The position numbers were made by a program, and so were the translations under genes. Below the pieces are notes generated by a model. The model was not told the origin of the DNA. It worked only from the letters and a program-made list of their open reading frames with translations, and did no database searches. Source: Candidatus Kapaibacterium sp. (GTDB lineage Bacteria; Bacteroidota; Ignavibacteria; Kapaibacteriales; NICIL-2). From it: a DNA stretch of 38,446 nucleotides. Shown piece after piece: positions 1-38,446 of this stretch (positions are counted from its first letter, which is position 1; each line of letters begins with the position of its first letter). The stretch is from assembly GCA_025055755.1 (NCBI GenBank), contig JANWWF010000006.1, positions 31,274 to 69,719 of the forward strand, in the 5' to 3' direction.

Positions 1-4
1 CGGC

Positions 5-12
5 TATATTCG
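5..12 (+). promoter_or_regulatory. putative -7 box TATATTCG (7/8 match to TAnnTTTG)
   Basis: The box lies 25 nt before the ATG at 38 and matches the Bacteroidetes -7 consensus except for one C. The same variant, TATATTCG, occurs upstream of clpS on the other strand. No -33 element can be judged because the window starts here. Confidence 0.35.
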
Positions 13-37
13 AGTGCATTGATTGCTCAGCGCATGC

Positions 38-1348
38 ATGCTCGGTGATATTGTGCTCACAATTGCTCTGGTTGGGCTAAACGCGTTTTTTGTCGCAGCG
101 GAGTTTGCGTTAGTCAAGATCCGATCCTCGCATGTCGAAGTGCGGGCACGGGAAGGGAGCATTCTTGCACGACTGGTTCGCTCGATCATAGCACAGTTGG
201 ACGGCTATCTTTCGGCAACACAGCTTGGGATTACACTTGCCTCCCTTGGGCTGGGATGGATTGGGGAGCCCGTCGTTGCACGGTTGATTGCGACGGTGTT
301 GGAACTGGCAGGAGTACAACTTCCCGACCAGAGTATCCATCGCTTGTCCTTGCCGATAGCATTCGGGACAATTACCGTTCTCCACATTGTCCTGGGAGAG
401 CTGGCGCCAAAATCGCTGGCAATTCAGCACAGCGAGCGTGTTGCCTATGCAGTGTCGCTGCCGATGCGGTTGTTTTACTTTGTGTTCAAGCCAGCAATTT
501 GGCTGCTCAATGGTCTAGCGCAGGGAGTACTGCGTCTTTTGCGGATCCGCCCTGCACGCGAAAGTGAATTGCATTCCGCCGAAGAGCTGCGCTACTTGCT
601 TGAAGAAAGCCAGCGAAGTGGATTGCTCGAAGCCGAACAGCATGCACTTATCGAGAATATCTTTGAATTCCGCCAGCGCCAGGTTCGCCACGTCATGGTG
701 CCTCGTCCACGCATTGTCGCCCTGGAAGTATCAATGTCCACTGACCGCATCCTTGATGTCGTGCTTGAAGAGGGATACTCTCGCATGCCGGTCTATCAAG
801 GCACACTTGATAACATTGTCGGCATTGTGTACACAAAAGACTTGCTTTCCCTGGTCCGCCTACGTAACCTCATCATTTTGGAAGACATTCTCCGACCAGC
901 GCTCATGGTCAGCGAAGATGAACCACTTAGCCAGCTTCTGCGACGCTTTCAACAAACCCAGATTCACATGGCGATTGTCACCGATGAGTTTGGGGGAACA
1001 GCAGGCTTAGTGACTCTCGAAGACGTGCTGGAAGAAATCGTTGGTGAGATTCGCGATGAATACGACGAAGAGCGTGCACCTGTCGAGCAACAGCGCAGCG
1101 ATTTCATTGTCCAAGCAGCAACGGCAATTGTGGACTTGAACGAGTACCTCCCGTATCCCCTACCGGAAAGCGAGGACTACGAGACCCTTGGGGGACTCAT
1201 TATGCAGCGGGCTGGCGCTATTCCTTCGGTGGGAGCACGATTCGAGATTCCTCCTTACACAGCTGAGGTTCTCCGCGCAACCGACCGCACCGTCGAGTTG
1301 GTCAAGCTTTACCTCCACAATCCTGCTTCCCCTGATCGTAGCAGGTAA
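38..1348 (+). CDS. CNNM/CorC-type transporter-associated protein (DUF21 + CBS pair + CorC_HlyC)
   Basis: This is a membrane protein of the CNNM/CorC/TlyC family, usually linked to Mg2+/Co2+ handling and often annotated as a hemolysin-like protein. Residues about 1-180 form the DUF21 region, with hydrophobic helices beginning at the N-terminus and the LASLGLGWIGEP signature. Two CBS motifs follow in the middle (around VRHVMVPRP and LEDILRPALMV), and the C-terminal acidic FGGTAGLVTLEDVLEEIVGEI stretch leads into a CorC_HlyC domain. At 436 residues the length is normal for the family. The start is ambiguous: an in-frame TTG lies at 23, but ATG at 38 gives a better hydrophobic N-terminus and sits 25 nt after a plausible -7 box. 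The gene converges on the next one with a 27-bp gap. The ion transported cannot be told from sequence. Confidence 0.9.
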   Translation: MLGDIVLTIALVGLNAFFVAAEFALVKIRSSHVEVRAREGSILARLVRSIIAQLDGYLSATQLGITLASLGLGWIGEPVVARLIATVLELAGVQLPDQSIHRLSLPIAFGTITVLHIVLGELAPKSLAIQHSERVAYAVSLPMRLFYFVFKPAIWLLNGLAQGVLRLLRIRPARESELHSAEELRYLLEESQRSGLLEAEQHALIENIFEFRQRQVRHVMVPRPRIVALEVSMSTDRILDVVLEEGYSRMPVYQGTLDNIVGIVYTKDLLSLVRLRNLIILEDILRPALMVSEDEPLSQLLRRFQQTQIHMAIVTDEFGGTAGLVTLEDVLEEIVGEIRDEYDEERAPVEQQRSDFIVQAATAIVDLNEYLPYPLPESEDYETLGGLIMQRAGAIPSVGARFEIPPYTAEVLRATDRTVELVKLYLHNPASPDRSR

Positions 1349-1375
1349 AGCAGCAGAAGAAAAAAAGAACGCTCC

Positions 1376-2662
1376 TTACTGCACACCGCGGTAGCGATAC
1401 TTTTCGTTGAGGAAAAAGGGTGTCGAGGGAGAAAGGCGATAGTCACCAAAGCCAGTGTTGTCAATGAAAATGTAGCGACGGTTCAGTTGCGCATACGTCC
1501 AGATGATAATAGAACGGTTGTCGTATGGATTGACGCGCCGCTCGACGCTCGATGGTTCGCCGAGCACGATGTAGACCATGCCCATGTCAGTGAGCCAGCC
1601 TTCGGTGTAGGAGCGAAAGTTGCGGTTTGCATAATCCACTCGTGCGTAATACTCTTCGAATGCTTCATTGCGGAGAGTTCCTGGCGTGGGATCGTGCTCT
1701 TTCCAGAACTGTTCGAAAGCTGTTCGTCGTTCGGCATCGGTTGGCTTAGCAAGCATCGAATCAATTTCTGCCTGTGTAGCGATGTAGCGAAGCTGACGAA
1801 TTGCTCGGGTAATATCGGCAAAGATGCTACTGGAGGCGCCGTAGCGTAGCTCAATAACTCGATCCGACCAGACGATGCCACCAGCAGTATCACTTGCCGC
1901 TTCGATGCGTACAATGTAACGACCCTGCGGCATGCGTTCGGTGGGGGGGACGATACGAACAAAATGCTGGGCACAGCCTGTGCTATCGGTGCGCAGCAAA
2001 TGCCAAGCAGTGGTGTAAAGAGCGGTGGCGCTATCGAGCACTTTCCCGCGCACGTAAAGTTGCCGTCCTGCTGCGGCGTAAACTTCGAAGAACGCAAAGA
2101 AGCCTTCGCCCAGACCGCTAATGTCGTCGTTGATGTAAGGAGTTAGCACGTAGCGGCGATTTCGTTCCTCAATACGCGAGACCAACAGCACACCACTGAG
2201 GGCAACATCCGCCCGGCGATAGTTAGGGATCGTCACTCGCCGAGTTGCCCGTCGTTGGCGATTCGAAAGCTGGTCGGTGACGACAACGTCGATGCGGTAG
2301 CTTCCTGGTGGCACACTCAGTACTGTTTGGGTAACATCGGTAGCGTCCGTGGCACCTTGGGCAATAGAGCGGTCAGCTTGGGTGAGAGTTCGTTCCAGCG
2401 ATCGTTCTTCCACAATGCGACGAGTGAGGGTGTCGCGCACACTTATACTGAGCCGATAGGTTGCCACAAACATGCGTTCTGCTGCCGCAAATTGCAGCAT
2501 GCTATACGGCACGCCGACGAATACATCCAATCGGCATGAGTCGGGAGTACTGCCGCGAACGTGCATGGTGGCAACTTGGAGCTCGTCGCTTGTGTTGGCG
2601 AGAGCACTTGTCCAGAGCATGCAGCCAAGCCACCAGGCAAGTGTCCTACGAGCGTTAGTCAC
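1376..2662 (-). CDS. GWxTD domain-containing exported protein
   Basis: This 428-residue protein has an N-terminal signal peptide (hydrophobic core WWLGCMLWTSALA, cleavage expected near residue 22). The GWLTD motif is at residues 355-359, followed by MGMVYIVLGEPSSVERR, which is the hallmark of the GWxTD domain found in Bacteroidota, Chlorobiota and Ignavibacteriota. The middle part is beta-rich and Ig-like. The domain's biochemical function is not established. The start codon is GTG and overlaps the end of rimO by 8 bp, so the two genes are probably co-transcribed and translationally coupled. The C-terminus YRYRGVQ shows no T9SS sorting signature. Family assignment is firm; function is unknown. 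Confidence 0.85.
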   Translation of the reverse strand: MTNARRTLAWWLGCMLWTSALANTSDELQVATMHVRGSTPDSCRLDVFVGVPYSMLQFAAAERMFVATYRLSISVRDTLTRRIVEERSLERTLTQADRSIAQGATDATDVTQTVLSVPPGSYRIDVVVTDQLSNRQRRATRRVTIPNYRRADVALSGVLLVSRIEERNRRYVLTPYINDDISGLGEGFFAFFEVYAAAGRQLYVRGKVLDSATALYTTAWHLLRTDSTGCAQHFVRIVPPTERMPQGRYIVRIEAASDTAGGIVWSDRVIELRYGASSSIFADITRAIRQLRYIATQAEIDSMLAKPTDAERRTAFEQFWKEHDPTPGTLRNEAFEEYYARVDYANRNFRSYTEGWLTDMGMVYIVLGEPSSVERRVNPYDNRSIIIWTYAQLNRRYIFIDNTGFGDYRLSPSTPFFLNEKYRYRGVQ

Positions 2663-3986
2663 TACAGGGCTGTAGATAGTGAACAGGGGAAACTGCAGTT
2701 CCGAACAAATCGTACTCGGCAGCGTCGGTGATCTGTGCTTGGATGAAATCTCCAGGCTGCAGTGGTGTTGTAGCTGTCACGTACAGTTCGCAATCAACCT
2801 CTGGTGCATCCGCTTCCGTGCGGCAGCGGTATTCGCCGTTTGGAAGGACTTCGTCAACCACGGCACGAAGTGTCTTTCCTACCAGAGCAGTGTTACGTTC
2901 AAGGGAGATGTCACGTTGGAGTTCCATCAGGATACGTTGGCGTTCGATTTTGACCTCCGGAGGAATCAGATCGCCCAAGATTTCGGCATAGGTGCCCTCT
3001 TCGTGCGAATACGTGAACACGCCCATACGGTCGAAGCGCTGCTGTTCAACAAAGCGGCAGAGCTCCTCGAAATGCTGCTCGGACTCTGTGGGGTAGCCGA
3101 CAATGAACGTTGTGCGCAGCGCGATACCAGGCACACGATTGCGGATAGTATCGAGCAACTCTTCCGTGGCACGGCGAGTGATGCCCCGACGCATCGAGCG
3201 GAGAATGTCGGTCGAGCAGTGCTGAAGTGGTAGGTCCAGATACCTGCACATGTTCGAGCGCTCACGCATGACATCGAGCACCTCAAGCGGAAAGTGCGAC
3301 GGATACGCGTAAAGCAAGCGGAGCCATTCGACACCTTCGATGTCGAGCAAACGGTGGAGAAGATCGGCAATAGTACGCTTGCGATAGAGGTCGTAGCCGT
3401 AGTAGGTAGTGTCTTGGCCGATCAAGATAATTTCGCGCACACCTCGACTGACCAGCTGCCGGACCTCCTGCTCAATCTGCTCAATGGGGCGGCTTCGGTG
3501 TTTACCACGCATCAAGGGAATTGCACAGAAGGAACAAGGATGATCGCATCCTTCACTGATTTTGACGTATGCATAGTGAGATGGGGTCGAAAGCACACGC
3601 TCGCCCAAGAGAGTGTACTTGGGATCAGGGGAAAGAAAACGAGCAATGGTACTGTACTGCTCAGTGCCAACGACAAGGTCCAGCTCCGGCAACTCGCGCT
3701 GGAGTTCCTCCCCATAGCGGGCAGCTAAACAACCGGCGACAACGACGCACCGTACCTGCCCTGCTTTTTTCAGCTCGAGAGCTTCCAGAATAGTGTTGAC
3801 GCTTTCTTCTTTAGCAGCCTCGATAAAACCGCAGGTGTTGATAACAAGGGCATCGGCACCTTCTGCAGAAGGAGAAAGCGCCAGTCCTGCTTGGGCAAGA
3901 GTTCCCGCCAGCACTTCTGAGTCAACAACATTCTTACTGCAGCCGAGAGTGACAACATGTACGGTACGTATCTGCTGGGTAAGCAT
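2655..3986 (-). CDS. rimO: ribosomal protein uS12 methylthiotransferase RimO
   Basis: RimO adds a methylthio group to the conserved aspartate of ribosomal protein uS12, using radical SAM chemistry and two Fe-S clusters. The N-terminal MTTase (UPF0004) domain carries VVTLGCSKNVVDSEVL. The radical-SAM CxxxCxxC motif is in GCDHPCSFCAIPLMRGKHRS, and a C-terminal TRAM domain follows (near TALVGKTLRAVVDEV). LGCSKN and the MRGKHRSR segment favour RimO over MiaB. The start is taken as ATG at 3986 (443 residues). An upstream in-frame ATG at 4004 would leave only about 12 nt after the perfect TAGATTTG box at 4017-4024, whereas 3986 leaves 30 nt, like other genes here. The gene overlaps the GWxTD gene downstream. 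Confidence 0.93.
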   Translation of the reverse strand: MLTQQIRTVHVVTLGCSKNVVDSEVLAGTLAQAGLALSPSAEGADALVINTCGFIEAAKEESVNTILEALELKKAGQVRCVVVAGCLAARYGEELQRELPELDLVVGTEQYSTIARFLSPDPKYTLLGERVLSTPSHYAYVKISEGCDHPCSFCAIPLMRGKHRSRPIEQIEQEVRQLVSRGVREIILIGQDTTYYGYDLYRKRTIADLLHRLLDIEGVEWLRLLYAYPSHFPLEVLDVMRERSNMCRYLDLPLQHCSTDILRSMRRGITRRATEELLDTIRNRVPGIALRTTFIVGYPTESEQHFEELCRFVEQQRFDRMGVFTYSHEEGTYAEILGDLIPPEVKIERQRILMELQRDISLERNTALVGKTLRAVVDEVLPNGEYRCRTEADAPEVDCELYVTATTPLQPGDFIQAQITDAAEYDLFGTAVSPVHYLQPCSD

Positions 3987-4016
3987 AGAGGGATCAGGCA
4001 ACATAGCTGAACATTA

Positions 4017-4024
4017 CAAATCTA
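4017..4024 (-). promoter_or_regulatory. putative -7 box TAGATTTG for rimO
   Basis: This is a perfect match to TAnnTTTG on the minus strand, 30 nt before the ATG at 3986. It supports that start over the upstream ATG at 4004. No clear -33 TTG was seen. Confidence 0.55.
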
Positions 4025-4130
4025 CTTCGCGTTGCGGCAGGTTGACGTGTTCTTTATTAGCCTCGTGTAGATTTCGCGTGCAATGTACAAGTTATGAAAA
4101 TGTTACATCCTTCCTCGGAGGAAACACTGG

Positions 4131-4138
4131 TAATTTTG
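4131..4138 (+). promoter_or_regulatory. putative -7 box TAATTTTG for the response regulator
   Basis: This perfect TAnnTTTG match lies 32 nt before the ATG at 4171, in the 184-bp divergent interval shared with rimO. No convincing -33 element lies at the usual spacing. Confidence 0.55.
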
Positions 4139-4170
4139 CTTCTGTGCAATAGCATCATAGCGGCAGTTCT

Positions 4171-4902
4171 ATGCTTTCGCATCGAAAAACGATCTTTGTC
4201 GTTGACGACGAGCCAGATATCGTGGAACTGGTGACGTACAATCTCGAGCGTGAGGGGTTCAAAGCAGTTGGCTTTACAGAAAGCAGCACAGTGCTGGAAA
4301 AAGCCAAGCAGCTCCAGCCTGACCTGATAATATTGGACGTTATGATGCCCGACATTGATGGATTTGAGCTGTGCAAGAAATTGCGTTCGACGCCGGAAAC
4401 GGCGAAAATTCCTGTAATGTTCCTCACAGCGCGGACTGGGGAAGTGGATCACATTATCGGCTTAGAACTGGGAGGAGATGACTATGTCGTCAAGCCTATA
4501 TCGCCTCGTGTGCTAATTGCCCGCGTCAAGTCCTTACTCCGACGCTTTTCTGAGCAAGCACGGGTGGAACGGATTGTCGCGCCAGAGGTGCTGCGGATCG
4601 GAACGCTGGAGATTCATCGCCAGAACTACACAGTATGGATCGATGGGGTAGAGATGTTCTTTCCAAAGAAGGAATTTGAATTGCTTGCGTTCCTGGCAGC
4701 GAATCCAGATAAGGTCTTCACGCGTTACCAGCTACTCAACCGGATTTGGGGAGAGACCGTGTACGTTGTCGAGCGCACCGTTGATGTGCATATCTCGAAA
4801 ATTCGGGATAAATTGGGGCGCTACGCGTCGTGTATCGAGACCGTCAAGGGAGTTGGGTATCGTTTCCGTTGGAAAAGCGAGCCTGTCGAAACCTCCACCT
4901 AA
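4171..4902 (+). CDS. OmpR/PhoB-family response regulator
   Basis: This is a two-component transcription regulator of 243 residues. The receiver domain (about 7-122) shows every expected residue: acidic pair D12-D13, phospho-acceptor D56 in LDVMMPDIDG, T86 and K108. A winged-helix DNA-binding domain (about 143-240) contains KKEFELLAFL, the recognition-helix region ERTVDVHISKIRDKLG and the terminal VKGVGYRF hairpin typical of PhoB/OmpR. No histidine kinase lies next to it, so its partner and targets are unknown. The gene is transcribed alone from a likely TAATTTTG promoter, with no clear Shine-Dalgarno sequence. PhoB-like (phosphate) is one possibility but cannot be shown here. Confidence 0.92.
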   Translation: MLSHRKTIFVVDDEPDIVELVTYNLEREGFKAVGFTESSTVLEKAKQLQPDLIILDVMMPDIDGFELCKKLRSTPETAKIPVMFLTARTGEVDHIIGLELGGDDYVVKPISPRVLIARVKSLLRRFSEQARVERIVAPEVLRIGTLEIHRQNYTVWIDGVEMFFPKKEFELLAFLAANPDKVFTRYQLLNRIWGETVYVVERTVDVHISKIRDKLGRYASCIETVKGVGYRFRWKSEPVETST

Positions 4903-4938
4903 AACGGACTACAGCGGGAGCAATAGGGGAAGGTGTTG

Positions 4939-4946
4939 TATTTTTG
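4939..4946 (+). promoter_or_regulatory. putative -7 box TATTTTTG
   Basis: This perfect TAnnTTTG match lies 43 nt before the ATG at 4990, in the gap after the response regulator. It may drive a transcript covering the small Tudor-like gene and rpsU. Confidence 0.5.
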
Positions 4947-4989
4947 CGCTTTGCGGAAATATGTCTGTACCACTTGAGAAGGCGCTCCC

Positions 4990-5412
4990 ATGGCTGAAGC
5001 CGAGGTCAAAAAACGCCGGCGCCGTGCACGAAAGTATATCACCCTCTATTCGCCCTTCCTCATGAAAGAGACGCGGCATGAGCTGATCGGCGAAGTCATG
5101 GAAACCGAGCAAGGGCGAATGCAGTGGGCACGCTGCACCGTTAGCCGTCATGCCCAACTGGTCAATCTTGATGCACTGGAGCACGAACAGCAACGTGTTG
5201 CTGCTGCAGGTATCAAGATCGAGCGGGAGAACGCAAAAGCGTACGATCCGACCGGTGAGTATAGCATCGGGGATGTTATCTATCATGCTTCGCTCGATGA
5301 TTACGGCTTGGTGCGGTCGAAAGAGATTGCCACAAACGGCATGTCTATGCTGGTAGTCTTGTTCGAAAAGAACAAGGAAAAACGTTTAGTCGAAAAACTG
5401 GCAAAAAAGTGA
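4990..5412 (+). CDS. small basic protein with C-terminal PcrA/CarD-like Tudor fold (function unknown)
   Basis: This 140-residue protein has a strongly basic N-terminus (KKRRRRARK) and a central helical segment. The C-terminal part (about 91-140, YSIGDVIYHASLDDYGLVRS...) has the pattern G-D-x-[IV]-x-H-x-x-x-x-x-x-G-x-V. It resembles the small beta-barrel (Tudor-like) domain at the end of UvrD/PcrA helicases and in CarD-type RNA-polymerase-binding proteins. That suggests, but does not prove, binding to RNA polymerase or nucleic acid. ATG 4990 is preceded by GAGAAGG at 4976-4982 (7-nt spacing) and by a TATTTTTG box. The gene ends 25 bp before rpsU, so it probably shares a transcript with a translation gene. 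I do not recognise a named family for the whole protein. Confidence 0.7.
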   Translation: MAEAEVKKRRRRARKYITLYSPFLMKETRHELIGEVMETEQGRMQWARCTVSRHAQLVNLDALEHEQQRVAAAGIKIERENAKAYDPTGEYSIGDVIYHASLDDYGLVRSKEIATNGMSMLVVLFEKNKEKRLVEKLAKK

Positions 5413-5424
5413 TGTTTCACCATC

Positions 5425-5430
5425 GAGAGG
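5425..5430 (+). promoter_or_regulatory. Shine-Dalgarno GAGAGG deciding the GTG start of rpsU
   Basis: GAGAGG lies 7 nt before the GTG at 5438, with no ATG nearby in frame. Clear SD motifs are sparse in this window; others are the AAGGAGGG at 34205-34212 and the AGAGGGA before the deoxyhypusine-synthase-like gene. Confidence 0.55.
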
Positions 5431-5437
5431 TTTCTGC

Positions 5438-5635
5438 GTGATTGGTGTTACCATTCAACCGAACGAAACAATTGACCGTGCGCTCCGTCGCTTCAAGAAG
5501 AAATTTGAACGAAGTGGAGTGCTTCGGGAATACCGGCGGCGAACCTACTACATCAAGCCCTCGGTAGAGCGACGAATGGCACGTAACCGTGCAATTCGTC
5601 GCCAGCACCGCATCCAAGCTGAACTGAACGCCTAA
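5438..5635 (+). CDS. rpsU: 30S ribosomal protein bS21
   Basis: This 65-residue basic protein of the small ribosomal subunit has the family core ALRRFKKKFERSGVLREYRRR followed by YYIKPSVERR. It begins with GTG after an SD-like GAGAGG. It aligns without gaps to the Flavobacterium bS21 as I remember it (IDRALxRxKxKF, then IKPSV). The residue at position 54, a tyrosine in Bacteroidia that helps mask the 16S anti-Shine-Dalgarno, is arginine here (NRAIRRQ, R54). It lies 25 bp after the Tudor-like gene and 72 bp before the glycosyltransferase. Confidence 0.93.
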   Translation: MIGVTIQPNETIDRALRRFKKKFERSGVLREYRRRTYYIKPSVERRMARNRAIRRQHRIQAELNA

Positions 5636-5707
5636 TTCCTCTCGGCACGCTCTTTGCACAGTGAAAAAAGTGTACCACCTATTTGTCCGCGCAAAGGATG
5701 ATCGCAG

Positions 5708-6745
5708 ATGTGCAAGGAGCGCAATCTTTTCTCCCTCGGCGTCGCAGTAATTGCCCGCAATAGCAGTGCGACCCTTCGTCGTGCACTGGAGTCAGTGCGT
5801 CCTGTAGCGACCCAAATTGTTGTTGTTGATACTGGCTCGACTGATGCCACCCCCACTATTGCAACGCGGATGGGAGCAGAAGTATACTTCCACCAGTGGA
5901 CAGATGATTTTTCTGCAGCGCGGAATCTTGCCCTGGCATATTTGAGAACAGAGTGGGCGCTGGTGCTCGATACCGACGAGCGCCTCGATCGCGAATCGTT
6001 CGACCAGTATTGCCATTTGTTGACTGATCCGACGGTAGGCGGAGTGGAAGTGTGTCTGGTCAGTGCATTAGGGGATGCGACGTATGCAGAGCATCGCTAC
6101 ACACGCTTGTTTCGCTGTCACCCTACGATCCGCTTTGAAGGGAAAGTGCACGAACAAATAGCTGGCAGTATCCGTGCCGCAGGCTATACGATTGTTTCCT
6201 CTGACATCCGCATTTTCCACGACGGATACCGTGAGGTATCGCTTGAAAAGATTGAACGCAATATTGCCTTGCTTGAGCAAGAGCTTGCTGCGCAACCGGA
6301 TAGCGTATGGCATCGCTACCATTTGGGTCTTGCAGAGTTTGCTCGCGGCAATCTTGAACGGGCACGTCACCTACTCGAACCAATATGCCACTCCCCGGAA
6401 TTGTCCCTGGAGCAGCAAGAACTGGCGACGATTCGGTGTGCCCAATGCGCCCTTGCCAGCGATGATCTTCTCTGCGCAGAACGGTTGCTTTCGTTTACCA
6501 GTGCCGATCGCCACCGAGAGGGACTGCGGCTGTTCGTATTGGCGGGGGTTGTTGCGGCTCAGCATCAGTATCATGCTGCCAGTACGTTGCTCCAGATGGC
6601 TCCCGTGTGTCAATCAGGCTTAGTTGATCAAGAGCAACGAGCTCTGTTTGCCGAGCGACTGGTGGAACTTGCCAAACGCCGTAGCCGCCCCTTTTCGCCC
6701 GATGCGTGGGAGCCTACAGCACAGTGGCGGTCGGTGTTCCGCTAA
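5708..6745 (+). CDS. family 2 glycosyltransferase with C-terminal TPR-like region
   Basis: This is a cytoplasmic GT-A-fold glycosyltransferase of 345 residues. The N-terminal domain (about 9-185) carries the nucleotide-binding VVVDTGSTDATP motif (DTGS at 41-44), DFSAARN, and the metal-binding DTDE at 88-91. This arrangement is like the SunS/WaaE-type GT2 proteins. The rest is helical with tetratricopeptide-like spacing (WHRYHLGLAEFARGNLERARHLLEP). ATG 5708 is preceded by AAAGGA at 5693-5698. Sugar donor and acceptor are unknown. No other polysaccharide genes lie nearby. The gene converges on clpS with a 6-bp gap. No TAnnTTTG box was found in the 72 bp upstream, so it may be read through from rpsU. 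Confidence 0.88.
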   Translation: MCKERNLFSLGVAVIARNSSATLRRALESVRPVATQIVVVDTGSTDATPTIATRMGAEVYFHQWTDDFSAARNLALAYLRTEWALVLDTDERLDRESFDQYCHLLTDPTVGGVEVCLVSALGDATYAEHRYTRLFRCHPTIRFEGKVHEQIAGSIRAAGYTIVSSDIRIFHDGYREVSLEKIERNIALLEQELAAQPDSVWHRYHLGLAEFARGNLERARHLLEPICHSPELSLEQQELATIRCAQCALASDDLLCAERLLSFTSADRHREGLRLFVLAGVVAAQHQYHAASTLLQMAPVCQSGLVDQEQRALFAERLVELAKRRSRPFSPDAWEPTAQWRSVFR

Positions 6746-6751
6746 AGGGGA

Positions 6752-7027
6752 TTACATTTCAATACTGGTATGCAGCGCTATTTCCTCAAGAATGCTGCTT
6801 ACCCGCAGACAGTCGCTAAGCGGACCTTCATAGACAGCAGCTTTCCCGCGCGTGTGAACTTCCCACGTCAAGCTCTCGGCTTCTTCGACGCTGCATCCGG
6901 TCGCTTTCACCAGTTGGGCTATAACCTCGTCGAATGTGTGCCAGTCATCGTTGTAGAGAATGCACTTAGCGGGAGTACCGACAGTAGTTTCAACCTCCAA
7001 CTCAGGGAGAAATTGTTCAGTCGGCAT
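6752..7027 (-). CDS. clpS: ATP-dependent Clp protease adaptor ClpS
   Basis: ClpS binds N-terminal degron residues (N-end rule) and passes substrates to ClpA/ClpC-ClpP. This 91-residue protein has the degron-pocket residues N26, D27 and D28 in LYNDDWHTFDEVI, and H58 in VHTRGKAAVYEG, matching the E. coli N34/D35/D36/H66 set as I recall it. The start is taken as ATG 7027. An in-frame GTG at 7039 would add four residues, but ATG places the gene 38 nt after a TATATTCG box at 7066-7073, in keeping with other genes here. No clpA or clpC is in the window. Confidence 0.92.
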   Translation of the reverse strand: MPTEQFLPELEVETTVGTPAKCILYNDDWHTFDEVIAQLVKATGCSVEEAESLTWEVHTRGKAAVYEGPLSDCLRVSSILEEIALHTSIEM

Positions 7028-7065
7028 AGTGCACACCACACAATGGGGGACATCGAGAGCTTGTG

Positions 7066-7073
7066 CGAATATA
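7066..7073 (-). promoter_or_regulatory. putative -7 box TATATTCG for clpS (7/8)
   Basis: This minus-strand near-match to TAnnTTTG lies 38 nt before ATG 7027, back-to-back with the CADD-gene box at 7085-7092. The same octamer lies upstream of the first gene of the window. Confidence 0.4.
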
Positions 7074-7084
7074 CTTTGGTTGCG

Positions 7085-7092
7085 TAGTTTCG
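7085..7092 (+). promoter_or_regulatory. putative -7 box TAGTTTCG for the CADD-type gene (7/8)
   Basis: This near-match to TAnnTTTG lies 38 nt before ATG 7131. With the clpS box it forms a compact divergent promoter pair in the 103-bp interval. Confidence 0.4.
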
Positions 7093-7130
7093 CGTCGCGT
7101 ACACATTGTTATCACTGGAGCATAGTTCCC

Positions 7131-7829
7131 ATGACTGATCGCGAATTCCTCGATGCACTCGATGCAATCATCGCCGAGCGGCACATGCTGCAGCATCCGT
7201 TCTACCAGATGTGGAACCGGGGCGAATTGACACTCGAGCAGCTCCGCCAGTATGCGTTGGAGTACTACCACCAGGTGTATCATTTTCCAACGTTCGTCAG
7301 CGCAACGCATGCACGATGCGCCGACGATATGGAAGTGCGGCAGATGTTGCTGGAAAATCTCATCGAGGAAGAGCACGGCGAAAACAACCATCCTGAGCTA
7401 TGGCGGCGTTTTGGGGATGCGCTGGGCATTTCGCGCCAAGAGATGGCACATCGCGAATACTTGCCCCACACACGGAAGTCGGTGGAAATCCTCCGCGAGC
7501 TGGCATTCGATCCCAATCCTGCCGTCGGGCTGGCAGCGCTGTATGCGTATGAATCCCAAATCCCTGAAGTTGCAGCAACGAAAATTGATGGACTCAAGCG
7601 CTACTATGGGCTTGACAGCGAAGATGCCCTCATTTTCTTCCAGGTGCACGAGCACGCCGACGTTATTCACCGCCAAGTAACACGCGACGCGCTGGTCCGT
7701 ATATGCCGGACCGAAGAGCAGCAGCGTATTGCGCTCGATGCTGCTCGCGAAGCGTGCGATGCCATCAATCTGCTGCTCGATGGCATCTACGAGCGATGGT
7801 GCTGCCAAAACGAACCAGTCAGTGCGTGA
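7131..7829 (+). CDS. CADD-type protein, probable self-sacrificing para-aminobenzoate synthase
   Basis: This 232-residue helical protein belongs to the CADD (Chlamydia CT610)/TenA-PqqC-like di-metal oxygenase family. CADD makes the folate precursor para-aminobenzoate from one of its own tyrosines, bypassing PabA/B/C. Compared with CADD from memory, all key positions are present: Y25 (CADD Y27, the sacrificed residue), Y41 (Y43), metal ligands E80, H87, E141, H173, D177 and H180 (E81, H88, E142, H174, D178, H181) and K151 (K152, amino donor). Shared signatures include HML-HxFY, YESQIP and HEHADV. The frame is open upstream to 6960, but ATG 7131 fits both homology and the upstream promoter box. 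The GTG of the next gene overlaps the stop by 4 bp. Confidence 0.88.
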   Translation: MTDREFLDALDAIIAERHMLQHPFYQMWNRGELTLEQLRQYALEYYHQVYHFPTFVSATHARCADDMEVRQMLLENLIEEEHGENNHPELWRRFGDALGISRQEMAHREYLPHTRKSVEILRELAFDPNPAVGLAALYAYESQIPEVAATKIDGLKRYYGLDSEDALIFFQVHEHADVIHRQVTRDALVRICRTEEQQRIALDAAREACDAINLLLDGIYERWCCQNEPVSA

Positions 7830-9469
7830 CACAGCAGGCTATCGAAGTAGGACTGCGGTTGCTCGGTGTGAGCGCCGCAGTTTTTTTTCTCCTTATGGGC
7901 AATGCTTCTGCCCAGCCAATCATTCGAGCGATCTGGCTTGATCAGCGGGACGTCTTCGATTCAACCGCGGGGGAATGGTTCTTTGCGGCTTCATTGGTCA
8001 ATGCCCTCCACACCACCACCCGCCCTTGGCTTGTTGCCGATGAGCTGCTCTTTCGCGTCGGTGACCAGCTGGACACGGCGATCTTGTACGAATCCGAGCG
8101 GAATTTGCGACGTACGGGATTGTTCTCCCGCGTGGAGATGATCGTGGACACCGTTGGTCCGGATGCAGTCGAGGTGACTGTCCTCACGCAAGATTTCTGG
8201 TCCACGACGGCTGCACTCCTTTTCGGTTCTGGCGGGGGAATAGCCTCGCTGGGAGCAAAGGTGGAGGAATTCAACCTGGCGGGTACGGGGAGCCGACTTG
8301 GGGTCGAGGGACTTTATCGCACCGAGAATAACATCGGCTGGCAGGGGGCAGCGTGGCTCCAGTGGCGGCGGCTGTTGCGTTCGGAAATCGGACTAAGCGG
8401 TAGGCTGTTTGCGCACCGCTACCGAACCATTCAATCGTTGGCACTTGTGCAACCGTATCGAACGCTGCACACGCCCGTTGCCTGGAGCATAGGGGCAAAA
8501 AACCACTATGGCTCGGATTTCTACTACCGCGGCACAAGCGGGCAGTTTGAGCTTCTTCCCTTTCATCTTCGCCGAGCGTATGGCTGGTTTAGCATTGGGA
8601 CAACCGATGACGATGCTGACCGTCTCTTTGCGACGGTCTATGCGAGTATTGAGAGCGTCCGACGTATTGCACCGGAGTTTCGGCAGGCAGCCGATAATTG
8701 CGGGCGAGTGATGGTATCGCTCGGTTCGCTGCGCCAGCACTTTCGCCGAGTAACAGGACTCGACGGCTACCTTATCGAGGATGTTGCCTACGGGGCATGG
8801 GGTGCAGCAACGGTTGGCTACTTTTTCCCGATGAACTCTCAGGGCGAGCGGTTTTTCTACGTCGGCGGGGAGGCAGAGCAATCGGCATTTCTTGCCCAAG
8901 GGGACGTGTACTTTTTCGGCAGAATCAGTGCAGGCTCCGGCTATGACCGAGGCGAGGCACGGTACACAACGATTGAGTCGTTTGGCTTAGGGCATTGGCG
9001 AGCGAGCAGGTCTGTTGTCATAGCAGCGCGGTTTTGGCAGCAGACAGTGTGGAATTGGCCCGCGTTCCGGCAGCTGGTACTCGACAACGACGTCGGATTG
9101 CGCTCCTATGCAGTCAATCAGCTGGTAGGGGACAATCGCCTGCTGTACAATGTCGAGTTTCGGTTTCTCCCGCAGTGGCGATGGTGGATTTTGGGGCTTA
9201 GCTCGGTAGCGTTTTTCGATGGGGGAACCGTCTGGCGACAGGGGACCCCTTTCGAGCGAACACGGTTCTATCACGCTGTTGGCATTGGGCTGCGGCTTCA
9301 CCTGCTCAAATGGCTTGACGATGGTGGTATCCTGCGCTTCGACGTTGCGTATAATCTCGACACTCGTCGCTTTGGGGTTGTATTTTCCTCCGGTCAGCTT
9401 TTTTCCGCTGTGCGCTCCCATGCGTTTGCGCTTCCTACCTTCTACGGAAGCGCCATTGATGTGGAGTAG
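7826..9469 (+). CDS. outer-membrane beta-barrel protein with one POTRA domain (Omp85/BamA-TamA-like)
   Basis: This 547-residue protein has a signal peptide (hydrophobic LLGVSAAVFFLLMGNASA, cleavage before QPIIRAIWLD). A single POTRA-like module follows (about 30-110: LVADELLFRVGDQLDTAILYESERNLRRTGLF..., ending VEVTVLTQDFW). The remainder alternates aromatic and polar residues as in a beta-barrel. Late strands carry GIGLRLHLLKW and ILRFDVAYNLD, typical of Omp85-type barrels. The chosen start is GTG 7826, which overlaps the upstream stop in a GTGA and puts the signal peptide at the N-terminus; an in-frame ATG at 7796 would add ten residues. A classical BamA has five POTRA domains, so this is a divergent relative. 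It could act in assembly, lipid or protein export; the role is not known. Confidence 0.75.
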   Translation: MTQQAIEVGLRLLGVSAAVFFLLMGNASAQPIIRAIWLDQRDVFDSTAGEWFFAASLVNALHTTTRPWLVADELLFRVGDQLDTAILYESERNLRRTGLFSRVEMIVDTVGPDAVEVTVLTQDFWSTTAALLFGSGGGIASLGAKVEEFNLAGTGSRLGVEGLYRTENNIGWQGAAWLQWRRLLRSEIGLSGRLFAHRYRTIQSLALVQPYRTLHTPVAWSIGAKNHYGSDFYYRGTSGQFELLPFHLRRAYGWFSIGTTDDDADRLFATVYASIESVRRIAPEFRQAADNCGRVMVSLGSLRQHFRRVTGLDGYLIEDVAYGAWGAATVGYFFPMNSQGERFFYVGGEAEQSAFLAQGDVYFFGRISAGSGYDRGEARYTTIESFGLGHWRASRSVVIAARFWQQTVWNWPAFRQLVLDNDVGLRSYAVNQLVGDNRLLYNVEFRFLPQWRWWILGLSSVAFFDGGTVWRQGTPFERTRFYHAVGIGLRLHLLKWLDDGGILRFDVAYNLDTRRFGVVFSSGQLFSAVRSHAFALPTFYGSAIDVE

Positions 9470-9474
9470 GTCGC

Positions 9475-11382
9475 TCAGTGTACCAGCAGCAGAAGCGTGG
9501 GCATGCCGTTGAGTGTTGCCACGTAAACTCCCGGCGGGAGCGACGCTGTCTCAATCACCGCCTCCGCCTCGCCGCTCCGCATCACCTCCCACCGCCGACC
9601 CACCACATCCCGCACCTCCACTCCACCAGTCACCGGCACCTGCTCCCCACGAACCACCACCAACAACCTCACCCCGTGACTGCCCACCACCACTCCACAC
9701 CGACTCTCTGCGCGCCAGCCCAACGCCTCTGCTTCCACCACCACCTCCACACACCGCTCCCCACACGCCGTCTCCACACACACCTCGTCCCGATACCGCC
9801 CCGACCACTCCCCATACCAACACACCGGCACCACCCGCCGCTGCCGCGCTGGCACCACCAGCGGCAGCCAATGACCCGGCACCGACCACTCCACCCCCCA
9901 CCGCAGCGGCAACCGCTCGACCACCACCGCCGTGTCACTCGGATTGACCAGCTCCAGACTGTCGCAATGCAGCATGCCAGGGTGAACTCGGGCTGGTCTT
10001 TGCCCCCGCCACTGCAGCTCCAGCTGCACTGCGGCAGGAATGTCCACACTGGTCGTGGAGGTGCAGCCGGCGCTGTCGGTGACGGTGAGGCTGTAGCGTC
10101 CAGGGCGGCTGATGCAGGTGGTGGGGGTGGTATCGCCGTGTGCCCAGCGGTAGTAGGCAAAGCCCGGAGAAGCGGTGATGGTGATGGTGTCACCGCTGCA
10201 CAGGGGGCGTGCGCCGGAAATCTGTACTGTTGCAGCCGAGCATTCCTGCTCCAGCACCTCTATCGTCGGCGTGTTGCGATTAGTTGAGTCAAAGCCAGAT
10301 ATAGCAACAATAACAGGGGAAAGGGTAACAGGATGCTTCATGGAGACAAATACCGGGTATCCTCTTGCTATGTTGAGAGGAGGCGCGGAGAAGCTTTGTA
10401 GTTTTCGAAGGTCAATCCATTCACAGGTTGAGAGAGCACGATTAGCATCTGAATATCCTCCACCAACGAGAATAGTGTCGTCACTCCACTGAGCCGCTCC
10501 ATGCCACTTTCTCCCTTCCTGAAGAAGAGACCAGCTTGAGATAGTGCCACTTGATTCTATGCTCACTTCCCTTGAGGTTTTGGTGGGGCTTTCCGAAATT
10601 TCACCTCCAATTGCGCAAAAACCATTATTAGAAAGCTTAACCACCGTAGGAGCCTTGAGAGCAGTGCCGAGTCGAGCGAAGTATTCCCACCGGTTGGTCC
10701 GGAGATTAAAAGAAAAGACCGTGTCTGTTCGATAACTATTAGCTCCCCCTGTTCTGCCCCCGAATACGCACATCTTGCCCTGGCTCGAAGTTGTGGATAC
10801 CAAATCCGTCATCGGATAGGGAAAGTCTGTTGTAAAGCGACTCTGCCCTGTTCTAATGTTGAATATTTCGGCTGTGGGGATAGTCGTGAGGTCTTGTGTA
10901 CGTCCTCCTACAATTAGTATTTCCTCATCACTTACCCAACATGCAGTGTGCTGTCTGCGTGCAATAAGCAGATTCCCAATGATCTGCCAATGATTTGTGC
11001 GACGGTTATAGAATTCAACCGTTGGGGTATGAATTCCACTACCACCGGTTGTATTTACTCTGCCACTTATCCCACTGATTACCACGACGTTAGTGTCAGG
11101 TGTAAGTAAGGCACAGAACTCAGCGCGTCCTATATTCATTGGGGCTACGCTGCGTATTTGGCGAGTTTGTATGTTGATGATTTCACACTCACGGAGCGGT
11201 ACCCCTGTAAAATGGTCTGTTGAATTGCCCCATCCACCCATAACTAGTATCTCGGTGCCCGAGATTGGAAGAGCACAGAAACGGTGACGTCCCCATTCAA
11301 GCGATCCTAGGATTTTCCATCGTAGTTGTGCAGGAGCAGATGCGAAAACAACAAGAAGCAGGAAAAAGGCAGCTTGAACCAT
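9475..11382 (-). CDS. kelch-propeller T9SS cargo protein with Ig-like and C-terminal sorting domains
   Basis: This is a secreted 635-residue protein. The signal peptide is MVQAAFFLLLVVFASAPAQ. Kelch repeats run over about 20-370 (RHRFCALPISGTEILVMGGW, RRQHTACWVSDEEILIVGG, AIGGEISES). A PKD/Ig-like module spans about 380-460 (CSGDTITITASPGFAYYRW...GC). An ASH-like region follows, then a type A-like T9SS sorting domain (GVEVRDVVGRRWEVM...LPPGVYVATLNG). The start is ATG 11382, 4 bp after the FkbM gene; an upstream TTG at 11436 is less likely. The gene is compositionally mixed: the kelch half is near 48% GC in a sample, while the C-terminal DNA (about 9550-10000) is about 67% GC and very G-skewed on the coding strand. 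A diverged copy of the last 87 bp lies at 12552-12638. Confidence 0.82.
   Translation of the reverse strand: MVQAAFFLLLVVFASAPAQLRWKILGSLEWGRHRFCALPISGTEILVMGGWGNSTDHFTGVPLRECEIINIQTRQIRSVAPMNIGRAEFCALLTPDTNVVVISGISGRVNTTGGSGIHTPTVEFYNRRTNHWQIIGNLLIARRQHTACWVSDEEILIVGGRTQDLTTIPTAEIFNIRTGQSRFTTDFPYPMTDLVSTTSSQGKMCVFGGRTGGANSYRTDTVFSFNLRTNRWEYFARLGTALKAPTVVKLSNNGFCAIGGEISESPTKTSREVSIESSGTISSWSLLQEGRKWHGAAQWSDDTILVGGGYSDANRALSTCEWIDLRKLQSFSAPPLNIARGYPVFVSMKHPVTLSPVIVAISGFDSTNRNTPTIEVLEQECSAATVQISGARPLCSGDTITITASPGFAYYRWAHGDTTPTTCISRPGRYSLTVTDSAGCTSTTSVDIPAAVQLELQWRGQRPARVHPGMLHCDSLELVNPSDTAVVVERLPLRWGVEWSVPGHWLPLVVPARQRRVVPVCWYGEWSGRYRDEVCVETACGERCVEVVVEAEALGWRAESRCGVVVGSHGVRLLVVVRGEQVPVTGGVEVRDVVGRRWEVMRSGEAEAVIETASLPPGVYVATLNGMPTLLLLVH
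9481..9567 (-). repeat. sorting-domain repeat, copy 1 (functional 3' end)
   Basis: This 87-bp segment encodes the end of the T9SS sorting domain. It aligns without gaps to 12552-12638 in the same orientation, with 75 of 87 positions identical by eye. The two copies bracket the FkbM gene and the kelch gene. Confidence 0.85.
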
Positions 11383-11386
11383 GGCG

Positions 11387-12373
11387 CTACACCATGTTGC
11401 TTTTCGTGCTATGGTGAAGAAATACAAGGTTTTCAAATTCGCCCTCTAGCCTTGGAATATAATCGGAGGCAGGGTCCGAGATTGCCTGCGGTATGCCCTC
11501 AGCATCTAAACGATGCATACGATATCCACGCTGGAGTAAGAACTCTGCCGCAGGGACCGATAATTCCTTTCCCCGCTGCCCAGGACATACCTCGATTACT
11601 ACTATTGGACGAAAATTTTCAATTACCGACTTTCCACCTGCTAGGACAAGTGATTCAGCACCTTCAACGTCGATTTTTATGATGGTGGGGGGGCGGTGAT
11701 TGAGTGACTCTACATAGGTATCAAGCTGGAGTGCGGGCACTGTCAAGGTAGTACCGATTCGCTCAAGTGTCTCTTCAATAATCGTACTAGTCAAGTACCA
11801 ATCGGGTGGCAGATAGATTGTAATCACCCCATCAGTCTCACAGAGAGCACTATTGGTGGAAAAAACTCTCGAGCCGTATTCTTCAAGATTTGCTTTGAGG
11901 ATGCTGAACGTACTGGGCACTGGCTCGAATGCGTGAACCTCCGCCCCTATCTCCGCTGCAAGCATAGAGTAGTAGCCTATGTTTGCGCCTACATCGTAAA
12001 AGACATCCCTATCTGTTAGGGTTCGTAGTAAGAAGTAGGTAAGGCGTACTTCGGGTTCAGCACCTGGTGCACCGCCAAATAAGAGACGAAAAGCTTCAGC
12101 CGCTCGGAGTTCAATGGTGACATTCTTGCCCCAGAACGTCTTGCTGCGAACTTTTATCCGTCCTAATTTGGGGAATGCTATCGTCACGTAGTGAATCAAG
12201 GCGCTCAGCAGATATCGAGGACCGAAGATTTTGATCCGCGTAGCAAAACGTTGGAAAAAGCGCTGGCCAGGGAGGGTGGTTTTAGCCCATTCTGAAGCAT
12301 AGAAATATGCTTTTTGATTTTCCAGAAAGCAAAGCAGTGTTTGATTGCGTTTCTCGAGAAGCGAATCTTTCAC
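11387..12373 (-). CDS. FkbM-family SAM-dependent methyltransferase
   Basis: This 328-residue protein has the class I SAM-binding motif DVGANIGYYSMLAAE, followed by acidic EVHAFEPVP and the family signature IIKIDVEGAESLVLAGG. FkbM-type enzymes O-methylate sugars, polysaccharides or natural products; the substrate here is unknown. An open frame continues upstream to 12625 but runs into a decayed sorting-domain remnant. GTG at 12373 is preferred because it lies 38 nt after a perfect TAAATTTG box. ATG 12496 is the alternative, but it would place that box inside the gene. The gene is AT-richer than its neighbours and ends 4 bp before the kelch gene, so the two probably form an operon. The pairing suggests modification of a surface glycan or of the exported cargo (inference). 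Confidence 0.83.
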   Translation of the reverse strand: MKDSLLEKRNQTLLCFLENQKAYFYASEWAKTTLPGQRFFQRFATRIKIFGPRYLLSALIHYVTIAFPKLGRIKVRSKTFWGKNVTIELRAAEAFRLLFGGAPGAEPEVRLTYFLLRTLTDRDVFYDVGANIGYYSMLAAEIGAEVHAFEPVPSTFSILKANLEEYGSRVFSTNSALCETDGVITIYLPPDWYLTSTIIEETLERIGTTLTVPALQLDTYVESLNHRPPTIIKIDVEGAESLVLAGGKSVIENFRPIVVIEVCPGQRGKELSVPAAEFLLQRGYRMHRLDAEGIPQAISDPASDYIPRLEGEFENLVFLHHSTKSNMV

Positions 12374-12411
12374 GGTAGGTATAGATACTCGTCTTTCAGC
12401 GGTTGCTATTA

Positions 12412-12419
12412 CAAATTTA
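12412..12419 (-). promoter_or_regulatory. putative -7 box TAAATTTG for the FkbM/kelch operon
   Basis: This perfect TAnnTTTG match on the minus strand lies 38 nt before GTG 12373. TTTG also occurs 15 nt upstream of the box, which is shorter than the usual -33 spacing. Confidence 0.5.
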
Positions 12420-12545
12420 CACGTAAGGTGTGAGCAAAACAAGTAGAGGTGCAGGGGGAGATAATCGTGGCTGGTTTGTACATTATTGTCTTTCATCGAA
12501 GAAAGACTTTGCGAGAGATTATAGCGAGATGGCTGGACAAGCAAG

Positions 12546-12700
12546 CTACTGTACCAGCAGTAGGAGCGTGGGCATGCCATCGTGCTTTGCCACGTAAACT
12601 CCCGGCGGCAGCGACGCTGTCTCAAGCACTACCTCTGCACCACTGCTGTGCACTATTGCCGCCCGGCAATATCCCGCATCTCAACTGCCCACGGCACCCA
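12546..12700 (-). pseudogene. remnant of a T9SS sorting domain (3' end of a lost cargo gene)
   Basis: The minus-strand translation reads AVEMRDIAGRAA, then GAEVVLETASLPPGVYVA, KHDGMPTLLLLVQ and a TAG stop at 12546-12548. This parallels the kelch protein's C-terminus (GVEVRDVVGRRW...ETASLPPGVYVATLNGMPTLLLLVH). Upstream of about 12690 the similarity fades and an in-frame TAG appears, so no intact gene remains. The upstream boundary is approximate. Confidence 0.8.
12552..12638 (-). repeat. sorting-domain repeat, copy 2 (in remnant)
   Basis: This is the direct repeat partner of 9481-9567, with 75 of 87 positions identical by eye, same orientation and no gaps. Much of the divergence is clustered in the codons after VYVA. 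Confidence 0.85.
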
Positions 12701-12865
12701 CAACTACTGCCCATGCCACAGAAGACATTTCCACCTCATGTCGGCATAATAATAAAGGTGCCCGGCTGTGATCACAGTTTCTTTCCCGCACTACCAACCC
12801 CTATCATCCGTCCTTTGTGCGCAGTTACCCCCACGGGGGATTCGTCTCACTTTGATTGAAAGAGC
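12701..12865 (+). other. secA upstream region, non-coding
   Basis: The whole 12374-12865 interval lacks an intact gene. It holds the FkbM promoter, the sorting-domain remnant and then this 165-bp stretch before secA. Here I see a 12-bp perfect palindrome CTGTGATCACAG at 12766-12777, and TCACTTTG at 12847-12854 (7/8 to TAnnTTTG), which lies only 11 nt before the secA ATG. I see no SecM-like leader peptide or terminator. Confidence 0.4.
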
Positions 12866-15800
12866 ATGATTGGTTTTCTTACCAAGCTTTTCGGTTCGAA
12901 GCACGAGCGGGATATTCGGGCACTCCGTCCGATTGTCGCGCAGATAAATGAAATCTACAGCCAACTATCCACTCTTACAGACGATGAAATTCGCCAGCGG
13001 ACTGAACAGTTCCGCGCCCGCATCGCAGAGCTCAAAAAGCCATACCAAGATGAACGCGCAAGGTTAGAAGAGCGGCTGCAGGACCCTGAGCTATCACAGG
13101 ATGAACGGTTAGACATCTACCAGCGCATTGCTCGCTCCGAAGATGCAGAGTATGCAGCTGTCCAGAGCTTGCTGGACGACATTCTCCCTGAAGCATACGC
13201 TCTGTTCAAAGAAGTATGCCGTCGCCTTACTGAGCGCCGCCACAGATATACGGTCACCGGTCACGAAGTTGTCTGGGACATGGTGCCCTACGACGTCCAG
13301 CTAATGGGCGCAATCGTCCTGCACCAAGGTAAAATCGCGGAAATGGCGACGGGGGAAGGAAAAACGCTCGTTGCTGTCGCCCCGCTGTATCTCAATGCTC
13401 TTGCAGGATACGGTGTGCATTTGGTTACCGTCAACGACTACCTTGCACGCCGCGATAGCCAGTGGATGAAGCCCGTCTATGACATGCTGGGCGTTACCGT
13501 CGGCTGTATTCAATCGCAGATGGAAACTGCCGAGCGCAAAGCGCAATACGCTGCCGACATCACCTACGGCACCAATAACGAGTTCGGCTTCGACTACCTT
13601 CGCGACAACATGGTCACCGACCTTGCTGAGATGGTCCAACGGGGACATTACTACGCAATCGTTGATGAAGTGGACTCGGTACTCATTGATGAAGCACGCA
13701 CGCCGCTCATCATTAGCGGTCCGGTTAGCTCGTCGAGCGACGAGAAATTTGTCGAAATGAATCCCCGCGTGCGTCGCCTTGTGGAGGCGCAGTCGCGGCT
13801 GGTCAATGCCATCGTTAGCGAAGCCGAACGTCTGCTCAAAAGCTCTGCAAAGGAAGACCGGGAGAAGGCAGGACTGGCGCTGCTGCGTGCTTACCGCGCC
13901 CTTCCCAAGCACAAAAAGCTCCAAAAGCTGCTCCAAGACCCTGATGTGATGAAACTCATGCGGGAAACGGAGCTGTACTACCTGCGCGACCAAGGGCGCC
14001 ACATGCACATCGTTGACGAGGAGCTGTATTACGTCATAGACGAGAAGAACCACACCATTGACATCTCAGAAAAAGGGCGTCAGCTCCTGGCAACTGCCCA
14101 GGAAGACCCAAACATGTTTGTTATCCCCGACATTGCCGCTGAGATGAGCGCTATCGAGGGCGATCCGACGTTGTCCCCCGAGGAAAAGCAGCGGCGTAAA
14201 GACGAGCTCCATCGCCTCTACGCCGAGCGTAGCGACCGCATCCACATCGTCACTCAGCTTTTGCGCGCCTATTCGCTCTACGAGCGTGATGTCGAGTACG
14301 TCGTCCAAGACAACAAAGTCAAGATCGTGGACGAATTCACCGGACGCATCCTGGAAGGACGTCGCTACTCCGACGGTTTGCACCAAGCTATCGAAGCCAA
14401 AGAAGGTGTCCACGTCGAACGGGACACACAAACGTATGCAACGATTACCATCCAGAACTACTTCCGCCTCTACCGCAAGCTGGCAGGAATGACTGGCACC
14501 GCGGAAACTGAGGCTGCAGAGTTCGACCACATCTACAAGCTCGACGTTGTCGTCATTCCCACAAACAAGCCCGTCATCCGCAAGGACTACGACGACCTTA
14601 TTTACCGCACCAAGCGCGAAAAGTACAACGCCGTCATCGAGGAAATTCAAAAGCAGCTTGCAAATGGGCGGGCAGTGCTGGTAGGCACTACCAGCGTTGA
14701 GACAAGCGAGATTCTCTCGAAGATGTTGCGGCGAGTAGGCATTCCGCACAACGTCCTCAATGCGAAGCACCACGAGCGGGAAGCCGAGATCATTGCCCAG
14801 GCAGGGCGCAAGGGCGCGGTTACGATTGCAACGAACATGGCAGGACGCGGCACTGACATTAAGCTCGACGACGAAGTCCGTGCCAACGGTGGACTATGCA
14901 TTATCGGCACAGAGCGGCATGAAGCGCGTCGTATAGACCGCCAGCTCCGCGGTCGTGCAGGACGGCAGGGCGATCCCGGATCGTCGCAGTTTTTCATCTC
15001 GCTCGAAGATGACCTAATGCGCCTTTTCGGTGGCGAGCGCATTACGGCACTGATGCAGCGTCTCAAAGTTGATCTCAAAGAGGGAGAGCCTATCCAAGCA
15101 CGGATGCTTACACGCGCGGTCGAGCGTGCGCAAAAGAAAGTCGAAGAGAACAACTTTGCTATCCGCAAGCGTCTGCTGGAGTACGACAACGTAATGAACC
15201 AGCAACGCGAGGTCATCTATGACCGTCGTCGTCATGCCCTCCGGGGCGAGCGGATGCGGAGTGAAATCTTTGCTGCCCTTGAAGAACTGGCTGGTTTCTG
15301 GTACGACGAAACCCACGGCGATTCAGAGGAAACCGATAATCTCGAGGCACTCAAAAACCACGTTCGGACTACGCTGCTGTGTGAGCTCCCAATAACAGCG
15401 GAGGAATTCCGCTCGATGAGCCGCCAGGAGTGCATTCGCCGTATTGTCGAGGTTGCGAGCGAATTCTACCGCCGCAAGGAGGAAATGTTGGGAGCAGACT
15501 TTATGGCCCAACTGGAGCGCTACGCAGTGCTCACTGCCATTGATGAGAAATGGCGGGAGCACCTTCGCATCATGGATGAAGTAAAGGAAGGAATCTACTT
15601 GCGCGCCTATGGGCAAAAGGACCCCCTGCTGGAGTACAAGCGCGAAGCATTTGTCCTCTTCCAGCAGCTCCTCATCGAAATTGCGAAGCAGACGGTTGAA
15701 ACAGCGTTCAAATTCTTTCCTGCTCCACAGCCGGTTGAGATGCAAACAGCAGTATTGCCGCGCCGAGGACGCCGCTCGCGGAGCGCCTCGCTATTGCAGC

Positions 15801-16015
15801 CGACCTCTGTTGCCACGGAGGTCTTGCAGTACTCCCATCCTGATGCCAATGCTGCTGTCCAGCCAGTGTATGCTGGCTCTCGAGGGGAAGAGCAAGCTGA
15901 ACGGCCAACTCCAGTCCAAACAATTCACCGTACCACACCGCGGATTGGGCGTAATGATCCCTGCCCTTGCGGCAGTGGGAAAAAGTACAAGCACTGCTGC
16001 GGGCGGAATGCCTAA
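12866..16015 (+). CDS. secA: preprotein translocase subunit SecA
   Basis: SecA is the ATPase motor that drives unfolded preproteins through SecYEG. It works at the inner membrane and would serve the many signal-peptide proteins in this window. The 1049-residue sequence shows Walker A ATGEGKT at 161-167, the [14 protein letters not shown] Walker B/DEAD segment, the SAT-like [13 protein letters not shown], and helicase domain 2 motifs [12 protein letters not shown] and [13 protein letters not shown]. The C-terminal zinc-binding SEC-C tail is [15 protein letters not shown]. It is about 150 residues longer than E. coli SecA, as is common in Bacteroidota and Chlorobiota, with an insertion between the nucleotide-binding and preprotein-binding parts (about 285-390). 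It converges on the large T9SS cargo with a 71-bp gap. Confidence 0.98.
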
Positions 16016-16071
16016 GAACGGGAATATCCTTGCGCCAGTCTGGCCGCGGTGTGATTGACTTTGAGCACAGG

Positions 16072-16087
16072 AGCCCTACCCAGGGCT
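16072..16087. terminator. weak hairpin between convergent genes
   Basis: AGCCCT and AGGGCT form a 6-bp stem with a 4-nt ACCC loop in the 71-bp gap between secA and the large cargo gene. No T-run follows on either strand, so this may not be a terminator. Confidence 0.2.
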
Positions 16088-19000
16088 TACCACCGTATCA
16101 AGCGCAATCGCTCTGTGCGACTCAAGGTGCGCACGGCAACTACGTACATCCCTGGTGCAATGTGCCGCAGGTCTAATCGAAGTTCTGCTCCGCCTGGCGT
16201 TGACACCAAAGGATACTCTCCAGCGACCAAATGGCCGAGCAAGTCGTATAGTGAGACGGTGACAGGTGGCGTTCTTCCCTGAACGCGTACCAGCACATAT
16301 TCCTCTGCCGGATTCGGCACCAGTTCCACTGTGAAAGGTAGCTCTTCTGACACGCCGAGAGTAAAGTCATACTCTGCACTTTCTGCCCAGCAGCCATACT
16401 CGTTAGTAACACGCACGCGGTAGCGTCCATTAGCGGAAGGCGTGAAGGTTTGGCTTGTTGCCCCGCTGATCGGCTGTCTTCCAGAATACCACTGGTACTG
16501 CGCTGCGTCAACACTTGCCCGCAGAGTATTGCCTTCCTGCACAATCGTCGGTGTCGGGGGCAGAGGATAGAAGCTCACCCGTACTGCTGAGGCATTGAGC
16601 ACACAGCCAGTGGCAGTTCGCACCTGCACACTGTATGTTCCACTTTCGGTGACACGGAGGAAGCGATCTGTTGCCCCATTATTCCAGCGGTAGGTCGTAT
16701 AGCCGCTCCCTGCGTCTAGGATGATTGTGTCACCCTCGCACGCTTCGAACCGGTTTGAAAGCGAAGTGATGGTGGGAGGCTGCACCTGTTGGATATGGAC
16801 GGTATCACTGCTCCCACTGCACCCTTGGGCAGATGTGCACATGCACCAGTAGCGTCCTGCCTGCCGGACGACTATCTGGCGTGTTGTGTCGCCGGTGCTC
16901 CAGCGATAGCGCGCGCAATTATCTCCTGCATCAAGAATGACACTATCGCCGGGGCAGAGCAGCGATGGTCCACTTACGGTAATCTGCGGTGCAGGGCGCG
17001 GCGCGACGTTGACCGTGAAGGTTTGCGGTAGTGAGCGGCAGCCGTGGATGTCAGTAGCAACGACGGTGTAGCTTCCACTTCGCCGAATAACACGCCGTTG
17101 GCTGGTTACTCCGTCGAACCAGAAGAACGTCGCATTCGGTGTCGAGGTGGCGCTGAGCACAACACTATCTCCTTCGCAGAAGCTAAGACTTCCTTGCACC
17201 TGCACTGTAAGGGGAGGACGGTTACGTCGAGCGAGCCGCATAGTATCCGACGTGCGGCTGCATCCATTCGCATCGGTGACAGTGACGGTATAGTTTCCTG
17301 GATTGCTTATACGAATGCGTGACGTTGTTGCGCCAGTGCTCCACTGATATGCCGCATAGCCTCCCGGTGCCTCCAGTACGACTGTGTCGCCTTCGCAGAA
17401 CGGATTCTGTCCCGTTATTTCGATAGTGGGGACCGGTGGACGTGCCACAACCGAGCATGGTGGCGCTATAGTTGATGCAGAACAGCCCGCAGCGTTTGTG
17501 ACCGTTACTTGGAGAGTGTAGGTGCCAATTGCCCGCAGGACGATGCGCTGTGTCGTGTCGCCTGTGCTCCAGCGGTACCGCACAAGGTTCTGCCCTGTCG
17601 CAGTTGCAACAATTGAATCCCCTTCGCATACCATTGTCGCCGATAGCGTGATGGTAGGAGAGGGACGTTGGTTGACCGTGATCTGCAGTCGAGCGGTATC
17701 ACGCAGTGTTCCACTGGTAACCGCCAGGAGGACGGTGTAAACGCCTGGATTGGGGAATATCACCGTCACTGCAGAATCAGACGAACTTCCGGGAGCGCCA
17801 CCGGGGAACGTCCATGTCCGGCTTGCAATGGAGCCTACCGAAGCATCGGCAAAGTGGATAGTGTCACCGGTACAAATCGAAGTACGGGATGCCCAAATCA
17901 CCGCAGTGAGGGTTGAACTCAGCAAGTTGCCGTACCAAATACCCCGGCCATAGGTGGCTGCATACAGGCGATTTGTTGCTGTGTCAATTTCCAGGTCGCG
18001 GACGATAACATTCGGCAATCCCTCGTCCCACGAACTCCACTGGCTGCTTCCCGGCTGACGTACGTAGATGCCGATATCGGTCCCCACGTACACATTGCCA
18101 TTCCGTGGGTCAATGGCTATGCAGTTCACCGGCACATTCGGCAGACCGCTACTCATGTTCGTCCACGTTGAGCCTCCATCGGTGGAACGGAAGACTTTTT
18201 GTCCACTGACCCAATTGCTACAGGTTGCCCAGATAATGTTCACGTCGGTAGGGTCAATTACCGCATTGCTCAGACTGGAGGGAAGCGAACCGACAATACT
18301 TGTCCACGTACTACCGGCGTTTGTGGTGCGATACATAGTCGAGCTTGTTCCCACGACTATCACATCTGGATTTGAGGGAGCAACAGCCATGTAGGTCGCC
18401 CGGGCATTTGTCGGCAGTGGTGTACCCAGAGATGTCCAGTTAGTTCCGCGGTTTGTAGAACGGTACACAGTTCGATATGCTGCGAAGAGCAACTGAGGGT
18501 TCGAGGGGTGCATGTGGAAAGGTGTTACCCAGGCACCATTGCTTGATTCCCCAGAAGGGGAGATGTTTGTCCAGGATGAACCACTATTGGTCGAGCGATA
18601 GAATGAGCCGTAGTAGATTGAGCAGTAGAGGGTGCTGGTAGCAGTCCAGTCAACAGCATTTTCCATTCCATCGCCCCCATAGACCATTGCCCAGGAACCG
18701 GTCGTGGTGCGGCGGTTAGTTCCATTGTCCTGCGTCCCTGCCAAGACAACAGGGTTTGTACTCCCACGAGCATGGCTCATACGGTAAACTTGCAAGATAG
18801 CCAGTCCATCACTCATATCCTGCCAGGTAGAGCCAAGATTGGTGGTGCGGAAAACACCGCCATCGTTCCCAACCCATAGCTCGGTTGTTCCCGGTTTGAA
18901 CAGAAAATAGTGTTGGTCTGCGTGCACATACGGCACTGAACTTCCCCGCTGCCAATAACTCAGACATGTCCACCCTTGGCCGGCGTTATCTGAACGCCAG

Positions 19001-20214
19001 ATGTTGATTCCACCGGCAAAGAGCATTGTCGAGTCGGTTGGATGAACGATAAGACAGAGGTCGAACCACCCTTGTCCGCCGCTGCTTGTACCACTGGTAT
19101 TGCTGCCAAGAATGTTAGGACTCGATGATTGCTGAGTCCAGGTCGAGCCGGTATCTAAGCTCATGTAAAGACCTGCAAAGCCATTGTTCGATGCGCTCGA
19201 GCAGAGCGCGTACACACGGCGAGGGGCAGTTGGCGACACCGCAAGGGCAATGCGATTGACTCCGGTATTCGACCATACGCTCGACCAAGTCACTCCCCCA
19301 TCAAGAGAGCGAAGAATGGCGGCGCCGCCGCTTTGGTTGTAGGTGGAGGCGAAGATGATGTTTGGGTTTGTCGGATGGAGGCGTAATTCCATTGTGTAGG
19401 CTGTGGTCCGTTGTGACCACGTCTGTCCGCCGTCGGTGGAACGCCAGATGCCATTGCTTGTGGCTGCCAGAAGGATTGCAGAGTTTGTGGGCATAATCAA
19501 AATCTCACACACGACGCGGTTTTGATTTGTGGTCCAGTTCAGCCCCGTCGTAGCCCATGTTACGCCACCATCGGTGCTTTTGAGGATACCAACGCCATAG
19601 GTATCGCGTGCGTCCCGGTCGCCAGTGCCAATGTAGATGATCTGCGGATTAGTTGGATCGATGGCAATGGCGCTTACTCCCAGCGTTGCCAAGGTGTCGG
19701 TGTTGCTGGTCCACGTTGTCCCGTTGTCAGTGCTTTTCCAAAGACCACCGCTGGGAGAACCAGCAAAGATTAGGTTGGAATTGGTTGGGTGAAAGGCAAT
19801 GTAGTTGATGCGTCCTGCCCCTCCGTTGTTGGGAACTGCAACCGGTCCCAGATGGGTGAAGTTTGCGTTGGATTGCACCCGTGTTCCTTTGGCGCGGCTG
19901 GCGCGCGATGCTCGTTGCTGCGCAATTTTTGCTTGCAGCTCCTGCCACAGAATTTCACCGCTGGGAAATGTGCCATCTGGCATAAGGCGGAGCTCCCAAA
20001 AGTCTGCCCAGCGCCCGAAATGCTCGATGTCTTCTTCGCGAGCTTCCTCGTCTTCCTTTTCTTCCCCAAGAGGTCTGGTGCTTAGGGAGCGTTCGTATGC
20101 ACGCTTGATGTCCTCGAATCGGGCGGCTGTATCACGGAGAAGATCATGCCAACGGGGCTGTTGTGCCGATAGCAGCGTTGCTCCCATAATCGAGAGAAAA
20201 AGTACTCGTGCCAT
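16087..20214 (-). CDS. giant T9SS cargo: BNR/VPS10-like propeller + PKD + Ig-like repeats + sorting domain
   Basis: This secreted protein has 1375 residues. The signal peptide is MARVLFLSIMGATLLSAQ, followed by an acidic linker (EEKEDEEAREED). Residues about 95-765 are sialidase/VPS10-type propeller repeats recognisable by repeated S-T-D-x-G-x-T-W (KSTDNGTTW, KSTDGGVTW, RSTDGGQTW). A PKD domain covers about 775-850. About five Ig-like repeats follow (C-x-G-D-x-x-x-x, then Y-R-W-S-T-G-D-T-T, then G-C), each with a cysteine near either end. A type A T9SS sorting domain ends the protein (VELVPNPAEEYVLV...LYDLLGHLV...GMYVVAV). ATG 20214 is chosen over an in-frame TTG at 20229 because it puts the signal peptide first. 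The likely role is cell-surface adhesion or carbohydrate binding; there are no visible catalytic residues. Confidence 0.87.
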   Translation of the reverse strand: MARVLFLSIMGATLLSAQQPRWHDLLRDTAARFEDIKRAYERSLSTRPLGEEKEDEEAREEDIEHFGRWADFWELRLMPDGTFPSGEILWQELQAKIAQQRASRASRAKGTRVQSNANFTHLGPVAVPNNGGAGRINYIAFHPTNSNLIFAGSPSGGLWKSTDNGTTWTSNTDTLATLGVSAIAIDPTNPQIIYIGTGDRDARDTYGVGILKSTDGGVTWATTGLNWTTNQNRVVCEILIMPTNSAILLAATSNGIWRSTDGGQTWSQRTTAYTMELRLHPTNPNIIFASTYNQSGGAAILRSLDGGVTWSSVWSNTGVNRIALAVSPTAPRRVYALCSSASNNGFAGLYMSLDTGSTWTQQSSSPNILGSNTSGTSSGGQGWFDLCLIVHPTDSTMLFAGGINIWRSDNAGQGWTCLSYWQRGSSVPYVHADQHYFLFKPGTTELWVGNDGGVFRTTNLGSTWQDMSDGLAILQVYRMSHARGSTNPVVLAGTQDNGTNRRTTTGSWAMVYGGDGMENAVDWTATSTLYCSIYYGSFYRSTNSGSSWTNISPSGESSNGAWVTPFHMHPSNPQLLFAAYRTVYRSTNRGTNWTSLGTPLPTNARATYMAVAPSNPDVIVVGTSSTMYRTTNAGSTWTSIVGSLPSSLSNAVIDPTDVNIIWATCSNWVSGQKVFRSTDGGSTWTNMSSGLPNVPVNCIAIDPRNGNVYVGTDIGIYVRQPGSSQWSSWDEGLPNVIVRDLEIDTATNRLYAATYGRGIWYGNLLSSTLTAVIWASRTSICTGDTIHFADASVGSIASRTWTFPGGAPGSSSDSAVTVIFPNPGVYTVLLAVTSGTLRDTARLQITVNQRPSPTITLSATMVCEGDSIVATATGQNLVRYRWSTGDTTQRIVLRAIGTYTLQVTVTNAAGCSASTIAPPCSVVARPPVPTIEITGQNPFCEGDTVVLEAPGGYAAYQWSTGATTSRIRISNPGNYTVTVTDANGCSRTSDTMRLARRNRPPLTVQVQGSLSFCEGDSVVLSATSTPNATFFWFDGVTSQRRVIRRSGSYTVVATDIHGCRSLPQTFTVNVAPRPAPQITVSGPSLLCPGDSVILDAGDNCARYRWSTGDTTRQIVVRQAGRYWCMCTSAQGCSGSSDTVHIQQVQPPTITSLSNRFEACEGDTIILDAGSGYTTYRWNNGATDRFLRVTESGTYSVQVRTATGCVLNASAVRVSFYPLPPTPTIVQEGNTLRASVDAAQYQWYSGRQPISGATSQTFTPSANGRYRVRVTNEYGCWAESAEYDFTLGVSEELPFTVELVPNPAEEYVLVRVQGRTPPVTVSLYDLLGHLVAGEYPLVSTPGGAELRLDLRHIAPGMYVVAVRTLSRTERLRLIRW

Positions 20215-20332
20215 GGCAGGATAATTCAAAGGTTTACTGCAGTAAGATACGAAAAATTCGTGCCTAAAAAAACTCCCGCCAAGAAGGTTGCAATGGAGAT
20301 AAGGAAAGCCATCAAAACAGGCTGCACCGAAG

Positions 20333-20340
20333 TAGTTTTG
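20333..20340 (+). promoter_or_regulatory. putative -7 box TAGTTTTG for the kup-murI-SDR operon
   Basis: This perfect TAnnTTTG match lies 37 nt before ATG 20378. No obvious -33 TTG was found. Confidence 0.55.
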
Positions 20341-20377
20341 CTTCCTGTTTGCTGCAGTTATTTACTACACCAACGGT

Positions 20378-22405
20378 ATGCCAAGCAATTCTTCTGCTCA
20401 TCATCAGCAGGTGAGTGCAACGGGTGCCCTCGTTGCGATGGGGATTGTGTTTGGGGATATTGGCACCTCGCCACTCTACACTATCAGCGCTATTGTAGGC
20501 GAACGCACAATTGATCCACTGCTTGCCTATGGTGCTCTTTCGGCCGTATTCTGGACGCTGACATTTCTAACCACGCTCAAGTACGTTGTCATCACGCTAC
20601 GTGCGGATAACCGAGGTGAGGGGGGGATTTTGGCGCTATATGCTCTTGTCCGGCGTCGGGCGCGGTGGCTGGTGTTCCCTGCTATTATCGGAGCAGCATC
20701 GCTGTTTGCTGATGGGCTAATCACTCCCTCGATTTCGGTGTCCTCCGCGATTGAAGGGCTGCGGATCCTTTCGCCGCACATCCCAACAGTTCCTCTGGTG
20801 GTGGGGATACTGGTTGCTCTGTTCGCTGTGCAACAGTTTGGTACCGACAAGGTCGGCAAAGCCTTTGGTCCGATTATGCTTGCATGGTTTGTGTTTATTG
20901 CGGGCATGGGAGCATTGTCCCTTGCGCGGCATCCAGAAATTCTTGCTGCCCTGGATCCCCGCTATGCGGTGTGGCTTATCACAGAGCATCCGGAAGGATT
21001 TTGGATTCTTGGCGGGGTGTTTCTCTGCACCACGGGAGCAGAAGCACTCTACAGCGATCTTGGGCATTGCGGTCGCGGGAATATCCGACTCAGTTGGGCA
21101 GTGGTAAAAGTGTGCCTGTTGCTGTCGTATGCCGGGCAATGCGCCTGGTTGCTCGACCATGTTGGCTCTACCTTGCCGGCTCGGCCATTCTATGCAATTG
21201 TACCAACGCCACTGATCCCACTGGCAATTGCGATCGCGACGCTTGCTACCATCATTGCCAGCCAGGCGCTCATTAGCGGCTCCTATACGCTGGTCAACGA
21301 AGCAATGCAGTTGGGACTGTGGTTCCGCACGAAAGTCAAGTATCCGACGCTCATCCGTGGGCAGCTGTACATCCCGCGAGTCAATTGGGCTTTGATGGTG
21401 GGCTGTATTACAGTGGTGCTCTACTTTGGCGATTCCACGCACATGGAAGCTGCCTATGGGCTTGCTATCACGCTAACGATGTTGATGACCAGCATTCTTG
21501 TGACCCAATATCTGCTCCAGCAGCGTGTAGCTCTGCCCCTTGTGGTGCTCATCGTGTTGGTTTTTGCAGCGATTGAGCTGTCGTTTCTCGGCTCGAACTT
21601 AGCCAAGCTGTTCGAGGGAGGATGGTTCACCATGGCAGTCGCGGGGACAATGGCAACTGTGATGTACGTTGTATTTCGCTCCAAAGAGATTCGGTCCAAT
21701 CTCACCGAAATGGTACCACTCGATGTGTTTGTGCCAGTGCTCGAGCAGCTCAGCCGGGATGAAAGCATTCCCAAGTTTGCAACCCATCTGGTGTATCTGA
21801 CTGCCTCCAGCGATCCCCGCCAGGTAGAACAAATCGCCATTGACTCGATTATCCGCCGTAGCCCGAAGCGAGCAAACATTTACTGGTTTGTCAACGTAAA
21901 CACTGTGGACGAACCATACCGGATGACCTACAACGTGGAAATCCTCGATCGGCTGCGGCGGTCAGGACCATCGGATATTGACGTTGTCTTTGTTCGCTTC
22001 AATCTGGGTTTCCGCATTGAGCCACGGTTGAATATCATGTTCCGCCACGTGGTCGAAGACATGGTTCGTCGCAAGGAAATTGATATAGCCAGCCGCTATC
22101 GTTCCCTGGAGCGACTCAATCAGACAGGGGACTTTCGCTTTGTGATTTTTCAGCGATTCTTGTCCTACGACAACGAATTACCTCCGCGTGAGCGCTTGAT
22201 TTTGAATGCGTACTACTTCCTTTCGCAGCGACTGGCAGCAAGTGCCGAGGAATACTACGGACTCGATACCAGCAACGTTGTCGTCGAGAAAGTACCGCTG
22301 GTTGTTATGCCGCCGCGTCGTCTGCCGCTTGTCCGAGAGGAGCAGTCGCTCCTATCCTCGCTGGAGTATCCCGTTGAGCTATCCGCTCAGGAGCATCGCC
22401 AATGA
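20378..22405 (+). CDS. kup: KUP-family potassium transporter
   Basis: This inner-membrane K+ uptake protein of the KUP/HAK family has 675 residues, close to the family norm. The N-terminal ALVAMGIVFGDIGTSPLYT contains the GDIGTSPLY signature, and about twelve hydrophobic helices follow over about 15-435. The GALSLA and TTGAEALYSDLGHCGR segments are typical. The C-terminal half (about 440-675) is the soluble domain of unknown function found in most family members. The stop overlaps the murI ATG in an ATGA, indicating translational coupling. The partnership with murI is probably only transcriptional; no functional link is known. Confidence 0.96.
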   Translation: MPSNSSAHHQQVSATGALVAMGIVFGDIGTSPLYTISAIVGERTIDPLLAYGALSAVFWTLTFLTTLKYVVITLRADNRGEGGILALYALVRRRARWLVFPAIIGAASLFADGLITPSISVSSAIEGLRILSPHIPTVPLVVGILVALFAVQQFGTDKVGKAFGPIMLAWFVFIAGMGALSLARHPEILAALDPRYAVWLITEHPEGFWILGGVFLCTTGAEALYSDLGHCGRGNIRLSWAVVKVCLLLSYAGQCAWLLDHVGSTLPARPFYAIVPTPLIPLAIAIATLATIIASQALISGSYTLVNEAMQLGLWFRTKVKYPTLIRGQLYIPRVNWALMVGCITVVLYFGDSTHMEAAYGLAITLTMLMTSILVTQYLLQQRVALPLVVLIVLVFAAIELSFLGSNLAKLFEGGWFTMAVAGTMATVMYVVFRSKEIRSNLTEMVPLDVFVPVLEQLSRDESIPKFATHLVYLTASSDPRQVEQIAIDSIIRRSPKRANIYWFVNVNTVDEPYRMTYNVEILDRLRRSGPSDIDVVFVRFNLGFRIEPRLNIMFRHVVEDMVRRKEIDIASRYRSLERLNQTGDFRFVIFQRFLSYDNELPPRERLILNAYYFLSQRLAASAEEYYGLDTSNVVVEKVPLVVMPPRRLPLVREEQSLLSSLEYPVELSAQEHRQ

Positions 22406-23223
22406 GCACCATGCGTATTGGGGTCTTCGACTCGGGTGTTGGCGGCTTGAGCGTGCTGCGGCATCTTATTGCCCAGCTTCCGACAGTGGAGTTTGTGTAC
22501 CTGGGCGACACAGCACGGGTGCCGTATGGGAACAAATCAGCCGCAACAATTGCACATTATGCTGCCCAGAGTGCCTCGTTTTTGCGGGAAAAGGGGGTGG
22601 AGATGATCGTTGTAGCCTGCAATACCGTTTCTGCCGCAGCGCTTGATGTGGTCGAAGCAGTAGCACAGGTGCCAGTGGTTGGGATGATTGAACCAGCAGC
22701 GCGGGCGGCAATTGAGCTATCGCAGACGAAACGGATCGGTGTAATCGGTACGCGGGCGACCATCGAAAGCCGAGCTTATAGTTTAGCGCTCTATGCTCAT
22801 GGCGGCACAACAGCAATGGCTGTTGTCGAGCATGCTTGCCCTTTGCTGGTAGCCCTGGCAGAAGAAGGATGGGTGGCACATCCTGCCACATACGCGATTA
22901 TCGAGGAGTACCTTCGCCCTCTGCTGGAGGTAGAGATTGACACGCTCATCCTGGGCTGTACGCACTTTCCTCTCCTTGCCGATGCAATCGAACACGTTGC
23001 GCCCGTGACGCTGATTGATCCTGGCTATTGGGCTGCACGACAGGTGCAGCGCATGGTGGGGGTTCTGTCTCCTTCTGGACGAGGACATGTGCTTGTGCCC
23101 CCCGTTGAGTATTACGTCACCGACATTCCAAGCAACTTCGCCGCTGTTGCTCGACAATTTTTAGGCTTCGATATTGGGCAGCCACATTTGGTTGCACTCG
23201 ATTCGATTGTCCCATCATCGTGA
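22402..23223 (+). CDS. murI: glutamate racemase
   Basis: MurI converts L-glutamate to D-glutamate for peptidoglycan. This 273-residue protein has IGVFDSGVGGLSVL at the N-terminus, the first catalytic cysteine C73 in VVACNTVSA, and the second, C186, in LGCTHFPLL followed by H188. D10 and S11 are the usual substrate-binding pair. Length and motif spacing are normal. ATG 22402 overlaps the kup stop; a second ATG at 22411 (MRIGVF) is a possible alternative start. The SDR gene starts 14 bp downstream, so the three form an operon. Confidence 0.96.
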   Translation: MSTMRIGVFDSGVGGLSVLRHLIAQLPTVEFVYLGDTARVPYGNKSAATIAHYAAQSASFLREKGVEMIVVACNTVSAAALDVVEAVAQVPVVGMIEPAARAAIELSQTKRIGVIGTRATIESRAYSLALYAHGGTTAMAVVEHACPLLVALAEEGWVAHPATYAIIEEYLRPLLEVEIDTLILGCTHFPLLADAIEHVAPVTLIDPGYWAARQVQRMVGVLSPSGRGHVLVPPVEYYVTDIPSNFAAVARQFLGFDIGQPHLVALDSIVPSS

Positions 23224-23236
23224 ATCGTGGCATTGC

Positions 23237-24001
23237 ATGCAAATTCATCGGTTTGAAGCTGGGTTAGAAGGACGGGTGGCACTTGTCACTGGTGCTGCCA
23301 TCGGGAATGGACGGGCATTCTGCGAGCGCTTTGCGGAAGAAGGGGCCGCTGTTGCGATTGCCGACATTGCGGATGCCTCTGAAACCGTCGCAGCAGTGCG
23401 AGAAATTACCAACCGCGTCCGGGCATACCAAGGAGATTTGACCATTCCAGACACCGTGCAGCAGATCGTCGAGCAGGTGGAGCGAGATTTCGGACGCATT
23501 GATGTGCTGGTACACAATGTTGGCCTCTACGAAGAGGAGCCGTTCGAGCTTCTCACCTTTGAGCAGTGGAAGCGCATGCTGCAAGTATGCCTTGATCCCC
23601 TGTTTCTCACTGCCCATGCGGTCCTGCCCCGAATGAAGCGCCAAGGCTTTGGACGCATCATTGCCCTTAGCTCGAACACGATATGGCTGGGCACGCCATA
23701 CCTGGTGCATTACGTGACAGCAAAAAGTGCAATTGTCGGCTTTGTTCGTTCTCTCGCTGCAGAAGTAGGGCAGTACGGCATTACCGTCAATGCGATAACC
23801 GTTGGTGTGACAGCAACCCAAGACCCTACCGACCGTCCTATGAATCGCACGTTACTCAAGGATATTCTCCCCTCGCAATGCATTCACCGAGCCGATGAGC
23901 CTCATGACATTGCTAATGTTGTTGCTTTTCTGGCAATGCCTGCGGCAAGTATCATCACTGGGCAAGTGATCAACGTCGATGGTGGTGTAGCACGGCATTA
24001 G
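23237..24001 (+). CDS. short-chain dehydrogenase/reductase (SDR), classical type
   Basis: This is an NAD(P)-dependent oxidoreductase of 254 residues with a Rossmann fold. The cofactor motif is TGAAIGNG at 18-25 (a variant of TGxxxGIG). The usual NNAG is replaced by HNVG at 93-96. The catalytic set is S145 or S146, Y159 and K163 (YVTAK). The ending VINVDGG resembles FabG-type enzymes (SDR family cluster), but the altered motifs make a housekeeping FabG role doubtful. The frame stays open upstream to 23174 inside murI; ATG 23237 begins just before the Rossmann strand and 14 bp after murI. Substrate is unknown. Confidence 0.88.
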   Translation: MQIHRFEAGLEGRVALVTGAAIGNGRAFCERFAEEGAAVAIADIADASETVAAVREITNRVRAYQGDLTIPDTVQQIVEQVERDFGRIDVLVHNVGLYEEEPFELLTFEQWKRMLQVCLDPLFLTAHAVLPRMKRQGFGRIIALSSNTIWLGTPYLVHYVTAKSAIVGFVRSLAAEVGQYGITVNAITVGVTATQDPTDRPMNRTLLKDILPSQCIHRADEPHDIANVVAFLAMPAASIITGQVINVDGGVARH

Positions 24002-24022
24002 ACTTTCACTGTGTTGTGCAAG

Positions 24023-24412
24023 TTAGGGATGAGGGCTTTTTTGTGGGGAAAGAGAAGAAGGGGCTTGGTCGGCATGCAATCGGTGTAGTAAACGGTGCAC
24101 CACGGGGGCAAGGAGAATGCCCACCGTCACCAAAAAAGCAACGCCTGCATAGAGTGCATACGCTGCCGCAAAGAGTTTCCCCGCAGTAGAGTGGAGAGTT
24201 GCCGTTGGTCCCATGCCTCCCAGGATCATTGCGGCTTCCAGTGCTGCATCAATCCAAGACAATCCCTCCAGAAAGTGGTAGCCTACTATTCCTATTGCCA
24301 GCGACAGTACCAGTAGAAGCAACGCAATTGCGCCATGCCCTGCCAGCCGCCGGAGAAAGAGCCGTAACGGTAAAAGAGGCTCGGAGCGATGTTCATAGCG
24401 ACCAATCGGCAT
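24023..24412 (-). CDS. small two-TM ion-channel-like membrane protein
   Basis: This 129-residue protein has two hydrophobic helices (about 25-48 and 82-106). Between them lies a re-entrant pore-like segment, WIDAALEAAMILGGMGPTATL, in the position of a K+ channel P-loop. The selectivity filter TVGYG is replaced by GGMGP, so K+ selectivity is doubtful. The termini are basic (RYEHRSEPLLPLRLFLRRL and HRLLHRLH). The layout resembles the Ion_trans_2 (2-TM/P) family. It begins 3 bp after ileS and is probably co-transcribed. The gene converges on the SDR gene with a 21-bp gap. Function is inferred from topology only. Confidence 0.65.
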   Translation of the reverse strand: MPIGRYEHRSEPLLPLRLFLRRLAGHGAIALLLLVLSLAIGIVGYHFLEGLSWIDAALEAAMILGGMGPTATLHSTAGKLFAAAYALYAGVAFLVTVGILLAPVVHRLLHRLHADQAPSSLSPQKSPHP

Positions 24413-24415
24413 ACC

Positions 24416-27400
24416 TTAATGGACAGGTACTCGTTCAACTGCGATTCGCACCGTTGTTCCATCAAGCTCAACGGGGATGCCCCGCTCCCCAAGCCGTTCG
24501 AGATGAAGCTCTACTGCAAGAGTTTCCTCCATCACGTAGTGACGGAGGCGCTCCAAAGCAGCATGAATTTCTGCTGGTGCTTCCACCCACAAGCGAATGC
24601 GGTCGGTTACCTCAAAGCCAGAAGACTTGCGGAGATTCTGAATGCGGTTGACTAATTCCCGCGCGATACCTTCAGCGCGAAGTTCGGCAGTGATCTCCGT
24701 GTCGAGTGCAACGGTTACGTTACCTTCCGAGGCAACCAGCCATCCTTCAATGTCTTGGCTGAGGATTTCAACGTCGTCCAGTGTGATGAGGGCTTCAAGG
24801 TCACCATCGCGGAGTAGCAGCTGGCCTTCCGACTGTAGCTTTCGAATCTGCTGCTGGTCCAGCGAGCGAATACATGCAGCAACGCGCTGGACATCTTTCC
24901 CGAAGCGTTTGCCAAGGGAGCGAAAATTCGGTTTTGCGATACGGTGGACAATCGCTGTGTCGTCGTCGAGAAATTCGATAGCCTTAACGTTGATTTCTTC
25001 GCAAATCAGCGTGGCAACGTGCTCAATGTCTCGCCGTTGCTCTGCGGAAACGGGAGGAATCATAATGCGTCGCAGGGGCTGGCGAGTGCGAATGCGAGCT
25101 TTTTCCCGAAGTGAGCGCGCCAAGTACACGACTTGTTGGGCAAGCTCCATGCGTCGTTCCAGTACAGGGTCATGGAACGATGGGTCTCCCGGCGCAATGC
25201 GTTCCATGTGAACAGAAATAGGATCGCTATCCCGCCGTAGACGCTGATAGAGGTCCTCTGCCAAAAATGGTGCAATCGGTGCAATAAGGAGGCTAACAGT
25301 GCGAAGCACCTCGTAGAGTGTTTGGTATGCAGCGCGTTTGTCTTGGTCATGCTGCCCTTTCCAAAAGCGACGGCGATTGCGACGGACGTACCAGTTCGAC
25401 AAATCACGCCAAACAAAATCTTGCACTAACCGAGCAGCGCGGGTAATCTCGTAGCGATCCATTTCCTCGCAGTAGCGGGTGCGGAGTGTGTGTAGTGCAG
25501 AAAGGATCCAGCGATCAATTTCCGGACGTTCAGCGTAAGGAACAAGGGGGTCTTCAGGAGAGAAGCCGTCAATGTTCGCGTAAAGTGCGAAAAATGTGTA
25601 GGTGTTTGTTAAGGCGCGGAAGAAGTCCGCAAGGACGGTTGATACAATCTCGTTTTCATTGAAGCGGAGCGGCTTCCACGGCGGGTTAGCAGCAACCATG
25701 TACCAGCGCACTGCGTCGGCGCCGTACCGTTCCATCATGACGAAGGGGTCAACGGTGTTGCCCCGGCTTTTGCTCATTTTCTGCCCGGCACTATCGAGAA
25801 CAAGCTCATTAACAACCACAGAACGAAATGCAGGCCGGTCAAACAGCGCCGTCGCAATGTTGTGAAGGGTGTAAAACCATCCGCGGGTTTGGTCAATCCC
25901 TTCTGCAATGAAATCTGCCGGGAAGGAGCGTTCGAACAGCTCTTGATTCTCGAACGGATAGTGAAACTGGGCAAAAGGCATTGCGCCGCTGTCGTACCAC
26001 ACATCTATCACATCAGGCACGCGACGGTAAATCTTGCCGTTGCGCTCGAAGATGATGCGGTCCACAAATGGACGATGGAGATCAAGCTGCTCAGCGACAG
26101 CAGCGACAGGGACACGTGTTCCCCCTGGTTGCTCGATGAAACCTTCCATCAGCTCAGCGATAGAGCCAACAGCGAAGGCATCGCCATCATCGCTTTGCCA
26201 GATGGGGAGAGGTGTCCCCCAGAAGCGGTCGCGCGAAAGTGCCCAGTCTTTGACTTCCTCAAGCCAATTGCCGAATCGCCCCGCACCAATTTCCGGAGGC
26301 TGCCATTGAATCGTGCGATTGAGCTCGATCATCCGGTCCCGATAGAGGGGAGAGCGGATAAACCATGACTCCCGCGCGTAGTACATGATCGGGTTTCCGG
26401 TACGCCAGCAATGGGGATACGAGTGCTCGTAATCGAAGGTTGCCTTGAGCACTTTGCCCGCTGCTTTGAGTGCAGCTACAATATCGCGGTCGGCACCTTC
26501 TTCGATGCTGCCGTCGGGATAGGTGAACGTTTTGATAGCACGTCCGGCAAAGTTGCGCACTTGCTCAGTAAAGTGTCCATTGGGTGTAACCGGCACAGGC
26601 ATCGGTAAATCGAATTTTTCCATGAGCTCGAAGTCGTCCTGTCCGAATGCAGGGGCAATGTGCACAATGCCTGTTCCTTCTTCTGTGCTGACAAAATCGC
26701 CTGGGAGCACACAGAGCGCATTGGGATAGCGCTCCAGATCAAGCGGGATGTCGTCGAAAATTTGATCGTAGCGTGTTCCGACAAGCTCCTGACCACGGAG
26801 GCGTACTTGTTCGGTCACGTCCCATTCCTTGGTGAGTACTTCCAGGCGGGCAGCCGCCAGAACGAAACGCTTTGGGGGTGCGTTTGGGTCCTTTTTGGGC
26901 CGTGCCGAGACGACAACGTACTCGATCTCCGGATGGACTGCAAGTGCGACGTTGCCAAAGAGTGTCCACGGGGTAGTTGTCCAGACCAGCAGGTAAGCGT
27001 CTGCCAGTGCGGGGTGAGACGGCGTGCGTACCGCCACCATCAGATACACGCTGGGGTCGCGCACCGTTCGGTAGCCGAGCGATAATTCATGGGAGGACAA
27101 CGGCGTTTCAATCGTGGGCGATTGGGGAACAACTTTGAATCCTTTGACAATCAACCCGCGGTCGAACAACTGCTTGAGCGACCACCAGACGCTTTCGATG
27201 TATTCATTGGAGCAGGTTATGTAGGCAGCATCAAGGTCCACCCAAAATCCCATGCGTCGAGTTAGGTAGCGCCATCCACCGGGCATGGTAATGTGGCGCT
27301 CGACAAGTTCTCGGCAATAGCGGTTGAAACGGTCGATCCCATAAGCGATGATTGCATCGCGCGTCAAGAGCCCCAGCTCGCGACTTGCCGCAATTTCGAC

Positions 27401-27679
27401 AGGCAGTCCGTGGGTATCCCATCCAGCTTGTCGTCGGACGTAGTAGCCGCGCATTGTTTTGTAGCGGCAGACCGTGTCTTTGATCGTCCGCGCCATCATG
27501 TGGTGAATGCCTGGTGCACCGTTTGCAGTCGGCGGACCTTCGTAGAAGTTGAACCACGGCGCCTGCTCGGCTAAGCGCTGCTGCTGCGTCCGTTCAAACG
27601 CACCGCTGGTTTCCCAGAACTCCAGGATACGCTCTTCAAGCTCAGGAAACCGCAACTCATCGTCGTAAGGTGGAAACAT
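24416..27679 (-). CDS. ileS: isoleucyl-tRNA synthetase (long, IleRS2-like type)
   Basis: This class I synthetase charges tRNA-Ile and has 1087 residues. The HIGH-type motif is GIHH within PPTANGAPGIHHMMART, and the KMSKS loop is KMSKSRGN. The editing domain lies between (GTGIVHIAPAFGQDD). The C-terminal part is the extended anticodon-binding and DUF5915-like region, without the Cys-rich zinc finger of the short bacterial type. This matches the Bacteroidota and eukaryote-like IleRS2 group, whose members are generally insensitive to mupirocin (family knowledge). The gene starts at ATG 27679, 41 nt after a 7/8 -7 box, and is followed after 3 bp by the channel-like gene. Confidence 0.96.
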   Translation of the reverse strand: MFPPYDDELRFPELEERILEFWETSGAFERTQQQRLAEQAPWFNFYEGPPTANGAPGIHHMMARTIKDTVCRYKTMRGYYVRRQAGWDTHGLPVEIAASRELGLLTRDAIIAYGIDRFNRYCRELVERHITMPGGWRYLTRRMGFWVDLDAAYITCSNEYIESVWWSLKQLFDRGLIVKGFKVVPQSPTIETPLSSHELSLGYRTVRDPSVYLMVAVRTPSHPALADAYLLVWTTTPWTLFGNVALAVHPEIEYVVVSARPKKDPNAPPKRFVLAAARLEVLTKEWDVTEQVRLRGQELVGTRYDQIFDDIPLDLERYPNALCVLPGDFVSTEEGTGIVHIAPAFGQDDFELMEKFDLPMPVPVTPNGHFTEQVRNFAGRAIKTFTYPDGSIEEGADRDIVAALKAAGKVLKATFDYEHSYPHCWRTGNPIMYYARESWFIRSPLYRDRMIELNRTIQWQPPEIGAGRFGNWLEEVKDWALSRDRFWGTPLPIWQSDDGDAFAVGSIAELMEGFIEQPGGTRVPVAAVAEQLDLHRPFVDRIIFERNGKIYRRVPDVIDVWYDSGAMPFAQFHYPFENQELFERSFPADFIAEGIDQTRGWFYTLHNIATALFDRPAFRSVVVNELVLDSAGQKMSKSRGNTVDPFVMMERYGADAVRWYMVAANPPWKPLRFNENEIVSTVLADFFRALTNTYTFFALYANIDGFSPEDPLVPYAERPEIDRWILSALHTLRTRYCEEMDRYEITRAARLVQDFVWRDLSNWYVRRNRRRFWKGQHDQDKRAAYQTLYEVLRTVSLLIAPIAPFLAEDLYQRLRRDSDPISVHMERIAPGDPSFHDPVLERRMELAQQVVYLARSLREKARIRTRQPLRRIMIPPVSAEQRRDIEHVATLICEEINVKAIEFLDDDTAIVHRIAKPNFRSLGKRFGKDVQRVAACIRSLDQQQIRKLQSEGQLLLRDGDLEALITLDDVEILSQDIEGWLVASEGNVTVALDTEITAELRAEGIARELVNRIQNLRKSSGFEVTDRIRLWVEAPAEIHAALERLRHYVMEETLAVELHLERLGERGIPVELDGTTVRIAVERVPVH

Positions 27680-27720
27680 CGCTGTTTTGTGCTCACTCAG
27701 AGATGACCAATCGCAGGATG

Positions 27721-27728
27721 CAAATATC
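27721..27728 (-). promoter_or_regulatory. putative -7 box GATATTTG for ileS (7/8)
   Basis: This minus-strand match to TAnnTTTG, with G for the first T, lies 41 nt before the ileS ATG at 27679. It is divergent from the ribH box. Confidence 0.35.
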
Positions 27729-27762
27729 GGGAACGTTCTATCCGTCTTGGGGCAGCAGAGTG

Positions 27763-27770
27763 TAGCTTTG
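27763..27770 (+). promoter_or_regulatory. putative -7 box TAGCTTTG for ribH
   Basis: This perfect TAnnTTTG match lies 30 nt before ATG 27801 and only 12 nt before an in-frame TTG at 27783, supporting the ATG as the ribH start. Confidence 0.55.
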
Positions 27771-27800
27771 TAGCATGTTCCCTTGTCGGTTCAGCACTTG

Positions 27801-28271
27801 ATGCAGACACTCGAAGGCCAATACCGCAGCGATGTCCAGATTGCTATTGCTGTGGCGCGATGGAATCAACTGGTTACCGAGCGGCTGCTTGCTGGCGCTC
27901 TCGAGGCATTACGTCGTCAGGGGATCAGCCAGGAGCAAGTTACGGTTGTTTGGTGCCCGGGCAGCTTTGAATTGCCCTTAGTGGTCAAGACCTTGGCAGA
28001 AAGCCATGCCTACGATGGCATTATCGCACTGGGATGCGTCATCCGGGGAGAAACGCCACACTTCGACTATGTTGCCAGCCAGGCAGCAAGCGGAATCATG
28101 CAAGCAATGCTCGAAACAAACACGCCCTGTGCGTTTGGGGTGCTGACTACTGATACGCTCGACCAAGCACTTGAACGTGCAGGCGGCAAAGCAGGCAATA
28201 AAGGTGCTGAAGCCGCCTTGACAGTGCTGGAAATGGTGGATGTGCTTTCTCGCCTTCGCCAGCACCAATGA
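27801..28271 (+). CDS. ribH: 6,7-dimethyl-8-ribityllumazine synthase
   Basis: RibH condenses 5-amino-6-ribitylaminouracil with 3,4-dihydroxy-2-butanone 4-phosphate, the penultimate step of riboflavin synthesis. This 156-residue protein shows the substrate-binding ARWN near the N-terminus, CPGSFELPLVVK, LGCVIRGETPHFDYV (with the catalytic histidine) and the phosphate-binding AGNKGAEAA. ATG 27801 is preferred over TTG 27783 from the promoter spacing. The stop overlaps the ATG of the PorZ-like gene (ATGA). No other rib genes are in the window, and I see no FMN riboswitch upstream. Confidence 0.96.
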   Translation: MQTLEGQYRSDVQIAIAVARWNQLVTERLLAGALEALRRQGISQEQVTVVWCPGSFELPLVVKTLAESHAYDGIIALGCVIRGETPHFDYVASQAASGIMQAMLETNTPCAFGVLTTDTLDQALERAGGKAGNKGAEAALTVLEMVDVLSRLRQHQ

Positions 28272-30601
28272 TTGTTGCTCGGTGTGCACTTTTTCTGGCG
28301 CTTGCAGTAGCAGCACAGGTAGCTTCACGTGCGCAGAGCACCGCTGCCCGTCTGGGGATTCTGGAGTGGCGCTCCCTTACCTCGCTGCTCGATGCGCGGG
28401 ATGTATGTGCTGACCGCTACGGCAATCTGTGGGTGGCGACGGGAGGAGGAATCTTCGTTGCTGATATGCGCACCAACACGATAGAAGCAGAATATCGCCC
28501 CGGCCAAGGATTGCTGGCTCTGGAAATCCAAAGCATCACTTCCACGCCCGATGGCAGTATGATTATTGCGGGGGCAACCGATGGAACGCTGGAGATGCTC
28601 TCCCCCGATTCCGGTGCCATTAGTTCGCTGACCGACATTCGCCGTGCTGCCGATCAGTATCCCCGCCGAACGGTCAACGATTTACTGGTACACGGTGACC
28701 GAGTGTATGTTGCCACCGATTTTGGCATTGTGATTTACGACCTCCAGCGAGGAGTTCCCCTTGAAACAGTTGATCCTGTGGCGAGCTTCGCACCGAAAGC
28801 TGCGATTACCGCATTAGCCCTCCGTAACGACACCTTGATAGTTGCAGGTTCGGGCGGACTTGCGTCAGTATGGCTGGGGGTGCCTTCGCTTCGAGATCGT
28901 CGGCAGTGGCGCTCTTGGAAGTTGCCAGCGGGATGGTCGTGGGATGGGAATGCGGTGGGAATTGCAACCGATGCCCAAGGGCGGCTGGTAGTGGCAACAA
29001 TGCGGACAATACTCCGCGAAAGCGGAGACTCGCTGGCAATAGCATGGCAGCATCCGACCGATTGGACCGATCCGATTAGTGGTATGTGCCGCTATGGCGA
29101 TCAGGTGCTTTTTGCAGTGGCAAAGCGTCTTTATCAGTTGGACGGTGGTGTGCCCTGGGGCAAGGAGATGCCCGCACGGATTCAACGGTTGCGCGTTGTG
29201 CTGCAAAGAGGGCAGCCCATATTGGTAGCGGCCCTGGCAGCAAACGGGGTGGCACTTGTTGCAGAGGATACCGTGCAGGTGATCAAACCGAATTCGATGC
29301 TGGCAAATACTGCCTACGACCTTGCGGTGGACACTCGGGGCAATTTGTGGGTTGCGACAGCAGCTGGCGGACGAGGAGGAAGTGGGTTTGCCTGTTTTGA
29401 CCGACGGCAGTGGCGCATCTTTACACCGCAGACTGACAATCGCGTTCCAACGGTGAACTACTACCGCGTCGCTGCAACACCCACGGGGGATGTGTGGCTT
29501 AGCAGCTGGGGAGCTGGCTTGCTGCGAGCTGTGTGGGTCAGCGATGATTCAGTAGCGTTGGAATACTACAACAACCAAAACTCACCGCTGGTGGGATTCG
29601 CTGGTAATCCGTCCTATACTGTCCCTGGTAAGGCAGTGGGCGATCAGCAAGGCACCACGTGGATTGCCCACTGGGGCAATTGGATTCAGTCTTCGAGTCA
29701 TCTTATCGCTCGCGACGTCAACGGACGCTTCTACGGTTACACCTATCCGGGCAATCCCTCCTCAGTGGGCTATTTTCTTCACATTGCTCTCGATGCAGCA
29801 GGAACAAAGTGGATGGGTTCGTATCGCACCGATGCAGATGGCAGCGGGCTGGTGTGGTTCAACGATGGAGGAACGCTCGACAATACACGCGATGACCGGT
29901 GGGGACGAATCACAACGCAAGGCACAGCCCTGCCTTCGAATACAATTACTGCGCTTGCAACCGATCGAACTGGAATGCTATGGGTAGGCACAACAGCAGG
30001 CGTGGCAGTGGTTGTCAATCCTACAGCGGTGCTCAGTGGTGCTACGCCGTTTATCCGTACCGTCCGCGAACTGCGTGGGGTTGTTATCAACACCATTGCC
30101 GTTGATGCGCTCAATAACAAGTGGATTGGGACTCCCAACGGGATTTGGATCATTGGCGACGATGGGATAACGATTCTTGGAACCATCACGCAAGCGCAGT
30201 ATCCGGTGCTGCTTAGCAATGACATTCGCGCTATTACCACTGATGGTGCCCAGGGCATACTCTACATCGGTACTGAGCGCGGAATTAATGTACTGCGCAC
30301 CATTGCAGTTGCGCCGCGACAGGAGTACCAGCTCCAGCTCTATCCCCAGCCGTATGATCCGGAACAAGGGATGTTGACTATTGAAGGGCTTGCACCAGAG
30401 ACAGAACTGCGGATTTCAACCATCAGTGGCGTGACTATCCGCACAATTCGAACCCGCAGCCGCATGGTGTTGTGGGACGGACGCGATGAAGGGGGCAATC
30501 TTCTTCCCACCGGAATTTATCTTCTCCACGCAGTGTCGGAACAAGGGAATGGAAGCGCGGTTGCAAAGATTGCACTGGTACGTTCAGGGCAGGGCCGGTA
30601 G
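28268..30601 (+). CDS. porZ: PorZ-like beta-propeller protein of the type IX secretion system
   Basis: This exported 777-residue protein has a signal peptide MIVARCALFLALAVAAQVASRAQ. The N-terminal propeller begins WRSLTSLLDARDVCADRYGNLWVATGGGIFVAD, in the way PorZ proteins do, and two-component-regulator-type propeller repeats (GNLWVATAAGGRG, GMLWVGTTAGVAVV, NNKWIGTPNGIWII) continue to about 680. The end (ELRISTISGVTIRTI...GIYLLHAVSE) is a FlgD/sorting-like beta domain. Length and domain order match P. gingivalis PorZ (about 776 residues, from memory). PorZ is a surface component of the T9SS attachment complex that handles cargo C-terminal signals. A plain propeller-type cargo protein is the main alternative. 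It is translationally coupled to ribH and overlaps the opposing gene by 18 bp. Confidence 0.68.
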   Translation: MIVARCALFLALAVAAQVASRAQSTAARLGILEWRSLTSLLDARDVCADRYGNLWVATGGGIFVADMRTNTIEAEYRPGQGLLALEIQSITSTPDGSMIIAGATDGTLEMLSPDSGAISSLTDIRRAADQYPRRTVNDLLVHGDRVYVATDFGIVIYDLQRGVPLETVDPVASFAPKAAITALALRNDTLIVAGSGGLASVWLGVPSLRDRRQWRSWKLPAGWSWDGNAVGIATDAQGRLVVATMRTILRESGDSLAIAWQHPTDWTDPISGMCRYGDQVLFAVAKRLYQLDGGVPWGKEMPARIQRLRVVLQRGQPILVAALAANGVALVAEDTVQVIKPNSMLANTAYDLAVDTRGNLWVATAAGGRGGSGFACFDRRQWRIFTPQTDNRVPTVNYYRVAATPTGDVWLSSWGAGLLRAVWVSDDSVALEYYNNQNSPLVGFAGNPSYTVPGKAVGDQQGTTWIAHWGNWIQSSSHLIARDVNGRFYGYTYPGNPSSVGYFLHIALDAAGTKWMGSYRTDADGSGLVWFNDGGTLDNTRDDRWGRITTQGTALPSNTITALATDRTGMLWVGTTAGVAVVVNPTAVLSGATPFIRTVRELRGVVINTIAVDALNNKWIGTPNGIWIIGDDGITILGTITQAQYPVLLSNDIRAITTDGAQGILYIGTERGINVLRTIAVAPRQEYQLQLYPQPYDPEQGMLTIEGLAPETELRISTISGVTIRTIRTRSRMVLWDGRDEGGNLLPTGIYLLHAVSEQGNGSAVAKIALVRSGQGR

Positions 30602-31561
30602 AGGAGACAAGAGCAGTTCCTCTGCCAGGGCCGCAACGGTTTCCAGATAGCGAACGCGGCTGTCGTCGTCGAGCTTGCGGCTTCGGCGCGCAACAAGCTG
30701 CAGATTATGCTCTGGAGTAATGCGCCACAAGACAAGCTCGATACGCGCTCCATCACTGGTCCGCTCTATGGTACCACTGACGAGAGCTTCTATGCCGAAG
30801 TAGGCAAGGGCTGCAATCTCATCAGAGGAAGGGGGCATACCAGGCTCTGGCTCATAGAGGCGGAAATAGGCATACATGCTGTCTCGGGTGTCGATGTCGA
30901 GCGTGACGTAATATGGTGACCGTTGAGCTCCAGTGATTGCGGCTAAAATGCCGCTGTAGCTTGTTGCCACTGCATCGGCGAATAGTTCCCACGGTGGTAC
31001 CAGGGAGGGATTATCCCGCACAACCATGCTTGTTACGGCAAGGACTGCGGCAGGGACGATACGCATGGTGCTATCGCTGCGTGCATACAGGAGCGAGTCA
31101 CTTACAGCAAGGCATAAAGCACGCTCGAGAGCCTGGAGCAGTGCGACATCTGCCAAAGGCTCGTCGGTGTTTTCCCACCGGTGGCGAATGAGTGCGTAGC
31201 CGATTCCCTGGCTCCGCTGTCCGGCACCGTGGAGCGTCAACTCTGCACGGAGCAGTCCATGGAAGCAGTCCACACGGACACGAAGACGGCGGCCAATGCT
31301 CAATCGGGCTTTGATAGAATCGGCTGGTAATCCTGCCGCCTGGAGCGACACGTAGGGAGAATCAGCTGGTGTAACAAGGGTAAACTGCCCGCTCTGACGC
31401 AGTGCAAGGGCAACCCCTGCTGCTACTTTCGCAGCAGAGACACCACTGCAGCGGCTGGTGAGCTCAATACTTTCGAGCAGAACGTGCTCTTTGTGCTTTG
31501 CTGCAAGAGGAAATGTGCTAAGCAGCACAACAGCAAGGACTCCTACCACCCCAGCACCCAT
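30584..31561 (-). CDS. exported protein of unknown function
   Basis: This 325-residue protein has a signal peptide (MGAGVVGVLAVVLLSTFPLAA, cleavage before KHKEH). The mature part is mixed alpha/beta. Its first half (VALALRQSGQFTLVTP..., RRLRVRVDCFHGLLRAELTLHGAG) is loosely like the TolB-N/CsgG-type periplasmic fold that senses or assembles envelope components, but the match is too weak to assign. The gene overlaps the deoxyhypusine-synthase-like gene by 19 bp at its start and the opposing PorZ-like gene by 18 bp at its end. No lipobox, sorting domain or catalytic motif is visible. Confidence 0.72.
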   Translation of the reverse strand: MGAGVVGVLAVVLLSTFPLAAKHKEHVLLESIELTSRCSGVSAAKVAAGVALALRQSGQFTLVTPADSPYVSLQAAGLPADSIKARLSIGRRLRVRVDCFHGLLRAELTLHGAGQRSQGIGYALIRHRWENTDEPLADVALLQALERALCLAVSDSLLYARSDSTMRIVPAAVLAVTSMVVRDNPSLVPPWELFADAVATSYSGILAAITGAQRSPYYVTLDIDTRDSMYAYFRLYEPEPGMPPSSDEIAALAYFGIEALVSGTIERTSDGARIELVLWRITPEHNLQLVARRSRKLDDDSRVRYLETVAALAEELLLSPLPALP

Positions 31562-32586
31562 GCGAAAATCAAGGGTGCAACGATCGTCGCATCACTTTCG
31601 ATAATAAACTTCGGCGTCTCAACTCCAAGCTTACCCCAGGTGATTTTCTCATTCGGCACTGCGCCGGAGTAGGAACCATAGCTGGTTGTGGAATCACTGA
31701 TTTGGCAGAAGTAGCTCCACAAGGGAATGTTTGTATATCCCAGATCTTGGTGGAGCATTGGCACTACGCAAATGGGAAAGTCTCCTGCAATACCCCCGCC
31801 GATTTGGAAAAAGCCAATGCCCGGTGGTTGGCAGTTTGCTACATACCAGTCTGCCAGCCAGGTCATGTACTCAATCCCTGATTTGACAATATCCGCCCGA
31901 AGCTCACCCCGCAGGACATACGAAGCAAAGATGTTCCCCGTTGTCGAGTCCTCCCAGCCAGGGACGACGATAGGAAGATTTTTCTCCGCTGCTGCTACCA
32001 TCCACGAGTCTTGCGGATCAATTTCGTAGTACTGTTCCAGTTCTCCGCTCAGGATAAGCTGGTAAAGGTACTCGTGGGGAAAGTAGCGTTTGCCTTCTTG
32101 TTGGGCACGTCGCCACACTCGCTCCAGATGGTATTGTAAGCGACGGAATGCTTCTTCTTCTGGGATGCACGTATCAGTGACACGGTTGTAATGGTGTGTG
32201 AGCAGTTCGTGTTCTTGTTCAGGAGTAAGATCGCGCCAGTTCGGGATACGCTTGTAGTGAGAATGTGCCACCAGATTCATTACGTCTTCTTCCAAGTTAG
32301 CACCTGTGCACGAGATGATATGCACTTTGTTTTGCCGTATCATTTCTGCCAGTGATTTCCCCAGCTCTGCTGTGCTCATTGCCCCAGCAAGTGCCACCAG
32401 CATTTTGCCGCCACGCTCGATGAGGTCTTCATATGCCCGGGCAGCTTCGACAAGAGTTGCTGCATTGAAGTGGAGGAAGTGCTTTTCCATGAAGCGCGAA
32501 ACAGGACCCCGCGCTAACGCATGTTCGACAACATTATCTGCCTGGGGAATGGTCAATGGCTCAGCTTCGATGTGGGCTTGTTGCAT
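31543..32586 (-). CDS. deoxyhypusine synthase-like protein
   Basis: This 347-residue protein is clearly homologous to deoxyhypusine synthase, the NAD-dependent enzyme that moves an aminobutyl group from spermidine to a lysine. The NAD-binding stretches (MLVALAGAMSTAELGKSL, SCTGANLEEDVMNLV) and the active-site region ITWGKLGVETPKF are present; K319 corresponds to the human catalytic K329. Bacteria lack the eIF5A acceptor, and bacterial members are thought to act on polyamines such as homospermidine, or on unknown acceptors. ATG 32586 is preferred over TTG 32622: AGAGGGA lies just upstream and the TAAGTTTG box is 43 nt away. It heads a two-gene unit with the unknown exported protein. Confidence 0.9.
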   Translation of the reverse strand: MQQAHIEAEPLTIPQADNVVEHALARGPVSRFMEKHFLHFNAATLVEAARAYEDLIERGGKMLVALAGAMSTAELGKSLAEMIRQNKVHIISCTGANLEEDVMNLVAHSHYKRIPNWRDLTPEQEHELLTHHYNRVTDTCIPEEEAFRRLQYHLERVWRRAQQEGKRYFPHEYLYQLILSGELEQYYEIDPQDSWMVAAAEKNLPIVVPGWEDSTTGNIFASYVLRGELRADIVKSGIEYMTWLADWYVANCQPPGIGFFQIGGGIAGDFPICVVPMLHQDLGYTNIPLWSYFCQISDSTTSYGSYSGAVPNEKITWGKLGVETPKFIIESDATIVAPLIFAWVLGW

Positions 32587-32629
32587 AGGCGTTCCCTCTT
32601 GGACTAATGGTGGAACAACCAAACATTTA

Positions 32630-32637
32630 CAAACTTA
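32630..32637 (-). promoter_or_regulatory. putative promoter for the deoxyhypusine-synthase-like gene: TAAGTTTG with upstream TTG
   Basis: This perfect TAnnTTTG match on the minus strand lies 43 nt before ATG 32586. A TTG lies 18 nt upstream of the box, close to the Bacteroidetes -33/-7 spacing. It is the only site here with a plausible -33 element. Confidence 0.6.
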
Positions 32638-32665
32638 CAAAGCTGCTGACAGGAGCAATGTTCGC

Positions 32666-32673
32666 TAAGTTTG
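32666..32673 (+). promoter_or_regulatory. putative -7 box TAAGTTTG facing the M16 peptidase genes
   Basis: The octamer is identical to the box at 32630-32637 but on the plus strand. It lies 211 nt before ATG 32885, far longer than other leaders in this window. No closer box was found for the M16 genes. Confidence 0.4.
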
Positions 32674-32884
32674 TGATTAGCATTTACGCAGCGATTGCGC
32701 CATGCGTACCCTTCGATGGTAGCGAGGAGGCGGCATTCCTGTCTTCCGCAATGCACAGGGATAAATGGGCTCTAGGGGGACTTTACCTCGGCGCCATCAG
32801 GTGCGCAATGGCACTATCGCGGCGTGAAAGGAGCGGTCATCTTCCTACGCTGCTCGTAGTAGTGTTCACCGATGGAGCTACTGT

Positions 32885-34219
32885 ATGATGCGACTATTGT
32901 GGCGGATCGGAGCCTTTTTTGTTGCAGCGCTAACTGCACAGGCGCAGATGTACAAACCTCTGCGCTTTATTGAGTACACGATGCCGAACGGCTTGCATGT
33001 GATTTTACACCCCGACCGTTTTGCACCAGTGGTGACGACAGTTCTATGGTATCGCGTCGGTTCGCGGTATGAAGATCCTGCTCGCACAGGTTTTGCTCAC
33101 TTTTTCGAGCATCTGATGTTCGAGGGCACCGATAGCATCGGGCGTGGAGAAATTTCCAAGTTAATCCAACAAGCAGGGGGAGAGCTGAATGCGTTTACCT
33201 CGTTCGACCAGACTGTCTATCACATGCGCGTTCCATCGAATGCATTACCGCTGGCGCTATGGATCGAGGCACAGCGCATGCGGGGACTCAAAGTGGACAC
33301 TATTGGGGTAGAGACCCAGCGCGGGGTTGTCAAAGAAGAACGGAAAATGCGCTACGATAACTCTCCCTACGGTGTCTGGAATGAGCGGATGTTCAAGTAT
33401 CTGTTTACGGGCTCGCCGTATAGTTGGACTCCAATAGGAGCATCGCAACACATTGACAGCGCTGCCATTATGGAGTTCAAACAGTTCTACGACACCTACT
33501 ATGTCCCCAACAATGCTGTGCTGGTCATTAGTGGTGATTTCGATGTACCTGAAGTGCGGCGTATGGTGGATGCATACTTTGGACCGATTCCTCCCGGCCC
33601 AATGCCTCGGAGAGACTCGATAGGGATTCCTCCAATGGCAGGAGAAGTTCGTGATACGATCTATGATCCCAAAGCGCAGCTGGCGGCAGTATTCATCGGC
33701 TATCGCACCGTTCCAGAGGGACATCCCGATAGCTATGCCCTACAGATGCTGATGGATATTCTTGCAAATGGTGAGAGCTCGCGCATGTACCGTCTGCTTG
33801 TTGATAGTGCACAGGTGGCTGTGCAAAGTTCGGTGTTCCCCTACGAGCTGGAAAAGGTCGGCGCCGCAATTTTAGTGGGAGTTGCTGCTCCGGGGCGCTC
33901 GATTGATACGGTGGAGAAAATGATGTATGCAGTCATTGATAGCGTCATTGCTCGCGGGGTAACCGAAGCAGAATTTGTGAAAGCGCGCAACATTGCAGAA
34001 ACACGCTTTATCTCGGACAAGAAAGGCACGTATCAAACTGCATTAGCGCTGGCGCGGGCCTACGCATTCTTTGAGAATACCGAGATGGCAAACACTGAAA
34101 TGCAGCGGTTCTACGCTGTCCGCCGAGAGGATCTCCAGCGGATTGCAAAAAAATACTTTCAAACTCCCAATCGGGTAGTTCTCACCTTTCTTCCATCAGC
34201 CGGCAAGGAGGGCAAATAG
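32885..34219 (+). CDS. M16-family zinc metallopeptidase, catalytic subunit
   Basis: This exported 444-residue protein has a signal peptide MMRLLWRIGAFFVAALTAQAQ. The inverted zinc motif HFFEH is at 72-76, and the third ligand is near E152 in VVKEERKMRYDNSPYG, the spacing expected for HxxEH-x76-E. The rest forms the paired M16 domains. Bacterial M16B enzymes work as heterodimers of an active and an inactive subunit. The next gene, 2 bp downstream, encodes the matching inactive partner. Likely role: degradation of peptides in the periplasm or at the outer membrane. Confidence 0.94.
   Translation: MMRLLWRIGAFFVAALTAQAQMYKPLRFIEYTMPNGLHVILHPDRFAPVVTTVLWYRVGSRYEDPARTGFAHFFEHLMFEGTDSIGRGEISKLIQQAGGELNAFTSFDQTVYHMRVPSNALPLALWIEAQRMRGLKVDTIGVETQRGVVKEERKMRYDNSPYGVWNERMFKYLFTGSPYSWTPIGASQHIDSAAIMEFKQFYDTYYVPNNAVLVISGDFDVPEVRRMVDAYFGPIPPGPMPRRDSIGIPPMAGEVRDTIYDPKAQLAAVFIGYRTVPEGHPDSYALQMLMDILANGESSRMYRLLVDSAQVAVQSSVFPYELEKVGAAILVGVAAPGRSIDTVEKMMYAVIDSVIARGVTEAEFVKARNIAETRFISDKKGTYQTALALARAYAFFENTEMANTEMQRFYAVRREDLQRIAKKYFQTPNRVVLTFLPSAGKEGK
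34205..34212 (+). promoter_or_regulatory. strong Shine-Dalgarno AAGGAGGG
   Basis: AAGGAGGG lies 9 nt before ATG 34222, inside the end of the upstream M16 gene. It is the best SD match in the window and probably sets translation of the inactive subunit. Confidence 0.6.
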
Positions 34220-34221
34220 CC

Positions 34222-36390
34222 ATGTATCGTGCGATAATTGCACTGGTTTTTTTGATTGCAGTTGTTCCTACGTGGGCGCAGCAAAAAAAGCAGCAGCCTA
34301 AAAAATCTACCGAGCAAGCGCCATTGATCCCTCTTCCCCCAGAGGCGCTCAATCCCCCGATAGTAACTCCCCCGAAAGTATTTGATCCTCGCATGCGACC
34401 TTCGATTGGGGAGCTCCGTGAGTATGAATTTCCTCGCTATGAGGAAGCTGTGCTCAAAAATGGGCTCAAGGTGTACGTTATCGAGGATCACCGTCAACCG
34501 ACAATAGCATTTCGCCTCCAAGTGCGAGCGGGAGAAACATTCGATGGCACAAAGCCAGGTGTTTCATACTTGATGGCAAATCTGCTGACCAAAGGAACGC
34601 GCAAGCGCACGGCAATGGACATTGCGTCAGCGCTCGATAGCATCGGAGCAGAGCTTTCCGCAACAACGGGAGGAGAGCTGCTAACTGTGACTGCCAGTGG
34701 GCTAAAAAAGCACATGGCACTGCTCCTTGCGATCTTCTCCGATGTAGTGCTCAATCCGACTTTCCCCAAGGAAGAACTCGATAAGCTCATGCCGCAGGTA
34801 ATTGCGGCGATCAAGCAAGAAAAAACTCGTCCTTCTCAAGTAGCAATGGCGCTATCGCGGATGGTGCTCTACGGTCCAGACCATCCCAGCGCCCAGCGTC
34901 GAACCGAAGAAAGCATTCGTGCCATTACAGTAGAGGATATTCGCAGTTTCCATAGCAAGTATGTGCGTCCTAATAACATTGCCTCGCTGGCGATTATCGG
35001 GGATGTCACCCTCAAGGAAATTGCCCCACAGATAGAAGCGGCATTTCGTCGGTGGGAACGTGCACCGGTAGATGTCAAGGAACTCCCACCTCCCAAACCA
35101 ATGGCACGAGGGGTCTATTTTGTCGAGCGCCCTGGCTCGGTGCAATCAACCATCATACTGTGTGGGCTTGCGCCGGGGCGGAAGGACCCTGACTACGAAA
35201 AGCTCGAGTTGGCGGTAGAACTACTTGGCAACGGATTCACTGGGCGGCTTTTCAAGACCTTGCGCGAAACCTACTCGTTTACGTACACACCGTATGCTTT
35301 TCTGACCCAAGGCAAGTACTTCAATCGGTTCGTTGCGGGTGCAGATGTCCGGACAGCGGTGACAGATTCTGCAATTCTGGTGTTACGGAGGGAGATAGAA
35401 AAGGTTGCCGCTGAACCTGCATCCGATGCAGAGTTTGAGGTCCTTAAGCAGAATGTGGTCGGTAGCTTTCAAATGAATTTTGAACAGCCGTGGTTTGTAG
35501 CGACGCTGCTGCAGAATGCTCATTATTTAGAGTTGGCGGAAGAATTCTTCAAAGGCTACGCCAAGCGCATGATGGCATATTCACCGTATGATGCGTTAGC
35601 AGCAGCAGAACGGTACTTGCAGCCACGCAATTGGTGGCTTATTGTTGTTGGCAAACCAGACATCGCAAAAGAATTAGAACGCTGGGGCGATGTGTATCGG
35701 TATGACCTCGATCTCAAGCCTCTTAGCTCCGCAGAGCCAGTGCCAGTCTCAATGCGAGTGGAGGAATTGCTCCAACGGTATGCCCAGGCATTGGGTGGAG
35801 TGGAAAAGCTTCAGCGTATTGAGACAGTTATAAAGACCTCCTCCATCACCTTCACGATGAGAGGGCAAGAGTTTAGTGGCACTTCTACGGTCAAGCAGAA
35901 GGCACCAAATAAGTCCTACCAGCGGCTTTCGCTGCCAATCATTCAGCAGGAACAATGGGTCGATGGCGATCGTGCGTGGATTAAACAGGGGACAGATGCT
36001 GCGCGGCTTGCACCGGATAGAGTTGCAGCAGAAATGCTTGACCGGGCCACTCTATTTTACGTGACGAAACTCCCGCAGCTTGGCTATCAATGCTCAATTG
36101 TGGGGAAACGCAACGGTGCATTTATCCTCCGCGCAGTCAAAAACGGCAAAGAGACCCGGTTCTATTTTGATGAAAACACATACCTTTTGCGTCGTACCGA
36201 TTATCAGCAAGGTCCAGAGGAAAGCGATATGACATTTAGCGAGTATTACGACGACTACAAGCCGGTTGAGGGTGTTCTCTTGCCTTTTCGCGAGCGATTG
36301 GAATCACCAATGTTTACGATCACAAGCACTAACAGCTACCAAATCAACGTTCCTTTGAGTGACACTGAATTTGAACCACCCAAAGAGTAA
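34222..36390 (+). CDS. M16-family inactive subunit with C-terminal LolA-like domain
   Basis: This exported 722-residue protein begins with a signal peptide MYRAIIALVFLIAVVPTWAQ and a Lys/Pro-rich linker (about 21-60). The M16 region covers about 70-505. The zinc motif is lost: YLMAN at 116-120 replaces HxxEH, so it should be the non-catalytic partner of the preceding gene. The LRETYSFTYTPYAFL segment resembles the R/Y substrate-anchoring part of inactive subunits. Residues about 515-722 are an extra domain (LLQRYAQALGGVEKLQRIETV, then DGDRAWIKQG, RFYFDENTYLLRRTDY) resembling LolA/outer-membrane lipoprotein-sorting folds. The extra domain may bind lipid or lipoprotein tails; that is inference. 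Confidence 0.88.
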   Translation: MYRAIIALVFLIAVVPTWAQQKKQQPKKSTEQAPLIPLPPEALNPPIVTPPKVFDPRMRPSIGELREYEFPRYEEAVLKNGLKVYVIEDHRQPTIAFRLQVRAGETFDGTKPGVSYLMANLLTKGTRKRTAMDIASALDSIGAELSATTGGELLTVTASGLKKHMALLLAIFSDVVLNPTFPKEELDKLMPQVIAAIKQEKTRPSQVAMALSRMVLYGPDHPSAQRRTEESIRAITVEDIRSFHSKYVRPNNIASLAIIGDVTLKEIAPQIEAAFRRWERAPVDVKELPPPKPMARGVYFVERPGSVQSTIILCGLAPGRKDPDYEKLELAVELLGNGFTGRLFKTLRETYSFTYTPYAFLTQGKYFNRFVAGADVRTAVTDSAILVLRREIEKVAAEPASDAEFEVLKQNVVGSFQMNFEQPWFVATLLQNAHYLELAEEFFKGYAKRMMAYSPYDALAAAERYLQPRNWWLIVVGKPDIAKELERWGDVYRYDLDLKPLSSAEPVPVSMRVEELLQRYAQALGGVEKLQRIETVIKTSSITFTMRGQEFSGTSTVKQKAPNKSYQRLSLPIIQQEQWVDGDRAWIKQGTDAARLAPDRVAAEMLDRATLFYVTKLPQLGYQCSIVGKRNGAFILRAVKNGKETRFYFDENTYLLRRTDYQQGPEESDMTFSEYYDDYKPVEGVLLPFRERLESPMFTITSTNSYQINVPLSDTEFEPPKE

Positions 36391-36437
36391 GGGATCGGAG
36401 CGAAGTGTCTGCCTGCCGAATCCTTATAAGAGCGCAA

Positions 36438-36911
36438 CTATGCAGGCTCAAGCATCTGTGCCAATGTGCGCATGTACAGCGCAACATCAGCAGGATTGTT
36501 ACGCCGTAATTGTGAGCGTCGCTCAGGAGGAATACGTGCCAAGACCTCAGGGTCACTCAAGAACTCTAAGTGCCCGATATCCTCTGCATCAAAACCTGCC
36601 GCGTGAAAGAGACGGTAGATACTCTCGATGGAGGCTCGACTTGTTGAGCACACGTCTGACGGTGCTTCTGTGGTAGCCAGTGGCTCGTCGCCAACAGCAG
36701 CATCAAAGTAGGTTTCTGCATGCTCGCGCCACTGGTCAAGTGTTCGTTCAAAGGCGGCGAAGATCTCCCGGTCAGTCATTCTTGCCAACCGTTGCACAAC
36801 ATGCCCAACGTTACAGCGACCAACATGTCCCCACTCATAAGGAGCACCACGTTCTATAGCTGTGGCTGCATCGCGGAGGGCACTTGCTAACCGGTGGCGA
36901 AATGCATTCAT
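36438..36911 (-). CDS. conserved hypothetical protein
   Basis: This 157-residue cytoplasmic protein is rich in charged and helical segments. It resembles, from memory, a conserved Bacteroidota protein family with the pattern YEWGHxGxCNxGH near the N-terminus (YEWGHVGRCNVGHVVQ here, about 25-40) and HLEFLSDPEVLxRxPPExR followed by LRRNNPADVALYMRTLAQML near the end. The paired Cys and His residues could bind a metal. No function is known to me. It starts at ATG 36911, 33 nt after a CAGTTTTG near-box, and its 3' end faces the M16 operon across a 47-bp gap. Confidence 0.75.
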   Translation of the reverse strand: MNAFRHRLASALRDAATAIERGAPYEWGHVGRCNVGHVVQRLARMTDREIFAAFERTLDQWREHAETYFDAAVGDEPLATTEAPSDVCSTSRASIESIYRLFHAAGFDAEDIGHLEFLSDPEVLARIPPERRSQLRRNNPADVALYMRTLAQMLEPA

Positions 36912-36944
36912 TGCTTTTTCTCAGCATGGTGAAACAGCCATATA

Positions 36945-36952
36945 CAAAACTG
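36945..36952 (-). promoter_or_regulatory. putative -7 box CAGTTTTG (7/8)
   Basis: This minus-strand near-match to TAnnTTTG, with C for the first T, lies 33 nt before ATG 36911. Confidence 0.35.
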
Positions 36953-37043
36953 CACAATCAAAGAGAAATGTTCCCCGAATCGTTCGCCGAAAGTATGCAT
37001 CTTATTACGTTGTAAATGTTTCACTGTCCCGCTTGCTGTTCAC

Positions 37044-37346
37044 ATGTTCCGGTGGCTTTTTGGTGGAAGTGGTATTATCTCGCCGACAGAGGCGAAGCAG
37101 TTGATTGCTCGCGGTGCGATGCTGATTGATGTTCGTACGCCCGGCGAGTATGCGGCAGGGCATGTGCGGGGTTCACGGAATATCCCGCTTGATCAAATCG
37201 AGCGGCATATCCCCGAGTTGAAAAAAGCAAACAAGCCTGTTGTTCTGGTGTGTGCGTCGGGGAATCGTTCTGGCCGCGCAACCGCTCTTCTGCAGAACGC
37301 TGGAATCGAAGCGTACAATGCAGGGAGCTGGGTAAATCTCCGCTAA
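37044..37346 (+). CDS. single-domain rhodanese-like sulfurtransferase
   Basis: This 100-residue rhodanese domain has the typical start (ISPTEAKQLIARGAMLIDVRTPGEYAAGHVRGSRNIPL) and an active-site loop CASGNRSG with the persulfide-forming cysteine at about residue 71. The loop motif CxxGxRS fits small GlpE/PspE-like rhodaneses. Partners are unknown. It ends just before a strong hairpin shared with the converging T9SS cargo gene. I found no TAnnTTTG box in the 132-bp upstream interval. Confidence 0.92.
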   Translation: MFRWLFGGSGIISPTEAKQLIARGAMLIDVRTPGEYAAGHVRGSRNIPLDQIERHIPELKKANKPVVLVCASGNRSGRATALLQNAGIEAYNAGSWVNLR

Positions 37347-37366
37347 CAAGAGTCCCTTTCTAACAA

Positions 37367-37398
37367 AGCAGTGGCGCTGCATCGGCAGCGCCACTGCT
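37367..37398. terminator. bidirectional hairpin terminator
   Basis: GCAGTGGCGCTGC (37368-37380) and its exact complement GCAGCGCCACTGC (37385-37397) form a perfect 13-bp stem, 14 bp with the flanking A-T pair, around an ATCG loop. It sits in the 75-bp gap between the rhodanese and the converging cargo gene. The flanks are only weakly T/A-rich, so it may act on both strands with help from Rho or not need a U-tract. Confidence 0.8.
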
Positions 37399-37421
37399 GT
37401 TCCTCTCACGCACATTTGCGC

Positions 37422-38446
37422 TTAGCGGACCACGACAAGAGGAATTGTCACCGTATCCCCTTGCTCAAAGGCAATAACGGCGTAGTAAATCCCCGACGCT
37501 CCACTCTTTTCTGCCCCTACCTCAAGGTTCCAGCGGTATATGCCACGAACAAAAGCAGTGTGGAGAAGTGTACCGCGTGTATCGTAAATCCGTACGGTTG
37601 CCTCCTCAGCGCCGAGATCGAACGTTACTGCTTCCGTTGCAGGGTTGGGCATTACGCGGATGCGTTGCTCTATTTCTGCCACGCTCGTGCTTTGTACGGC
37701 AACACCTGTAAGCGCAATCTCTTCGACAAACGGGGTAGAAAGCTGGCGGCAGTAGAGAAGCATCCGCGCTTGATGGAACCCTGGGCGTGTAGGGCGGAAC
37801 GAGAGAGGCACTTCCGTGCAGCTACGGCTACTTAACGGGCGGAGACTGTCCTGCCATGCACCAGGGACGATGGTAAAGGCCACTGCATCGTCACCTACAA
37901 TTTGGATAGAGTCAACCTGGACAGATGCACCGGTTTGGTTGCATACGCGAACAGCCTGCTGGCGGGTTGTGTTTACTTCGATAGTGTCAATGGCTGCTGA
38001 TTCAGGAGAGAGGGCTCGATTAATTCCAGCTCCCGAGAGGGGAATCTCCCGCTCTCCCGCATTGCTTGCAATCGTAAGGACTGCAGAGAAGGTCCCCGGA
38101 GCATCGGGAGTAAAAGTCAAATCAGCGATAGCAGAATCGCGCGGAGCAATTGTGAGAGGCAGCTGAAGTGCTGTGCCAAATAAGCGTGCAGCAGCTCCGC
38201 TTATTGTGGCGCTGGTTATCTGCAGTGGTGCCGTCCCGCGGTTGTAGAGCACAAGGCGGAAGAGGTCTGTTACTCCAACTCGAACGCCCCTGAAGTTGAC
38301 AGACGTGTGCGAAAGCTCCAGAACAGGTGTGGGGGCGTCAGTTACTGTGACTGTAATCTGCCGAGACTGGACGGAGCCACATTCATTCGACACAGTCACA
38401 TAGTAGGTTCCCGCATCTGCATCTGTGGCACTTGCGATTGTGTAAG
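37422..38446 (-). CDS. T9SS cargo protein with Ig-like and ASH domains (5' end outside window)
   Basis: This is the C-terminal part (about 341 residues) of a secreted protein; the frame stays open to the window edge. It begins within an Ig-like domain (DADAGTYYVTVSNECG). Two ASH/choice-of-anchor-D type modules follow (LSHTSVNFRGVRVGVTDLFRLVLYN and IDTIEVNTTRQQAVRVCNQTG). A T9SS sorting domain ends the protein (RVMPNPATEAVTFDLG...VRIYDTRGTLLH...SGIYYAVIAF). It is a surface or secreted structural protein by architecture; the N-terminal, possibly functional, part is not visible. It shares the hairpin terminator with the rhodanese. Confidence 0.85.
   Translation of the reverse strand, partial: YTIASATDADAGTYYVTVSNECGSVQSRQITVTVTDAPTPVLELSHTSVNFRGVRVGVTDLFRLVLYNRGTAPLQITSATISGAAARLFGTALQLPLTIAPRDSAIADLTFTPDAPGTFSAVLTIASNAGEREIPLSGAGINRALSPESAAIDTIEVNTTRQQAVRVCNQTGASVQVDSIQIVGDDAVAFTIVPGAWQDSLRPLSSRSCTEVPLSFRPTRPGFHQARMLLYCRQLSTPFVEEIALTGVAVQSTSVAEIEQRIRVMPNPATEAVTFDLGAEEATVRIYDTRGTLLHTAFVRGIYRWNLEVGAEKSGASGIYYAVIAFEQGDTVTIPLVVVR

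Follow-up and report, generated by a model that had tools for sequence, protein, structure and literature searches.

The gene at positions 7131-7829 of the window, by which we mean the whole stretch of 38,446 nucleotides analyzed in this study, is predicted, with a probability of roughly 87%, to encode a single-turnover, dimetal, O2-dependent para-aminobenzoate (PABA) synthase of the CADD/PabS family, which would feed FolP and act as the sole source of the folate ring by way of imported tyrosine. The protein is a further member of a kind of enzyme that is already known, and from this kinship we infer its PABA-making activity; what is new is the context, a free-living, aerobic bacterium of hot-spring type apparently with no shikimate pathway, together with a natural control found in one related genome (G029). 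Widespread free-living aerobes with genomes of 2-4 Mb would apparently rely for their PABA solely on a self-sacrificing enzyme that yields one product per protein molecule. The one-shot PABA enzyme is, on this evidence, not confined to intracellular parasites, and its hosts seemingly lack the textbook precursor, chorismate.

The open frame lies on the plus strand and encodes 232 residues; its start at 7131 fits the N termini of the homologues, and an in-frame ATG is also found upstream at 6960. The protein scored 281 bits against the NCBIfam model TIGR04305 (fol_rel_CADD), above the curated cut-off of 200, and a PDB sequence search returned 9pj4 (2e-58), 1rcw (2e-50) and 8va9 (2e-49) as the top matches, all of them pABA synthases. 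An AlphaFold2 model built with 26 homologues as input reached a pLDDT of 93.6 and a pTM of 0.90, and in Foldseek the structures 1rcw and 8va9 ranked first, with TM values of 0.87-0.95 and an rmsd of 1.5, so that the modeled protein is predicted to adopt the heme-oxygenase-like helical fold. Compared with four congeners, the gene showed dN/dS values of 0.02-0.04 at a dS close to saturation and is under strong purifying selection, more than expected by chance. The features of the gene and its surroundings are listed in the table.

Table. Coordinates of the predicted PABA synthase gene, its functional codons, the adjoining gene and the short CADD-like proteins of related genomes.
Feature	Position	Strand	Evidence
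CADD-family (PabS) self-sacrificing para-aminobenzoate synthase, predicted, 232 aa	7131..7829	+	TIGR04305, PDB sequence matches, AlphaFold2 model
Tyr25 codon, predicted sacrificed ring donor (CtCADD Y27, NePabS Y25)	7203..7205	+	PDB-hit alignment; invariant in 26 sequences
Tyr41 codon, essential aromatic (NePabS Y41)	7251..7253	+	alignments
Metal ligands, first pair: E80 (7368-7370), H87 (7389-7391)	7368..7391	+	alignments
Y140 (CtCADD Y141, NePabS F148; metal choice) and metal ligand E141	7548..7553	+	alignments, literature
Lys151 codon, predicted amine donor (CtCADD K152, NePabS K159)	7581..7583	+	alignments
F169 codon (CtCADD Y170, NePabS F177), metal-selectivity site unlike Chlamydia	7635..7637	+	alignments, literature
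Metal ligands, second set: H173, D177, H180	7647..7670	+	alignments
clpS (ClpS protease adaptor), divergent, 91 bp upstream of CADD	6752..7039	-	PF02617, 58 bits
Short CADD-like proteins	L157:1105-1662, L158:1024-1590, L159:344-901, L160:1171-1806, L161:1055-1645		below TIGR04305 cut-off

The initial annotation had placed Y25, Y41, K151, E80, H87, E141, H173, D177 and H180 at the CADD positions, and the alignments with the PDB hits confirmed all nine. Y25, Y41 and K151 align with their counterparts in both characterized enzymes, those of Chlamydia trachomatis (CtCADD) and Nitrosomonas europaea (NePabS), and E80, H87, E141, H173, D177 and H180 make up a 3H/3-carboxylate dimetal set. In the alignment of 26 sequences these three residues and six ligands are all invariant. 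The same PDB-hit alignments also locate Y45 and W91, whose NePabS equivalents have been linked to radical transfer (PMC11965152). Of 111 CADD loci entries, several of which share a genome in a sample biased to relatives of the query, 107 match the window protein at each of the 13 sites checked; the four deviating entries are L106 (F169Y), L030 (E141K, D177E) and the pair L031/L104, which represents one gene.

The annotation's broader statement, that every known functional residue is conserved, stands for the residues it named but overlooked position 169, where the window protein has F and CtCADD has Y170. The window protein carries a mixed pair, with Y140 as in Chlamydia CADD and F169 as in Nitrosomonas PabS, a metal-site combination found in neither characterized wild-type enzyme. 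The sampled loci, which are skewed to relatives of the query, show this Y/F pair more often than any other state. In CtCADD, two tyrosines adjoining the metals (Y141 and Y170) accompany the use of Mn/Fe, while NePabS, with F148 and F177 at these sites, uses Fe/Fe; the residue at position 170 (Tyr, CtCADD) or 177 (Phe, NePabS) influences this choice. The NePabS variant F177Y switches to Mn/Fe, and the variant F148Y uses Fe/Fe and Mn/Fe about equally (PMC11965152). Because the Y140/F169 pair corresponds to the F148Y state of NePabS, either metal combination should be usable by the window enzyme.

We searched for genes of folate and shikimate synthesis in the genome that contains the window (G000; 2.33 Mb in 136 contigs, 99.2% complete), whose nearest named genomes are the Kapabacteria-type MAGs KatS3mg040, KatS3mg039, SKW269 and J074. 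Absences were established by family searches with controls. No member of PF00425, the family of PabB, TrpE and the isochorismate synthases, was found at E<=1, and the same search was positive in 14 of 14 controls. The only class-IV aminotransferase of the genome is IlvE (435 bits, cut-off 279), which reached just 113 of 308 and 83 of 177 bits with the best PabC models. Chorismate synthase (AroC, PF01264) and dehydroquinate synthase (AroB, PF01761) were likewise not found in profile searches. FolP is present on contig C48, giving the expected context of FolP without a canonical PabB, and contig C59 carries folK and folB side by side.

With PabB, PabC and AroC all missing, canonical PABA synthesis is not encoded in this genome, and the organism probably depends on CADD alone for making PABA. 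These findings favor the initial proposal of a suicide-type PABA synthase that would supply folate synthesis instead of PabA/B/C, and the complete canonical pathway that would have told against it is not present. The joint absence of chorismate synthase and dehydroquinate synthase goes further than that proposal: the organism appears unable to make chorismate, and we infer that it scavenges tyrosine. An independent study of Kapabacteria MAGs from hot springs concluded that these bacteria may lack the capacity to make phenylalanine, tyrosine and tryptophan (PMC6338057). The genome also encodes a COX1-type oxidase, as do 41 of 41 related genomes, which makes the O2 needed by the reaction plausible.

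The proposed mechanism follows the reaction chemistry described for CtCADD and NePabS (PMC11965152, PMC13108848). By analogy with these two enzymes, a reduced Fe/Fe or Mn/Fe center held by the six ligands would activate O2, and a radical would travel through the aromatic residues Y140, Y45, Y41 and W91 to Y25. The side chain of Y25 would then be cleaved at the Calpha-Cbeta bond and oxidized, giving the carboxylate, while K151 would donate its epsilon-amine to the ring; with O2 and a reductant consumed, Gly and aminoadipate would be the residues left behind. Each protein molecule could yield at most one PABA, which would be passed to FolP. With PabB and both tested shikimate steps missing from the genome, the folate ring would come only from tyrosine that is acquired externally and incorporated into the protein.

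We analyzed the co-occurrence of these genes in 41 related genomes, in which CADD above the cut-off was found in 30 and FolP in 36. Thirty-two genomes have FolP and lack PabB: 25 of them encode CADD, five a short, divergent CADD-like protein, and only G002 and G032 neither. G002 was considered as a case of CADD loss within the genus and rejected, the contig ending 77 bp past the syntenic match in what is an assembly gap. G032 has FolP and AroC, and no PABA source was identified among PabB, CADD and the short CADD-like proteins. Matches to the PabB model TIGR00553 were sorted by NCBIfam classification; several hits in the relatives were discarded as PabB candidates, most of them classifying as TrpE or isochorismate synthase, and PabB above the cut-off was left in G016, G025 and G037, the first of which has CADD as well.

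AroC and AroB are lacking in exactly the same 25 of the 41 genomes, including the single-contig G004, G005 and G017. CADD occurs in 23 of the 25 genomes without AroC and in 7 of the 16 with it, counts that are not independent: the genomes are related and four changes on the CADD tree suffice to explain the AroC state, so that few events underlie the correlations. Among 50 additional genomes, found by way of the named CADD loci, AroC is missing from 26, comprising 24 of the 28 Kapabacteria-type genomes, one Myxococcales MAG and one Marinimicrobia MAG; all 11 cyanobacteria in this set encode it. FolP is not recognizable in three CADD-bearing genomes of family f7 (G013, G034 and G039, with MetH-type matches only, or none), and both CADD and a recognizable FolP are missing from G021 and G028.

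Taken together, the relatives offer a natural mutant series, with orthologues that keep or lack the sacrificial residues, a version deprived of a metal ligand and a short variant. The orthologue in G029 (L163:1664-2350) has F at positions 25, 41 and 151 and keeps all six ligands; no other sampled orthologue lacks Y25, Y41 and K151. As for the window gene, a divergent clpS lies next to it, and in the tree it falls on a long branch within the Kapabacterial clade. The same genome (L164:3359-5763) encodes PabA next to a 614-aa PabB-PabC-like fusion, which best matches PabB models (317-319 bits; TIGR00553 cut-off 328). In this one case, the loss of the sacrificial residues is what would be expected if those residues serve PABA synthesis. 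The orthologue itself is possibly repurposed or decaying. In G027, which has FolP and no AroC, PabB or other identified PABA source, the CADD protein (L162) shows E141 replaced by K and D177 by E, and an in-frame insertion of four residues adjoining the second ligand set; a check for a frameshift found none.

The short CADD-like proteins, of about 185-190 aa, come from G009, G010, G018, G019 and G026 (families f3 and f4), where both CADD and PabB are absent. They are 27-31% identical and score 72-85 bits with TIGR04305 (cut-off 200), and they keep HPFY at position 25, Y41, K151, W91 and a full 3H/3-carboxylate set in which H-xx-E-xx-H replaces H-xxx-D-xx-H. The one searched against the PDB, L157, has only pABA synthases as relatives there. 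Judged by their sequences, these proteins are candidate members of a second, divergent PABA synthase clade.

The family had been described in the initial annotation as best known from chlamydiae and a few proteobacteria, a view too narrow for the 220 loci returned by a single genome scan. The 80 loci retained come from Kapabacteria/Ignavibacteria-type MAGs, Cyanobacteria, Myxococcota, Acidobacteriota, Chloroflexota and Marinimicrobia. In a tree with weak support at its deep nodes, the Kapabacterial CADDs form one clade (support 89), and those of Cyanobacteria a separate neighboring clade. The cyanobacterial proteins (L077-L101; Okeania, Trichodesmium, Spirulina and Microcoleus) are about 58-63% identical to the window protein and come from genomes that encode chorismate synthase; Okeania SIO2C9 and Trichodesmium GBRTRLIN201 have two CADD loci each. 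The CADD of one locus labeled Bradyrhizobiaceae (L057, JAGFIZ010000019.1) clusters with family f2 of the Kapabacteria, and AroC is absent from the genome it comes from; the record is probably a mislabeled MAG.

Of 84 loci entries, 34 have a divergent clpS at a distance of 99-365 bp from CADD; they come from families f1, f2, f8 and f10, and the glycosyltransferase, membrane-protein and secA neighbors are common to the genus only. The surroundings of CADD in the 80 named loci yielded no homologue of folB, folK or folP. As pure speculation, the pairing with clpS could reflect shared regulation or the disposal of the spent single-turnover enzyme. Elsewhere in the window, on the minus strand, are a deoxyhypusine synthase family protein (31543-32622; PF01916, 136 bits), here in a bacterium, and a large sortilin/PKD-repeat protein with a Por-secretion C-terminal sorting domain (16087-20229).

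Three other explanations were weighed, the most serious of which is that this CADD-family dimetal oxidase serves another job, PABA or folate being obtained from the community. PABA crosses membranes, and these organisms already appear dependent on outside aromatic amino acids. The f7 genomes that have CADD without a recognizable FolP, and the G027 protein that has lost a metal ligand, also fit another role. NePabS gave a very low yield in vitro, and those who described it consider alternative functions possible (PMC11965152). Nevertheless, the sacrificial residues are kept across phyla and have been lost from the orthologue that coexists with PabABC, and FolP, FolB and FolK are retained, so we regard this explanation as improbable.

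That the window protein is instead a PqqC-, BesC- or TenA-like enzyme, turning over repeatedly on a small-molecule substrate, might be suggested by the shared heme-oxygenase-like fold and by weak matches to the three models. These matches fall far under the cut-offs, however (PqqC 61 of 240 and BesC 60 of 500 bits, both equivalog cut-offs; TenA 16 of 130), and in the BesC alignment the positions of Y25 and Y41 are both L, which makes this reading very unlikely. We give even less weight to an assembly artefact, in which the normal pathway would be present too and PabB and the shikimate genes merely missed. The assembly is indeed in 136 contigs, but it is 99.2% complete; AroC and AroB are absent together from all other members of its family and from most of the order, and no chorismate-binding match occurs in its own family. 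The single-contig congeners G004 and G005 have the same pathway holes, so fragmentation is not the cause of the missing genes. A self-sacrificing PABA synthase remains our preferred reading.

For the order as a whole, we lean toward a wider scenario, with clearly less confidence, in which most members make folate without chorismate. CADD would have come first and so allowed the loss of the shikimate pathway in most lineages, the ring would derive from scavenged, protein-borne tyrosine, and the short CADD-like clade would do the same job elsewhere in the order. Families f7, f8 and f10, which still have both CADD and chorismate synthase, would be in line with CADD having been in place first.

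A full-text search of the accessible literature found no paper on Kapabacteria together with CADD or a self-sacrificing PABA synthase. Putative family members have been listed in Chloroflexi, Sphingomonas, Wolbachia and Rickettsia (Stone et al. 2025), and a CADD-family gene in chorismate-less Rickettsia was judged degraded (Driscoll et al. 2017, PMC5615194).

Among the known systems, PqqC and BesC resemble the window protein in fold and O2 use, but the protein scores well below the cut-offs of both, and BesC has no equivalent of Y25 or Y41. The rickettsial gene 'frC' (TIGR04305) is a closer parallel, as a CADD-family gene in bacteria without chorismate and PabA/B/C; it is reported to be degraded in almost all rickettsiae, where the folate pathway is eroded (PMC5615194), whereas the window gene is intact, under purifying selection and accompanied by FolP, FolB and FolK. 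CtCADD (CT610; 1rcw, 8va9), about 40% identical to the window protein, shares with it the fold, the six ligands, the sacrificial Tyr and Lys, and the equivalents of Y43/Y47 and Y141. It differs in having Y170 in place of F169, and, in contrast to Chlamydia, the window organism is free-living and has no chorismate synthase, with the gene adjoining clpS outside any folate cluster. NePabS (NE1434; 9pj4), which is reported to complement the loss of pabABC (PMC11965152), shares the sacrificial residues, the ligands and the F at its position 177, and it too comes from a free-living environmental host; the window protein differs from it in having Y140 instead of F148 and in lacking an extra loop of about 8 residues.
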